Part shown: positions 1 to 64,000 of the stretch, in pieces | How the letters are laid out: each line of letters opens with the position of its first letter | How positions within the stretch are numbered: position 1 is the stretch's first letter | Source of the DNA: an uncultured Acetobacteraceae bacterium | GTDB lineage: Bacteria; Pseudomonadota; Alphaproteobacteria; Acetobacterales; Acetobacteraceae | DNA length: 64,000 bases | NCBI GenBank assembly: GCA_903907955.1 | Contig: CAIVPZ010000041.1 | Location: 124,001 to 188,000 of the forward strand | Direction: 5' to 3' | Notes under the pieces: generated by a model | Database searches by the model: none | Told to the model about the DNA's origin: nothing | What the model saw: the letters and a program-made list of their open reading frames with translations, nothing else | Program-made: the position numbers and the translations under genes

Positions 1-1435
1 CCGCCCCACCGACCGCGCAGAACAGCGGAAACACGTAAGGCGTCCAGCCCCGCCGCACTTCGCGCAGCCGCACCTGCCACTCGAACAGGCCGAACAGGGC
101 GACGAACAGCACCAGCACCTTGTGCTGCAGCACCTCGACGTCGCGCAGGCTCTCCCAGAGGCCGTTCCGGCCCATCGGCCAGACCTCGGCGTCGGTGCGG
201 GCGAACAGCAGCGCGCCCATCGCCACGAACAGCAGCGGCCAGTGCCGGGCGAACCGGACCCCGGCCCGATCCGCCAGCGCCAGCAGGCCGATCAACAGCA
301 CAAAAATGCCGGCCCAGTGATGATTGAACTCCGACCAGGCGATGTCAGCCGCATTGCGCTCGGGAAACAGGCCCGAGCCGGGCACGAAGGCACGCGCCGC
401 CGGGGCGGCCTCGGCCGCTGCCTCGGCATCCAGTTTCGCCTGCAAGGCCGGCAGCGCCAGCGTATCGTGATCGGGCGCGACCAGCCGCGGCCAGACCGGG
501 GCGTTGCGTGCCACCAAGAGCTGCCAGCTCGCCCGGTCCTGCGGCAGATCGACCGCCGGCGGCGCCGAGGTCAGGCCGGCGGCGGCGAAGAACACGGCGA
601 TGCCTATGCCGAGCTCCACCTCGGCGAAGCGGCGCAGCCGCAGCACCGGCGTGGCCGGGTCGCGCCGCAGCCGCCGGACCACCAGGAAATTGCCGAAACC
701 CAGCGCCAGCAGGGCGGCGAACATCACCGCCTTGGCGCTGGCCATCACGCCATAGGCGGTGCCGTACACTGCTTCCCAGTCGCCGATGTAGAACCATGCC
801 AGCACCGCTGCCGAGACGATGATGCAGCCGACGCCGGCCATCGACAGGCCCGAGAACCGCGCGCCGATCAGCCGCAGCGACGCCCCGTCCGCCGCCCGCC
901 GCAGCGCGGCGATGAAGGCGGGAATGCCGCCGATCCATATCGCCGCGCCGAACTGGTGCAGGGCGGACACCGCCAGCAGCACGGCGCGGTCGTCCAGCCG
1001 TGCCGCCGCATGGGTGGTCATGGTGGCCGCCGCCAGTTCCACCGTGCCGGCGGCGAGCAGCAGGAAGGCGGGGGCGCCTGCGCCGCGCCCCAGCAGCGCC
1101 GCCGCCAGCACCGCAGCCGCGCCGATCTTGGCCAGCCCGGCAAGGGCGGATGCGGCGCCCAGCGCCTGCGGCAGCGACAGGTCCACCGTGTCGGTGAGGA
1201 TGCTCGCCTGCATGGCCACCGTCGCCGCCTCGCACAGCAGCAGCGCCAGCGCCGCCCAGCCGGCAATGCGCGCGGTGCTGCGCGCGATGGCGGGGGCCGC
1301 CTCCAGGCGGCCGGCCAGCGGGCGGACCAGAAGCAGCAGGAACAGCACGCTGCCCAGCGCCATCGACTGCGCCACGATGGTGCAGCCGTGCAGCACGACG
1401 CTGAGATAGCCGAACAGATCGACCAGCAGGCTCAC
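1..1435 (-). CDS. copD: Copper resistance protein CopD family (partial)
   Basis: Polytopic inner-membrane protein that runs off the left edge, so its C-terminus is missing. Reading leftward from a GTG at 1435 gives VSLLVDLFGYLSVVLHG and then a series of hydrophobic helices. A conserved His-rich stretch (FNHHWAGIFVLL) lies late in the visible part. The GTG lies only 3 bases beyond the copC stop, so the two genes form a copC-copD unit. The family is proposed to move copper across the inner membrane together with periplasmic CopC. No ATG lies near the conserved N-terminus, so GTG is the likely start. The family is clear; the exact metal role is inferred from homology. Confidence 0.8.
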   Translation of the reverse strand, partial: MSLLVDLFGYLSVVLHGCTIVAQSMALGSVLFLLLLVRPLAGRLEAAPAIARSTARIAGWAALALLLCEAATVAMQASILTDTVDLSLPQALGAASALAGLAKIGAAAVLAAALLGRGAGAPAFLLLAAGTVELAAATMTTHAAARLDDRAVLLAVSALHQFGAAIWIGGIPAFIAALRRAADGASLRLIGARFSGLSMAGVGCIIVSAAVLAWFYIGDWEAVYGTAYGVMASAKAVMFAALLALGFGNFLVVRRLRRDPATPVLRLRRFAEVELGIGIAVFFAAAGLTSAPPAVDLPQDRASWQLLVARNAPVWPRLVAPDHDTLALPALQAKLDAEAAAEAAPAARAFVPGSGLFPERNAADIAWSEFNHHWAGIFVLLIGLLALADRAGVRFARHWPLLFVAMGALLFARTDAEVWPMGRNGLWESLRDVEVLQHKVLVLFVALFGLFEWQVRLREVRRGWTPYVFPLFCAVGGA

Positions 1436-1438
1436 GGC

Positions 1439-1801
1439 TCAGTTCCCCGTCACGGTGAAGGGCACATCGCCGCGGGTGATATGGCCGTCGATGGCCAGCA
1501 CCTGCCAGCGCAGCGACCAGGCGCCCGGGGCAAGGTCGGCGGCGGCGGTCAGCACGTTGCCGGCGCTGTCCCCCTGGGCGGGCAGCACCGCCTGGCGGTG
1601 GTCCGGGCGGCTGAGCGTCAGCCGCGAGCGGGCGGCGTCGATGCGGCTGTTGAAGCGCAGGCGGATATCGACATGGCCGGCAGCCACGCTGTTTCCCGCT
1701 GCCGGTTGGCTTTCCAGCAGGATGGCATGCGCCTGGACGGCGGCCGGGGTGCAGCAGAGGAAGGCGAGGATGGGCAGCGTCCGCCAGTTGGGGAGCATCA
1801 T
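1439..1801 (-). CDS. copC: CopC-domain periplasmic copper-binding protein
   Basis: 120 residues. A signal peptide (LPILAFLCCTPAAVQA) ends at AHAILLESQPAAG, so the mature protein starts with the His that acts as N-terminal copper ligand in CopC proteins. The single domain ends with the family pattern WQVLAIDGHITRGDVPFTV, with a second conserved His in DGH. It lies just upstream of copD in the same direction, 3 bases apart. Predicted role is periplasmic copper binding for import or tolerance. AAGGA about 12 bases upstream serves as ribosome binding site. Confidence 0.88.
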   Translation of the reverse strand: MMLPNWRTLPILAFLCCTPAAVQAHAILLESQPAAGNSVAAGHVDIRLRFNSRIDAARSRLTLSRPDHRQAVLPAQGDSAGNVLTAAADLAPGAWSLRWQVLAIDGHITRGDVPFTVTGN

Positions 1802-2050
1802 GGTTGCACTGATTCCTTCTGGCTGGACGCCGCGGTGTAGCTGCGGCTCCGCCGCGCGTCTACGCGTCGAAAGCCGGTCGCGGAAAGCAAAGCCCGCCGG
1901 CTGGCGCGGCAGTGCCCGACCGATGCGGGAATTTCGCTTGTTCGCGCGGCGTCGGACAATGCAGACTGCGGACGCAGCCGATCATTGCGCTACGGTGCAC
2001 CGGACCGACGTTCGGCACATGCGGCATGCCAACGATGGAGCGGGGACGGG

Positions 2051-3688
2051 GTGAGAGATCTGGTCGTGCGGACGGCAGCGCTCGGCGTGACGGCACGCGG
2101 GGCAGCGGCCGCGAGGGTGCTGCGCCGTGGAGCGGTGGTCCTGGCCGGGCTGGTGGCCCTGGCCGGGGCGCCATGCGGCCATGTTCCCGCCGCGGCGGCG
2201 GCGGAAGCGGCACCGCCCGCCGCGCCGGCGCCCGCCACGCTGCGCATCGTCGAATACGGGGGGGGCAGGGCCGTCTTCGACGCCCTGACCGACGACATCA
2301 TCGCCACCGCCGGCCCCGACGTGCATGCCGATGCCGACCACACCAACTACGCCGGGTTCCAGGCGTTCTGCCAAAAGCCCTATGGGCCGGGTCCCGACAT
2401 CCTGCTCACCACGCGGCGCATCCTGACCGACGTCGCCTCCCAATGTGCCGGCAACGACGCCCAGTCCATGGCGGAGATCGAACTCGGCCGCGGTGCCCTC
2501 GTCCTGGCCGTGCGCCGCGGCGCCGAGCTGACGCACCTGACCAGCCAGCAGGTCTACCTCGCGCTGGCCCGCGACGTTCCCTACCGCGGCGAGTTCCGGC
2601 GCAACACCGCCATCCGCTGGTCCGATATCGACCGGTCGCTGCCGGCGGAGGACATCCGCTTCCAGTTGCCCTCGCGTGAGGCCGGCGGGCGGTCGCTGTT
2701 CGACGCCCTGGTGCTGGAGGTCGGCTGCCGGCAGGAGCCGCTGGTGATGCAGATCTTCCTGCCACAGCCCCGGACCGCCCGCTGCCTGACGACGCGCGTC
2801 GACCGGGTCCGCGATATCCCGCGCGAGCAGGTCGTGCGGGAGTTGCTGGAGGCACCGGAGGGCACGGTGGGCGTGCTGTCCTATGTCGATGTCGTGCAGA
2901 CCGGCGGCGCGCTGGTGCCGCTCGCGCTGGACGGCGTGGTGCCGACCGACCAGACGATCCTGGAGGACAGCTACCCGGTGTCCGGTTCCTACTGGATGTA
3001 TGTCAGGCGTGGCCAGCCGGGCGCGACGCCGGCGGTGAACGAGGCGGTGACGCGCATCATTGCCCGGGCGGCCAGCGAGGCGATGATCGGGCCGGACGGC
3101 GCGCTGACCAGGCTCGGGATGCTGCCGCTCCCGGCCGACGAGCGCGAGGCCCAGCGCACGGCATTGACCGGCCTGCCCGACGCCTATTATGGCTTCGGGA
3201 CGGCGTTGGGCTGGGTGGTATCCGCTGCCGACAGCGCGTGGACCCTGACCGGCCTCAGCTACGGCGACATCAATCCCCCCAGCAGCGCCGAGTCGATCGA
3301 CCTGACCACGCTGATGGGGATCGCCGGGTTCAAGATCAAGCAGATCGATACCTCGGTCGGCATCATCCCCAGCGCCGGCATGACGTTCGGCATTGTCCGC
3401 CTGATGTCGCAAGGCGATCAGTACTATCTCGAACGGACCCTGTACCATGACTCGCGCCAACGGCGCGGCCTGCTCTCCGCCATTCAGCGCCGGATCATCC
3501 ACACCATCGTCGATGTGAGTGCGACGAAGGATTACCGGGTCAGCAAAGTGGACATCAACCTGTTTCCCTTGCCGTCGGTCACCCTGTCGATGACCCCGGC
3601 GGTTGCCCCGCCGCTGACCGCGGAGGCGACCACGATACTGCAGGCCATCGAGCGGGTGCAGGAGCGCCTGACCGAGAATGGGCGCTAG
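2051..3688 (+). CDS. PstS-like periplasmic substrate-binding protein with extra C-terminal domain
   Basis: About 545 residues from a GTG at 2051, preceded by GGAG; this places a signal peptide (VVLAGLVALAGAPCGHVPAAAAA) at the N-terminus. Residues about 60-370 look like a PBP-like (PstS-type) binding fold: LRIVEYGGGRAVFDALTDD, the segment RGALVLAVRRGAELTHLT, and SGSYWMYVRRGQPG. PstS proteins are usually about 320-350 residues. The remaining 170 or so residues (from about ALGWVVSAAD) form a second region I do not recognise. No pst permease or ATPase genes are next to it. The ligand is unknown; phosphate is only the family default. A start at 1985 is possible but would put about 22 polar residues before the signal. 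Confidence 0.65.
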   Translation: MRDLVVRTAALGVTARGAAAARVLRRGAVVLAGLVALAGAPCGHVPAAAAAEAAPPAAPAPATLRIVEYGGGRAVFDALTDDIIATAGPDVHADADHTNYAGFQAFCQKPYGPGPDILLTTRRILTDVASQCAGNDAQSMAEIELGRGALVLAVRRGAELTHLTSQQVYLALARDVPYRGEFRRNTAIRWSDIDRSLPAEDIRFQLPSREAGGRSLFDALVLEVGCRQEPLVMQIFLPQPRTARCLTTRVDRVRDIPREQVVRELLEAPEGTVGVLSYVDVVQTGGALVPLALDGVVPTDQTILEDSYPVSGSYWMYVRRGQPGATPAVNEAVTRIIARAASEAMIGPDGALTRLGMLPLPADEREAQRTALTGLPDAYYGFGTALGWVVSAADSAWTLTGLSYGDINPPSSAESIDLTTLMGIAGFKIKQIDTSVGIIPSAGMTFGIVRLMSQGDQYYLERTLYHDSRQRRGLLSAIQRRIIHTIVDVSATKDYRVSKVDINLFPLPSVTLSMTPAVAPPLTAEATTILQAIERVQERLTENGR

Positions 3689-3740
3689 ACAGGCTTCCGC
3701 AGGGTGTCGCCCGGAGCAGGGCCGCTGCCTCGTGCCAGCG

Positions 3741-3757
3741 CAAGCCCGCCGGGCTTG
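3741..3757. terminator. Hairpin after the PstS-like gene
   Basis: Perfect 7-bp stem CAAGCCC/GGGCTTG with a 3-base loop, about 50 bases past the stop of the PstS-like gene. There is no T-run, so factor-independent termination is uncertain. Confidence 0.4.
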
Positions 3758-3862
3758 TCCCGGGCATGATGCGATGCGTGCGTATTTCCAGGAGCTTGGT
3801 GTTGGAGGGATCGGCAGCATGAGGAGTCGTCGGCGGATGTCCGCCCGGTCAAGGTTCCGCTC

Positions 3863-4972
3863 ATGAAGGCATCGACCCGGCCGTGGCTGCACCCCACCCT
3901 GCGGCTGTGCGTGTTCGTGCTGGCCGTCATTGCCATCCTGGCCGGCATCCGGCATGCCCGCCCGCCGCACGACCTGACCATCGAGGTCGGGCCGGTGGGC
4001 GGCAGCTACTATGAAAACGCCCAGCGGTACCGCGACATCCTCGCCACCCATGGCATCGACCTGCATATCGTGCCGACGCAGAACTCGCTGGACATCCTGA
4101 AGGATGTCGCCACACCCGGGTCGGGCATCGATGTCGGGTTCATGGCCCAGGACGTCAGGACGTTCGACGACGCTGACGTGTCCGTCATCGGCCTCGTGCA
4201 GTTGCAGCCGCTGTTCATCTTCGCCAGCGCCGATCTCGGCCGCCACAGCGTGCTCGACGACATGCGCGGGCGCCGGATCGTGCTGCTGCCGCCCAACAGC
4301 GCCACCACCGCCGCGGCGCTGCGCGTCTTCGAGCTGTACGACATCACGCCGGAGAACACATCCTTCAGCTATCTTCCGCTCGCGGAGGCCGTGCAGGAAC
4401 TGCGCGCCGGGCGGTTCGACGCCGGCGTGTTCATGCTCGCGCCGGAGAACAAGGTGATCCGCGAACTGGCGGCGGATTCCGGGCTGCACCTGGTGCCGAT
4501 GACCGAGGCGCACGCCATCACCCACCATCTGCCGTTCCTGCAGCCGGTGGAGCTGCCGCGCGGCATCTACAGCATCGCCGATGCCATTCCGCCCGGCGAC
4601 ACGCCTTTGCTGGCAGCCCGGGTGGCCGTGGTGGCGCGCAAGGGCCTGCATCCCTGGCTGGTCTATTCCCTGCTGGACGCGATCGCGAGGACGCATCGCG
4701 GCGCCACGCTGATCAGCAACGCCGGCGACTACCCCACCATCGTCGGCAGCCAGCTGGAGGTTAACCCGGCTGCCGCGCAATGGTACCGGACCGGCGTGCC
4801 CTGGATCTGGAACGAATTGCCGCCCGCCCTGGCCGGCTTCATCGACCGCTATTCGCTGCTGTTGCTGGCCGCGCTGCTGTTCGCCGGGATGGCAATCAGC
4901 GTTGCCTTCCTGGCTGACATGACCAGTCTGGCGATCAGTGTGCTTGCCTGGCTCCGCAGTCGCCGCACCTGA
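3863..4972 (+). CDS. TAXI-family (TRAP-type) solute-binding protein, membrane anchored
   Basis: 369 residues. An N-terminal hydrophobic segment (residues about 12-28) is followed by a TAXI-type binding domain: IEVGPVGGSYYENAQRYRD (the GGSYY region) and IDVGFMAQDVRT. A later segment, WYRTGVPWIWNELPPALAGF, leads into a C-terminal transmembrane hairpin (about 325-362). TAXI proteins normally feed DctQM or fused TRAP permeases, and none is present here. The C-terminal anchor suggests a tethered receptor rather than a free shuttle. The gene ends in a hairpin shared with the convergent methyltransferase gene. The ligand cannot be read from the sequence. Confidence 0.7.
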   Translation: MKASTRPWLHPTLRLCVFVLAVIAILAGIRHARPPHDLTIEVGPVGGSYYENAQRYRDILATHGIDLHIVPTQNSLDILKDVATPGSGIDVGFMAQDVRTFDDADVSVIGLVQLQPLFIFASADLGRHSVLDDMRGRRIVLLPPNSATTAAALRVFELYDITPENTSFSYLPLAEAVQELRAGRFDAGVFMLAPENKVIRELAADSGLHLVPMTEAHAITHHLPFLQPVELPRGIYSIADAIPPGDTPLLAARVAVVARKGLHPWLVYSLLDAIARTHRGATLISNAGDYPTIVGSQLEVNPAAAQWYRTGVPWIWNELPPALAGFIDRYSLLLLAALLFAGMAISVAFLADMTSLAISVLAWLRSRRT

Positions 4973-4984
4973 GCAGGTGCGGCG
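4961..4984. terminator. Bidirectional hairpin between convergent genes
   Basis: Perfect 10-bp stem CGCCGCACCT/AGGTGCGGCG with loop GAGC. It includes the stop codon of the TAXI gene and lies just before the end of the convergent methyltransferase gene, as expected for a shared terminator. Confidence 0.6.
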
Positions 4985-4990
4985 ACCGGT

Positions 4991-5830
4991 TCACAGCGCG
5001 GCGATGCGCAGCACCTGCGCCTCGATAAAGCGGTAGGGTCCCACTTCGCGCAGGCCCGGCTGGTCGGTCCGCGCCCAGCTTGCCGCCGGCAGCAACGCCG
5101 CCTTGCCCGGCGACAGCAGCACCTGGCTGGCCAGCACGGCCGTGCAGCCCAGTCCCTGGGCGGCCAGGATGGCCCGGGTGCGGGCCAGTCCGATGATGGT
5201 GGAATGGGTGATCAGCGCCACGCCGCCGGGCCGCAGATGGGCGCCGAGTCCGGTGAGGAACGGGTCCATGATCCGCCGCCCGTCCGGCCCGCCGGTGGAC
5301 CAGGAGGTGACGCGGCCTGGGTCGGCCGGCTGCTCGCTGGGGTATTGCGGCAGGTTCGCCACCACCAAGTCGAAGCGCTCGCCGTCCAGCTTTTCCCAGA
5401 CGCTGCCCAGGCTCAGCGCGGCACGGTCGGCCAGACCCATCCGTTCCAGCAGCGCCGTGGTCGCGCGGATGGCGCCGGGGTGGCTGTCCACGCCGCGCAA
5501 CCGGGCAATCCCGCGCAAGGCCAGGCTGGCCAGCACCACGCCGCTGCCGATGCCGATTTCCGCAGCTCTTGCGTCGACCGGCAGGTCGGGCAGGTGCTGG
5601 AGGGATTGCAGCAGCAGGCCGGTGTATTCGCTCGGCAGGAACGGATCGGCTCCTGGCGCGGCGGCGGTTGCCGCGGCAAGCCCGTCGGTCGGTGGTTCCG
5701 GCTCAGCGCGGCGGGGAACCGGCATCGACTTTGCCCTATCGGCGGTGACGCGCCATTTTGACGCGGTGCGACGAAACACATCGCTAACGCGCAAGGGTTC
5801 GGCGCCGTTCGCCTGATTACGCACGCTCAT
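4991..5830 (-). CDS. Class I SAM-dependent methyltransferase, PrmC/HemK-like
   Basis: 279 residues from the ATG at 5830, which has GAGGGG just upstream; a start at 5896 would add 22 residues and lacks a good site. The fold is Rossmann: AAEIGIGSGVVLASLALRG is the SAM-binding loop. VVANLPQYPSEQP stands where PrmC-type N-methyltransferases carry NPPY, here NLPQY. That change and the short N-terminus make a release-factor target doubtful; another small-molecule or protein substrate is possible. It follows the ABC transporter genes on the same strand after a gap of about 76 bases. No link to photosynthesis is evident. Confidence 0.6.
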   Translation of the reverse strand: MSVRNQANGAEPLRVSDVFRRTASKWRVTADRAKSMPVPRRAEPEPPTDGLAAATAAAPGADPFLPSEYTGLLLQSLQHLPDLPVDARAAEIGIGSGVVLASLALRGIARLRGVDSHPGAIRATTALLERMGLADRAALSLGSVWEKLDGERFDLVVANLPQYPSEQPADPGRVTSWSTGGPDGRRIMDPFLTGLGAHLRPGGVALITHSTIIGLARTRAILAAQGLGCTAVLASQVLLSPGKAALLPAASWARTDQPGLREVGPYRFIEAQVLRIAAL

Positions 5831-5905
5831 GGTTTTCCCCTCGGCGTGTTCGGTGGCATTGACATCAGTAATTGGGAATTGATGGCCAGCCGGCAACCCG
5901 AAGGG

Positions 5906-6529
5906 TCATCGGCCGGAAGTGGCGTGCGCCACCAGGCGCAGGCGGAGACGCTCAACCAACAGGAACGCACCCTGCAGCAGGCAGGTGAAGAACAGGATGA
6001 CCGCGCCGAACAGCAGCAGCCGGTCGCCCACGCTGCCCAGCGCCTGCGCCTGCCGCAGCGTCACCGTCACCGCCTCGTTGACGCCGATCGCCGCCCCGGT
6101 CGAGGACGCCATCACCAGCACGAACAGGGCGCGCGCCAGCGCCGGCAGGAACAGCAGGCTCAACTCGTGCGCCCCGGCGCGCCAGTGGCGGATCGCGTCC
6201 AGCCCGGTATCGGACACATAGGCGGTGGAATAGACGACCAGGGACAGCACCACGACCACCGGCCCGTGCAGCGGCACCGGCCACGGGCCGAGCATGGCGG
6301 AGGCCGGCAGCAGGTTCAGCAGGAAGAACATCACCACGAAGGTGGGGGCGACCCGCAGCGCTGCGGTCAGCGTGCCCGCCAGCCGGCCCGGCGCGCCCCC
6401 GCCCAGCCGCAGCAGCGCCAGCGGACCGCCGAGGGCGAGCCCGAGCGCCAGCGATGCGCCGGCGATGGAGATGTTCAGCAGCAGCCCGCCGAGGAAGGCC
6501 GGCACGAAGCCGGCGGTGATCGCGCTCAT
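5906..6529 (-). CDS. Polar amino-acid-type ABC transporter permease
   Basis: 207 residues, about five hydrophobic helices, with the EAA-like loop of HisM/GlnP permeases (AHELSLLFLPALARALFVLV and the preceding GLDAIRHWRAG). It starts with ATG overlapping the stop of the upstream binding-protein/permease fusion (ATGA), so the two are translationally coupled. Together they would form a heteromeric channel for an amino acid or similar polar solute. No ATP-binding subunit is encoded next to them, so it must come from elsewhere. Confidence 0.75.
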   Translation of the reverse strand: MSAITAGFVPAFLGGLLLNISIAGASLALGLALGGPLALLRLGGGAPGRLAGTLTAALRVAPTFVVMFFLLNLLPASAMLGPWPVPLHGPVVVVLSLVVYSTAYVSDTGLDAIRHWRAGAHELSLLFLPALARALFVLVMASSTGAAIGVNEAVTVTLRQAQALGSVGDRLLLFGAVILFFTCLLQGAFLLVERLRLRLVAHATSGR

Positions 6530-8190
6530 GTCGCTGGCGCCTGCGAGGCGTCGAGCCGGCGGCGCACCGCCTCGCCGGCCCAGACGACCACGCCCACCAC
6601 GGCGGAATAGAACAGCAGCAGCACGGTGAAGGTGGTCACCCGCTCGCTGGAGAACGAGGCGATGTCGGTCAGCGAATCCAGCAGTTCCGGCACCCCGATC
6701 ACGCTGGCGATGGAGCAGCCCTTGGCGGCGTTGATCAGGAAGGCCAGCACCTGGGTGTCGGCCTGCCGCACCGCCAGCAGCAGCGGCACCGCATGGCCAT
6801 GGCGGGCCCGCAGTGTTCGCGACGCCTCCGCCACCGCCGGGCCGGCATAGCACGCATTGTACAGCCCGATCACCAGCACCGCGACCAGCATGGCGACCTG
6901 GACCGAATAGGCCACCACCGCGCTGGCGGCGACATAGCCCAGGAACATCGTCAGCACGATCGGCGAGGACTGTCCGAGCAGGGTCAGCAGCCGCACCGGC
7001 AGGCGCAGCAGCGGGCTGCGCGCGGTCAGCGCCGCCGCGATCGCCAGCGTCAGCCCGAAGGTGACGACCAGCGCGCCGGCCACCAGCACCAGCGAGTTGA
7101 CCAGCCCGGCGAGGAACAATGTCAGCGCCGCCTGGGTCTTGAGCATCGGCAGCGACACCTCCAGGCCGAGCGTATCCCCGAGCCAGCGCTCAGCGGCCTC
7201 GACGGCGGGGGCGAAGCGCGTCGGCGGCAGCGAACTGTCCACGGCCCCGGCCAGGCAGGACGGCGCCGGGGCACCGCCGGCGCCGACGCAGCCTGCGGTG
7301 CGCCACAGCGCCTGCTGCGCGCGCAGGAAGGTCAGCGGCACCCCGTTACGGGCGGCGAGGTCAAGGAACACGCCGTTGCGGTGGAATTCCAGGCTCAGCA
7401 GGTCCAGCAGCCCGGCCAGCCGGTCGGCATCGGTGCGCGGCACCGCCATGCCCCAGGGCGTTGGCGCGAAGCTGAACTTGACCGCGAAACGGGCGGCGAA
7501 GGCGGGCTTGCCCAGAGCGGCGGCAAAGAAGCTGTCGTCCTGTGCCGCCAGGTTGCAGGTGCCGAGTTGCAGCGCATCCACCAGTCCGCCCGGCGAATCG
7601 AACAGCATCAGCCGCGCGCCGCGCCCGGTGAGCGCCGCATTGGTGATGTTGCCCACGGTGACGCAGACCGTGTCGCCGGCCAGGTCGTTCCAGTCGGCGA
7701 CGTGCACCTCGGGCGGGCCGACCAGCACGGTGCGGGACTGGAAATAATGCGGGCGGATGAAGCGGACCTCGGCATCGCGCAGGCTGCTGTGGCCCATGGT
7801 GGCGATCACCAGGTCCACCTCGTCGCTGCCGAGGGCGGCGATGCGGTTGGCCGAACTGACCCGCCGGAACACCGCCGTGACCCCGAGCCGCGCGGCGATG
7901 GCGCGGGCGATGTCGGGCTCGAAGCCGACCGGTGCGTCGGTCTGGCCGGTCCCGAACAACGGATAGTCGCCGCGCACGCCGACCACGATGCGCCCGGCGC
8001 ACAGAATGGCGGCCAGCCGGTCGGCGGGGCGGCGGCAATCCTGCGTCTCGGTGCGCGCCTGGCCCAGCAGGGCGGTCACCGCGGCGTCGGTGGCATCGGC
8101 CGCTGACGCGCCGGCCGGAACCAGTGCCAGCATGGCGACGACAAGGCCCATCAGCCAGCCGGCCACGCGCGCGGTCCGCATCAGGGGCAT
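6526..8190 (-). CDS. Fused family-3 solute-binding protein and ABC permease
   Basis: 554 residues from the ATG at 8190 (a second ATG at 8181 is possible). A signal or anchor segment (GWLMGLVVAMLALVPAGASA) leads into a family-3 binding domain (residues about 30-320). Typical pieces are GRIVVGVRGDYPLFGTG, VGFEPDIARAIAARLGV and VDLVIATMGHSSLRDAEV. A disulfide-type Cys pair occurs in the C-terminal lobe (GCVGAGGAPAPSC). From about residue 335 a HisQ-type permease follows (QAALTLFLAGLVNSLVLVAG). The gene overlaps its permease partner by four bases. Such fusions dock the receptor permanently to the channel. Amino-acid specificity is inferred from family only. Confidence 0.78.
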   Translation of the reverse strand: MPLMRTARVAGWLMGLVVAMLALVPAGASAADATDAAVTALLGQARTETQDCRRPADRLAAILCAGRIVVGVRGDYPLFGTGQTDAPVGFEPDIARAIAARLGVTAVFRRVSSANRIAALGSDEVDLVIATMGHSSLRDAEVRFIRPHYFQSRTVLVGPPEVHVADWNDLAGDTVCVTVGNITNAALTGRGARLMLFDSPGGLVDALQLGTCNLAAQDDSFFAAALGKPAFAARFAVKFSFAPTPWGMAVPRTDADRLAGLLDLLSLEFHRNGVFLDLAARNGVPLTFLRAQQALWRTAGCVGAGGAPAPSCLAGAVDSSLPPTRFAPAVEAAERWLGDTLGLEVSLPMLKTQAALTLFLAGLVNSLVLVAGALVVTFGLTLAIAAALTARSPLLRLPVRLLTLLGQSSPIVLTMFLGYVAASAVVAYSVQVAMLVAVLVIGLYNACYAGPAVAEASRTLRARHGHAVPLLLAVRQADTQVLAFLINAAKGCSIASVIGVPELLDSLTDIASFSSERVTTFTVLLLFYSAVVGVVVWAGEAVRRRLDASQAPAT

Positions 8191-8464
8191 GGGACGGATT
8201 GACCTGCGGGGCTGGGACGGCGTTCTCGGTGGCGCCCCGTCCGGCCGCCCGATCACGGAGCGCTGATAATGGCAGCCCGGCCGGTGGAGCGGAACCGTCT
8301 TCGCGGGACTGGCCGGCGCCACGCCGAATCGATGCGCCTTGCAGCAGATGCGCGGGTTCGGGGGTTGCAACCGCCGATCCGGCATGCAACGAAGCGTCAC
8401 CGCGTTTCCCGGCGTTAACCGGCGGCGGCATCGTGCGTTCGTCCTCCGGCCGATAGAGCACAGC
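8191..8464. promoter_or_regulatory. Divergent intergenic region
   Basis: A 274-base spacer between the leftward ABC transporter genes and the rightward cytochrome gene. It must contain both promoters, but I cannot point to convincing -35/-10 pairs. No PpsR or FNR box was seen. Confidence 0.35.
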
Positions 8465-9397
8465 ATGGACATTCGTGAAATCAACAAGTTCGCCGCCGCA
8501 GTCCTGGTCTCGGGCATAGTATTCTTCATCGCCGGGCTGGTCGGCGACTTGGTGGTGCGTGTGCCGCCGCAGAAGCAGCTTGCCATCAAGATCGAACCGC
8601 CGCCCCCGCCCCCGCCGCCATCGGCCGGGCCTGCCGAGCAGGTTCCCTCGATCGCGGCGCGGCTCGCCAAGGCGGACCCTGCCGCCGGCGAGGCGTTCGC
8701 CAAGAAGATCTGCGGCATCTGCCACACCTTCACCGACGGCGGGAAAGCGGTCGTCGGTCCCAACCTCTACAACGTGGTCGGTGGCCCGCACGCGCATATG
8801 GCGGGCTTCAACTACTCGGACGGGATGAAGAGCAAGGCAGGAAACTGGACCTTCGAGGACCTGGATGCCTGGCTGACCAAGCCGTCCGCCTATGTGCCGG
8901 GCACCCGCATGACCTTCCCGGGTCTTCCGGATGCGCAGATGCGCGCCAACGTGATCGCTTTCCTGCGTTCGCTGTCGGCTGAGCCGGTGCCGCTGCCCCC
9001 GGTGACCCAGGAAGCCGCTCCGGCCAGGACGGGTGAACTGCCGGCGCTGGCGCCGCTGCTGGCCAAGGCAGACCCGAAGGCCGGCGAAGCGTTCGCCAAG
9101 ACGATCTGCATGATCTGCCACACGGTGAACGAGGGCGGCCGATCCATTATCGGTCCCAATCTCTACAACGTGGTCGGTGGGCCGCATGCCCATATGCAGG
9201 GCTTCCTGTACTCGGAGGCGATGAAGGCCAAGACCGGCCCCTGGACCTACGAGGACCTGAACCGCTGGCTCTACAAGCCGGCGGAGTATGCACCGGGTAC
9301 CAAGATGGCGTTCCCGGGGATTCCCGACGCGCAATTGCGGGCGAACGTGATCGCCTGGTTGCGCAGCCTGTCGGCTGAGCCGCAGCCGCTGCCGTAA
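8465..9397 (+). CDS. Membrane-anchored tandem diheme cytochrome c (cytochrome cy/c552-like)
   Basis: 310 residues. An N-terminal uncleaved helix (FAAAVLVSGIVFFIAGLVGDL) and a Pro-rich linker (PPPPPPPPS) are followed by two class I cytochrome c domains. Haem motifs are CGICH (residue 83) and CMICH (residue 215). The Met ligands are in PGTRMTFPG and PGTKMAFPG. The two domains are near-identical over long stretches (both contain GPNLYNVVGGPHAHM), so one arose by internal duplication. The N-terminus resembles membrane cytochromes of the CycM/cytochrome cy type, which carry electrons from bc1 to oxidases or reaction centres. Its position at the edge of the photosynthesis cluster fits a donor to PufC, but this is inference. 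Confidence 0.85.
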   Translation: MDIREINKFAAAVLVSGIVFFIAGLVGDLVVRVPPQKQLAIKIEPPPPPPPPSAGPAEQVPSIAARLAKADPAAGEAFAKKICGICHTFTDGGKAVVGPNLYNVVGGPHAHMAGFNYSDGMKSKAGNWTFEDLDAWLTKPSAYVPGTRMTFPGLPDAQMRANVIAFLRSLSAEPVPLPPVTQEAAPARTGELPALAPLLAKADPKAGEAFAKTICMICHTVNEGGRSIIGPNLYNVVGGPHAHMQGFLYSEAMKAKTGPWTYEDLNRWLYKPAEYAPGTKMAFPGIPDAQLRANVIAWLRSLSAEPQPLP

Positions 9398-9406
9398 GGA
9401 AGAAGG

Positions 9407-9573
9407 CCAGGGGCTCTGCCCCTGGACCCCGCCAAGGGGCAGTGGCCCCTTGGAACCCATTACTAAAGAGGGCCTTGTTACGAGAGAGGGGAGGGAATGC
9501 ATCAGCATTCCCTCCCCTCTCTCGTAACAAGGCCCTTTAAGTAGCGGGGTCCAAGGGGGCAAAGCCCCCTGGC
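9407..9573. repeat. Compound inverted repeat between convergent genes
   Basis: Four stem-loops lie in tandem between the diheme cytochrome and bchP. They are CCAGGGGC/GCCCCTGG (9407-9425), CCAAGGGGC/GCCCCTTGG (9432-9453), a perfect 32-bp palindrome with loop ATCA (9469-9536), and CCAAGGGGGC/GCCCCCTGG (9551-9573). In addition GGACCCCGC at 9424 pairs with GCGGGGTCC at 9544, giving a nested outer stem. Related units recur near 33970, 44600 and 63370, so this is a dispersed REP-like family. A terminator function for both flanking genes is likely. Confidence 0.85.
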
Positions 9574-9583
9574 TTTGCTTCCT

Positions 9584-10777
9584 TCAGACGGGCACCAACC
9601 CGGTCAGATGCAGGATATTCTTCCAGAAGATCCGTGCATGTGCCAGCGGCTTGGCCTTCACCAGTTCCTTGTTCATGTAGGCATCCCACGTCAACTGCTG
9701 CACGTCCGGGTCGCGGCAGATGCTGACGAAGCGCTCGCGGCGCTTGTCGGTGGTGTACCAGTAGTCCTGCATGACGCCGAGAATCCAGAACACCGAGCCA
9801 TGCGTGCGCATGAACCGCTTGCGGGCGGAGGCAAGGGCGCGGGGGTCGCCGGTGGTAAGGAACTCGTCCGCCGCGTCGGCGGCCAGCCGGCCGCCGGTCA
9901 TGGCGTAGAAGATGCCTTCGCCGGAGGCTGGCGCGACCACCCCGGCGGCGTCGCCGGCCAGCACCAGGTCGCGGCCGTTGTCCCATTTCTTCAGCGGCTT
10001 GAGCGGGATGGGCGCGCCCTCGCGGCGGATGGTTTCCTGCCCCTCCAGCCCGGCCACCCCGCGCAGCGCCCCGACCGCCTCGCGCAGCGCGAACCCCTTG
10101 TGGGCGCTGCCCGTGCCGACGCTGGTCAGGTCGCCGTGCGGGAAGACCCAGCTGTAGAAATCCGGCGACATCGAACCGTTGTAGTAGACGTCGCAACGGG
10201 TTGGGTCGAAATCGGCGGCGCGCGGCGAGCGGATGATCTCGTGGTAGGCGAACACGTAGGGCACGTGCTCAGCCCCCGGCACGTTCTGCCGCGCCACCTG
10301 CGACAGCGCACCGTCAGCGCCGATCACGCTGCGGGCGCGCACCCGCTCGGCGGTGGCGTTGTGCGGCGCGCCCTTGGGCTGGTAGACCACCTGCGACACG
10401 CCGTCGGCGCCGCGCTCGATCCGCTCGAAGCTGCCGGCGCGGCGCACCGCGCCGGCGCTGGCGGCACGTTCGCGCAGCCACTCATCGAAAAACTCGCGGT
10501 CCACCATGCCGACGTAGCCGCCTTCGATCGGCATATCGACGTAGCGGGCCGAGGGCGAGATCATGCGGGCCGAGGTGACCTTGGCGACCAGCATGTGGTC
10601 GGGAATGTCGAATTCCTGGATGCAGCGTGGCGGAATTGCGCCACCGCATGGCTTGATCCGGCCAGCCTTGTCGAGCAGCAGCACCGAGCGCCCGCGCCGT
10701 GCCAGGTCGGTCGCCGCCGTTGCACCGGCGGGGCCGCCGCCGACGATCACTACGTCGAAAGTCTCAAGATCGGACAT
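9584..10777 (-). CDS. bchP: Geranylgeranyl (bacterio)chlorophyll reductase BchP
   Basis: 397 residues. FAD-binding N-terminus DVVIVGGGPAGATAATDLAR, the family segment KPCGGAIPPRC, and the second FAD motif LVLAGDAAGVVAPASGEGI. It reduces the geranylgeranyl tail of bacteriochlorophyll a to phytyl using NADPH at the membrane. It is the last gene of a leftward unit behind bchG and a PucC-like transporter. Start chosen at 10777 (MSDLETF); an ATG at 10789 overlaps the upstream stop and is an alternative. It ends in the compound repeat that faces the diheme cytochrome gene. Confidence 0.93.
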   Translation of the reverse strand: MSDLETFDVVIVGGGPAGATAATDLARRGRSVLLLDKAGRIKPCGGAIPPRCIQEFDIPDHMLVAKVTSARMISPSARYVDMPIEGGYVGMVDREFFDEWLRERAASAGAVRRAGSFERIERGADGVSQVVYQPKGAPHNATAERVRARSVIGADGALSQVARQNVPGAEHVPYVFAYHEIIRSPRAADFDPTRCDVYYNGSMSPDFYSWVFPHGDLTSVGTGSAHKGFALREAVGALRGVAGLEGQETIRREGAPIPLKPLKKWDNGRDLVLAGDAAGVVAPASGEGIFYAMTGGRLAADAADEFLTTGDPRALASARKRFMRTHGSVFWILGVMQDYWYTTDKRRERFVSICRDPDVQQLTWDAYMNKELVKAKPLAHARIFWKNILHLTGLVPV

Positions 10778-10782
10778 TGCCC

Positions 10783-12114
10783 TTACCATTTCCTCAAGCC
10801 GGTCTGCCCGGCGACCACGAGTTCCGCTACCGGCTGGCCGCCCGCGGATGTGCCGACCCGCAGCGACAGCACGCCGGCGACCAGAAACAGCATTGCCTGC
10901 CCGGCGAAGACGACCGCATAGGCTGCCACCGGCGAGCCAAGCAAGAGCCTTGCCAGATCAACCGCGCTGCTGCCCGCCAGGCTGCCCAGGCCGAATGCCA
11001 GCGCCTGCGAGGCGCCCCACAGGCCCATGCGCACGCCTTCGCGCGACTGGCGCCCGCTGCCCGCCAGTTGCATCATCGAGCCGATGGCGGCGGCGCAGAA
11101 AAATCCGTTCGCCATGCCGAGCAGAAAGAACGAGGTGGCCAGCGGCCAGGCCGGCCCGACCGAGCCGGCGCTCGCCATCGCCAGCAGGCCGATGGTGGAG
11201 GCGAAGCAGCCCAGCGCCATCCAGAGGCGCAGCGAGCCGACCCGCCAGCGCGCCGTGGCGGCGCCGGCCAGCGCCAGCAGGATCATGCCCGCCAGCACGC
11301 CGCCGTGCTGCACGCCGATCAACTGGGTGGACTGGCCGGGCGGCAGCCCGAACACCGCGCCGGCGAACGGCTCGATGATCAGTTCCTGCGCGCTGTAGGC
11401 GAGCATGGAGACGAACACCAGCAGGGCGAAATGGCGCACCTGCCGCTCGCCCCAGACCTGCCGGAACGCCAGCCCGAACGGCGCCGGCGGCTCGGCCGGT
11501 GCGATGGGGGCGGCTGTCCCCTCCATGCCCCAGACCGCCAGCACGGTCATCGCCAGCGCCAGCGCGCCGACCGCAGCGGTAACCTCCACCAGCCGCGTCC
11601 CGGAGAACGGCATCAGCAGTTTGCCGCCAATGCCGGCGGTGAGCGCGATGCCGAAAATCATCATCAGCCAGACCACCGAAGCCGCGGCCGGGCGCCGCGC
11701 TGCGTCCACCCGCTTGGCCAGCAGCACCAGCAGCGAGGTGCCGGAGGCCCCCACGCCGATGCCGATCAGCGTGTAGGCGAGCACCGCCAGTGCCACGCCG
11801 GCAAGCAGGTTGCTGGCCATCCAGGCGGTGGCGAGCGCCGCCAGCACGCCGCCGCCGGCCAGCAGCGCCATGCCGCCGATGATCCAGGGCACCCGCCGCC
11901 CGCCGACATCCGAGCCGTAGCCCAGCCGCGGCCGCAGCACCTGCAGCACGTAATGCAGCGCCACCAGCGCACCCGGCAGGGTGGCCGGCAGCATCAGCTC
12001 GATCTGCATCACCCGGTTCATGGTGGAGGTGCACAGCACCACGATGGCGCCGAGCGAGGCCTGCACCAGCCCGAGGCGGACGATGCCCGGCCAGCCGATC
12101 GACGGCCCGTTCAC
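10783..12114 (-). CDS. BCD-family MFS transporter, PucC-like (orf428 type)
   Basis: 443 residues, about 12 transmembrane helices. It has the PucC/LhaA family signatures STMNRVMQIELMLPA and QELIIEPFAGAVFGL, plus late Gly-rich helices (GMANGFFCAAAIGSMMQLAG). Family members assist light-harvesting complex assembly, possibly by handling bacteriochlorophyll. Location between bchG and bchP matches the orf428/bch2 gene of other purple bacteria, where a tie to pigment esterification is suspected. It starts just inside bchG and ends next to the bchP start, so the three are translationally linked. Confidence 0.85.
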   Translation of the reverse strand: MNGPSIGWPGIVRLGLVQASLGAIVVLCTSTMNRVMQIELMLPATLPGALVALHYVLQVLRPRLGYGSDVGGRRVPWIIGGMALLAGGGVLAALATAWMASNLLAGVALAVLAYTLIGIGVGASGTSLLVLLAKRVDAARRPAAASVVWLMMIFGIALTAGIGGKLLMPFSGTRLVEVTAAVGALALAMTVLAVWGMEGTAAPIAPAEPPAPFGLAFRQVWGERQVRHFALLVFVSMLAYSAQELIIEPFAGAVFGLPPGQSTQLIGVQHGGVLAGMILLALAGAATARWRVGSLRLWMALGCFASTIGLLAMASAGSVGPAWPLATSFFLLGMANGFFCAAAIGSMMQLAGSGRQSREGVRMGLWGASQALAFGLGSLAGSSAVDLARLLLGSPVAAYAVVFAGQAMLFLVAGVLSLRVGTSAGGQPVAELVVAGQTGLRKW

Positions 12115-13049
12115 TGAGTTGCCCCCACCAGCGGCCCGACCGCGAAGGCGCTGACCAGCATGCCGATGACATACAGTGTGGTGCCGGTGGCGTTGTACCA
12201 GGGCGCCCGCGCGCGCGGCTCCTGCAGCCAGCGGGCCATCAGGACGAACTGCGCCAGCAGCAGCGCCACGACGACGCAGGCATGCACCGGACGGCCCCAG
12301 CCCAGCAGCAGGGCGATGACGATGCCCTGCGGCACCGCCATGACCACGCAGGCGAGCTTCGCCGCCCGCTCCACGCCCAGCTGCACCGGCAGCGAGGCGA
12401 CGCCCATTTCACGATCGCCCTCGACCGACTTGAAATCGTTCAGCGTCATGATGCCATGCGCGCCGGCGCTGTAGAGGAAGGCGAGCACGAATACCCGCCA
12501 GTCCGGCACCCCGCCCGCCATCACCGCCGCCCCGGTGATCCAGGGCAGGCCCTCGTAGCAGCCGCCGACGGCGGCGTTGCCCCACCAGCCGTTCTGCTTC
12601 AGCCGCACCGGCGGCGCGCTGTACAGCCAGGCCAGCACCAGCCCGGCCGCGGCGGCGAAGAACACAAAGGTGCCGATCGCGGCGGCCAGCGCCAGCGATG
12701 CCGCCGACCAGCCGAGCGCCAGATAAAATCCGGTGCGGCCCGGCAGGCGCCCCGAGGGGATCGGCCGGTTCGGCTCGTTGATGGCATCAACGTGGCGATC
12801 GTACCAGTCGTTCACCACCTGGCTGGTGGCGGTGAGCAACGGCCCCGCCAGCACCACGCCGGCGGCGATCATCGCCCATTTGCCGGCGGCGGACTGGCCC
12901 GACGAGGCGATGCCGCAGCCGAACGCCCACATCGGCGCGAACCAGGTGATCGGGTGGAGGACTTCAAGAGCGGCCGGCATGGCCGGGCGTGCGGCGGCGG
13001 ATTCCACGTTGACCTTCGCTGTAGTGATCGGCGCTTCAGTGATCGGCAT
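12111..13049 (-). CDS. bchG: Bacteriochlorophyll a synthase BchG
   Basis: 312 residues, UbiA-type membrane prenyltransferase with about eight helices. The Mg/diphosphate motif DWYDRHVDAINEPNRPIPSG sits near residue 80, and the second Asp-rich site is TLNDFKSVEGDREMGVASLP. It esterifies bacteriochlorophyllide a with geranylgeranyl diphosphate. The start at 13049 (MPITEAP) overlaps the end of ppsR by 14 bases, and its end overlaps the PucC-like gene by four bases. Confidence 0.95.
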   Translation of the reverse strand: MPITEAPITTAKVNVESAAARPAMPAALEVLHPITWFAPMWAFGCGIASSGQSAAGKWAMIAAGVVLAGPLLTATSQVVNDWYDRHVDAINEPNRPIPSGRLPGRTGFYLALGWSAASLALAAAIGTFVFFAAAAGLVLAWLYSAPPVRLKQNGWWGNAAVGGCYEGLPWITGAAVMAGGVPDWRVFVLAFLYSAGAHGIMTLNDFKSVEGDREMGVASLPVQLGVERAAKLACVVMAVPQGIVIALLLGWGRPVHACVVVALLLAQFVLMARWLQEPRARAPWYNATGTTLYVIGMLVSAFAVGPLVGATQ

Positions 13050-14451
13050 CGAGTTCGCCCAGGCCATAGCGGCGCAGCTTCGAGTACAGGCTCTGGCGGC
13101 TGAGCCCGAGCATCTCGGCGGCCGAGGCGCGGTTGTCGTTGGTGAGTTCAAGCGCGGCTTCGATGCACAGCCGCTCGATGACGTCGGTGGTCTCGCGCAC
13201 CAGATCCTTGAGCGCGACGCGGCCGACCAGCTCGGTGAGCTGTTCGACCGAACGCGGCAGTTCGCGGCCGGAACGGGCCTCGGACAGGCGCTGGCCGACA
13301 TTGCGGATGGCGAAGCCGAAACACTGGGTGCCGCCGTTCATCACCGCGACTGCCGAGATTTCGACCTCGGCGGTGGCCCCGAACTCGCCGCGCAGCGTGG
13401 TGGCAAACAGCCGCACCGAGCCGCGCTGGCGCAGATTGGCGATCAGCACCGCCATCTCGACCCCGGGCCGGCCGAGCCATCGCTCCAGCGCCTCGCCGTG
13501 CACCTGCTCCTCGGAGGTAAGCTGGACCATGTCGAGGAAGGCGGCGTTGGCGGCCAGGATGCGCCCGTCGGGGCCGGTGACCACCATCCCGTCGGGGGCG
13601 TGCTCGGTTACCTTCAGCAGCTTCGCGCGGCCGCGCGGCAGGGTGGCGGACGCGATTCCGGCCGGTGCCGCGCCGGCGAGGCGAACCAGCAGCAGCGCCG
13701 CGCTCTCCTGGCGGAACAGCGAGGCGAACACCTGCACCTCGTTGTCCTGGCCGGCGACGCGGGCGCGCACGTCGTCGGCCCGTCCGGAGGCGCGCACGCC
13801 GGACAGCAGCTCGCGCACGGCCTGGGCGCCGGCGGGGTCGAACGCCTCGGGGAACAGGTGGCCGACCAGGCGCCGGCCCAACTCGCCGAACAGGTGGCGG
13901 GCGGCCGGGTTGGCCTCGGTGATCCGGTGGGTGAAGGCGTCGAGCACCAGCACCGGCTCGGCCGACATCTCGAACAGCAGCCGGTAGCGCATCTCGACGT
14001 GGCGCAGCCGGGCGTAGTCGCGTTCCACCGATTGCTGGGCATCCACCAGCCGCTGCTGCAGGGCGGAAATGGCGCGCAGGTCGCGGCCGAACGCCACCAC
14101 CCGCTGGCCGTTGCCGACCCGGATGGCGGAGTACAGCACGGGCACGGCCTCACGGCCGGGCGCGCCCTGGTTGATGTGGCGCCAGCGGGGGGCGGCGCCG
14201 GCGGCGGCATCGTGCAGAAGGCTGTCCACCTTGGTGCGGCTCTCCGGAGTTACGGTGTCGGCCCAGCGCTTGCCGGACCAGCTTCGGTCGCCTTCCAGCT
14301 CCTTGGCGAGCTCATCGCTCTGGAAGGAGATGTCGCGGATCACGCCATCGGAGTCCAGGATCAGGGCCACATCCGAGGCCGCGGTGATCAGCGCCCCGGC
14401 CGCTTCCGCGTCGAGATCTCCAAGCGTCCGCTTCGGCGCCTTGAACACCAT
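13036..14451 (-). CDS. ppsR: PpsR/CrtJ photosynthesis repressor
   Basis: 471 residues from the ATG at 14451 (AGGGG upstream). The order is an N-terminal PAS-like domain (AASDVALILDSDGVIRD), a coiled Q-linker (LQQRLVDAQQSVERDYARL), two PAS domains (EPVLVLDAFTHRITEANPAA and DGMVVTGPDGRILAANAAF), and a C-terminal Fis-type helix-turn-helix (NRASAAEMLGLSRQSLYSKL). It binds TGT-N12-ACA sites and represses bch, crt and puc genes under oxygen. Only two Cys residues are present: Cys377 in the last PAS region and Cys429 before the helix-turn-helix. The latter matches the redox-active Cys424 of Rhodobacter PpsR; the Cys251 partner position lacks Cys. It lies between ppaA and bchG. Confidence 0.95.
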   Translation of the reverse strand: MVFKAPKRTLGDLDAEAAGALITAASDVALILDSDGVIRDISFQSDELAKELEGDRSWSGKRWADTVTPESRTKVDSLLHDAAAGAAPRWRHINQGAPGREAVPVLYSAIRVGNGQRVVAFGRDLRAISALQQRLVDAQQSVERDYARLRHVEMRYRLLFEMSAEPVLVLDAFTHRITEANPAARHLFGELGRRLVGHLFPEAFDPAGAQAVRELLSGVRASGRADDVRARVAGQDNEVQVFASLFRQESAALLLVRLAGAAPAGIASATLPRGRAKLLKVTEHAPDGMVVTGPDGRILAANAAFLDMVQLTSEEQVHGEALERWLGRPGVEMAVLIANLRQRGSVRLFATTLRGEFGATAEVEISAVAVMNGGTQCFGFAIRNVGQRLSEARSGRELPRSVEQLTELVGRVALKDLVRETTDVIERLCIEAALELTNDNRASAAEMLGLSRQSLYSKLRRYGLGELDADH

Positions 14452-14525
14452 CACGGCGAACCCGGCCCCTGGCTGTTGGTTGCGTCCGTCCCCCTGAAAA
14501 AACCTCCCAGTGCCGGTCTCTTTTT

Positions 14526-15293
14526 TCAATCGCTGGTCGCGCGCAGGGCGACCAGGCTTTCGGCCTGAAAAGTGGCCTGACGGCCGTCGATGGCGGTTGC
14601 GTCCGCCCCTACCATGACCACGAGTTCGGGCCGCTCCACGAAGATCGGGCCGCCCACAAGGATGCCGACCGCGGGATTGCGGGAGGCGCGACGGACCCGC
14701 CGGATGTGGGTGGCGAGCGCCTCCAGCCGGCTGGTGCTGCTGAGTGAGAAGCCGATCACCGAGAACCACTCGCTGCGGACGATGCCGACCAGGTCATTGC
14801 TGCATGCCAGCGGTTCGCTCCACACCGTCCAGCCGGACCGGCGGAAGAAGCTGGCGACCATGGCGAGGCCGAAGGTGTGCTGCTCGCCCGGCACCGGCAC
14901 CAGCAGGACGTGGCGGTCGTTTTCGCGCCGCAGCAGCGGGTCGGGCAGGTCGTTGCCGGTCTCCCGCAGCAATTCGCTCAGGCACCACACCGCCATGGTG
15001 ACCTGGGTGAAGTCGCACAGATCTTCGGACCACAGATCGCCCAGCCGGCGTGCGGCGGGGGCCAGCAGATCGAGGAAAAGCGCTTCCATCGTGGTGCCGC
15101 GGGCCAGCACCGCCGCCACGAAACTGCGGGCCGCGCCGGGGTCGCGCCCGGTTGCCAGACGGGCAAGCTCATCGACCTCGCCGGCCAGCACCGGTGCGGT
15201 GCCGGGCGGCGGCAGCAGCGGGCGGCCCGATGCGGCGCTGCGCGCCAGCACCAGCCGCGGCACGATCTCCTGCTCGATGGTCTGGGTGAGCAT
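14526..15293 (-). CDS. aerR: PpaA/AerR cobalamin-binding antirepressor
   Basis: About 255 residues from the ATG at 15293, which has AGAGG seven bases upstream. A longer form from an ATG at 15344 would add 17 residues. The protein carries the AerR signature VPGEQHTFGLAMVASFFRR, whose His is the cobalamin ligand, in a B12-binding Rossmann domain (SNDLVGIVRSEWFSVIGFS and AVGILVGGPIFVERPEL). AerR proteins bind a light-sensitive cobalamin and modulate the PpsR/CrtJ repressor. It lies 75 bases ahead of ppsR in the same direction and diverges from bchF. Confidence 0.92.
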   Translation of the reverse strand: MLTQTIEQEIVPRLVLARSAASGRPLLPPPGTAPVLAGEVDELARLATGRDPGAARSFVAAVLARGTTMEALFLDLLAPAARRLGDLWSEDLCDFTQVTMAVWCLSELLRETGNDLPDPLLRRENDRHVLLVPVPGEQHTFGLAMVASFFRRSGWTVWSEPLACSNDLVGIVRSEWFSVIGFSLSSTSRLEALATHIRRVRRASRNPAVGILVGGPIFVERPELVVMVGADATAIDGRQATFQAESLVALRATSD

Positions 15294-15693
15294 GCTCAGC
15301 CTCTGCCGCGGCCAGTCGCATCGGGCGACGTTGCGGCACTTCATGGTCGGACCGCCGCATGGCGCGGGCGTCCAGCCTTTGGTCCAGCCTTTACCGTCCC
15401 GGCCATCACTGGCGAGTTCCCGATGTGTCAAGCCAACCATCTCTTGGTCTCCGCAGTTCACTCCGGCACGGGATCGGATGTCAAGCTGGGTTGACGTTCC
15501 ATGTCCTTGACACTGGGGAGGGTGGCGATCTAGCCTTGCCGATGTGGCCACCACGCACGAGGAACAGGGCGGAATGGATCACCGTCGCACTCGGCTTGCT
15601 GGAGAGAAGCGTATTGTCGATCCGCGGGCAGGCGTACAATGCGGCGCCCGAACGCGGACGTAGCGGACCCCCAGGCCGGGACGTTGTCAAGCC
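15294..15693. promoter_or_regulatory. Divergent control region ppaA/bchF
   Basis: About 400 bases without a gene. TTGACA-like hexamers occur on both strands (15507-15512 on plus, 15426-15431 on minus), and several TGTCAA half-sites lie between them. A plausible bchF promoter is TTGACA at 15507 with TAGCCT at 15531 (18-base spacer). The position and half-sites fit PpsR control of both arms. Confidence 0.5.
15479..15496 (+). promoter_or_regulatory. Candidate PpsR/CrtJ box (bchF/ppaA)
   Basis: TGTCAAGCTGGGTTGACG, that is TGT-N12-ACG, one base off the TGT-N12-ACA consensus, with the inner TGTCAA...TTGAC symmetry retained. A second TTGACA half-site follows at 15507. Confidence 0.45.
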
Positions 15694-17579
<1,886 letters not shown>

Positions 17580-17583
17580 CGCC

Positions 17584-19168
17584 ATGCAGCTGACGCTCTG
17601 GACCTATGAGGGACCCACCCATGTCGGCGCGATGCGGATCGCGACCGCCATGGAGGGGCTGCACTACGTGCTGCACGCGCCGCAGGGCGACACCTACGCC
17701 GACCTGCTGTTCACCATGATCGAGCGGCGCAACAAGCGCCCGCCGGTGACCTACACCACCTTCCAGGCGCGCGACCTCGGCGGCGACACCGCCGAGCTGT
17801 TCAAGATCGCGGCGCGGGATGCCTATGAGCGGTTCCGGCCGCAGGCGATGATCGTCGGCTCCTCCTGCACCGCCGAACTGATCCAGGACGATCCGGGCGG
17901 GCTGGCCAGGACGCTCGGCCTGCCGGTGCCGGTGGTGCCGCTCGACCTGCCGGCCTACCAGCGCAAGGAAAACTGGGCCGCGGCGGAGACGTTCTATCAG
18001 CTGGTCCGCGCCTTCGCCGGGCCGCACGCGCCGCCGCCGGGCACGCCGCGACCGCCACGCGCGGCCGGGGTGCGGGCAAGCTGCAACCTGCTGGGCGCCA
18101 CCGCGCTCGGCTTCCGCCACCGCGACGACGTGCAGGAGATTTCTCACCTGCTTGGCCGGCTGGGGGTCGACATCAACGTGGCCGCCCCGCTGGGGGCCAG
18201 GCCGTCCGACCTGGCGCGGCTGGGCGCGGCCGATTTCAACGTGGTGCTGTATCCGGAGGTCGCCGGTACCGCCGCGGCCTGGCTCGGCCGCATCTTCGGC
18301 CAGCCGAGCGTGAAGGCGGTGCCGATCGGCATCGGCGGCACCTGCGATTTCGTCACCGAAGTGGCGGCGCTGGCCGGCATCGACCCGGCGCCGATCCTGG
18401 CCGACCTGCCGTCGCGGCTGCCCTGGTACTCGCGCTCGGTGGACAGCACCTACCTGACCGGCAAGCGCGTGTTCATCTTCGGTGACGCCCTGCACGCCAT
18501 CGCGGCGGCGCGGGTGGCGAGCGAGGAACTCGGTTTCCAGGTGGTCGGCCTGGGCACCTACAGCCGCGAATTCGCCCGCGACGTGCGTGCGGCGGCGAAG
18601 CTGTATGAGGTCGAGCCGCTGATCTCCGATGACTATCTGGAGGTCGAGCAGACCATCGCCGCGGCGCATCCCGAGCTGGTGCTGGGCACCCAGATGGAAC
18701 GGCACATCGCCAAGAAGCTCGGCGTGCCCTGCGCGGTGATCTCGGCGCCGGTGCACGTGCAGGACTTCCCGGCCCGCTACGCCCCGCAGATGGGGTTCGA
18801 GGGTGCGAACGTACTCTACGACACCTGGGTGCACCCGCTGATGATGGGACTCGAGGAGCATCTGCTGACGATGTTCCGCGAGGATTTCGAGTTCCACGAT
18901 GCCGCCGCGCCGTCTCATCTCGGCGGTGGCCTGGAACGCCGTGAGGAGCCCGTGGCCCCGGCGTCTGCTCCGATCGGGCCTGCCCCGATCGGGCCGGCCG
19001 TGGCTGCGCCCACCGTCGCCGCCGCAGGAGGGGCGGCGACCTGGGCACCTGAGGCCGAGAAGGAACTCGGAAAAATCCCGTTCTTTGTCCGCGGCAAAGC
19101 CCGTCGCAACACCGAGCGTTTCGCGCTTGAGCGCGGCGTCGCGGTCATCACCGTTGAGACCTTGTACG

Positions 19169-19194
<26 letters not shown>
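17584..19194 (+). CDS. bchB: Dark-operative protochlorophyllide reductase subunit BchB
   Basis: 536 residues. The N-terminus [20 protein letters not shown] is typical, and Asp36 in [11 protein letters not shown] is the unusual fourth ligand of the NB-cluster. A C-terminal helical domain ([20 protein letters not shown]) is connected by a Pro/Ala-rich linker with a repeated APIGP motif. It acts with BchN and the ATPase BchL. The ATG lies four bases after the bchN stop. The 3' end overlaps the bchH start by 26 bases. Confidence 0.97.
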
Positions 19195-23702
<4,508 letters not shown>

Positions 23703-23703
<1 letters not shown>

Positions 23704-24404
23704 TGGCCGGCACCACTTATCAGCAGCGCCGCGGGCAGATTCAGACCTATTTCGACCGCACGGCGTCGGAGGCATGGAAGCGGCTGACCTCCGATGCGCC
23801 GGTCAGCGGCATCCGCGCCACGGTGCGTGCCGGCCGCGACGAAATGCGCCGCACGCTGCTCGACTGGCTGCCCGCGGACCTGCACGGCAAGCGGGTGCTG
23901 GATGCCGGCTGCGGCACCGGCGCGCTGGCGGTGCAGGCCGCACTTCGCGGCGCCACCGTGGTGGCGATCGATGTTGCCGCCACGCTGGTGGACCTTGCCC
24001 GCGAACGTGCGGCCGGGGCCTGCGGCGACGGCAGCATCGCGTTCCTGGTCGGCGATATGCTGGACCCCGCGCTCGGCCATTTCGATCACGTGGTGGGCAT
24101 GGACTCGCTCATCCACTACCGCGCGCCGGACACGGTGGCGGTGCTGACCGGCCTTGCCTCGCGCACCGGATCGTCGATCGTCTTCACCTTCGCGCCGAAA
24201 ACCCTGCCGCTGGCGGTGATGCACGCGGTCGGCCGGCTGTTTCCCCGCCGCGACCGCGCGCCGGCCATCGAGCCGGTCGGCGAGGACACGCTGCGCGGGC
24301 TGATCGCGGCGGAGCCGGGGCTGCGGTCCTGGACGCCCGGGCGGACCCGTCGGGTGGTCAGCGGTTTCTACACTTCGCAGGCTCTGGAGTTGGTACGCGC
24401 ATGA
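23703..24404 (+). CDS. bchM: Mg-protoporphyrin IX methyltransferase BchM
   Basis: 233 residues with a class I SAM-binding loop (VLDAGCGTGALAVQAALRG). The BchM-typical N-terminus is QTYFDRTASEAWKRLTSDAP and the C-terminal part is RRVVSGFYTSQALELVR. It methylates the ring C propionate of Mg-protoporphyrin, producing the AcsF/BchE substrate. TGATG overlaps with both bchL (start) and lhaA (end). Confidence 0.95.
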
Positions 24405-25813
24405 AACGGCTGGGCGACCTTGCACGCCAAGGAATGATGCAGATCGACACGGCGTTCCTGCCGTTCGCCGATGCGGCGACGCCGGAATTGCCGCTGCCAA
24501 GGTTGCTGCGACTGTCGCTGTTCCAGGTTTCGGCCGGTATGGCGGTGGCGCTGGTGATCGGCACCCTGAACCGGGTGATGATCGTCGAACTCGGCGTGCC
24601 GGCCTGGCTGGTGTCGGTGATGATCTCGCTGCCGCTGATCTTCGCGCCGTTCCGTGCGGTGATCGGCTTCAAGTCCGATACGCACCACTCCGCACTTGGC
24701 TGGCGGCGCGTGCCATTCCTCTGGTACGGCACGCTGCTGCAGTTCGGTGGCCTGGCCTTCAACGCCTTCGCGCTGCTGGTGATGTCCGGCGACAACCATG
24801 CGCCGATCATCCTTGGCGACGTTGCGGCGGCGATTTCCTTCCTGATGATTGGTGCCGGGCTGCACACCGTCCAGACGGTCGGCGTGGCCCTGGCGACCGA
24901 CCTCGCCCCCGTCGAGAAGCACCCGCAGGTGCTGACGCTGATGTACGGCATGCTGGCCGTGGGCGGGGTGATCAGCGCCCTGGTGTTCGGTTTGCTGCTG
25001 TCCGATTTCAGCCCGGGCCGGCTGATCCAGGTGGTCCAGGGCGCCGCCGTGGTTACCCTGTTCCTCAACAGCTTCGCGTTGTGGAAGCAGGAGCCGCGCA
25101 ACCCGGCCCGGGCGAAGTCCACCGTCAAGCCGCCGAGCTTCCGCGACGCCTGGAACGAGTTCGTGCACCAGGCGCAGTCCGTCCGGGCCCTGTTCGTTCT
25201 GGGCATCGGCACGGTCGGGTTCTCCATGCAGGACATCCTGCTGGAGCCCTACGGGGGGCAGATCCTGCACCTCCCGGTTGGCACCACCACGCTGCTCACG
25301 GCGCTGCTGCTCAGCGGCCTCATCGGCGGCCTGGTGTTGGCGGCACGGCTGCTGGGCCGCGGCGTGGCGCCTTATCGTGTCGCCGCATGGGGCGTGGTGG
25401 CGGGGTTGGTGGCGTTCAGCTGCGTGCTGAGCGCCGCGCCGGCGGAGTCCAGCGCGCTGTTCGCCGGCGGCACCGCGTTGATCGGCTTTGGCAGCGCTCT
25501 GTTCGTCGCGGGCACGCTGTCGGCGGCGATGCGCAATGCCGAGGGCGGCATGACGGGACTTGCCTTTGGCAGCTGGGGCGCGGTGCAGGCCTTCGCCGCG
25601 GGTGCGGCGATAGCCATCGGCGGCGTGCTGCGCGACGCCATCTCGGTGCTGGCGCAGCACGGTGTGTTCGGCCCCGCGCTGGCCAAGCCGGTGACCGGCT
25701 ATGCGGCCGTCTACTTGCTTGAGATCGTGCTTCTGCTTGTTACCCTGATCGCCATCATCCCGCTGCTGCGCCGCAGCGGGAGTTCGTCAGCTTCCAGCCT
25801 GCGACCAGCCTGA
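24401..25813 (+). CDS. lhaA: LhaA, LH1 assembly factor of the PucC family
   Basis: 470 residues, about 12 helices, BCD-family MFS. The family motif TLNRVMIVELGVPAWLVSVM is present, together with AVIGFKSDTHHSALGWRRVP and MQDILLEPYGGQILHL. In Rhodobacter the gene between bchM and puhA is lhaA, needed for efficient LH1 assembly. It is the second PucC-family gene of the window. The ATG overlaps the bchM stop; a 50-base gap separates it from puhA. Confidence 0.92.
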   Translation: MKRLGDLARQGMMQIDTAFLPFADAATPELPLPRLLRLSLFQVSAGMAVALVIGTLNRVMIVELGVPAWLVSVMISLPLIFAPFRAVIGFKSDTHHSALGWRRVPFLWYGTLLQFGGLAFNAFALLVMSGDNHAPIILGDVAAAISFLMIGAGLHTVQTVGVALATDLAPVEKHPQVLTLMYGMLAVGGVISALVFGLLLSDFSPGRLIQVVQGAAVVTLFLNSFALWKQEPRNPARAKSTVKPPSFRDAWNEFVHQAQSVRALFVLGIGTVGFSMQDILLEPYGGQILHLPVGTTTLLTALLLSGLIGGLVLAARLLGRGVAPYRVAAWGVVAGLVAFSCVLSAAPAESSALFAGGTALIGFGSALFVAGTLSAAMRNAEGGMTGLAFGSWGAVQAFAAGAAIAIGGVLRDAISVLAQHGVFGPALAKPVTGYAAVYLLEIVLLLVTLIAIIPLLRRSGSSSASSLRPA

Positions 25814-25863
25814 GACTTCGTTTCCCCTTATCCAGCTCCCTCACACTCAGCCGAGGTATGCCA

Positions 25864-26631
25864 ATGCACACTGGGCAGATCACTGAACACTTTGACGTCG
25901 CGTTCATGACGCTCCAAGTGTTCTTCCTCTTCTTCGCCGGCCTGATCGTCTATCTCCGGCGCGAAGACAAGCGCGAGGGCTATCCGCTCGTGGGCGAGCG
26001 CCCTGGCGAGACGGCCCACGGGATATTCCCCGCTACCCCCGCCAAGAAAACCTTCCTGCTGCACGACGGCAGCACGGTGACCGTGCCGCGCGACATTCCT
26101 GAGCGCACCCTGGCCCTGAAGCAGGCGCCCGGGCAGCTTGGCGGCACTCCCAACGTGCCCACCGGCAACCCGCTGCGCGATGCAGTCGGCCCGGCTGCCT
26201 ACGCCTTGCGCCAGGACCATCCCGATGAGAGCTGGGAAGGTGAGGCGCGCATCGTGCCGCTGCGCGTGGCCAAGGACTTCTGGATCGACCCGCGCGATCC
26301 CGACGCCCGTGGTTGGGAAGTGGTGGCGGCCGACGGCAAGGTGGCCGGCACCGTCAAGGAAGCCTGGATCGACCGTGTCGAGCCGCAGGTCTATTACTAC
26401 GAGGTCGCGATCGCTGGCGGCCAGGTCGTGATTCTGCCGGCGCGCCTCGCCGTTGTCGATGACAGCGCCAACAAGCTTCTGGTGGAATCGATCACTGCGG
26501 CCCAGTTCGCCGACGTGCCCCGCCTGAAGAACCCGAACCAGATCACGCTGCTCGAGGAAGACAAGATCTCTGGCTACTTCGCCGGCGGGCACCTGTATGC
26601 GGAGCCGTCGCGCCAGGACCCGATCGTTTGA
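25864..26631 (+). CDS. puhA: Photosynthetic reaction centre H subunit
   Basis: 255 residues. The N-terminus MHTGQITEHFDV, the single transmembrane helix (TLQVFFLFFAGLIVYLR) and the following REDKREGYPL are diagnostic. The cytoplasmic beta-rich domain contains VPLRVAKDFWIDPRDPDARG. The ATG at 25864 is favoured over 25858 because GAGG then lies at normal distance and the protein begins MH as in other H subunits. puhA caps the cytoplasmic face of the L/M dimer. Its stop overlaps the puhB start. Confidence 0.96.
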   Translation: MHTGQITEHFDVAFMTLQVFFLFFAGLIVYLRREDKREGYPLVGERPGETAHGIFPATPAKKTFLLHDGSTVTVPRDIPERTLALKQAPGQLGGTPNVPTGNPLRDAVGPAAYALRQDHPDESWEGEARIVPLRVAKDFWIDPRDPDARGWEVVAADGKVAGTVKEAWIDRVEPQVYYYEVAIAGGQVVILPARLAVVDDSANKLLVESITAAQFADVPRLKNPNQITLLEEDKISGYFAGGHLYAEPSRQDPIV

Positions 26632-27275
26632 ACGAACACGAAACCGAACCGGTCCGGGGGTTGCCAGAGCGTCTCCCGGCCGGCGAATCGATCCTCTGGC
26701 AAGGGGCGCCCCGCTGGGGCGCCCTGGCCAGGCGGGTTTTCCATGTCCGCAAGATCGCTTTCAGCTACGCTTTTCTGCTGGCCTGGCTCGTCTATGCCGA
26801 TATCTCGGACGGCCGCGCGGCGGAGGCCATCGTTCGGTCGTCGCTCTGGGCCGGCGGTGCCGCCGTGGCCGGGATCGCGCTGCTGTCGGGCATCGCGCTG
26901 CTGATCGAGCGGACCACCGTCTACACCATCACTACCCGGCGCGTGGTCATGCGGTTCGGCATGGCGTTTCCGATGGCGTTCAATTTCCCATTCCGCCGCA
27001 TCCGCTCGGCCGGGCTGCGCCGCTATGCCGATGGCAGCGGTGACATCCCGCTGGTGCTGGGCGCGGGCGATCACCTCGCCTATGCGGTGCTCTGGCCGCA
27101 CGCGCGGCCATGGCGCTTCTCGAATCCGGAGCCGATGCTGCGCGGATTGTCCGACGCCCGACAGGTCGCCGAAATTCTCGCCCGTGCCCTGGCCGAGGAC
27201 ATGCAGACGCGCACCCCGGTCGCTGCCGGAGATGCGTCGGCATCCGGCCCTTCAGCGAAGGCCGCGGCGGCGTGA
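26628..27275 (+). CDS. puhB: Reaction centre assembly protein PuhB
   Basis: 215 residues from a TTG start that overlaps the puhA stop (TTGA). No ATG or GTG lies near the conserved N-terminal motif EPVRGLPERLPAGESILWQG. Helices at about 40-60 and 70-95 are followed by a PH-like domain (TTVYTITTRRVVMRFGMA). PuhB is a dimeric membrane assembly factor for reaction centre and LH1. Confidence 0.93.
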   Translation: MNEHETEPVRGLPERLPAGESILWQGAPRWGALARRVFHVRKIAFSYAFLLAWLVYADISDGRAAEAIVRSSLWAGGAAVAGIALLSGIALLIERTTVYTITTRRVVMRFGMAFPMAFNFPFRRIRSAGLRRYADGSGDIPLVLGAGDHLAYAVLWPHARPWRFSNPEPMLRGLSDARQVAEILARALAEDMQTRTPVAAGDASASGPSAKAAAA

Positions 27276-27288
27276 CCGGACCAAATCC

Positions 27289-27756
27289 ATGACCACCCCC
27301 ATGTATACGCGGCCGTTCCCGCGCTTCGCCCTGATCGGCGCCGGGGTGCTGATCGTGGCGACAATCACCGTCGCCGCGGTCGTGCAATATCTCGGTGTCG
27401 ATACTTTCCCGCCGACTGCTGCGGTTCTGGCGTCGCGCGATCTGCGCTTCGAGGACCAAGCCGACGGGTCGGTCAGAGTGATCAACGGGGCCGATGGCTC
27501 GGTGCTTCAGGTGCTGGCGCCCGGCACCAATGGCTTCCTGCGTGGCACGCTGCGGGGTTTCGCCCGCGAGCGCCGGCTTGAGGCGATCGGCCCCGCCACG
27601 CCGTTCCGCCTGACCGCCTACGCCGATGGACGCCTGGTCCTGGAGGACACGGAAACCGGCCGCCGCACCGACCTGGAGGCGTTCGGTCACAGCAATGTGG
27701 AAGTCTTCTCGCGCTTCCTGCCACCCCCGAGCGCCAGACCCGGCGCCAGGCCATGA
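27289..27756 (+). CDS. puhC: Photosynthetic complex assembly protein PuhC
   Basis: 155 residues: one N-terminal transmembrane helix (FALIGAGVLIVATITVAAVV) and a periplasmic domain with RDLRFEDQADGSVRVINGAD and VLQVLAPGTNGFLRGTLRGF, typical of PuhC. It is needed for LH1-RC organisation in Rhodobacter. It lies 13 bases after puhB and overlaps the next small gene by four bases. Confidence 0.92.
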   Translation: MTTPMYTRPFPRFALIGAGVLIVATITVAAVVQYLGVDTFPPTAAVLASRDLRFEDQADGSVRVINGADGSVLQVLAPGTNGFLRGTLRGFARERRLEAIGPATPFRLTAYADGRLVLEDTETGRRTDLEAFGHSNVEVFSRFLPPPSARPGARP

Positions 27757-28037
27757 TTTTCGGTCCCCGCACCGTTGATGTCACCTGCATGGTGGACATC
27801 GAACAGACGCCCGAGAGCCTGCACGCCCACGCGATCCCCGACGGCATCGACATCCGCCCGGGCGATAGGGTGATCGTGCATGGCGCCCCCACCGAAGTTC
27901 GTTTCGGCGACCATGTGACGCTGCAGTGCCGCGCGACGGTGATCCGCGCGGGCTGGCTGAAACGGCTCTGGACAAGAAAAACCAGCCTCTTCGCGCTCTC
28001 TGAGCTCTACGAAGTGGGCTTCCAACGGGGGACCTGA
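27753..28037 (+). CDS. Small conserved-position protein between puhC and acsF (94 aa)
   Basis: A 94-residue soluble protein without signal or membrane segments. Visible features are IRPGDRVIVHGAPTEVRFGD, a C-terminal basic stretch (RAGWLKRLWTRKTSL) and a final LFALSELYEVGFQRGT. It is coupled by ATGA to puhC and its stop abuts acsF. A small gene at this place occurs in other purple bacterial clusters, but I cannot assign a function. A role in complex assembly or cyclase support is a guess from context. Confidence 0.75.
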   Translation: MIFGPRTVDVTCMVDIEQTPESLHAHAIPDGIDIRPGDRVIVHGAPTEVRFGDHVTLQCRATVIRAGWLKRLWTRKTSLFALSELYEVGFQRGT

Positions 28038-29111
28038 ATGGACGCTCTGACGGATCCGCGGCCGGACCAGTTCATAAACGAGACGACACGGCTGGCGCAG
28101 GCGAACACGGTGCTGGCGCCCCGCTTCTACACCACCGACTTCGCCGCCATGGACAGGTTCGGCGTCTCGGCGGTGGGTGCGGAGTGGGACGAACTGATGG
28201 CCGAGTTCGCCCGCGACACCAACCGCGGCCATTTCATTCGCAACGAGGATTTTGACCTCGACCTGTCCACCCTGCCGCCGGAGCTGAAGCGCGAGTTCAT
28301 CGACTTCCTGGTCAGCTCGGTGACGGCGGAATTCTCCGGTTGCGTGCTGTACGCGGAAATCAAGAAGCGCATCAGCAACCCGAAAATCCGCGACTGGTTC
28401 GGCTACATGGCCCGCGACGAGGCGCGGCATGCCGGGTTCATCAACGACACGCTGAAGGATTTCGGCGTCGGCGTGGACCTCGGCTTCCTCACCAAAGCGA
28501 AGAAGTACACCTACTTCCAGCCGAAATTCATCTTCTACGCCGTCTACCTGTCGGAGAAGATCGGCTACGCCCGCTACATCACCATCTTCCGCCAGTTTGA
28601 ACGCCACCCGGAACTGCGTTTCCATCCCATCTTCAAATGGTTCGAGAACTGGTGCCAGGACGAGTTCCGCCACGGCGAGGCGTTCGCCATGGCGATGCGC
28701 GCCAACCCACGGCTGCTGAGCGGCGGCAACAAGCTGTGGATCAAGTTCTTCCTGCTCTCGGTCTATGCCACGATGTATGTGCGCGACCATGCGCGGCCGG
28801 CCTTCCACGCGGCGCTCGGCGTCGATCCCACCGAGTACGGCTACCAGGTGTTCGGCATCACCAACGAGATCACCAAACAGGTGTTCCCGCTGACCCTCGA
28901 CATCGATGCGCCAGCCTTCCGCGCCGGCATGGAACGGCTGTGGCAGGTTTCGCGGGCGCTGGCGGCGGCGCGCGCGCAGGGCGGCGTGCTCGCCCGGCTG
29001 AAGCAGGTCGGGCTGACCGCTGCCGCCGCGGCGACCATCCTGCGGCTTTACCTGGTGCCGGCAAAGCCGAACGAGCTGCCCGCCCGGGTACGGCTCGCCG
29101 CTGCCTGGTAG
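28038..29111 (+). CDS. acsF: Aerobic Mg-protoporphyrin IX monomethyl ester cyclase AcsF
   Basis: 357 residues, ferritin-like diiron oxygenase. Iron ligands are visible in [35 protein letters not shown] and [15 protein letters not shown] (DE.RH patterns). It forms ring E (protochlorophyllide) with molecular oxygen. The ATG follows the previous stop directly. The anaerobic counterpart bchE is also in this window, so both routes are available. Confidence 0.97.
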
Positions 29112-29126
29112 AGCGAAACATTCCCG

Positions 29127-30899
29127 ATGTCCCACTACGTCTATCCCGCGCTGCACGCCCTGTTCATCTGGTGGTTCAGCACCGGCCTGGTGATCTATCT
29201 GGACGGTCTGCCGCGCCGGACCTTCAAATGGACGATGCTGGGCGCGACGGTGCTGCTGGCGCTGTCGCTGGCGGGGCTCGCTTTCAGCGGCGATGACCGC
29301 AGTGTCGGCGGCGCCTACCAGGCATTCACCTATGGTCTGCTGGCCTGGGCATGGCTGGAGGTGAGTTTCTATCTCGGCTACGTCACCGGCGTGCGCAAGC
29401 AGGCCTGCCCGGAAGGCTGCCGCGGCTGGCGGCATTTCGGGCACGCCGTGCAGGCCTGCCTCTGGCACGAACTCGCAATCCTGGCGCTGGCGGCGGCGGT
29501 GATCGGTGTCACCTGGGGCCGGCCGAACCAGATCGGCACCTGGACGTTCATGGTGCTGTGGTGGATGCACCAAAGCGCACGGCTGAACGTGTTCCTCGGC
29601 GTGCGCAACCTCAACGAGGAATTCATCCCCGACCACCTTGCGTTCCTCAAGAGCTTTTTCCGCAAGGCGCCGATGAACCTGCTGTTTCCGGTTTCGGTGT
29701 CGGTGTCCACCGTGGTGGCGGCGATGCTGTTCCGGCACGCCCTGACGGCCGATGCCGCCACGGCCGCCGGATACACCTTCGTCGCCACGCTGATGACGCT
29801 GGCGATCCTGGAGCACTGGTTCCTGGTATTGCCGCTGCCGGCGGCGGCGCTGTGGCAATGGAGTCTGCAGTCGCATCGCCCGCCGCACGGCTTTGATGTC
29901 GAGGTGGTCTCGGGTTTTTTCGGCGCCGGCAAGACCAGCTTCCTGCGCCGGCGGCTGGAACGGATCGATCCGGCGGTGTGCACGCTGGTGCTGGTGGCCG
30001 ATCCCGAAGCGATGCATCTGGACACCGCGCTGCTGCGCGGCCGCGGCCAGGGGACCAAGGCGGGCGGTGCCGTGTTCCTGCCGCTGGCGCGAAACCTGTC
30101 GGTGCAGATACGCGAGTCGGCGATCCGCTGGTCGCCGCACCGCATCATCATCGAGCCGTCCGGCAGCGCCGATCTCGGTGCGCTGCTCGGCCTGCTGGCG
30201 CGTCCTGATCTGAAGCCGCTGGTGAGCAGCGTGCAGGTGACGGCGATCATCGACGCCGGCGCATTCCTGCGCGACTACGCCAGGCTGGAGCGCCATTTCG
30301 AGCAACAGGCGACGCTCGCGCATACCCTGGTGGTGAACAAGACCGATCTGGTCGCGCCGGCGGAGTTGCGCATGGTCGAGGCGACGCTGCGCGAGCTGAA
30401 CCCGCTGGCGCAAATCGTTCCGGCCACGCACGGCGCGTTGCGCGCCGTGATGCCGCGTGCCACGATCCGGCAGGGCGATATCGCCGGGAACGGCCTCACG
30501 GCGCGGCCGGACGGCGTCGCGGCCTGGGACATGACCATCGACGAGGCAACCGGCCTGGTTGAAGCCCGACATTTCGATCCGCAGTCGGACCCGCTTGGCT
30601 TCGCGACCTGGAGCACCACGTTGCCCGGAAGCTGCGATCCGCAACTGCTGCAGGAACTGCTCGAAGCCGTGGCCGACGGAGCGTTCGGCCAGATCGAGCG
30701 GGTGAAGGGCGTGGTGCGGTCCGGCATGGGATGGGTGCGGTTCGATTGTTCCGGCGGCCGACCAAACCTGCTGGCCTTTGCGGCTGGCGAGGACGAGACG
30801 CCCCGTCTGGTCGCGGTGGGACGCGAGATTGACCGCGGCCGGTTGCAGGCGGCGTTCGCGGCCTGCACCATGCCGCCGGCGCGCATGAACAGAACTTAA
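29127..30899 (+). CDS. puhE: PuhE (DUF3623) fused to a CobW-like G3E GTPase
   Basis: 590 residues in one uninterrupted frame. Residues 1 to about 250 are PuhE, a multi-helix membrane assembly protein (YVYPALHALFIWWFSTGLVI, WWMHQSARLNVFLGVRNLNE). From about residue 255 a COG0523/CobW-type GTPase follows, with Walker A GFFGAGKTS at 263-271, IIIEPSGSADLGALL, the guanine motif NKTDLV and a C-terminal domain (QIERVKGVVRSGMGWVRFD). The CxCC metal-binding motif of this family is absent; the aligned stretch reads AGGAVFLPLARNL. CobW-type proteins insert or deliver metals in known cases. The neighbours acsF (diiron) and hemA make a role in cofactor loading or assembly possible, but unproven. I know of no standard annotation for this fusion. 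Confidence 0.88.
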   Translation: MSHYVYPALHALFIWWFSTGLVIYLDGLPRRTFKWTMLGATVLLALSLAGLAFSGDDRSVGGAYQAFTYGLLAWAWLEVSFYLGYVTGVRKQACPEGCRGWRHFGHAVQACLWHELAILALAAAVIGVTWGRPNQIGTWTFMVLWWMHQSARLNVFLGVRNLNEEFIPDHLAFLKSFFRKAPMNLLFPVSVSVSTVVAAMLFRHALTADAATAAGYTFVATLMTLAILEHWFLVLPLPAAALWQWSLQSHRPPHGFDVEVVSGFFGAGKTSFLRRRLERIDPAVCTLVLVADPEAMHLDTALLRGRGQGTKAGGAVFLPLARNLSVQIRESAIRWSPHRIIIEPSGSADLGALLGLLARPDLKPLVSSVQVTAIIDAGAFLRDYARLERHFEQQATLAHTLVVNKTDLVAPAELRMVEATLRELNPLAQIVPATHGALRAVMPRATIRQGDIAGNGLTARPDGVAAWDMTIDEATGLVEARHFDPQSDPLGFATWSTTLPGSCDPQLLQELLEAVADGAFGQIERVKGVVRSGMGWVRFDCSGGRPNLLAFAAGEDETPRLVAVGREIDRGRLQAAFAACTMPPARMNRT

Positions 30900-30981
30900 C
30901 TTCGGCGAATACTCTGCGCGCGAAAGTATCGTGTAAAACGGCACTACCGCGCTCAAGACGGTGCCAATTCGGAGGCCATGC

Positions 30982-32193
30982 ATGAACTACGAAGCCTTCT
31001 TCAGCAAACAACTCGATGGCCTCCGTCGTGAGGGTCGCTACCGGGTGTTCGCCGACCTCGAACGCCATGTGGGCGAGTTCCCGCGCGCCACGCACCATCG
31101 TGAGCGCGGACCAAACAAGGTGACAGTGTGGTGCTCCAACGATTACCTCGGCATGGGGCAGCATCCTGAGGTGCTGGCAGCCATGCATGAGGCGCTGGAC
31201 CGGTGCGGTGCGGGTGCGGGTGGCACGCGCAACATCTCGGGCACCAACCACTACCATGTGCTGCTCGAGCGCGAGCTCGCCGACCTGCACGGCACTGAGG
31301 CGGCGCTGCTGTTCAACTCGGGCTACATGTCGAACTGGGCAACGCTGACCACCCTGGCGGCGCGCATCCCGGGCTGCGTGGTGGTGTCGGACGAGCTGAT
31401 CCACGCCTCGATGATCGAGGGCGTGCGGCACAGCCGTGCCGAGAAGCGCATCTTCGCCCATAATGATCCCGCCGACCTCGAACGGCAGCTTGTCGAGATC
31501 GGGCCGGACCGGCCGAAGCTGGTGGCTTTCGAATCGGTCTACTCGATGGACGGCGACATCGCCCCGATCGCTGAAATCCTCGACATCTGCGACAAGCACA
31601 ACGCGATGACCTACATCGACGAGGTGCACGCGGTGGGCATGTATGGCCCGCGCGGCGGCGGCGTCGCCGAACGCGAGGGGCTGTCGCACCGGCTGACGGT
31701 GATCGAGGGCACGCTCGGCAAGGCGTTCGGCGTGGCCGGCGGCTATATCGCCGGCTCGGCCGCGATGTGCGATTTCGTGCGCAGCTTCGCCTCCGGCTTC
31801 ATCTTCACCACCTCCATTCCGCCGTCGGTGGCGGCGGGCGCAATCGCCAGCATCCGCCATCTCAAGGCCAGCGATGCCGAGCGCCTTGCCCAGCGGGACC
31901 GCGTTGCCCGGGTGCGCCGCCGGCTCGAGGAGGTCGGCGTGCCGCATCTCGAAAATCCAAGCCACATTGTGCCGGTGATGGTCAACGATGCGGTTATCTG
32001 CAAGCAGATCGGCGACCAGCTGCTTGATCACCACGGCATCTATGTGCAGCCGATCAACTACCCGACCGTGCCGCGCGGCACCGAGCGCCTGCGGTTCACG
32101 CCGGGGCCGCTCCACACCGATGCCGACATCGAACACCTGGTATCGTCGCTGTCGGCCATCTGGTCGCAGTTCAGCCTGCAGCGCGCTGCCTGA
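30982..32193 (+). CDS. hemA: 5-aminolevulinate synthase HemA
   Basis: 403 residues from ATG at 30982 with GGAGG seven bases before. It is a PLP enzyme of the alpha-oxoamine synthase family: [20 protein letters not shown], the Asp site [14 protein letters not shown], and the PLP lysine in [16 protein letters not shown]. It condenses glycine and succinyl-CoA, the first step of tetrapyrrole synthesis by the C4 route. It ends the long bchF-hemA unit and is followed by a strong hairpin. Its inclusion in the cluster ties precursor supply to pigment synthesis. Confidence 0.96.
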
Positions 32194-32200
32194 CCATCAG

Positions 32201-32255
32201 GCCGCGCCGGACGGGACGACGCAGGTGCAACCTGCAATGTCCCGTTCGGCGCGGC
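32201..32255 (+). terminator. Strong nested hairpin after hemA
   Basis: A 17-bp stem (32201-32217 with 32239-32255) has a single G-T wobble. The loop holds a second small stem, GCAGGT/ACCTGC. There is no T-run. It probably ends or processes the bchF-hemA transcript and separates it from the HiPIP gene. Confidence 0.65.
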
Positions 32256-32326
32256 GCATGCGCCACGTTGCAATAGCTTTGGTTAAACCCTAATACGTCC
32301 GCGCAGTCAGAGAGGGGCCACCTTCC

Positions 32327-32584
32327 GTGAGCAACAACGAAATCAAGACGTCGCGCCGCACCGTCCTGTGTGCAGGCGCCGCCGCCGTCGCCGCCGTCGG
32401 CATTGCCGGCCGTGCGGTCGCGCAGGAAAAGATCGACAAGTCGATCGTCATGTACCAGGACAAGCCGCACGAGGGTCAGCAGTGCGACAAGTGCCTGCAG
32501 TTCGTGGCGCCCAACTCCTGTACCATCGTGGCCGGGGTGATCAGCCCGACCGGCTGGTGCGGCGCCTTCGCACCCAAGCCGTAA
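32327..32584 (+). CDS. hip: High-potential iron-sulfur protein (HiPIP) precursor
   Basis: 85 residues from GTG at 32327. A Tat signal (TSRRTVLCAGAAAVAAVGIA, cleavage after AVAQ) leaves a mature protein of about 52 residues. The four cluster Cys are in QCDKCLQFVAPNSC and PTGWCGAFAP (spacing C-x2-C-x8-C-x12-C), with the typical GWC near the end. HiPIPs carry electrons in the periplasm from bc1 to the reaction-centre cytochrome. This is among the shortest of the family. Position between hemA and bchI, flanked by hairpins on both sides, suggests its own transcript. Confidence 0.92.
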   Translation: MSNNEIKTSRRTVLCAGAAAVAAVGIAGRAVAQEKIDKSIVMYQDKPHEGQQCDKCLQFVAPNSCTIVAGVISPTGWCGAFAPKP

Positions 32585-32612
32585 CGGCAACCCTGCCGGC
32601 CCGGGCCCCTGC

Positions 32613-32675
32613 GCGCAGCCGAATCAGGCTGCGCCGGGGGTGCCGTCGCGACTGCGTCGTGCCGTGCAGTCGCGA
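32613..32675. terminator. Two consecutive hairpins after the HiPIP gene
   Basis: Stem 1 is GCGCAGCC/GGCTGCGC at 32613-32634. Stem 2 is the 10-bp TCGCGACTGC/GCAGTCGCGA at 32646-32675. Both are perfect and lie within 90 bases of the HiPIP stop. Confidence 0.6.
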
Positions 32676-32928
32676 TCAAGTCAGGGCCTGATGACATCCA
32701 CGTCGCCCGCCTCCAAGTGGCCTAGGTCGTGCAGGACGAGCGCTGCACAGCCGAAGCCGGGGCCGGAATCGCGGCTGACGCGGATGATGGCGCGATGGAT
32801 CCTCGCCCTGCGACCTGCGCGGCGTGCGGGATCGCTGACCATCTTGGCGCCACCTGTGCCCCGGAACGTTCTCCGAAGTCGAAGCGACTGCTCGCCGGGA
32901 TGACCGGGCTTCGCGAAATGGCCTGATC
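32676..32928. other. Spacer before bchI, no supported gene
   Basis: About 250 bases between the HiPIP terminators and bchI. An 84-codon frame on the minus strand (32681-32935) has GC-rich third positions in its last 45 codons (ending LVLHDLGHLEAGDVDVIRP). It has no recognisable family or ribosome site and may be a gene remnant. The bchI promoter, if separate, must lie here; I see no clear one. Confidence 0.3.
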
Positions 32929-33954
32929 GTGTCACTATGCTTTCCGTTCTCCGCGATCGTCGGCCAGGAGGAGATGAAGCTCGCGCTCCTGGTTGCGGCG
33001 GTCGATGCCAGTGTGGGCGGCGTGCTCGCCTTCGGCGACCGCGGCACCGGCAAATCCACCACGGTGCGCGCGCTGGCCGCCCTGTTGCCGAAGATGAAGG
33101 CGGTCATCGGCTGCCGCTACGGCTGCGACCCGGCCGCCGAGCGTGGCCTGTGCGACGATTGCCAGGCAAAGCAGTCGCATGGTCCGCTCAAGGGCCATGT
33201 CGTGCCGGTGCCGGTGGTTGATCTGCCGCTCGGCGCCACCGAAGACCGCGTGGTCGGCGCGCTCGACCTCGAGCGCGCGCTGGCCGACGGCGTGAAGGCG
33301 TTCGAGCCCGGGCTGCTTGCCCGCGCCAATCGCGGGTTCCTCTACATCGATGAGGTGAACCTGCTGGAGGATCACTTGGTCGATCTGCTGCTCGACGTCG
33401 CCGCCTCCGGCGAGAACGTGGTCGAGCGCGAAGGGCTGAGCGTGCGCCATCCGGCGCGCTTCGTGCTGATCGGCAGCGGCAATCCCGAGGAGGGCGAATT
33501 GCGCCCGCAGCTGCTCGACCGCTTCGGCCTGTCGGTGGAAGTGCGCACGCCCGGCGAGCTGAAGACCCGCATCGAAGTGGTCAAGCGCCGCGATGCGTTC
33601 GAACGCGACCCGGAAGGCTTCACCGCCCACTGGAAAAAGGAGGACGAGCGCATCCGCCGCCGCATCGTCGCCGCGCGCGGTCGTATCGCCGCGGTCGAGG
33701 TGTCGGACGCGGCGCTGGAACGGGCGGCCAAGCTGTGCATGGCGCTGGGCACGGACGGGCTGCGCGGCGAACTCACCCTGGTGCGTGCCGCCCGCGCGGT
33801 GGCGGCGCTGGAAGGCGACAAGTCGGTGGGCGACGCGCATCTGCGGCGGGTTGCGGCACCGTCGCTGCGGCACCGGCTGCGGCGCAATCCGCTGGATGAG
33901 GCGGTGGCGACGACGCGGGTGGAGCGGGCTGTGCAGGAGCAGTTTGCGGCTTGA
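32929..33954 (+). CDS. bchI: Magnesium chelatase AAA+ subunit BchI
   Basis: 341 residues from GTG at 32929. The N-terminus FPFSAIVGQEEMKLALLV, Walker A FGDRGTGKSTTVRALAALL and Walker B GFLYIDEVNLLEDHLVD are all present, as is the family insertion GCRYGCDPAAERGLCDDC. BchI hexamers with BchD drive Mg insertion by BchH. The ribosome site is weak. It is separated from bchD by a 107-base repeat cluster, unusual for a pair usually adjacent. Confidence 0.96.
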   Translation: MSLCFPFSAIVGQEEMKLALLVAAVDASVGGVLAFGDRGTGKSTTVRALAALLPKMKAVIGCRYGCDPAAERGLCDDCQAKQSHGPLKGHVVPVPVVDLPLGATEDRVVGALDLERALADGVKAFEPGLLARANRGFLYIDEVNLLEDHLVDLLLDVAASGENVVEREGLSVRHPARFVLIGSGNPEEGELRPQLLDRFGLSVEVRTPGELKTRIEVVKRRDAFERDPEGFTAHWKKEDERIRRRIVAARGRIAAVEVSDAALERAAKLCMALGTDGLRGELTLVRAARAVAALEGDKSVGDAHLRRVAAPSLRHRLRRNPLDEAVATTRVERAVQEQFAA

Positions 33955-33969
33955 GCACGGGGGTGGCAG

Positions 33970-34050
33970 CCGGGGCGCTGCCCCGGACCCCGGCAGGGGC
34001 GTTGCCCCTGCACCCCACCAGGGGCCGAACGGCCCCTGGACCCCTTTTTT
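33970..34050 (+). repeat. REP-like inverted repeats in the bchI-bchD gap
   Basis: Three stems in tandem: CCGGGGC/GCCCCGG (33970-33986), GCAGGGGC/GCCCCTGC (33993-34011) and CCAGGGGCC/GGCCCCTGG (34018-34039). They are followed by a run of six T at 34045-34050. This is the same repeat family as at 9407-9573. The last hairpin plus T-run looks like an intrinsic terminator or attenuator placed 12 bases before the bchD start. Confidence 0.75.
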
Positions 34051-34061
34051 GAAGAGCCTCA

Positions 34062-35843
34062 ATGACCTCGACTGACGAACCGACCCGGTGGGATGATGCG
34101 GCGCTTGCCGCCGCTTTGTTTGCTGTCGATCCGTTTGGCACCGGCGGTGTTGCCCTGCGGTCGCTCAGCGGTCCGGTGCGCGACCGCTGGCTGCAGTTGC
34201 TGCGCGAATACCTTCCGTCCGGCGCGCCTTTCCGCAAGCTTCCCATCCATGTCACCGACGGACGCCTGCTTGGTGGCCTCGACCTTGCCGCCACCCTGCG
34301 CACCGGGCGGCCGGTGGCGGAGCGCGGCATCCTCGCCGAGGCGGATGGCGGCGTGGTGGTAATCGCCACCGCCGAACGCACCGGCGTGGGCATGGCCGCG
34401 CGCATCGGCGCCGCCCTCGATGCCGGCGAGGTGTTCGTCGAGCGCGACGGCATCGCCCTGCGCATGCAAACCCGCATCGGCGTGGTGGCGCTCGACGAGG
34501 CGATGGCCGACGACGAGGCGCCGCCCGCGGCGTTGCTCGACCGCCTGGCTTTCCACCTGGATCTCTCCACCATCCGCATGGAGCAGGCGACCCGCCCCGC
34601 CATCACCGCGACCATCGTCGCCGGCGCGCGGGCGCGGCTGGCGGCCGTCACTGTCGACGACAACATCATCAAGGCGCTGTGTGGCGCCGCCCTGATGCTC
34701 GGGGTTGATTCGCTGCGCGCGCCCATCCTGGCATTGCGGGTGGCCCGCGCGGCGGCGGCGCTGGCGGCGCGCGACACCGTCGCCGACGGCGATGCCCGGA
34801 TCGCCGCCCGCCTCGTGCTCGGCCCGCGGGCGACCCAGTTGCCGGCGCCGCCGCCGCCCGAGCCGCCGCCGCCCGAGGAGGAGGAGGAGAAGGAGGAGGA
34901 AAAGCCGCAGGAGCCGAACGAGCAGGAACTGCAGGAAATCCTGCTGGAGGCCGCGGCGGCCGCCATTCCCCCCGGGCTGCTGGCGCAGTTGCAACTCGCC
35001 GGCGGGCGGTCGCGCACCCAATCCTCCGGCCGTGCCGGCATGCTCAAGCAGTCGGTGCTGCGCGGCCGGCCGATCGGCACCCGTGCCGGCGACCCGCGCA
35101 CCGGCGCGCGGCTGAACCTGGTGGAGACGCTGCGCGTCGCCGCGCCGTGGCAGCGTCTGCGCCGGCAGGAAGTGCTGGCGGCGCGCAAGCCCGGGGCGAA
35201 CGGCAAGCGGGTGGAAGTCCGCCGCGATGATTTCCGCGTCAACCGCTACAAGCAGCGCACCGAGACAACCACCATCTTCGTCGTCGATGCCTCCGGCTCG
35301 GCGGCGCTGCACCGGCTGGGCGAGGCGAAGGGCGCGGTGAACCTGCTGCTGGCGGATTGCTACGTGCGCCGCGACCGGGTGGCGCTGCTGGCCTTCCGCG
35401 GCACCGTGGCCGACCTGATGCTGCCGCCCACCAACTCGCTGGTCCGGGCCAAGCGCAGCCTCGCCGGCCTGCCCGGCGGCGGCGGCACGCCGGTGGCCGC
35501 CGCGATCGACGCCGCCATGGCGCTGGCCGACGCGGTGAAGCGCAAGGGCCAGACGCCGATCGTCATCATGCTCACCGACGGGCGGGCCAACATCACCCGC
35601 GACGGCAAGCCCGACCGGCCGCGTGCCGAGGAGGACGCGCTCGCCGCCGCCCGGCTGATGCGGGCGGCGCGCATCACGGCGCTGCTGGTGGATACCTCGC
35701 CGCGGCCGCAGGCGCAGGCGCAGCGGCTGGCCGCGGAGATGGGCGCACGCTACCTGCCGCTGCCCTTCGCCGATGCCGCCACCCTGTCGCGGGCGGTGAA
35801 GTCGGCCGCCACCGAGGAGCGGGGCCTTGCGCCAACCCGATGA
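34062..35843 (+). CDS. bchD: Magnesium chelatase subunit BchD
   Basis: 593 residues. A degenerate AAA-like N-terminal part (residues 1-260) is followed by a Pro/Glu-rich linker around 265-290 (run of Glu after PPPPEPPPP). The C-terminal von Willebrand A domain has the MIDAS motif IFVVDASGSAALHRLGEAKG and LTDGRANITRDG. It couples BchI ATP hydrolysis to BchH. The AAA part lacks an intact Walker A, as usual for BchD. Confidence 0.95.
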   Translation: MTSTDEPTRWDDAALAAALFAVDPFGTGGVALRSLSGPVRDRWLQLLREYLPSGAPFRKLPIHVTDGRLLGGLDLAATLRTGRPVAERGILAEADGGVVVIATAERTGVGMAARIGAALDAGEVFVERDGIALRMQTRIGVVALDEAMADDEAPPAALLDRLAFHLDLSTIRMEQATRPAITATIVAGARARLAAVTVDDNIIKALCGAALMLGVDSLRAPILALRVARAAAALAARDTVADGDARIAARLVLGPRATQLPAPPPPEPPPPEEEEEKEEEKPQEPNEQELQEILLEAAAAAIPPGLLAQLQLAGGRSRTQSSGRAGMLKQSVLRGRPIGTRAGDPRTGARLNLVETLRVAAPWQRLRRQEVLAARKPGANGKRVEVRRDDFRVNRYKQRTETTTIFVVDASGSAALHRLGEAKGAVNLLLADCYVRRDRVALLAFRGTVADLMLPPTNSLVRAKRSLAGLPGGGGTPVAAAIDAAMALADAVKRKGQTPIVIMLTDGRANITRDGKPDRPRAEEDALAAARLMRAARITALLVDTSPRPQAQAQRLAAEMGARYLPLPFADAATLSRAVKSAATEERGLAPTR

Positions 35844-35945
35844 ACACCAACCTGCACGCCAATGCCACGCTGCAACCGTGCCCGATCCCGGGCGCGGTCC
35901 GGCGACCGTGTGGCGTTCAACGGGTGCGGGGTCGGCGGCAGCGAC

Positions 35946-36827
35946 ATGAGCGAAAGACCGGTCTGGGAGCGCGAGGGGCGGGACTGGCCCAACCGGGCGT
36001 GCAGCCGCTTCGTCAAGGCGGCCGGCATACGTTGGCATGTGCAGCAGGCCGGCAGCGGCCCGGTGCTGCTGCTGGTGCACGGCACCGGTGCGGCGACTCA
36101 TTCCTGGCGCGCCCTGCTGCCGCTGCTGGCGCGCGACTTCACCGTGGTGGCGCCCGACCTGCCGGGCCATGGTTTCACCGACATGCCGGTGCCGTCGCGG
36201 CTGTCATTGCCCGGCATCGCCGCGGCGCTGGATGCGTTGCTGCACACGCTTGGCGTCACCCCCGAACTGGCGGTGGGCCATTCCGCCGGGGCCGCCATCC
36301 TGGCGCGCATGTGCCTGGACGGCAGCATCGCGCCGCGCGCCCTGGTCAGCCTGAACGGGGCGATGCTGCCGCTGCGCGGTCTGCCCGGCCATCTGTTTGC
36401 GCCGATCGCCCGGCTGGTGGTGTCCATCCCGCTCACCCGGCGGATGTTCGCCTGGCAGGCGGCCGACCGGCGGGTGGTCGAACGGATGCTGCGCAGCACC
36501 GGCTCCACCATCGAGCCGGCCGGGGTGGAGCAGTATGTGCGCATCGCCCGCTCCCCGGTCCATGCCGGGGCCGCGCTGGCCATGATGGCCAACTGGGACC
36601 TGCGCCCGCTGGAGCACGACCTGCCCCGGCTGCGCCCGCATCTGCTGCTGATCACCGGCAGCAACGACCGCACCATCCCGCCCTCGGATTCCGCCCGCGT
36701 CCAGGCGCTGGTGCCGGGGTCCGAGCTGGTGTCGCTGCCCGGCCTCGGCCATCTGGCGCACGAGGAGCAACCCGCCCGGATCGCCGCTCTGCTGCACCGG
36801 CTGGCCGGCACGTCCGCGGCCGCGTGA
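35946..36827 (+). CDS. bchO: BchO alpha/beta-hydrolase of Mg-chelatase cluster
   Basis: 293 residues from ATG at 35946; an upstream ATG at 35862 would add an unrelated basic stretch. It has an alpha/beta-hydrolase fold with the oxyanion region LLLVHGTGAATHSWRALLPL, the nucleophile motif VGHSAGAAI and the late His in GLGHLAHEE. bchI-D-O order is conserved in purple bacteria; BchO is thought to aid Mg chelation, but its reaction is not known. Confidence 0.92.
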   Translation: MSERPVWEREGRDWPNRACSRFVKAAGIRWHVQQAGSGPVLLLVHGTGAATHSWRALLPLLARDFTVVAPDLPGHGFTDMPVPSRLSLPGIAAALDALLHTLGVTPELAVGHSAGAAILARMCLDGSIAPRALVSLNGAMLPLRGLPGHLFAPIARLVVSIPLTRRMFAWQAADRRVVERMLRSTGSTIEPAGVEQYVRIARSPVHAGAALAMMANWDLRPLEHDLPRLRPHLLLITGSNDRTIPPSDSARVQALVPGSELVSLPGLGHLAHEEQPARIAALLHRLAGTSAAA

Positions 36828-36845
36828 CCGCGAAGGAAGTCCGGC

Positions 36846-38174
36846 ATGGCTGATCCGACCGCGCCTGCACCGGCCCCGGCCCCGGCCCCGGCAATGCCGC
36901 GCGACCATCCGCAGCGTGTCGAGCTGAACGATGAAGTGCACAGCCGCACGGCGGAAACGTTGGTCGCGCCGATGCGCGTTTCCTACCTGGCGCTGCTGAA
37001 GGACGGCGCGCCGCGGGAGCGCACCTGGGAAGCGATCAGCGCCCTGGCCGAGCGCTACGGTGCGCCGCCGCCGCCGCTCAGCGCCTACCACTACAGCGCC
37101 GACCTGGGACCGTTCCGGGTCAAATGGGAACGGCATACCGAGTTCACCCGCTACCAGTTCAACGTGCCCGGTCTGGGCGAGGACCCGTTCGCCGAGCCGG
37201 CCGTCGCCGCGGTGCCGCCGGACTGGCTGACCGCGTTGCCCGGGCAGGTGATCGCGGCCACCCATGTCGCGCTGCTGCCGGCCGGCGCGGAGACGCTGGA
37301 CGCCGATGCGCTGAGCGATCGGCTGTTCGGCGGCAACATGCTGGTCGGGTCCACCACCCTTGGCGCCGCGGCCACGGCACTGACCGATTTCCGCATCCAT
37401 GCCGACGGGTTCGGCCGCATACTGGTGCTCGACCGCAGTACCACCCCGCGCCAGGCCGGCCGCATCGTGCAGCGGCTGCTGGAAATCGAGACCTACCGGA
37501 TGCTGGCGCTGCTGGCCTTCCCGGTGGCGCGCACCCTGGCCCCCTTCCTGGCCACGCAGGAGCGCGAACTGGCCGCGGTCGCCGCGGATCTGGTGGCGGC
37601 GGGGGAGTCGGACGAGCCGGTTCTGCTGGACCGTCTGACCAATCTGGCCGCCGAGATCGAAAGCCGCGAGTCCGAAAACCTCTACCGGTTCAGCGCTGCC
37701 GCCGCCTATTACGACCTGGTGCGCCGGCGCATCGCCGAACTGCGCGAGCGGCGCATCGAGGGGCTGCAGACGTTCGAGGAGTTCACCGAGCGCCGGCTGG
37801 CGCCGGCGATGGCCACCTGCGCGGCTGCCGCGACCCGCCAGGAATCGCTGTCATTGCGCGTCGCCCGCGCCACCCAGTTGCTGGCGACCCGGGTGGATGT
37901 CACGCTGGAACGGCAGAACCAGGCGGTGCTGGAATCGATGAACCGCCGGGTGAAGATCCAGCTTCGCCTGCAGACCACCGTCGAGGGCCTGTCCGTGGCC
38001 GCGCTGACCTATTACGTGGTGGCGCTGGTCGGCGATGCCGCAAAGGGGGCCAAGGCCGGCGGGCTGTTGATCGATCCCGAACTGACGATGGGCCTGAGTG
38101 TGCCGGTCGTCGCTCTGCTGGCGGCCCTCGGGGTGCGCAGCATCCGCCGCATGGTTGCGCGCAAGGCCAGTTAG
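36846..38174 (+). CDS. DUF3422 family membrane protein
   Basis: 442 residues. After a Pro/Ala repeat at the N-terminus (APAPAPAPAPA) the DUF3422 family start HPQRVELNDEVHSRTAETL is seen. The middle is long and helical (ESRESENLYRFSAAAAYYDL), and two C-terminal membrane helices occur (SVAALTYYVVALVGDAAKG and PVVALLAALGV). No biochemical function is known for the family. It is inserted between bchO and crtI on the same strand, 18 bases after bchO, so it may be cotranscribed with Mg-chelatase genes. Confidence 0.8.
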   Translation: MADPTAPAPAPAPAPAMPRDHPQRVELNDEVHSRTAETLVAPMRVSYLALLKDGAPRERTWEAISALAERYGAPPPPLSAYHYSADLGPFRVKWERHTEFTRYQFNVPGLGEDPFAEPAVAAVPPDWLTALPGQVIAATHVALLPAGAETLDADALSDRLFGGNMLVGSTTLGAAATALTDFRIHADGFGRILVLDRSTTPRQAGRIVQRLLEIETYRMLALLAFPVARTLAPFLATQERELAAVAADLVAAGESDEPVLLDRLTNLAAEIESRESENLYRFSAAAAYYDLVRRRIAELRERRIEGLQTFEEFTERRLAPAMATCAAAATRQESLSLRVARATQLLATRVDVTLERQNQAVLESMNRRVKIQLRLQTTVEGLSVAALTYYVVALVGDAAKGAKAGGLLIDPELTMGLSVPVVALLAALGVRSIRRMVARKAS

Positions 38175-38220
38175 GCCCGGACGAAACCGCATGCCCTCTG
38201 CTTTCACCCCTGGCGAAAAG

Positions 38221-38238
38221 TGTCAAGTTGTGCTTACA
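38221..38238 (+). promoter_or_regulatory. PpsR/CrtJ box upstream of crtI
   Basis: TGTCAAGTTGTGCTTACA, an exact TGT-N12-ACA palindrome, 12 bases before the chosen crtI start. PpsR bound here would block the crtIB promoter under oxygen. Confidence 0.75.
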
Positions 38239-38249
38239 GTCCACCTACA

Positions 38250-39788
38250 ATGCTCGACGTGACACAGGCCGTGTACTCCGCAAGCGACGGGTCTCCCGTG
38301 CAGCGATCCGCCCATGCCGTGGTCATCGGCAGCGGGCTTGGCGGCCTTGCCGCAGCGGTTCGGCTGGGGGCGCGCGGCTATCGCGTGACCGTGCTGGAGA
38401 AGCTCGATGCGCCGGGCGGGCGCGCCTTTGTGCACCGCATCGACGGCTTCACCTTCGATGCCGGCCCGACCATCATCACCGTTCCCTCCCTGCTGGAAGA
38501 TCTCTGGCAACTTGCCGGCCGCCGGTTCGCCGACGATATCGACCTGCGGGAGATGAACCCGTTCTACCGGCTGCGCTTCGACGACGGCACCTGGATGGAC
38601 TGCTCGGCCGACCCGGTGGCGATGCGCGCCGAGGTGGCGCGGATCTCGCCCGACGATGTGGCCGGTTACGAGCGCTTCATGGAACTCAGCCGCCGGCTCT
38701 GCCGCATCGGCTTCGAGGAACTCGGCCATGTGCCGTTCCTCTCCTTCATGGACATGGTGCGGGTGGCGCCTGATCTGTTGAAGGTGCAGGCGTGGCGCAG
38801 TGTCTACGCGATCGTCAGCAGCCATGTGCGCGATCCGCGGCTGCGCATGGCGTTGAGCTTCCATCCGTTGCTGATCGGCGGCAATCCGCTGAAGGTGAGT
38901 TCCATCTACGGCATGATCTCGTCGGTGGAGCGGAATTGGGGCGTGCATTTCGCCATGGGCGGCACCGGCGCGCTGGTGACCGGGCTGGTGAGCCTGATCG
39001 AGGGACAGGGCAACGTCGTGCGCTGCAATGCCGAGGTCGCCGAGATCACCCTGGTGGGCCGCCGCGCCACCGGCGTAAAGCTGGCTTCCGGCGAGCATAT
39101 CCGCGCCGATGTCGTGGTATCGAATGCCGATTCCGCCTACACCTACCGGCGGCTGCTGCCGGCTTCGGTGCGGCGCCGCTGGACCGACCGCAAGATCGAC
39201 CGTTCCAGCTACTCGAGCGGTCTGTTCGTCTGGTATTTCGGCACCCGCCGGCAATACCCGGAGGTCGGGCACCACACCATCCTGTTCGGCCCGCGCTACC
39301 AGGAACTGCTGAAGGACATCTTCCAGCGCAAGGTGCTGGCCAAGGATTTCAGCCTGTACCTGCACCGGCCGACCGCCACCGATCCGTCGCTCGCGCCGGC
39401 CGGCTGCGACACCTTCTACGCCCTGTCGCCGGTGCCGCACATGGACGCCGGCATCGACTGGGCGGTGCAGGCCGAGCCGTACCGGCAGGCGATCGCCGAA
39501 TTCCTCCAGCGCACCCTGCTGCCCGACCTGGACCAGCAGGTGGCGGCGTCGCGCGTCACCACGCCGCGCGACTTCCAGGACCGTCTGCTCTCCATCAAGG
39601 GGGCCGGGTTCGGGCTGGAGCCGGTGCTGCTGCAGAGCGCCTGGTTCCGGCCGCACAACCGCAGCGAGGATATCGAGCGGTTGTACCTGGTCGGCGCCGG
39701 CACGCATCCGGGGGCCGGCGTGCCCGGGGTTCTTTCCTCTGCCCGCGTTCTCGACACGGTGGTGCCGGATGTTTCTGCTCTCGTCTGA
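38250..39788 (+). CDS. crtI: Phytoene desaturase CrtI
   Basis: 512 residues from ATG at 38250. A GTG at 38220 would place the PpsR box inside the gene and is less likely. The dinucleotide motif is HAVVIGSGLGGLAAAVRLGA, followed by VTVLEKLDAPGGRA, and the C-terminal FAD segment is LYLVGAGTHPGAGVPGVLSS. It desaturates phytoene to neurosporene or lycopene at the membrane. crtB overlaps its 3' end by 20 bases. Confidence 0.96.
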   Translation: MLDVTQAVYSASDGSPVQRSAHAVVIGSGLGGLAAAVRLGARGYRVTVLEKLDAPGGRAFVHRIDGFTFDAGPTIITVPSLLEDLWQLAGRRFADDIDLREMNPFYRLRFDDGTWMDCSADPVAMRAEVARISPDDVAGYERFMELSRRLCRIGFEELGHVPFLSFMDMVRVAPDLLKVQAWRSVYAIVSSHVRDPRLRMALSFHPLLIGGNPLKVSSIYGMISSVERNWGVHFAMGGTGALVTGLVSLIEGQGNVVRCNAEVAEITLVGRRATGVKLASGEHIRADVVVSNADSAYTYRRLLPASVRRRWTDRKIDRSSYSSGLFVWYFGTRRQYPEVGHHTILFGPRYQELLKDIFQRKVLAKDFSLYLHRPTATDPSLAPAGCDTFYALSPVPHMDAGIDWAVQAEPYRQAIAEFLQRTLLPDLDQQVAASRVTTPRDFQDRLLSIKGAGFGLEPVLLQSAWFRPHNRSEDIERLYLVGAGTHPGAGVPGVLSSARVLDTVVPDVSALV

Positions 39789-40881
39789 ACGACCGAAGGC
39801 ATCGCCGGCCGACCTCGAGGCATGTCGCGAACTGCTGCGCGGCGGATCGCGGTCGTTCTTCGTCGCCTCGTTCCTGCTGCCGCAGGCGGTGCGCGACCCG
39901 GCGATTTCGCTCTATGCGTTTTGCCGGGTGGCCGACGACGCCATCGACCTCGACGTCGCCAAGGGGGACGCGCTGGCGCGGCTGCGCGAGCGGCTGGAGC
40001 GGGTCTACGAGGGCAAGCCGGCCGCCATTCCCGCCGACCGGGCGCTGACCGACGTGGTCACACGCTTTGCCGTGCCGCGCGCCATTCCGGAGGCGCTGCT
40101 GGAAGGCTTCGCCTGGGACGCCGAGGGGCGCACCTACGAGGATCTGTCGGGCGTGCACGCCTACTCGGCGCGCGTGGCTGGCACCGTCGGGGTGATGATG
40201 ACGCTGCTGATGGGGGAGCGAAATCCCGCGGTGGTGTCGCGCGCCTGCGATCTCGGCATTGCCATGCAGCTTTCCAACATCGCCCGCGATGTCGGCGAGG
40301 ATGCGCGGGAAGGCCGGCTGTTTCTGCCGCGTGCCTGGATGCGCGAGGCCGGCCTCGATCCCGATGCCTGGCTGGCGCAACCGGTGTTCAACCCGGCGCT
40401 GGGCGAGGTGGTCAAGCGCCTGCTGCGCGAGGCCGACAGACTGTATGACCGCGCCGGTGCCGGCATCGCCCGGCTGCCGCTGTCCTGCCAGCCCGGCATC
40501 TGGGCGGCGCGCTACCTCTATGCCGAGATCGGCCGCGAGGTCGAACGTGCCGGCTGCGATTCGGTGTCGCGGCGCGCGGTGGTGTCGGCGCAACGCAAGG
40601 CGCGCCTGCTCGCGCGGGCGCTTGCATCCCCCGTGCTGCCGGTGCGCCAGGACAGTTCGCCGCCGGTGGCGGAGGCGTCCTTTCTGATCGATGCGGTGAT
40701 CGCGCAGCCGCCCCGTGGCCGCGTGAAGCTGGCCTCGCCGCCGGTAGCGCCGGCCCCGGGGAATTTCAGTGGACAGGTTGGCTGGATGGTGGACCTGTTC
40801 GCCAGACTGGAGCGGATTGAGCGGGAGGAAGACCTGGAGCGTCGCCGCCGGGCCGACGAAGCCGCCGCGACGGCGTCATAG
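39769..40881 (+). CDS. crtB: Phytoene synthase CrtB
   Basis: 370 residues. The two Asp-rich prenyl-diphosphate motifs are CRVADDAIDLDVAKGD and QLSNIARDVGEDAREGRLFLP. It condenses two geranylgeranyl diphosphates to phytoene. The last 70 residues after ALASPVLPV are a variable tail. It is coupled to crtI by overlap. Confidence 0.95.
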   Translation: MFLLSSERPKASPADLEACRELLRGGSRSFFVASFLLPQAVRDPAISLYAFCRVADDAIDLDVAKGDALARLRERLERVYEGKPAAIPADRALTDVVTRFAVPRAIPEALLEGFAWDAEGRTYEDLSGVHAYSARVAGTVGVMMTLLMGERNPAVVSRACDLGIAMQLSNIARDVGEDAREGRLFLPRAWMREAGLDPDAWLAQPVFNPALGEVVKRLLREADRLYDRAGAGIARLPLSCQPGIWAARYLYAEIGREVERAGCDSVSRRAVVSAQRKARLLARALASPVLPVRQDSSPPVAEASFLIDAVIAQPPRGRVKLASPPVAPAPGNFSGQVGWMVDLFARLERIEREEDLERRRRADEAAATAS

Positions 40882-41062
40882 CTGGCCGCCGGGGCAAACC
40901 CGGTGGGCTGGCTGGCTTGCCGACTGGTCCGATCCCGGCACGCGCGTCCGCGCGGCAGGGTGAATCGGGCCATTTCATCGAACGCGCGTGCAACAACCCG
41001 GCGGACCCTCCGCCGGAGCGTTCCACCAGCGCTGCGGATCGCCGATTGCGGGAGGCGTGACA

Positions 41063-41449
41063 ATGCTGATCAGTAACTGGCTGGGCGTGCTTCTGTTCGC
41101 CGTTGGGGTATGGCTGTTCGCGTCCGCGCTGCAACGGCGCAGCCGCGCGCAGGCGGCATGGCACGCGGCGCAGGCCGCGGGACGGGCGATCAACGTGCGC
41201 CCCAGCCAACAGGTCGCCGTCGCGACGTTGGTGTTGCGCCCGATCCTCTACATCGCGCTGCTGCTGGTGGCGGCGGCGGTGATCACGTCTTCCCAGGCGA
41301 TCGGCGGCCCGGGCATGTCGTCCATCGATCTGTTCGGGTTCCTGTCCATGTTGCTCGGCTACGCCGTCTGGTTCAGCGTCGGCACGCGCTACCGCGACAT
41401 TGACAAGGCGGCTCTCGCCCCCGTTCCGGTGGCGGACGGGCCGGGCTGA
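41063..41449 (+). CDS. Small three-helix membrane protein, unknown
   Basis: 128 residues with GGAGG seven or eight bases before the ATG. Helices lie at about 5-20 (WLGVLLFAVGVWLFAS), 50-72 (LVLRPILYIALLLVAAAVI) and 88-107 (LFGFLSMLLGYAVWFSVG). A basic stretch (QRRSRAQAAWHAAQ) follows the first helix. I do not recognise the family. It lies between crtB and bchE on the same strand. Confidence 0.65.
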   Translation: MLISNWLGVLLFAVGVWLFASALQRRSRAQAAWHAAQAAGRAINVRPSQQVAVATLVLRPILYIALLLVAAAVITSSQAIGGPGMSSIDLFGFLSMLLGYAVWFSVGTRYRDIDKAALAPVPVADGPG

Positions 41450-41534
41450 GCAACCCGTGTGCGACCGTCGGCGTTGCCAACATTGCGCAGCCTGGCTGCA
41501 ATCTTCCGAAGCGTGCTGCAACTGCGACGGATTC

Positions 41535-41548
41535 TTGACCTACATCAA
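41535..41548 (+). promoter_or_regulatory. FNR/FnrL box upstream of bchE
   Basis: TTGACCTACATCAA, 13 of 14 positions fitting TTGAT-N4-ATCAA, centred about 70 bases before the bchE start. BchE is oxygen-sensitive, and anaerobic activation of bchE by FnrL is known from Rhodobacter. Confidence 0.7.
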
Positions 41549-41611
41549 GGCGTCTGAGTTGCGCACTCGATATTTTTCGCAAAACCAGCAGGATCCGGTG
41601 GGAGATCGCCC

Positions 41612-43402
41612 ATGCGCGTGATGATGATCCAGCCAAACTACCATTCCGGCGGTGCTGAAATCGCCGGCAATTGGCCACCAGGCTGGGTGGCTTATATCGG
41701 CGGCGCGCTGAAGACGGCGGGTATCACCAATATCCGCTTCGTCGATGCGATGACCAACTACATCCCGGACGACAAGCTCGCCGAGATGATCCGCGCGCTG
41801 AATCCCGACGTGGTGATGGCGACCGCCATCACCCCGATGATCTATCAGGCGCAGACCACCCTGAAGATCGCGCGGGAAGCGGCACCGAACGCCATCACCA
41901 TCCTTGGCGGCATCCACCCCACCTTCATGTACGCGCAGGTGCTCAGCGAGGCGCCGTGGATCGACTACATCGTGCGCGGCGAGGGCGAGGAGATCACCGT
42001 CAACCTGATGCGCGCCATCCAGGACGGCACGCATCTGGCGCAGCGGCGCGAGATCAAGGGGCTGGCCTTCCTGGAAGACGGCCAGCTGGTGGCGACGCCG
42101 GCCCACCCGGTGATCAAGGACCTCGACAGCCTGACTCCGGACTGGTCGATCCTGGAGTGGGACAAATACATCTACACCCCGCTGAACTGCCGGGTGGCGG
42201 TGCCCAACTTCGCGCGCGGCTGCCCGTTCACCTGCCGGTTCTGTTCGCAGTGGAAGTTCTGGCGCCAGTACCGCACCCGCGACCCGAAGAAGTTCGTGGA
42301 CGAGGTCGAGTCGCTGGTGCGCGACCACAATGTCGGATTCTTCATCCTCGCCGACGAGGAACCGACCATCAACCGCAAGAAGTTCATCCGCCTCTGCGAG
42401 GAGCTGATTGCGCGCAACCTGCCGGTGCACTGGGGCATCAACACCCGCGTCACCGACATCCTGCGCGACCGCGAATTGCTGCCGATGTTCCGCAAGGCGG
42501 GCCTGGTGCACGTTTCGCTCGGCACCGAGGCGGCGGCCCAGCTCAAGCTCGATCTGTTCCGCAAGGAAACCACCATCGAGCAGAACAAGCTGGCGGTGAA
42601 GCTGCTGCGCGACGCCGGCATGGTCGCCGAGGTGCAGTTCATCATGGGGCTGGAGAACGAGACCCCGGAGACCATCGAGGAGACCTACCGGCTGGGGCTG
42701 GACTGGAAGGCCGACATGGTCAACTGGAACTGCTACACGCCGTGGCCATTCGCCGAGCTGTTCGAGGATCTGGGCGACAAGGTCGAGGTCCGCGACTACT
42801 CGAAATACAACTTCGTCACGCCGATCATGAAGCCGGACGCCATGACCCGCGAGCAGGTGCTCAAGGGCGTGATGAAGAACTACGCACGCTTCTACCTGCG
42901 GAAGACCTTCTTCGGGTATCCGTGGATTCGCGACAAGTGGAAGCGCAAGTACATGCTGGGCTGCCTGAAGGCGTTCGCCAAGACCACGTGGGAAAAGAAA
43001 TTCTACGATCTTGAGCGGTTGAAGTTCAACGGCATGTCGTCGGAGTGGGAACTCGGCTTCGACCAGAGCAAGGTGCTGACCTCCGAGCAGATCCAGGATG
43101 CCAAGCGCCTGCGGCCCGACCTTGCCGCCGACGTCAACTTCAAGGGCACGCCGTCGATCATCGGCAAATGCGCGCCGACCAACGACAGCCAGTACTTGCA
43201 AGTGCCGGCCGGACGCGGCAAGGCCGAAATCATCTCGGCCTGTGGCGCGCCGAACGACCTGCAGTACGACGAGGACGCGGTGGTGACGGCCTGCGGTGCG
43301 CCCAACCACCTGCACTACGACGAGGATGAGGCGGCGCCGGCGGCGGCGGAGCCCAGCCATCCGAAAGTGCCCGACAAGGCCGTTGCCGCACCACCGCGCT
43401 AG
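41612..43402 (+). CDS. bchE: Anaerobic Mg-protoporphyrin IX monomethyl ester cyclase BchE
   Basis: 596 residues. The N-terminal cobalamin-binding-type domain (residues 1-170; IQPNYHSGGAEIAGNWPPGW, ATAITPMIYQAQTTLKIA) is followed by a radical SAM domain with ARGCPFTCRFCSQWKFWR carrying the CxxxCxxC cluster site. It forms ring E with water-derived oxygen without O2. The C-terminal tail after about residue 510 carries repeated Cys motifs (KCAPTNDSQY, ACGAPNDLQYDED, ACGAPNHLHYDED), with an Ala/Pro end. The FNR-type box upstream suits anaerobic expression. Confidence 0.96.
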   Translation: MRVMMIQPNYHSGGAEIAGNWPPGWVAYIGGALKTAGITNIRFVDAMTNYIPDDKLAEMIRALNPDVVMATAITPMIYQAQTTLKIAREAAPNAITILGGIHPTFMYAQVLSEAPWIDYIVRGEGEEITVNLMRAIQDGTHLAQRREIKGLAFLEDGQLVATPAHPVIKDLDSLTPDWSILEWDKYIYTPLNCRVAVPNFARGCPFTCRFCSQWKFWRQYRTRDPKKFVDEVESLVRDHNVGFFILADEEPTINRKKFIRLCEELIARNLPVHWGINTRVTDILRDRELLPMFRKAGLVHVSLGTEAAAQLKLDLFRKETTIEQNKLAVKLLRDAGMVAEVQFIMGLENETPETIEETYRLGLDWKADMVNWNCYTPWPFAELFEDLGDKVEVRDYSKYNFVTPIMKPDAMTREQVLKGVMKNYARFYLRKTFFGYPWIRDKWKRKYMLGCLKAFAKTTWEKKFYDLERLKFNGMSSEWELGFDQSKVLTSEQIQDAKRLRPDLAADVNFKGTPSIIGKCAPTNDSQYLQVPAGRGKAEIISACGAPNDLQYDEDAVVTACGAPNHLHYDEDEAAPAAAEPSHPKVPDKAVAAPPR

Positions 43403-43419
43403 GTCGGGACGGCAACGAC

Positions 43420-44043
43420 GTGACCACCACAACCGAAGCGCCGGCCCCCGATGCGGGGCCGGCGCGGATCGGCCCCAACGCCATCATCCGCGTTGCCGAG
43501 GCGTTGCGCGCACAGCTCGGCGAACAAGTCACCGCGGAACTGTTCGGCAATGTCGGGCTGGGCCACTACCTCCAGACCATGCCCGGCCACATGGTGGACG
43601 AGCGTGAGGTGATTGCCCTGCACCAGTTCCTGCGCCCGTCGCTGGGGGCGGCGCGGGCGCGGGCGGTTTCGCGTGAGGCCGGGGTGCGCACCGCCGACTA
43701 TCTGCTGGGCAAACGCATCCCGCGCCCCGCCCAGTTCGTGCTGCGCCTGCTGCCGCCGTCACTTGCCAGCCGCGTGCTGCTGCGCTCCATCGGCGGCCAT
43801 TCCTGGACTTTTGCCGGCAGTGGCCACTTCCATGCCGAGCCGGGATACCCGGTGCGGCTCAGCATTGCCGACTGCCCGCTCTGCCGCGGCGCGACGGCGG
43901 ATGAACCGGTTTGCGACTACTACGCCGCCACCTTTGAGCACCTCTACCGTGCTTTGGTCAGCCCCCGGGCGACCGTGGTCGAAACGGCATGCGAGGCCAT
44001 GGGCGCCCCTGCCTGCGTGTTCGAGATCAGCTGGAAGCCCTGA
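43420..44043 (+). CDS. bchJ: BchJ, V4R-domain protein
   Basis: 207 residues from GTG at 43420, 15 bases after bchE. N-terminal helical part LAEALFGNVG-like region (QVTAELFGNVGLGHYLQTMP), then a V4R domain with GGHSWTFAGSGHFHAEPG and Cys residues in IADCPLCRGATADEPVCDYY. BchJ was linked to 8-vinyl reduction of chlorophyllides but is now considered a helper or substrate carrier. Its pairing with bchE is common. Confidence 0.9.
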   Translation: MTTTTEAPAPDAGPARIGPNAIIRVAEALRAQLGEQVTAELFGNVGLGHYLQTMPGHMVDEREVIALHQFLRPSLGAARARAVSREAGVRTADYLLGKRIPRPAQFVLRLLPPSLASRVLLRSIGGHSWTFAGSGHFHAEPGYPVRLSIADCPLCRGATADEPVCDYYAATFEHLYRALVSPRATVVETACEAMGAPACVFEISWKP

Positions 44044-44073
44044 CACGGCCGGTGTCGCGGCGGTGGTGCTGCG

Positions 44074-44087
44074 TTGATCTGGATCAA
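44074..44087 (+). promoter_or_regulatory. Perfect FNR/FnrL palindrome upstream of ferredoxin gene
   Basis: TTGATCTGGATCAA, identical to the FNR consensus TTGAT-N4-ATCAA, in the 163-base gap between bchJ and the ferredoxin gene, centred about 126 bases before its start. Anaerobic activation of the ferredoxin gene is the simplest reading. Confidence 0.75.
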
Positions 44088-44206
44088 CGCGCGCGATCGT
44101 CATCCCCACGAAATAGTACCCATAAGGACAAAATGAGCCGCCGCCCGATGGCGCGCGTCTTGCCTGGGAACGCCGGCACACTCAACCACCAACAGAGAGA
44201 GCAGGC

Positions 44207-44575
44207 ATGCCGATCGTTACGTTTTCTTCGCCGACCCTGCACCGCGACCTGCGGGCCTACGCCACCGCCGGCGACACCCACACCCTGCTGGTTGTGGCCG
44301 AAAAGAACGGGGTGAAAATCCCGCATGACTGCCGCAACGGCGAGTGCGGCTCCTGCCTGATCCGCGTCGAATACGTGGAAGGCAAGCCCAAGATGGGCGT
44401 GGCGCTGACCGAAAAGGAAAAGGCCACGCTCAAGTCGCTGGGCAAGATCACCGACGCGCAGCTCGAGGACGCCGAGGTACGGGATATTCCGCCGCCGTTC
44501 CGGCTGGCCTGCCAGTTCGTGGCGCGCGATGAGGAGGTGGTGATCCACTTCACCGGGGAACCTGGCGGGGCTTGA
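44207..44575 (+). CDS. 2Fe-2S ferredoxin
   Basis: 122 residues, beta-grasp ferredoxin. Three cluster Cys are in IPHDCRNGECGSCLIRVEY (C-x4-C-x2-C) and the fourth in FRLACQFVARDEEVVIHF. The gap between third and fourth Cys is about 50 residues, longer than in plant-type ferredoxins, because of a Lys/Glu-rich helix (TEKEKATLKSLGKITDAQLE). It follows bchE and bchJ and has a perfect FNR box. Electron supply to BchE or another anaerobic pigment enzyme is a sensible inference. Confidence 0.88.
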   Translation: MPIVTFSSPTLHRDLRAYATAGDTHTLLVVAEKNGVKIPHDCRNGECGSCLIRVEYVEGKPKMGVALTEKEKATLKSLGKITDAQLEDAEVRDIPPPFRLACQFVARDEEVVIHFTGEPGGA

Positions 44576-44590
44576 GCAGGCAAGGCCAGG

Positions 44591-44622
44591 GCGCTGCCCG
44601 GCAGGGGGCGGTGACCCCCTGC
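44591..44622. repeat. REP-like inverted repeat between ferredoxin and crtC
   Basis: Two short stems of the same GC-rich family: CAGGGC..GCCCGG around 44587-44601 and GCAGGGGG/CCCCCTGC (44601-44608 with 44615-44622). It lies between convergent genes and probably terminates both. Confidence 0.65.
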
Positions 44623-44630
44623 ACCCCATT

Positions 44631-45452
44631 CTATTCGTCCTTCGCCCTGGGTATGCGGAAGGGCAACATGGCCTGCACCCACCGGGTGCGGAACCGGTCC
44701 AGCGACAGGCTCTCATGCATCGCCGTCGCGCGCTCGCCCAGCAGGTGCGTGCGCAGCAGCGAGCGGGCATAGAACGGCGTGTCCTCCAGCGTTTCCACCA
44801 CGCTGGCGCCTTGCCCCGCGTCGGCGCGGGTGCCGCGGGCGACCCGCCAAGCCGTGCCGGGCAGGCGGACTGGCGGCGGCGGCTCGAAGCTCTCCACCCG
44901 GCCGTCCGGGTCGAAACGCAATGCCAGCAGCCGCGTGCTGCCGTCGCGTCGCACCGCGTCGTAGAGCACCGCCGTGCCGCGGCGCAGCCCGGCGCGCGAC
45001 CAGTCCCAGTTGCGGAACCCCGCTTCCAGCGGCTCGCTGCCGGCATTGGCGTCAAAATACGCCGGCCCGTCCCAGCGCAGCGCCGGCCGGTCCAGCGCCA
45101 CCTCCACCCGCGCGCAGGGCGCAATCGGTGTCCACACATGCCGCCCGGCGGCATCCAGCGCGAAGCTGCGCCCCGGCAACGCGGCCGGGTGCACCCGCAC
45201 CGTGCCGCGCAGCGGCGAACGGAAGGGCGCGGTGACCTCATCGATCTCTACCGTCAGCACGCTGCCGTCCCAGCTCAGCGCGCTCGGCCCGATGCCGAGG
45301 CGGGCGGGGCTGCGTTGCAACGACCGGCCGCTGCGCTCGGTCATCGCCCAACGCTTGCCGCCGGCGCCGTACAGCGCGACGTTCAGCGCGCAGTGCGCGA
45401 GCGGGTCACCGGCGCCGCGCTGCCGTGCCGCGCTGTAGTAGGGCGAGAACAC
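44631..45452 (-). CDS. crtC: Carotenoid 1,2-hydratase CrtC (start uncertain)
   Basis: At least 273 residues from a GTG at 45452 (GTG TTC TCG, in SVFSPYY). The conserved family N-terminus GGYAWWYVDALSDDGQHGL lies in the same frame further upstream (to about 45536) and inside the 3' end of crtD, but has no ATG, GTG or TTG. Typical parts are KRWAMTERSGRSL, PFRSPLRGTVRVHP and ESLSLDRFRTRWVQAMLPFR. It hydrates the 1,2 double bond of neurosporene or lycopene. A non-standard start, or frameshift from crtD, must be considered. Confidence 0.88.
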   Translation of the reverse strand: MFSPYYSAARQRGAGDPLAHCALNVALYGAGGKRWAMTERSGRSLQRSPARLGIGPSALSWDGSVLTVEIDEVTAPFRSPLRGTVRVHPAALPGRSFALDAAGRHVWTPIAPCARVEVALDRPALRWDGPAYFDANAGSEPLEAGFRNWDWSRAGLRRGTAVLYDAVRRDGSTRLLALRFDPDGRVESFEPPPPVRLPGTAWRVARGTRADAGQGASVVETLEDTPFYARSLLRTHLLGERATAMHESLSLDRFRTRWVQAMLPFRIPRAKDE

Positions 45453-45475
45453 GCTACCGATGAAGGCGATCAGCG

Positions 45476-47086
45476 TCAGCCCGTGCTGCCCATCGTCGCT
45501 GAGTGCGTCGACATACCACCAGGCGTAGCCGCCAGGCGGGACAGGCCGGTCGAAGGCAGGTCCGCCAGCAGGCTGGACGCCGCCAGCCGGCCCGACAGCG
45601 CCGCCATCGGCACCCCCGGCCCCGGATGCGTGCTGCCGCCCGCCAGGTACAGGCCCGGAATCCGGCTCCGTGCCCCCGATCGCCGGAACGACGCGAACGG
45701 GTCGTGCAGCGCCGGGCCGTACAGTGCTCCCCCCCTCCCCGGGAACATCCGATCGAAATCCGCCGGTGTCGTTATCACCGTGCTGTCCGGGCACGGCCGC
45801 ACCTGCAGGCCGCACCGGTCCAGCTGGCTGAAAGTCCGCTCCTCGCATTGCCTGATCTCCGCGGCACTGAAGGGGTGGGAATCGCCGTTGGACGGCGCGT
45901 TGACGAGACAGAACAGCCGCTCCGGCCCGCCGGGGGCGGCGCCCTCGCCGGCGTCGCGGTCCTGGGCGCACACATAGACGGTCGGCGCGGCCGGCAGCAC
46001 GCGGCGGCGGAACACGGCGTCGAATTCGGCGGGGTAGTCGTCCGAAAAGAACACGTTGTGGCGCAGCAGCGGGAAGCCCTCGGTTGCCGCCTGCATGGAC
46101 CAGGTCAGCGCCGACATCGTGCGCGTCGCCAGTTGCGCCCGCGGTGCCGCCCGCGCGGCCTGCGCCCCGAGCAATCCACCGCCGAGCGCGGCGACGTCGG
46201 CATTCACCACCACCGCGTCGGCGGCGATCCGCTCGCCGTCCGCCAATCGCACGCCGGTGGCGCGCCCGCCCTCGACCAGCACCTCCTCGACCGTCGTGCC
46301 ATAGCGGAACCGTGCGCCGCGCACCGCCGCCAGTTCCGCCAGCACCGCGGCGATGCGCTGCATGCCGCCCTCGACCGCCCAGACGCCCTGCTGCTCGACA
46401 TGCGCGATCAGCATCAGCGTGGCCGGCGCGCGGAACGGCGAGCAGCCCGAATAGGTGGCATACCGGCCGAACAGCTGGCGCAGCCTGGGATCGCGGAAAT
46501 GCTGGCCGAGCGCCCGCCACAGCCGGGTGTAGGGGGAGAGGCGCATCACATCGAGCAGGCCCCCCGGCCCGTGGCCGAACGACAGCGACAGCAGGCTGGG
46601 GCGCTGGGCGCGGATGAAGCGGTGTTCGAGCGTGCCATAGATGCGCCGCGCGCGGGCGCACAACGCCAGGTAGCCGGCGGCTTCCGCCGGGCCGGCGAGC
46701 GCCCCGATGGCATCGGCCGAGCGCTCGGCATCGGCGAACAGGTCCAGCCGGTCCCGTGCCCCCCAGGCGTGCCGCGCCAGCCGCTCCAGCGGCTGCAGCG
46801 TCAGGTGGGCGTCCAGACGTTCGCCGCAGGCGGCAAAAATCTCCTCGAACACCGGCCGCAGGGTGAAGACGGTGGGGCCGGAATCGACGCCGGCGCCGCC
46901 GGCCTGCACCGTGCGCAGCTTGCCGCCCGGTGCGCCGGCGCGCTCAACGACCAGCACGTCGAGGCCGCGCGCGGCAAGCTCCAGCGCAGCCACCAGCCCG
47001 CCGATGCCGGCGCCGATGACGACGACGGGGCGGCTACGCACGATCAGATTGCTCCTGGGAAGAATGCCATTGACTCCACCGTCCAT
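45476..47086 (-). CDS. crtD: Methoxyneurosporene dehydrogenase CrtD
   Basis: 536 residues from ATG at 47086. FAD motif VVVIGAGIGGLVAALELAAR, then VVERAGAPGGKLRTVQAGG; typical C-terminal SRIPGLYLAGGSTHPGPGVP. It introduces the C3,4 double bond in hydroxylated or methoxylated carotenoids. It is divergent from crtE. Its last 70 or so bases overlap the conserved crtC reading frame (+2 frame). Confidence 0.94.
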   Translation of the reverse strand: MDGGVNGILPRSNLIVRSRPVVVIGAGIGGLVAALELAARGLDVLVVERAGAPGGKLRTVQAGGAGVDSGPTVFTLRPVFEEIFAACGERLDAHLTLQPLERLARHAWGARDRLDLFADAERSADAIGALAGPAEAAGYLALCARARRIYGTLEHRFIRAQRPSLLSLSFGHGPGGLLDVMRLSPYTRLWRALGQHFRDPRLRQLFGRYATYSGCSPFRAPATLMLIAHVEQQGVWAVEGGMQRIAAVLAELAAVRGARFRYGTTVEEVLVEGGRATGVRLADGERIAADAVVVNADVAALGGGLLGAQAARAAPRAQLATRTMSALTWSMQAATEGFPLLRHNVFFSDDYPAEFDAVFRRRVLPAAPTVYVCAQDRDAGEGAAPGGPERLFCLVNAPSNGDSHPFSAAEIRQCEERTFSQLDRCGLQVRPCPDSTVITTPADFDRMFPGRGGALYGPALHDPFASFRRSGARSRIPGLYLAGGSTHPGPGVPMAALSGRLAASSLLADLPSTGLSRLAATPGGMSTHSATMGSTG

Positions 47087-47105
47087 ACGGCACGACAGTG
47101 CCGAG

Positions 47106-47123
47106 TGACAACTTGACTTGACA
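47106..47123 (-). promoter_or_regulatory. Candidate PpsR/CrtJ box between crtD and crtE
   Basis: On the minus strand TGTCAAGTCAAGTTGTCA, TGT-N12-TCA, one base off consensus, in the 68-base divergent gap. PpsR sites in this intergenic region are known from Rhodobacter. Confidence 0.45.
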
Positions 47124-47154
47124 CTTTTCAGGCGCACGCAGGAGGCGCAATCCC

Positions 47155-48036
47155 ATGGATGCCACGTCGCGCATCGAACGGGCACTGGCCGCTGCGGTGG
47201 CCCGGGCCCAGGGAACCGATTCTGGCCGCGGCGGTCCGCCCAGGCTGGCGGAGGCGCTGCACTACGCGGTGTTCCCGCGCGGCGCGCGTATCCGCCCGCG
47301 GCTGTGCCTGGCGGTCGCCATGGCCTGTGGCGAGGACGATCCGGGGCTGACCGATGCGGCGGCTGCCTCGATCGAACTGCTGCATTGTGCCTCCCTGGTG
47401 CATGACGACCTGCCTTGTTTCGACGACGCTGACATACGTCGTGGCAAACCGTCTGTTCACAAGGCCTTCGGTGAACAGATTGCGGTATTGGCCGGCGACG
47501 CGCTGATCGTGCTGGCATTCCAGACGCTGGCCTGGGCCGCCGCGGGTGCGCCGCAGCGCCTTGGAATCCTGGTGGATACCGTTGGGCGCTCGGTCGGTAT
47601 GCCGCGTGGCATCACCGCCGGCCAGGCCTGGGAATGCGAGACCGAAATCGATCTTGCCGAATACCAGCAGGAAAAGACCGGCGCGCTGTTCGCCGCCGCG
47701 GCCGTGGCCGGCGCCGCCGCCGCGGGGGCTGTCGCGGAACCGTGGCGCCTGCTCGGCGAGCGTCTCGGTGCCGCCTACCAGGTGGCCGACGACATTCGCG
47801 ACGTCGCCTGCGCCGTCGAGGAGATCGGCAAGCCGGTCGGCCAGGACCAGGCGCATGCGCGGCCGAGCGCGGTGGCCCGGCACGGGCTGGACGGCGCGAT
47901 GCGGCTGCTCAAGGAGCTCGCCGAGGGCGCGGTGGCCTCGATTCCGGACTGCCCGGGCGCGGTCGAACTGCGCGCCCATATTCTGTCTGAATCGCAACGT
48001 CTGCTGCCGAAGCAGTTGGCGCAGCGCGCCGCCTGA
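47155..48036 (+). CDS. crtE: Geranylgeranyl diphosphate synthase CrtE
   Basis: 293 residues with GGAGG before the ATG. Trans-prenyltransferase motifs: first Asp-rich CASLVHDDLPCFDDADIRRG, second YQVADDIRDVACAVEE, plus GKPSVHKAFGE. It makes the C20 precursor for both carotenoids and the bacteriochlorophyll tail. It opens the crtEF-bchCXYZ-puf superoperon. Confidence 0.95.
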   Translation: MDATSRIERALAAAVARAQGTDSGRGGPPRLAEALHYAVFPRGARIRPRLCLAVAMACGEDDPGLTDAAAASIELLHCASLVHDDLPCFDDADIRRGKPSVHKAFGEQIAVLAGDALIVLAFQTLAWAAAGAPQRLGILVDTVGRSVGMPRGITAGQAWECETEIDLAEYQQEKTGALFAAAAVAGAAAAGAVAEPWRLLGERLGAAYQVADDIRDVACAVEEIGKPVGQDQAHARPSAVARHGLDGAMRLLKELAEGAVASIPDCPGAVELRAHILSESQRLLPKQLAQRAA

Positions 48037-48077
48037 AGGGCGCCCGCCTGACCCCGGCCGGGCGGGATGCCGACAAG

Positions 48078-49235
48078 ATGAAACCGCAACTCTCGTGGTG
48101 GGACCGCTGTGTCGGCCTGGTCGACCGCCTGTTTGCCAGCCCGCGTTTCCAGCGCTGGGCAACCGGCTTCCCACTCACCCGCCCGATCGCGCGACGGCGT
48201 GCGCGCGGCCTGTTCGACCTGGTCGCCGGCTTCGTTTACGCGCAGGTGCTGTTCGCCGCCGTGCGGCTGCGCCTGTTCGACATCCTGTACGAGGGTCCGC
48301 AGACGCTCGCCGAACTGGCGCCGCGCCTTGGCCTGCCGGAGCAGGGGGCGGCCCGCCTGCTGGACGCCGCAGTGGCGCTGCGGCTGGTTGAGCACCGCCG
48401 CCGTGGCCGCTACGGGCTGGGTCAACTCGGCCACGCCATGGTCGGCAATCCCGGTATCGTTGCCATGATCGAGCACCACAGCCTGCTTTACGCCGATCTG
48501 GCCGACCCGGTGGCGCTGCTGCGCGGCGCCCGCGGCCCGACCGCGCTGGGCGGCTATTGGCCCTACGCGGCTGCCGGTGGACCGGGGACCGAGGGACCCG
48601 CCGCGCTCACGCCGGCGCAGGTCGCCGGCTACACCGACCTGATGTCGGCCTCGCAGCCCTTCATCGCCGCGGAGGTGCTCGACGCCTACGATGTCGGCCG
48701 GCATCGCTGCCTGCTCGATGTGGGCGGCGGCGACGGCCGCTTCCTGGCCGAAGCGGCGGCCCGCGCACCCGCTTTGCGCGTGCTGCTGTTCGACCTGCCA
48801 GCCGTGGCGGCGCGTGCCACCGCGCGCTTCGAGGCCGGCGGCCTGTCGGCCCGCGCCACCGCCATTGGCGGCGATTTCCGCACCGACGCGCTGCCCCAGG
48901 GGGCCGATCTGGTTTCGCTGGTGCGCATCCTGCACGACCACGACGACGCCACCGTGCGCGCGCTGCTGCGTGCCGTGCGCGCCGCCCTGGCGCCCGGCGG
49001 CACGCTGCTGATCGCCGAGCCGCTGGCGGCGACGCCGGGGGCCGAGCCGGTGGGGGATGCGTATTTCGGCTTCTACCTGATGGCGATGGGGCGTGGCCGC
49101 CCGCGTCGCGCGCAGGAACTCGCTGGGATGCTGGCGGAGGCCGGATTCGACCGCATCCGCACCGTCCGCACCCGCAGCCCGATGCTGACCGGCCTGCTGC
49201 TGGCAACCGCGCCGGGGTCGTCACACTTGCTGTAA
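48078..49235 (+). CDS. crtF: Hydroxyneurosporene O-methyltransferase CrtF
   Basis: 385 residues. A dimerisation N-terminal domain (VAGFVYAQVLFAAVRLRLFD) precedes the SAM loop CLLDVGGGDGRFLAEAAARA and VSLVRILHDHDDATVRALL. It methylates the C1 hydroxyl of carotenoids to methoxy, the step before or after CrtD. Its stop codon lies inside the PpsR box of bchC. Confidence 0.94.
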   Translation: MKPQLSWWDRCVGLVDRLFASPRFQRWATGFPLTRPIARRRARGLFDLVAGFVYAQVLFAAVRLRLFDILYEGPQTLAELAPRLGLPEQGAARLLDAAVALRLVEHRRRGRYGLGQLGHAMVGNPGIVAMIEHHSLLYADLADPVALLRGARGPTALGGYWPYAAAGGPGTEGPAALTPAQVAGYTDLMSASQPFIAAEVLDAYDVGRHRCLLDVGGGDGRFLAEAAARAPALRVLLFDLPAVAARATARFEAGGLSARATAIGGDFRTDALPQGADLVSLVRILHDHDDATVRALLRAVRAALAPGGTLLIAEPLAATPGAEPVGDAYFGFYLMAMGRGRPRRAQELAGMLAEAGFDRIRTVRTRSPMLTGLLLATAPGSSHLL

Positions 49236-49248
49236 ATCTGCCTTGACA
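49231..49248 (+). promoter_or_regulatory. PpsR/CrtJ box and promoter of bchC
   Basis: TGTAAATCTGCCTTGACA, exact TGT-N12-ACA. Its right half is a TTGACA -35 hexamer (49243-49248), with TAGGCT as possible -10 after 16 bases. The box overlaps the crtF stop codon, so repressor and RNA polymerase would compete directly. This matches the known bchC arrangement in Rhodobacter. Confidence 0.78.
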
Positions 49249-49316
49249 TTACCGATCGTCAATGTAGGCTGACACCACGCCAAATACTGTTGGCAAACGG
49301 GAGTTCGAAGTCCTCT

Positions 49317-50252
49317 ATGGACACCATCGCCGTGGTGCTGCAGGCGCCCGAGCGCCTCTCGCTGAGCCGGATCCAGCTCTCGCTCCCGGGCGAGGCCGAT
49401 GTCGTCGTGGACATCGAATGGAGCGGTATCAGTACCGGTACCGAGAGGTTGCTCTATACTGGCCGGATGCCGCCCTTCCCGGGGCTCGGCTATCCGCTGG
49501 TGCCAGGCTATGAGTCGGTGGGTCTGGTGACGGCCGCGGGACCTGCAGCGGGCACCGTGGTGGGCACGCGGGTGTTCGTGCCGGGGGCGCGTTGTTACGG
49601 TGAGATTCGCGGGCTGTTCGGCGGCGCCTCCTCGCGGGTGGTCGTGCCCGGCGCGCGGGTGACGCCGATTGGCGATGCGCTCGGTGAGCAGGGCGTGCTG
49701 CTGGCCCTTGCCGCCACCGCCTACCATGCGGTCGGGGCACCCGGTGCGACGCTGCCGGAACTCATCATCGGCCATGGCGTGCTCGGCCGGCTGCTGGCCC
49801 GCCTGGTGGTGGCGCTGGGTGGCGCCCCCGTGGTGTGGGAGCACAACGCCGAGCGGGCCGCCGGTGCCGCCGGCTACGCGGTGATCGATCCCGCGGCCGA
49901 TGACCGCCGCGACTACCGCTGCATCTGCGACGTCAGCGGCGATTCGGGCATTCTCGATGCGCTGATCGCGCGGCTCGCCCCGGGCGGGGAGATCGTGCTG
50001 GCGGGGTTCTATTCCGACCGGCTGTCGTTTGCCTTCCCGCCGGCCTTCATGCGTGAGGCGCGGGTCCGCGTTGCCGCCGAATGGCGCGCGCCCGACCTGC
50101 TGGCGACGACCGAATTGGTGGAGGCCGGGCGTCTGTCGCTCGACGGCCTGATCACCCATCGCCGGGACGCATCCCAGGCGGAGGCCGCCTACCGGACGGC
50201 CTTTGGCGACCCCGGCTGCCTCAAAATGGTCCTGGATTGGCGGGGGATATAA
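49317..50252 (+). CDS. bchC: Bacteriochlorophyllide a dehydrogenase BchC
   Basis: 311 residues from ATG at 49317 (an upstream TTG at 49290 has no ribosome site). It has an MDR-type dehydrogenase fold: MDTIAVVLQAPERLSLSRI, SGISTGTERLLYTGRMPPFPG, and nucleotide domain LPELIIGHGVLGRLLARLVV. It oxidises 3-hydroxyethyl to 3-acetyl, the step before BchG. Confidence 0.94.
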   Translation: MDTIAVVLQAPERLSLSRIQLSLPGEADVVVDIEWSGISTGTERLLYTGRMPPFPGLGYPLVPGYESVGLVTAAGPAAGTVVGTRVFVPGARCYGEIRGLFGGASSRVVVPGARVTPIGDALGEQGVLLALAATAYHAVGAPGATLPELIIGHGVLGRLLARLVVALGGAPVVWEHNAERAAGAAGYAVIDPAADDRRDYRCICDVSGDSGILDALIARLAPGGEIVLAGFYSDRLSFAFPPAFMREARVRVAAEWRAPDLLATTELVEAGRLSLDGLITHRRDASQAEAAYRTAFGDPGCLKMVLDWRGI

Positions 50253-50258
50253 CAACAA

Positions 50259-51278
50259 ATGAACGCACCGTTTGGCATTCCCGGAGCGGCCAAACCGCTC
50301 GACACCATGCAGCAGCAGTTGCAGGCGGAGGCCGCAATCGAGCCGGATGAGCCTGTTTCGACCGCGCCGACCCGGAAGACGCAGATCATTGCAATCTACG
50401 GCAAGGGCGGCATCGGCAAGAGCTTCACGCTCGCCAACCTCTCCTACATGATGGCGCAGCAGGGCAAGCGGGTTCTGCTGATCGGCTGCGACCCGAAGAG
50501 CGACACCACGTCGTTGCTGTTCGGCGGGCGCAGCACCCCCACCATCATCGAAACATCGTCGAAGAAGAAGGCCGCCGGCGAGAAGGTCACCATCGGCGAC
50601 GTCTGCTTCAAGCGTGACGGCGTGTTCGCCATGGAACTCGGCGGGCCTGAAGTGGGCCGCGGCTGCGGCGGGCGCGGCATCATCCACGGCTTCGAGTTGC
50701 TGGAGAAGCTGGGCTTCCACCAGTGGGATTTCGACTACGTGCTGCTCGATTTCCTCGGCGACGTGGTGTGCGGCGGCTTCGGCCTGCCGATCGCGCGCGA
50801 CATGTGCCAGAAGGTGATCGTGGTCGGTTCGAACGACCTGCAGTCGCTGTATGTCGCCAACAACGTGTGCTCGGCGGTCGATTATTTCCGCAAGCTCGGC
50901 GGCAATGTCGGCGTGGCCGGCATGGTGATCAACAAGGATGACGGCACCGGCGAGGCGCAGGCTTTCGCCGCGGCGGTCGGCATCCCGGTGCTGGCAGCCA
51001 TTCCGGCCGACGAGGATATCCGCCGCAAGAGCGCCAACTACGAGATCGTCGGCCGCCCGGGCGGCCGCTGGGCGCCGGTGTTCGAGGCGCTGGCCGTGCA
51101 GGTGGCCGAGGCGCCGCCGAAGCGGCCGAATCCGCTGAGCCAGGAGGCATTGCTCAACCTGTTCAAGGGCGATGCGGTGGGCCGCAGCGTGGTGCTCGAT
51201 CCGGCAACGGCCGAGGATATGTGTGGCGATGCGGCGGTGGTGAAGCCGTCGCTCGAAGTGATCTACGAGGGTTCGTAG
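50259..51278 (+). CDS. bchX: Chlorophyllide a reductase ATPase BchX
   Basis: 339 residues, NifH-like. P-loop [20 protein letters not shown]; cluster Cys in GPEVGRGCGGRGIIHG and [19 protein letters not shown]. It feeds electrons to BchYZ for reduction of ring B of chlorophyllide a. bchC stops 6 bases before it; bchY starts 5 bases after it. Confidence 0.97.
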   Translation: MNAPFGIPGAAKPLDTMQQQLQAEAAIEPDEPVSTAPTRKTQIIAIYGKGGIGKSFTLANLSYMMAQQGKRVLLIGCDPKSDTTSLLFGGRSTPTIIETSSKKKAAGEKVTIGDVCFKRDGVFAMELGGPEVGRGCGGRGIIHGFELLEKLGFHQWDFDYVLLDFLGDVVCGGFGLPIARDMCQKVIVVGSNDLQSLYVANNVCSAVDYFRKLGGNVGVAGMVINKDDGTGEAQAFAAAVGIPVLAAIPADEDIRRKSANYEIVGRPGGRWAPVFEALAVQVAEAPPKRPNPLSQEALLNLFKGDAVGRSVVLDPATAEDMCGDAAVVKPSLEVIYEGS

Positions 51279-51283
51279 CGGCA

Positions 51284-52825
51284 ATGACCACGCACGACGC
51301 CACCCTTGATCACACGACAGCGCCCGCCCAGCCTGTGGAAGCGGCGGCGGAGGGCTGTCATGGCGGCCGCGAGACGATGCTGGAGGCGGCGCGCGCCGCC
51401 GGCAAAGCGGAGTCGCTCGAGAAGTTGCTGGCCAATTATCCGCGCGGGCCGCATGATCAGCCGCAAACCATGTGCCCGGCCTTCGGGGCGCTGCGCGTCG
51501 GGCTGCGGATGCGGCGCACGGCCACGATCCTTTCCGGCTCGGCCTGTTGCGTCTACGGCCTGACCTTCACCTCGCATTTCTACGGCGCCCGCCGCACGGT
51601 CGGCTACGTGCCGTTCAACTCCGAAACCCTGGTGACCGGCCAGCTGTTCGAGGACATCCGAAAGGCTGTCTACGACGTTGCGAAGCCGGATCAGCTAGAC
51701 GCAGTGGTAATCATCAATCTCTGCGTGCCGACGGCTTCCGGCGTGCCGCTCGAGCTGCTGCCGAAGCAGATCGACGGCGTGCGGATCATCGGCATCGACG
51801 TCCCTGGTTTTGGTGTGCCGACGCATGCCGAGGCCAAGGACGTGCTCGCCGGCGCCATGCTGCGCTATGCGCGGCTGGAAGCGGAAGCGGGGCCCGTGGC
51901 GCGCCCGCGCGGTGTGGTGCTCGGCGAGCCGATGGTCACCTTGATCGGCGAGTTGTTCCCGGCCGATCCGGTGGGTGTCGGTGCGCTGCTGGCGCCGATG
52001 GGCCTGTCGGTGGCGCCGCAACTGCCGTCGCGCGAATGGCGGGATCTGTATGCCGCCCTCGACTGCGTCGCCGTCGCAGCGGTGCACCCGTTCTACACCG
52101 CCTCGGTGCGCGAGTTCCGCGCGGCCGGCCGGCCGGTGGTCGGCTCCGGGCCGGTGGGCGTGGACGGCACGGCCGCCTGGCTGGAGGCGATCGCCGCCGC
52201 CGCCAACATTCCGGCCGACAAACTCGACGCCGCCAAGGCGCGCGCCCTGCCGGCCATCCGCACGGCGCTGGAAGCGAACCCGATCAAGGCCCGCATCACC
52301 GTGTCGGGCTACGAAGGCTCCGAGCTGCTGGTGGCCCGCCTGCTGATCGAGGCCGGCGCTGAGGTGCCCTATGTCGGCACCGCCACCCCGCAGACCGAGT
52401 GGAGCCAGCCCGACCGCGAATGGCTGGCCGCGCGCGGCGTGCATGTGCAGTACCGCGCCTCGCTGGAGCAGGACATCGCGGCCATGCAGGAAGTGCGTCC
52501 CGACCTGGCGCTGGGCACCACGCCGCTGGTGCAGAAAGCCAAGTCGATGGGCATTCCGGCGCTCTACTTCACCAACATGGTTTCCGCGCGGCCGCTGTTT
52601 GGCCCCGCCGGTGCCGGCGCACTGGCCGGGATCGTGGCGGCGCAGACCCGCGGCGCCGAGCGTTTCGCCCGCATGGTCGCGTTCTTCGGGCCGGTGGGCA
52701 GCGGCGAGGGCGCCGGCTACGGCTGGACCGACGTGCCGAAGGAGCCGGCCGGCTGGCGCGAGCGCACCCGCAAGCAACGCGAGGCGCGCGCCAAGGCTGC
52801 CGCCAACCAGGCAATGGGGAGCTAG
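51284..52825 (+). CDS. bchY: Chlorophyllide a reductase subunit BchY
   Basis: 513 residues. Cluster Cys appear in [38 protein letters not shown] and [11 protein letters not shown]. Family segments include [18 protein letters not shown]. With BchZ it forms the catalytic component of chlorophyllide a oxidoreductase. Start at 51284 follows the bchX stop; bchZ starts 5 bases after its stop. Confidence 0.96.
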
Positions 52826-52829
52826 AGCC

Positions 52830-54287
52830 ATGCTCGTGCTCGACCATGATCGCGCTGGCGGCTACTGGGGGGCGGTCTACGCCTTCGCCGCGGTGCGTGG
52901 CCTGCGCGTGGTGATCGACGGCCCGGTGGGCTGCGAGAACCTGCCGGTGACGGCCGTGCTGCACTACACCGATGCGCTGCCGCCGCACGAATTGCCGGTG
53001 GTGGTGACCGGCCTGTCGGAAGACAGCCTGTCGATGCACGGCACCGAAGGGTCCATGAAGCGCGCCGCCGCCACGCAGGACCCCGACCTGCCGGCGGTGG
53101 TGGTGACCGGCAGCATTGCCGAAATGATCGGCGGCGGCGTCACGCCGGAAGGCTCGAACCTGTTGCGCTTCATTCCGCGCACCATCGACGAGGACCAGTG
53201 GCAGGCCGCCGACCGTGCGATCAACTGGCTGTGGAGCGAGTTTGGCGCCCGTAAGGCGCGCAAGCCGGCCAAGCGCGCCGAGGGCGCCCGCCCACGGGTG
53301 AACATCATCGGGCCGATCTACGGCACCTTCAACATGCCGTCCGACCTGGCCGAAATCCGCCGCCTGGTCGAGGGCATTGGCTGCGAGATCAACCTGGTGT
53401 TCCCGCTGGGCGCGCATGTCGAGGACATCGCGCGGCTGCCGGACGCCGACGTGAACATCTGCATGTATCGTGAGTTCGGCCGCCTGCTCTGCGAGGAACT
53501 CGGCCGACCCTATCTGCAGGCGCCGATCGGCATGTTCGCCACCACCAATTTCCTGCGCAAGCTCGGCGAGCTGACGGGGGTCGATCCCGAGCCGTTCATC
53601 GAACGCGAGAAGCACACCACGATCAAGCCGATCTGGGATCTGTGGCGCAGCGTGACCCAGGACTTCTTCGGCAGCGCTGCCTTCGCCATCGTCGCCACCG
53701 AAACCTATGTGCGCGGCATGCGACGTTTTCTCGAGGAGGAGATGGGCGTGCCCTGCGCCTTTGCCTTCGCCCGCACCCCCGGCACCAAGCCGGACAACGC
53801 CGCGGTGCGCGAGGCGGTGCGGACGAAGCCGGCGCTGGTGCTGTTCGGCTCCTACAACGAACGCATGTATGCCGCCGAGTGCGGCAGCCGCGCGGTGTAC
53901 ATCCCTGCCTCGTTTCCCGGCGCGATCATTCGCCGCGCCACCGGTACGCCATTTATGGGCTATGCAGGCGCCACCTACATCGTGCAGGAATACTGCAACG
54001 CGCTGTTCGACGCGCTGTTCCACATCCTCCCGCTCGGCACCGAACTCGACCGCGTCGAGGCGACACCGGCGCGGCTGGGCGAGCGCGACACCATCCCCTG
54101 GGATGATGCGGCGCACGCACAGTTGGATGCCTATGTCGAAACCGAGCCGTTCCTGGTGCGCATTTCGGCGGCGAAGCGGGCGCGCGAGCGCGCCGAGCGC
54201 GACGCCCGCACTGCCGGCGAGGACCGCGTGACCGCGGCGCGAGTCCAGCAAACGCTGGTCGCTCTGCGTGAGGGACAGGTTGCATGA
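52830..54287 (+). CDS. bchZ: Chlorophyllide a reductase subunit BchZ
   Basis: 485 residues. [20 protein letters not shown], Cys ligand in [19 protein letters not shown], and C-terminal family segment [20 protein letters not shown]. It is the BchB/NifK-type partner of BchY. It is the last bch gene before the puf genes; the gap to pufB is 194 bases. Confidence 0.96.
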
Positions 54288-54481
54288 TGGCTGCGGCACC
54301 CAACGGGATGGTCGCAGCTTGCTCCGGCGGCGTCCGTTACGGGCGCGCGCCGACTACCAATTGCGTCCGGCACTGCCGGACCGAAGAGTCGATCGTGGCG
54401 GGCTCCGCTCACACGGCGATCCCTGCCGCGCGGGAGATGCGCGGTAACGGCCGAAAGGCTGTCATCTGAAGGGCACTAAAG
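54288..54481 (+). promoter_or_regulatory. bchZ-pufB spacer, no pufQ seen
   Basis: 194 bases. In Rhodobacter this interval holds pufQ; here no frame resembles PufQ. A 61-codon frame beginning at 54284 has no recognisable features. The puf promoter may lie here or within bchZ. A ribosome site AAGGG precedes pufB. Confidence 0.45.
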
Positions 54482-54691
54482 ATGGCTGATGAAAAGTCCC
54501 TGTCGGGGCTGACTGAGGAAGAGGCCAAGGAGTTCCACAAGATCTACCGGGCCAGCTTCCTGACCTTCGTAGGTATTGTGGTTGTCGCCCACATCCTGGT
54601 GTGGTCGTGGCGTCCGTGGTTCCCGGGGGTCAATGGCTATTCGACGTCGCTGCTCGACGGCGTCAACACCGCGCTTTCGTTCCTGGCATAA
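54482..54691 (+). CDS. pufB: Light-harvesting LH1 beta polypeptide
   Basis: 69 residues: cytoplasmic head ([20 protein letters not shown]), one membrane helix ([18 protein letters not shown]) with the bacteriochlorophyll-ligating His in [16 protein letters not shown], and a short tail. It pairs with PufA in the LH1 ring around the reaction centre. Confidence 0.97.
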
Positions 54692-54703
54692 GGAGACTGT
54701 AAC

Positions 54704-54898
54704 ATGGCCGAGTTCCCCGGCGAACCGGATGTCTGGCGCTTCTGGCTTCTGTTCGATCCGCGCCGCGTTCTGGTCGCAGTGTTCGTGTTCCTGCTCGTCC
54801 TCGCGCTGCTGATCCACTTCATCCTGCTGGGCACCAGCCGCTTCAACTGGCTGGATGGCCCGACGGTGCATGCGGTCGCGGCTGCCCCGGCGAAGTAG
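54704..54898 (+). CDS. pufA: Light-harvesting LH1 alpha polypeptide
   Basis: 64 residues: [20 protein letters not shown], then the ligand His in [20 protein letters not shown] and an Ala-rich tail. AAGGAG nine bases before the ATG is a strong ribosome site. Twelve bases separate it from pufB. Confidence 0.97.
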
Positions 54899-54910
54899 TA
54901 GCGCCACTAT

Positions 54911-54956
54911 CCACGGCGGCGGACGAGGTCGGGCGCGTGCCGGGCCTCGTCCGTGG
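54911..54956 (+). terminator. Intercistronic hairpin pufA-pufL
   Basis: Stem GGACGAGG (54921-54928) with CCTCGTCC (54945-54952), extended by CCAC/GTGG after a six-base bulge. In Rhodobacter a hairpin at this place stabilises the pufBA message and lowers expression of pufLM relative to LH1. It is expected to act as an mRNA stability element more than a full stop. Confidence 0.7.
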
Positions 54957-55012
54957 CCAACGTTGCTGCAGGCGCAGCTTGCTAGGCTGCACCGGAGCGG
55001 AGGAGCCGATAA

Positions 55013-55837
55013 ATGGCATTGCTCAGCTTTGAGAAAAAATACCGTGTGCGCGGGGGGACTCTGATCGGGGGAGATCTGTTCGACTTCTGGGTGGGGCCCT
55101 TTTTTGTCGGCTTCTTCGGGGTCACAGCTGCCCTCTTCGCAGTCCTCGGCACCGCGCTGATCTTCTACGCCGCGGTCCAGAACGGTGACTACAACGTCTG
55201 GCGGATCAACATCGCTCCGCCAGACATCAGCTATGGTCTGAAATTCGCGCCGCTGGCGCTCGGCGGCTATTGGCAGCTGATCACGATCTGCGCGATCGGG
55301 GCTTTCGTCTCGTGGGCGCTCCGGCAGGTGGAAATCTGCCGCAAGCTCGGAATCGGCTACCACGTGCCGTTCGCCTTCAGCTTCGCCATCTTCGCGTATG
55401 TCGCCCTGGTCGTGATCCGGCCGGTGTTGCTGGGGGCGTGGGGCTTCGGCTTCCCGTATGGTATTCTCAGCCACCTCGACTGGGTTTCCAACACCGGCTA
55501 CCAGTTCCTGCACTTCCACTACAACCCGGCGCACATGCTGGGGGTCACGTTCTTCTTCACGAACGCGCTCGCACTCGCTTTGCATGGCTCGCTGATCCTG
55601 TCCGCCGCCAACCCCGGGAAGGGCGAACCGGTCAAGCTTGCCGAGCATGAGGGTGTCTTCTTCCGCGACATCGTCGGCTACTCGGTCGGCACGCTTGGCA
55701 TCCATCGGGTTGGCGTGTTCCTGGCGGTGTCCGCGGCCTTCTGGAGCGCCGTCTGCATCGTGTTGAGCGGCCCCTTCTGGACCCGCGGTTGGCCGGAGTG
55801 GTGGGGCTGGTGGTACAACCTGCCGATCTGGGGCTAA
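55013..55837 (+). CDS. pufL: Photosynthetic reaction centre L subunit
   Basis: 274 residues, five helices. Start [20 protein letters not shown]; the special-pair and accessory bacteriochlorophyll His ligands are in [18 protein letters not shown]; the non-haem iron/QB region is [19 protein letters not shown]; the end is [24 protein letters not shown] precedes the ATG. Confidence 0.98.
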
Positions 55838-55852
55838 GGGGAGATCACCATC

Positions 55853-56815
55853 ATGGCCGAATACCAGAATATCTTCACCCGCGTGCAGGTGCGAGGCCCG
55901 GCCTACCCGGGCATCCCACTGCCGGCCGGTGACGACCCTCGCGTAATCAAACCCTTCTTCAACTACCTGGCCGGCTGGCTCGGCGAACCGCAGATTGGGC
56001 CGCTCTATGTCGGGCGCCTCGGGCTGCTTTCGTTTGCCTTCTTCTTCGTCGCCTTCGAGATCGTCGGCTTGAACATGCTGGCATCGGTGAACTGGAACTG
56101 GCTGCAGTTCTGGCGCTCGCTGCCCTGGCTTGCGCTTGAGCCGCCGGCGCCGGCCTATGGTCTGCATATCCCGCCGCTGAACGAAGGCGGCTGGTGGCTG
56201 ATCGCCGGCTTCTTCCTGACCGCTTCGGTTCTGACCTGGTGGTTGCGTGTCTACCGCCGCGCTGTCCAGCTTGGCCTCGGCACCCACGCAGCCTGGGCCT
56301 TTGCTTCGGCGATCTTTCTCTTCCTGTCGATCGGGTTCATTCGCCCGGTCCTGATGGGGCACTGGAGCGAGTCGGTCCCGTTTGGCATCTTCCCGCACCT
56401 TGACTGGACCTCGGCGTTCTCGATCCGCTACGGCAACCTCTACTACAACCCGTTCCACATGCTCTCGATCGCCTTCCTGTACGGCTCTGCCGTGCTGTTC
56501 GCGATGCATGGCGGCACGGTGCTCGCGGTGAGCCGCTTCGGCGGTGAGCGCGAGGTCGAACAGATCCTCGACCGCGGCACCGCTTACGAGCGCGGCGCAC
56601 TGCTGTGGCGCTGGTGCATGGGCTTCAACGCGACGGCCGAATCGATCCATCGCTGGGCTTGGTGGTTCGCGGTTCTCGTCACGCTGACTGGCGGCATCGG
56701 CATCTTGCTCACCGGAACGGTGGTGGACAACTGGTACCTCTGGGGCGCCAAGCATGGCATCGTCCCGGTGTGGCCGAATGTCTTCCCGCCCGTGCCGGAT
56801 CCGGCAGCGCTTTGA
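55853..56815 (+). CDS. pufM: Photosynthetic reaction centre M subunit
   Basis: 320 residues, five helices. N-terminus [19 protein letters not shown]; special-pair His in [18 protein letters not shown]; iron/QA region [22 protein letters not shown]... and end region [15 protein letters not shown]. 15 bases after pufL. Confidence 0.98.
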
Positions 56816-56831
56816 GAGGGGAGAGCAAGCC

Positions 56832-57884
56832 ATGTCGAACTTTAACTTCAAGCTGTTCTACTTGCCCGTCCCGGTCCGCATCGCTGCCGTTCTCGCTGCC
56901 GTGGTGGGCGTCGGCCTCCTGTTTACCCTTGAGGCGCCGCCGGTTGACGTTGTGCAGCGTGGCTTCCGTGGTCTGGGCCTGTTCCAGAACTACCACCCGG
57001 CCACGTTCGCGAAGACGGTAGCCGAGAACCAGCCGATCGCCGCGATCGGGTCGCCCTTGATGGTCGGTGGGCCGGCCGGCAAGGTCTACAAGAACGTGCA
57101 GGTGCTGAAGGATGTGCCGGTGGCCGAGTTCACTCGGTTGATGGCCTCCATCACCACGTGGGTGGCGCCGGAGCAGGGCTGCACCTACTGCCACGTTGAT
57201 ACCAGCAACCTGGCCTCCGATGACCTCTACACCAAGAGGGTCTCCCGGCGGATGATCCAGATGGTTCTGGACATCAACACGAACTACAAGACCCACGTGG
57301 CTGCTTCCGGTCCGACCGGCGCCACGGGCGTTACCTGCTACACCTGCCACCGCGGCAACCCGGTGCCCAAGAACATCTGGTTCACCGAACCCAAGGGCCC
57401 GGCGCACGCGCTGGGTAACACCAGCGGGCGGAATCTGCCTTCGCGTGCTGCCGGCCTGACCTCGCTGGAGACCGATCCGTTTACGCCGTACTTCCTGGGC
57501 GCCGACGACATCCGCATTACGCCGTCGACTGCTCTGCCCGAAGGCACCAGCACCGCCTCCTTCAAGGCGACCTACTGGACCTACGGGGTGATGATGTACA
57601 TGTCCGAGGCTCTGGGCGTGAACTGCACCTACTGCCACAACACCCGGCAGTTCAGCGATTGGTCGCAGAGCAGCCCGCAGCGTGCGACCGCCTGGTATGG
57701 TATCAGGATGGTTCGTCACCTGAACAACGACTACCTCGTGCCGCTGCAATCGACCTTCCCGCCCAACCGGTTGGGTCCGACCGGCGACTCGCCGAAGATC
57801 GCCTGCGCGACGTGCCACAACGGCGTCTACAAGCCGCTGTTTGGTGCGAACATGGTCCAGACTTATCCGGAGCTGACGAAGTAG
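56832..57884 (+). CDS. pufC: Four-haem reaction-centre cytochrome subunit PufC
   Basis: 350 residues. Four CxxCH haem sites are present: CTYCH, CYTCH, CTYCH and CATCH. The N-terminal hydrophobic segment (VPVRIAAVLAAVVGVGLLF) has no lipobox Cys, so the subunit is probably held by an uncleaved helix and not by lipids. It re-reduces the special pair and takes electrons from HiPIP or a soluble or membrane cytochrome. Confidence 0.97.
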   Translation: MSNFNFKLFYLPVPVRIAAVLAAVVGVGLLFTLEAPPVDVVQRGFRGLGLFQNYHPATFAKTVAENQPIAAIGSPLMVGGPAGKVYKNVQVLKDVPVAEFTRLMASITTWVAPEQGCTYCHVDTSNLASDDLYTKRVSRRMIQMVLDINTNYKTHVAASGPTGATGVTCYTCHRGNPVPKNIWFTEPKGPAHALGNTSGRNLPSRAAGLTSLETDPFTPYFLGADDIRITPSTALPEGTSTASFKATYWTYGVMMYMSEALGVNCTYCHNTRQFSDWSQSSPQRATAWYGIRMVRHLNNDYLVPLQSTFPPNRLGPTGDSPKIACATCHNGVYKPLFGANMVQTYPELTK

Positions 57885-57909
57885 CACCGGAGGGACCAGC
57901 CCCGGCCTT

Positions 57910-57947
57910 CAGCACCGGACGACGTCTGCTCTGTCGTCCGAGTGCTG
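57910..57947 (+). terminator. Hairpin after pufC
   Basis: CAGCACCGGACGAC (57910-57923) pairs with GTCGTCCGAGTGCTG (57933-57947), nearly perfect, 25 bases after the pufC stop. No T-run follows. It may end the puf message or protect its 3' end, partly separating tcuB. Confidence 0.65.
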
Positions 57948-58077
57948 GAACCGGTGGTTCCCGGCAGTGGGCCGGGACCGACCCTCACCAACGGGGCCGG
58001 TTCCGGCCCGCTTCCGTTCTGCCTTGCTTCCGTTCCGCGACGGACGCGCCGCCCCGACGAACAGGAGGTGGCGAAAC

Positions 58078-59169
58078 ATGCCGGTGGCCGACCCGATAGC
58101 CGATGCACGCCGCGCCATGGAGGTGTGCAATGCCTGTCGCTACTGCGAGGGGTTCTGCGCCGTCTTCCCCGCCATGGAGCGCCGGCGCAGCTTTACTGAT
58201 GCCGACCTGACCACCCTCGCCAATCTTTGCCATGGCTGCCGCGGCTGCTTCTATGCCTGCCAGTATGCCCCGCCGCACCCGTTCGGCATCAACGTGCCGC
58301 GGACATTTTCCGAACTCCGCCTGGACAGTTACGCGCAGTACGCCTGGCCGAAGCCATTCGCGGCGTTGTTCCGCAACAATGGCGCCGTCGTGGCGCTGGC
58401 GATGGCCCTGGGTGTCGGCATCGTCGTTGTCCTTGCCGCCGCGCTGCAGAACCCCGCCATCCTGCTTGGCGCCCATCCGGTGCGGCCGGGCGCTTTCTAT
58501 GCCGTCATCCCATATGCGGTGATGTTCTGGCCGGCGGCGATTTCCCTCATGTTCTCAATCGTGGCCGTTATTATGGCCGTGCGCGGCTTCTGGCGCGATG
58601 CCGGTCCGTCGCAACGCACCGCCGGCGCCTTGGGCGCTGCCATCCGGCATGCCATGACGCTGCAGAACCTCAGCGGCGGCGGGCACGGCTGCAATGACCG
58701 CGACGACGGTTTTTCCACCGCGCGCCGCCGTCTGCACCACGCCATCTCCTGCGGATTTGCGCTCTGTTTTTCCGCCAGCGGCGTTGCCGCGATTTTCGAC
58801 CGCCTTGGTCACCCGGCGCCCTATGCCTTCTGGAGCGCGCCCGTCCTGCTGGGCACCATCGGCGGATTCCTTATGCTCATCGGCGCCGGCGGCCTGTTCT
58901 GGCTGAAGCTTTGCGGCGACCAGGCCCCCACCGCGGGCCGCCTCGTCGGACCCGACGTGGCGATGCTGGCCTTGCTCGCCATGGTCCCGCTGACCGGGCT
59001 GCTGCTGTTGGCCCTGCGCGCCACCAGCGCCATGGGCATCGTGCTCGCCGTCCATCTGGGCTTCGTGCTCGCCCTGTTCCTCATGCTGCCATACAGCCGC
59101 ATGGTACATGGCGCTTACCGCTTTGCCGCCCTGCTGCGCGATGCGCATGATGCCGGTACCGGGAAATAA
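58078..59169 (+). CDS. tcuB: TcuB/CitB-like membrane iron-sulfur protein
   Basis: 363 residues from ATG at 58078 with AGGAGG ten bases before. Two ferredoxin-like Cys clusters stand at the N-terminus (VCNACRYCEGFCAVFPAM and CHGCRGCFYACQYAPPHPFG). About six membrane helices follow with His residues (RHAMTLQNLSGGGHGC, HLGFVLALFLMLPYSRMVHG). TcuB passes electrons from the flavoprotein TcuA to the quinone pool during tricarballylate or citrate use. No tcuA is next to it here. Position right after pufC raises a link to photosynthetic redox balance, which is speculative. Confidence 0.85.
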   Translation: MPVADPIADARRAMEVCNACRYCEGFCAVFPAMERRRSFTDADLTTLANLCHGCRGCFYACQYAPPHPFGINVPRTFSELRLDSYAQYAWPKPFAALFRNNGAVVALAMALGVGIVVVLAAALQNPAILLGAHPVRPGAFYAVIPYAVMFWPAAISLMFSIVAVIMAVRGFWRDAGPSQRTAGALGAAIRHAMTLQNLSGGGHGCNDRDDGFSTARRRLHHAISCGFALCFSASGVAAIFDRLGHPAPYAFWSAPVLLGTIGGFLMLIGAGGLFWLKLCGDQAPTAGRLVGPDVAMLALLAMVPLTGLLLLALRATSAMGIVLAVHLGFVLALFLMLPYSRMVHGAYRFAALLRDAHDAGTGK

Positions 59170-59871
59170 GCAAGGCCACTGAACAAGGGGGATCGAAGAA
59201 ATCGGGCTCCTCGCGCAATCCCCGTCACGCGCGCGACCGCGGCGATCGCCGCGCCCTGTGGCTCGCGCTTCGCTGGCGGCGAGCCGACGGCTTTCCCGCT
59301 CGTCCAGGAACGGCGAAAGCGCGTCAGAGCGGGCGGTGACGGCGGCAATGGCGATCATACGGGCAGGTTAACGGCGCCGGCCTCCGCGTCACGCAGATTT
59401 GCGGCCTGGGTCGGGGAAGGTATCGCAACGTCGGCGCAAGGAGCCGGCAGGGATTCGAGGCGGTGCATCGGCCTTACGAATCGCAGCGGGCGCCGTTTCG
59501 ATACGACCATCTGCCGGCCATGCGCCGATCTGCCGATCCCGTGGCAATTCACACCCGCCGCATTCGACCATGGGGTGGGACCCGCCGCCGGGCATCAAGG
59601 CGATTCAATCGCATTGAGAACCGCTGGTGCCGCGCAAGACATCTTGACCTTCAATAGCGACTTGCATTAATGGGTTGCATCGGGTTGCTGATCGACTTGC
59701 TCAGCTTCATCTGCTTGTGGACTGGAATTTCTGACCGATCGACTCAAGAATGTGCCGCTTGAATACCGCTGCCGGTGCGGTCTTGGGAGCCATGCAACGC
59801 GACGGCCGCCCAGGCGGTCGTGCAAACCGTCCGGTTCTGCCGGCCGCGTCACGACGGAGGCTTGCGCCAAC
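59170..59871. other. 700-base spacer without intact gene
   Basis: Between tcuB and the lytic transglycosylase gene. It contains a transposase remnant (59212-59358, see separate entry). The remaining part, about 59360-59750, has several short frames in all directions but none with a recognisable family, a ribosome site or consistent codon use. It marks the likely right border of the photosynthesis cluster. Confidence 0.5.
59212..59358 (-). pseudogene. ISAzo13-like transposase remnant (N-terminal, frameshifted)
   Basis: On the minus strand from 59358 the frame reads ARSDALSPFLDERESRRLAA and SEARATGRG, then shifts to another frame that continues AIAAVARVTGIARG. The joined order matches the N-terminal region of ISAzo13-family transposases (PFLDER, LAASEA, GGIAAVARATGI). 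Similarity ends after about 50 residues, so only a decayed 5' piece is left. The frame break lies near 59250-59256. Confidence 0.6.
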
Positions 59872-61020
59872 ATGCCGCCCATCACCAGGCCCACATCCGC
59901 CCTTGTTTTCGTGTGCACGCCCAGGCTGCGCATGTTCGCCTGTGTGTCCACCCTGGCGCTGCTCTCCGCCTGCGCTTCCCACACCGGCCAGCAGCTGACG
60001 GCGAGCCAGGAGGCGGCGCATTACCAGGCCCACGCCCGGCGCGACTATACCCCGCCCGGTCCGCGTTCCGACCCGTGGGGCCCCTATATCGTCGAGGCGT
60101 CGGCACGCTTCGATATCCCCGAGCGCTGGATTCGGGAGGTCATGCGGGTGGAATCCAGCTTCAACCCGCTGGATACCTCGCAGGTCGGCGCGATGGGGCT
60201 GATGCAGGTGATGCCGGAAACCTATGACGGCCTGCGCGCCCGCTACAATCTTGGCGACGACGCCTACGAGCCGCACGACAACGTCATGGCGGGCACTGCC
60301 TACCTGCGCGAGATGTACGACATCTACGGATCGCCGGGCTTCCTGGCGGCCTACAATGCCGGGCCGGGGCGGCTGGACGATTATCTTACCCGCAACCGTC
60401 CGTTGCCGGACGAGACCCGCAACTACGTGCGCAAGATCGCGCCGTACATTGCCGACAGCACGCCGAACCGCCCGTCGGCGGGCAGCAACGTCGCCATGAA
60501 CCAGTTGCCGATCGAGATCCCGCCCGGGCCGCGTTATCCGCATCACCGGCAGGCGCCGGTGGCCCTGGCCGAAAACCGGTATGGCCGCCAGGTGCCGCAG
60601 CGTTCGGTGCAGACCGTTTCCCTGGCCGTGCTGCCGCGCCCGGTGCCGCCGCCGCAACCGGTGCAGTTTGCTTCCGCCTCCCCGTCGCGCCACGGTTTTC
60701 ACCTGATCTCCCCGGCGATGGCCGATACGCTGCCGGTGCAGCATGCCAGTGCCGGCGCATCCGGTGGCAACTGGGCGATCCAGGTCGGTGCCTTCGGCAA
60801 GGAGGGGCAGGCCCGGGCGGCGGCCGACGCCGCGCGCGGCCAGGCGCGCGACCTGCTGGCGCATGCACGGCCGGCGGTCGGCACGGTGCATTCGTCCAGC
60901 GCCACGCTGTATCGCGCCCGTCTGACCGGCCTGTCGCGCGACGCTGCGGTGCAGGCGTGCGAGAAGCTTGGGCATGGCCACGGATCTTGCATCGTGCTGT
61001 CGCCGGAGTCGCAGGGCTAG
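59872..61020 (+). CDS. Lytic transglycosylase lipoprotein with SLT and SPOR domains
   Basis: 382 residues from ATG at 59872 (GGAGG 12 bases before; an inner ATG at 59932 is possible). The lipobox LLSAC ends the signal. The SLT domain (residues about 60-190) shows catalytic Glu in MRVESSFNP, then GAMGLMQVMPETYDG and AAYNAGPGR. A Pro-rich linker leads to a C-terminal SPOR domain (NWAIQVGAFGKEGQARAAAD), which binds denuded glycan strands. It cleaves peptidoglycan, probably at septa. Confidence 0.9.
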   Translation: MPPITRPTSALVFVCTPRLRMFACVSTLALLSACASHTGQQLTASQEAAHYQAHARRDYTPPGPRSDPWGPYIVEASARFDIPERWIREVMRVESSFNPLDTSQVGAMGLMQVMPETYDGLRARYNLGDDAYEPHDNVMAGTAYLREMYDIYGSPGFLAAYNAGPGRLDDYLTRNRPLPDETRNYVRKIAPYIADSTPNRPSAGSNVAMNQLPIEIPPGPRYPHHRQAPVALAENRYGRQVPQRSVQTVSLAVLPRPVPPPQPVQFASASPSRHGFHLISPAMADTLPVQHASAGASGGNWAIQVGAFGKEGQARAAADAARGQARDLLAHARPAVGTVHSSSATLYRARLTGLSRDAAVQACEKLGHGHGSCIVLSPESQG

Positions 61021-61355
61021 GCGGGGCCGGCGCGAACGCAACGATCAGGCGCGTGCGCCGGCAGGCAGCGTGACTGGATCAGGAAGGCCTGACAGGCGGG
61101 CAGAGCCTGCCGGAATTCGGTCGGCGACGGAGCGGAGGCGGCAAGCCCGCGCCGCATTTCCGTGGGCCCGCTGAAGACATGCGGCCACGGGCTAACCGCT
61201 CTCCGCCAGCGGTTCGGCTGGGAAATGCTGGCGGTTCGGTCCTCAGGCAGAATTTATTTGCACCCACGTCATTCCTGACCGCCATATCGGGCTCATCACG
61301 CGCGAAGCGGAACTTGTTTTCCGAATTGCCCTGCTGAGCAACCAGGAGTGCGGCG
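61021..61355. other. 335-base spacer, nothing recognised
   Basis: Between the transglycosylase and the Ntn hydrolase genes. No gene, tRNA or strong hairpin found. The part from about 61230 is relatively AT-rich and may hold the hydrolase promoter. Confidence 0.3.
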
Positions 61356-62468
61356 ATGTTGCGGTCGTACCGAACGGGATGGCAACGGGTTGTCACGGCG
61401 GTGCTGGCCAGCGTGCTTCCATTGCAGAATGCCGCAGCCTGCACGTCGTTCCTCCTCGAGGCTGCGGATGGCGGCAAAGTCTACGGCCGGACCATGGAGT
61501 TTGGCCTGGCGCTCGACTCACAACTGGTTGTCGTGCCGCGCAAGCTGGCGCTCACCGGCACCGGGCCGGACGGAAAGGCGGGCACCGGGCTGGCCTGGAC
61601 GACCAGATATGGTGTCGCCGGCACCAACGGACTTGGCCTGCCCATCGTCGTGGACGGCGTGAACGAGGCCGGGTTGGCCGGCGGCTTGCTGTACCTGCCG
61701 AATATCGCAGTGTTCCAGGACGTCGCGCCGGCCGATGCCGGGACCTCCATCGCCTCCTACGAGTTGTTGCTCTACACGCTCACCCGTTTTGCCACCGTGG
61801 CCGAGGCGCGGGAGGGCATTGCAAGGATCAAAGTGAACCGGGCGCCGCAGGCTGCCTTCAGGATGCCGGTGCCGGTGCACATGACGCTGCATGACGCCAC
61901 CGGCGCCAGCATCGTCGTGGAATATATCGACGGGGTGCTGCATATCACCGACAATCCGACCGCGGTGATGACCAACGCGCCGTCGTTCGCCTGGCACATC
62001 ACCAACCTGAGCAATTACCTGGGGCTTTCGGTGACCGATCCGGCCCCGCGCCGGATCGGCGGCATCGAGCTTGTCCCGCCGAGCACCGGCACCGGCATGC
62101 TGGGTATTCCGGGCGACATGTCCTCGCCGTCGCGTTTCGTGCGGGCCTTTGTCTATGCGCACACCGCGCCGGTGACCTCCACCAGCGACGAGGCGGTGAT
62201 GACGGCCTTTCATCTGCTCAACAACTTCGATATTTCGCCCGGCACCATCCGCACCGAGGCCGGCGCGAAGGCGGGCGGTGGCGTAGCGGCGATCGAGACC
62301 ACCCAATGGATGGCGGTCAGCGACCTGAAGAACCGGCGTTTCTACATCCGCACCTATGGCGACTATCGGACGCAGGTGGTCGATCTGAAGGCCGCCAGAC
62401 TGGATGCGCCGGCCATGATATTCGTGCCGCTCGACAAGCCGGGCGCCCCGCAGGACGTGACACCCTGA
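61356..62468 (+). CDS. Choloylglycine hydrolase/penicillin acylase-like Ntn hydrolase
   Basis: 370 residues, AGGAG before the ATG. A signal peptide ends at NAAA and the mature protein starts with CTSFLLEAADGGKVYGRTME: the N-terminal Cys (residue 29) is the catalytic nucleophile of this Ntn class, and GRTMEF is the next conserved site. VDGVNEAGLAGGLLYLP and the late TTQWMAVSDLKNRRFYIRTY also fit. It would cleave linear amides in the periplasm, for example acyl-homoserine lactones or bile-acid-type conjugates; substrate is unknown. Confidence 0.85.
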   Translation: MLRSYRTGWQRVVTAVLASVLPLQNAAACTSFLLEAADGGKVYGRTMEFGLALDSQLVVVPRKLALTGTGPDGKAGTGLAWTTRYGVAGTNGLGLPIVVDGVNEAGLAGGLLYLPNIAVFQDVAPADAGTSIASYELLLYTLTRFATVAEAREGIARIKVNRAPQAAFRMPVPVHMTLHDATGASIVVEYIDGVLHITDNPTAVMTNAPSFAWHITNLSNYLGLSVTDPAPRRIGGIELVPPSTGTGMLGIPGDMSSPSRFVRAFVYAHTAPVTSTSDEAVMTAFHLLNNFDISPGTIRTEAGAKAGGGVAAIETTQWMAVSDLKNRRFYIRTYGDYRTQVVDLKAARLDAPAMIFVPLDKPGAPQDVTP

Positions 62469-62823
62469 TGCGGTGGAGCGCTCGGCGGTTCCGCCCAAGG
62501 GCTGCGGCAAGGGCAGGGAAGGCTTCGAACTTTGCCACGCAGCTATTCACGGTCCTGCATCTGGCAGAGTTGAACCAGCTTGGTGCACTGCCGGACCGAC
62601 CGCCTGCATCGACCTGACCGGGCGCGATCTGCTACAGTAGCAACAACATCCGGCGCGACAACATTGCCCGCAGCGGGCCTGCGCTGGCCGGAATCCGGGT
62701 GCGGCCCGACTTGCGGAAGCATTGGCTGCAATCGAGCACTTGACGCGAATCGGAATATTTGACGTGGTTAGCGTCCGATGGCGGCCGCGATGGGCTGGCT
62801 GCCCCCAGTAATGGTTGAACAGA
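62469..62823. other. 355-base spacer before mucR
   Basis: No gene found. It contains the short palindrome TGCTACAGTAGCA (62630-62642). Two TTGACG-like hexamers occur near 62740 and 62760 upstream of mucR, but no clear -10 is visible. Confidence 0.3.
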
Positions 62824-63291
62824 ATGTCAGGGCAGACTGAGGCCGAACTTTTCCGCCGGCTGACGGCGCAGATCGTGGCCGCTTACTTGGGGCACGACAA
62901 GCATGAAGTCGCCGACGTGTCGCCGCTGATCGAGTCCGTGTTCCGGACACTCGCGGGTCTTGGCAAGACACCCGACGAACCGGTCAGGCCGGAGCCGGCA
63001 GTGCCGATCAGGAAGTCGGTATTCCCCGACTACATCGTCTGCCTGGAAGACGGCAAGAAGCTGAAGATGCTCAAGCGGCATCTCAAGACCGCCTACGACC
63101 TGACGCCTGACCAGTACCGCGAGAAATGGGGATTGAATCGCGACTATCCCATGGTGGCGCCCAATTACGCCGAGCACCGCTCCTCGCTGGCCAAGAAGAT
63201 CGGCCTGGGACGCCGGCAGGAACCGGAGAAGACGGCGCCGGTGACGGCAAAGGTTCCGGGCAAGCGCGGGCGCAAGCCGGCGGTGAAGTAA
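62824..63291 (+). CDS. mucR: MucR/Ros family zinc-finger regulator
   Basis: 155 residues from ATG at 62824. The MucR core is complete: FPDYIVCLEDGKKLKMLKRH, then YDLTPDQYREKWGLNRDYPM and YAEHRSSLAKKIGLGR. The C-terminus is basic and Pro-rich (PGKRGRKPAVK). MucR proteins bind AT-rich DNA and act as global repressors or H-NS-like silencers in alphaproteobacteria. Monocistronic, convergent with mrp. Confidence 0.92.
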   Translation: MSGQTEAELFRRLTAQIVAAYLGHDKHEVADVSPLIESVFRTLAGLGKTPDEPVRPEPAVPIRKSVFPDYIVCLEDGKKLKMLKRHLKTAYDLTPDQYREKWGLNRDYPMVAPNYAEHRSSLAKKIGLGRRQEPEKTAPVTAKVPGKRGRKPAVK

Positions 63292-63319
63292 CCCAATGAT
63301 TTCCTAACGAACGGGGTCA

Positions 63320-63392
63320 AGGGGGCCACTGCCCCGTCGCGCCGAAGGCGTGCTGCGCGCGGGGCAGGTCCAGGGCAGCGCCCTGGCCCTGC
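63320..63392. repeat. REP-like inverted repeats between mucR and mrp
   Basis: CCAGGGC/GCCCTGG (63370-63386) and a region GGGGCCACTGCCCC around 63321-63335 that is close to the reverse of the 9432-9453 unit. Same family as the repeats at 9.4, 34.0 and 44.6 kb, here in opposite orientation and again at convergent gene ends. Confidence 0.65.
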
Positions 63393-63434
63393 CTTCAGTT
63401 TATCCTGGCGCCAATCGGACGCAGCAACGATAGC

Positions 63435-64000
63435 CTACCGCACCACGATACGCGGCCCGGCAGTCGCCGGTGCCCGCACCTTCTCCCAGACCCGCCGTGC
63501 GATCGAAGCAAACGCCACTGCGGCCGGACTGTCCGGCGCGGCGGCAACAATTGGCGTGCCGGCGTCCGAGCTGGTGCGGACATCCAGCAGCAGCGGCACT
63601 TCGCCGAGGAATTCGCAGCCCAGCCGGGCGGCTTCCTGCCGCGCCCCACCGTGGCCGAAAATCTCGGCCCGGTGGCCGCAGTCCGGGCAGCAGAAATAGC
63701 TCATGTTCTCGACCAGCCCGAGCACCGGCACGTTGGTGCGTTCGAACATGCGCACGCCGCGCCGGGCGTCGATCAGGGCGATGTCCTGCGGCGTCGAGAC
63801 GATCACCGCGCCGGCCAGGGCGACACGCTGCGCCATGGTGAGTTGGGCGTCGCCGGTGCCCGGTGGCATATCGACGATCAGGATGTCCAGCTTGCCCCAT
63901 TCCACCTGGCCCAGCATCTGCTCCAGCGCGCCCATCACCATGGGGCCGCGCCAGATCATCGGCGTTTCCTCCTCGACCAGGAAGCCGATCGACATGGCCG
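63435..64000 (-). CDS. mrp: Mrp/ApbC (NBP35-like) P-loop ATPase, C-terminal part
   Basis: About 188 residues are visible; the N-terminal part with the P-loop lies beyond the right edge. Visible signatures are SIGFLVEEETPMIWRGPMVM, LDILIVDMPPGTGDAQLTMA, STPQDIALIDARRGV, and NMSYFCCPDCGHRAEIFGHG with the CxxC pair that carries a transferable 4Fe-4S cluster in the dimer. These proteins serve as iron-sulfur scaffold or carrier, relevant for a cell with many Fe-S pigment enzymes. Confidence 0.93.
   Translation of the reverse strand, partial: AMSIGFLVEEETPMIWRGPMVMGALEQMLGQVEWGKLDILIVDMPPGTGDAQLTMAQRVALAGAVIVSTPQDIALIDARRGVRMFERTNVPVLGLVENMSYFCCPDCGHRAEIFGHGGARQEAARLGCEFLGEVPLLLDVRTSSDAGTPIVAAAPDSPAAVAFASIARRVWEKVRAPATAGPRIVVR

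Follow-up and report, generated by a model that had tools for sequence, protein, structure and literature searches.

Does a gene that joins the photosynthetic assembly factor PuhE to a CobW-type GTPase encode a membrane-tethered device for metal loading? The question arose from one gene in the window, i.e. the whole 64,000-nucleotide stretch of DNA from an uncultured Acetobacteraceae bacterium that was analysed here, whose product a first-pass annotation had read as a GTPase gating cofactor loading or assembly, for example of the diiron protein AcsF or of reaction centres. PuhE of Rhodobacter capsulatus is a putative modulator that lowers bacteriochlorophyll production. A literature search found no title or abstract describing a PuhE–GTPase fusion, a mention inside a full text being possible. 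On balance, we lean towards a PuhE factor with a fused COG0523-type GTPase and a CobW_C domain, the metal-carrying function of which has been lost.

Gene and domain architecture

The fusion gene (29127–30899, + strand) starts with ATG and encodes 590 residues in a frame without an internal stop, and Pfam recognised both DUF3623 and cobW in the product, in agreement with the single frame described previously. The PuhE domain (residues 1–251; 29127–29879, +) was delimited with Pfam, NCBIfam and an AF2 model, and corresponds to the full PuhE model (TIGR03055/PF12291, DUF3623), with E 2e-109 and 365 bits over profile positions 1–253 of 256 in Pfam and 317.9 bits against a cut-off of 164.05 for TIGR03055. 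Seven long helices precede the G domain in the AF2 models (mean pLDDT 79 and 81, with low values in the loops), and DUF3623 is described as having seven transmembrane segments in a passage of PMC12423673. The same paper rejects, on grounds of fold, a place for DUF3623 among the transmembrane acyltransferases as a superfamily.

The remaining 340 residues, an extra GTPase half by which the protein differs from PuhE, comprise a CobW-type G domain (residues 258–431; 29898–30419, +; Pfam PF02492, E 2e-20, 73.6 bits against a cut-off of 20.7) and a CobW_C domain (residues 492–580; 30600–30866, +; Pfam PF07683, E 5e-10, 39.6 bits against a cut-off of 22). The latter, which is also related to the tails of the PuhE–CobW_C proteins described below, was missed by the first-pass annotation, the assignment of PuhE and a CobW-like GTPase being otherwise correct. 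The G domain was further supported by fold matches in the PDB, among the best 50 of 1331 of which the closest was E. coli YjiA (4ixn, 4ixm and 1nij; E 1e-11 to 5e-11), matched by sequence alone only at E 0.075. As these best 50 of 1331 matches were all GTPases, they are uninformative on PuhE.

Walker A (GFFGAGKTS, residues 263–271; 29913–29939, +) and NKTD (residues 404–407; 30336–30347, +) are intact in the translation and in the alignment of relatives, as had been claimed, and the translation also contains EPSG (residues 343–346; 30153–30164, +). Through its P-loop, EPSG, NKxD and CobW_C, the protein resembles the COG0523/CobW G3E GTPases, which include YjiA, ZigA, CobW and the nitrile hydratase activators, and it differs from them in being tethered to the membrane by the PuhE fusion and in lacking CXCC. 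With the ZigA model NF038288 it scored 38.5 bits, below the cut-off of 600. Residues 225–271, which extend through the P-loop, offer just two in-frame start-like codons, TTG235 and GTG260. A crude check revealed no Shine–Dalgarno stretch at either, nor at the ATG of the gene itself and, since this ATG fails equally, the check says little on separate translation of the GTPase.

Distribution of the fusion

Full-length loci with PuhE, G domain and CobW_C number 67, duplicates and the two copies of the window included, a recurrence that exceeds chance. A scan of public genomes returned 46 loci, in 43 of which the frame extends to the P-loop, the exceptions being L043, L044 (cut at a contig end) and L048. 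The hosts comprise Acidiphilium rubrum, Acidocella, Lichenicoccus, Fulvimarina, Aurantimonas, Jiella, Pararhizobium mangrovi and Lichenibacterium, and full fusions occur in named isolates including A. rubrum, Fulvimarina pelagi, Aurantimonas endophytica, Jiella species and Lichenicoccus. DUF3623 was matched in 122 of 397 Acetobacteraceae genomes, from 109 of which 110 loci were fetched and classified as 24 full fusions, two fusions cut at contig ends, 15 loci in which PuhE is joined to CobW_C without a G domain (PuhE–CobW_C), and 69 with PuhE alone. Beyond Acetobacteraceae, one of 25 loci fetched at the level of the class (L087) was a full fusion, as was one of the 22 loci newly fetched in a survey across the phylum (L217). 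From these counts, most PuhE examined are without the GTPase half, which is nevertheless not restricted to the window genome; the possibility that it accompanies all PuhE proteins, raised at the outset, did not materialise.

Searches at E 1e-10 found no fusion-like stand-alone G domain in the 15 PuhE–CobW_C genomes and no stand-alone copy of the fusion GTPase in five of the six genomes of GTPase-less relatives from the subclade of the window (see below). Across the 30 genomes searched, the best stand-alone G domain reached 156 bits, compared with 201–528 bits for the fused ones. The PuhE–CobW_C loci thus point to a GTPase that can be dispensed with outside the window lineage. Plasmid records gave 24 matches, none of which spanned 80% of the query, and no relative was found in viral contigs.

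Several records stand apart. Two metagenome-assembled genomes (MAGs) labelled Ferrovum (L014 and L016) carry the fusion beside bchI, bchD and bchO, which reflects either transfer into iron oxidisers or misbinning. The fusion also occurs in a record titled Acidobacteria bacterium (L018), the PuhE sequence of which is the same as that of an Acetobacteraceae locus (L063, genome G080), and this record is probably mistitled. In other Acetobacteraceae, DUF3623 matched fragments that lie in separate pieces (G018:C163:54451-54755 and G178:C99:3986-4388) and may be puhE genes in decay. In the complete genome of Jiella pelagia (L041, 6001–8149), the fusion is split into two overlapping frames of 481 and 430 residues, the second containing CICC, owing to a frameshift or a sequencing error.

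Phylogeny

A tree of the PuhE domain was computed for 159 rows using a short search with SH-aLRT supports only, leaving out L042, which was too short, and L217, which was fetched later. All 51 fusion rows in the tree fell within one clade of 58 rows (SH-aLRT 97), mainly from Acetobacteraceae with some Rhizobiales, together with seven unfused rows. The 51 include L073, which stops within its Walker A at a contig end, and L044, which stops just before the linker and matches the fusion L042 at 103 of 112 residues; both are inferred to be cut fusions. The subclade of the window (10 rows, support 98) contains the intact fusion L112, three metal-less fusions—the window protein, L004 and L022—and six PuhE without the GTPase. 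Degenerate forms make up nine of its 10 rows versus one of the 48 other rows of the clade, a contrast for which the Fisher p ignores shared ancestry.

The PuhE–CobW_C rows lie outside the 58-row clade in more than one place, and their placement is unsure because some of them adjoin long branches. Their tails scored 43–85 bits with a model built from the fusion tails, with which stand-alone G3E proteins reached at most 22 bits (at most 26 without filters). In a CobW_C tree, for which nine of 23 stand-alone tails were long enough, the tails of fusions and of PuhE–CobW_C proteins were separated from the stand-alone G3E tails with 100/100 support. When the Pfam CobW_C model was applied to five PuhE–CobW_C tails, it scored above the cut-off for L121, below it for L170, and not at all for three. 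The simplest reading is one old fusion, after which some lines would have shed the G domain and others the entire tail.

Loss of the metal motif and change in the G domain

CICC is kept in 61 of the 67 full-fusion loci (duplicates and the two window copies included), and the six loci without it correspond to three proteins: that of the window (L001 and L074), L004 (L077) and L022 (L143). The absence of CxCC from the window protein, already noticed in the first reading, was evident in both the translation and the alignments, which place the missing motif at residues 313–318 (30063–30080, +), just downstream of a two-residue deletion. The linker (residues 436–489; 30432–30593, +) holds one histidine in the window protein versus 8–42 in 57 of the 67 full-fusion loci; four further loci (L014, L016, L021 and L087) have CICC and 0–3 linker histidines. 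The window protein, L004 and L022 are devoid of both CICC and the His-rich linker, yet they keep Walker A and NKxD. As the absence is limited to these three proteins among the 67 loci, it represents a lineage-specific loss. It looks to have happened independently in window/L004—which are 81–83% identical—and in L022, since the replacing sequences differ, the two-residue deletion is common to the window protein and L004 and not found in L022, and the neighbour of window/L004 in the tree (support 88) is L112, an intact fusion of the same genus.

CXCC is common to all COG0523 members according to a passage of PMC2770081, which also provides a precedent in RV0106 from Mycobacterium tuberculosis, a COG0523-like protein without the canonical motif. 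As described there, RV0106 also lacks the GTPase motifs, whereas these are retained in the window protein, which is in addition a PuhE fusion.

Evolutionary constraint was assessed by Nei–Gojobori dN/dS using our own script. Between the window protein and L004, dN/dS was 0.16 for PuhE, 0.42 for the G domain and 0.15 for CobW_C, and when compared by counts the G domain differed from CobW_C with p 0.063 and from PuhE with p 0.020. The contrast in this pair is weak. In the control pair L015/L020, the G domain is likewise faster than PuhE (p 0.014), and among six pairs with intact motifs, five have the G domain at or below CobW_C; in the sixth, L112/L047, the G domain (0.395) greatly exceeds CobW_C (0.197), which resembles the window pair, L112 being a member of the window subclade.

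A second test considered those positions for which conservation among 27 relatives was 96% or more. The window protein is changed at 20 of 60 such positions in the G domain, seven of 98 in PuhE and three of 21 in CobW_C, the corresponding changes being 21, 6 and 4 in L004, and 19, 12 and 3 in L022. With shared ancestry ignored, as in the dN/dS comparisons, the G domain was compared with the rest at p 7e-5 for the window protein—or p 0.04 once ten positions around CxCC were left out—and p 0.004 for L022. The altered positions in the window G domain include the conserved N291, F293 and G297 after strand 2.

Because the nucleotide motifs (Walker A, EPSG, NKTD) have been preserved and the dN/dS of the G domain is below 1, the GTPase may keep a use. 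One possibility is a metal-free nucleotide switch, in which the G domain of the window lineage would have been repurposed to sense GTP/GDP or another nucleotide and thereby regulate PuhE. It is favoured by this dN/dS and by the retention of the P-loop, EP[SAG]G and NKxD in all three metal-less proteins despite the other changes in the domain. However, six relatives in the same subclade have dispensed with the whole G domain, and the alterations after strand 2 speak against it as well, so that we consider such a switch rather doubtful.

Putative metal site in PuhE

The PuhE half contains C94-x3-C98-x4-H103-x2-H106 (29406–29444, +) in the loop before helix 4 and at the start of that helix, which conservation marks as a candidate metal site, perhaps cytosolic and complemented by one membrane histidine, His148 in helix 5 (29568–29570, +), at the position of which most PuhE without the GTPase have arginine. 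The four residues (window numbering) were found in 52 of 52 distinct fusion rows, none of 15 PuhE–CobW_C rows and 16 of 115 unfused PuhE, and His148 in 52, none and nine, respectively; for these counts duplicates and the short L042 were dropped, and L044, L073 and L217 were counted in. The complete set of five distinguishes the window protein from most unfused PuhE. Six of the 16 unfused carriers lie within the fusion clade and ten outside, so the site is independent of the GTPase and may be older than the fusion; shared ancestry is behind much of its association with the latter. If the GTPase is cytosolic, the C94/C98 loop and the start of helix 4 with H103 and H106 would be on the same side as the GTPase, and H148 would be inside the membrane, although the C94/C98 loop is of low confidence in the AF2 models.

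Gene neighbourhood

The gene lies between acsF (28038–29111, +) and hemA, encoding 5-aminolevulinate synthase (30961–32193, +), exactly as first described; both were identified with NCBIfam, and neighbour counts show them to be the usual upstream and downstream neighbours of puhE. NCBIfam names puhA, puhB, acsF, hemA and bchI around it, which amounts to a photosynthesis gene cluster, and two reaction-centre genes (Photo_RC, PF00124) are on the same contig. Neighbours were counted as the next matches beside puhE among 12 window genes searched. By this measure, acsF is next upstream of puhE in 63 of 67 full, 15 of 15 PuhE–CobW_C and 96 of 97 PuhE-alone loci, and acsF and hemA flank it in 43 of 67, 15 of 15 and 93 of 97, respectively, the window gene sharing this setting with most unfused puhE. 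In the full loci, bchI is next downstream of acsF–puhE in five, and no further match is found there in 15.

Four full loci are without acsF upstream, of which two (L016 and L042) start right at the edge of a contig and two lie outside the photosynthesis cluster. L007 (4390–6171) is near SNF2-helicase and NnrU genes and is the second fusion in genome G053, which has its other copy (L020/L051) within the cluster, and L021 (6001–7875) from Lichenibacterium minor is near Flp-pilus genes. Elsewhere in each of these two genomes are two PF00124 genes and one AcsF. A link with phototrophy thus holds for the most part, whereas strict confinement of the fusion to the photosynthesis cluster is ruled out by L007 and L021.

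In L042, whose source MAG bears the title Thiodictyon, a gene for a ZIP zinc transporter (1509–2315, +; PF02535, 118 bits) begins 40 bases beyond the end of the fusion, in the same orientation. This hints at zinc, in a single case: tblastn found no homologue in any other locus of the neighbourhood database, which rules out a zinc transporter as a constant neighbour. DUF3623 is matched three times in the L042 genome, and two of the matches are close relatives that are not identical.

Other genes of the window cluster were recorded alongside. An ORF of 94 residues between puhC and acsF (27753–28037, +), without a Pfam or NCBIfam match, was matched by tblastn in 60 of 67 full, 15 of 15 PuhE–CobW_C and 91 of 97 PuhE-alone loci, and from its place it is a candidate for BciE, the alphaproteobacterial partner of AcsF. 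Downstream of hemA, a small HiPIP-like protein (32327–32581, +) scored 73.2 bits with the iron-oxidase Iro model, below the cut-off of 100. A BchE gene (41615–43099, +; 811.7 bits, above the cut-off) is present alongside acsF, and therefore both an oxygen-dependent and an oxygen-independent cyclase are encoded. Across 64 genomes, BchE exceeded the cut-off in seven of 21 with a CxCC fusion, two of three with a metal-less fusion, three of six with GTPase-less members of the window subclade, seven of 15 with PuhE–CobW_C and six of 19 others with PuhE alone. No clear pattern links BchE with the fusion (six of 10 in the window subclade versus six of 20 for other CxCC fusions, p 0.14).

The neighbourhood bears on the proposal that the window protein is a working membrane-tethered GTPase, which would use other metal residues to gate metal loading of AcsF or of reaction-centre cofactors. 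The intact nucleotide motifs, the putative Cys/His site kept in the PuhE half and the adjoining acsF are in its favour. However, CxCC and the His-rich linker are both absent from the window lineage, one third of the otherwise conserved G-domain positions are changed (20 of 60), and L007 and L021 are not near acsF. Moreover, puhE is preceded by acsF whether or not it carries the GTPase, equally often when unfused, so this adjacency is no evidence of AcsF as the client, and the neighbourhood in general is uninformative for naming one. This reading, which in essence was that of the first-pass annotation, is therefore unlikely for the window protein, and AcsF as its client is unsupported by position. 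Finally, an artefact of assembly or sequencing, or a chimeric contig, is a negligible prospect even with the window genome in 176 contigs and many relatives being MAGs, as the fusion recurs in named isolates and the missing CxCC is common to the window protein and L004.

Mechanistic reading and zinc hypothesis

We read the window protein, from comparison with its relatives, as a partly dismantled fusion rather than a working metal chaperone. An old gene fusion would have given the PuhE assembly factor a cytosolic COG0523-type GTPase with CobW_C. In the wider family, we infer that the GTPase, endowed with CICC and usually a His-rich linker, would acquire a transition metal, zinc being the likeliest, and that GTP binding or hydrolysis would control its hand-over at the membrane, where the nearest candidate acceptor is the C94/C98/H103/H106 site, which faces the same side. 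Tethered in this manner, the GTPase would act on PuhE or a nearby client, the identity of the metal, the direction of transfer and any effect on pigment or reaction-centre assembly being putative in this scheme. In the window lineage, the carrier motifs are missing and the G domain is seemingly less constrained. With the metal relay gone, the protein is best read as probably still a PuhE, in which CobW_C would serve for docking or regulation and the residual G domain, on its way out, may be a nucleotide switch at most.

The fusion family may be considered a candidate zinc handler for the assembly of bacteriochlorophyll, above all in Acidiphilium with its Zn-bacteriochlorophyll. The possible tie to this pigment stems from the intact fusion of A. 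rubrum (L023) and from a statement in a passage of PMC4944227 that the Acidiphilium magnesium chelatase inserts Mg, later entry of zinc being proposed; a passage of PMC12654162 calls the entry of zinc into the pigment uncertain. A specific version, in which intact fusions would serve membrane-bound zinc delivery or sensing for bacteriochlorophyll, with the CICC/His-linker GTPase charging the CCHH site of PuhE and aiding Mg-to-Zn exchange in Acidiphilium, is in our view quite improbable. Intact fusions in Aurantimonas, Fulvimarina and Jiella, for which we know of no report of a zinc pigment, count against the tie.

If true, charging of the CCHH site would couple zinc supply to pigment assembly, the Acidiphilium fusion would help the Mg-to-Zn exchange that leads to Zn-bacteriochlorophyll, and the window lineage would be a natural loss-of-metal mutant of a zinc device. 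The full fusion, the metal-less fusion of the window, PuhE–CobW_C and PuhE alone form a natural series for testing. The fusion places a zinc-chaperone-type GTPase in the bacteriochlorophyll and reaction-centre gene set of a phototroph clade that includes a genus with Zn-bacteriochlorophyll.
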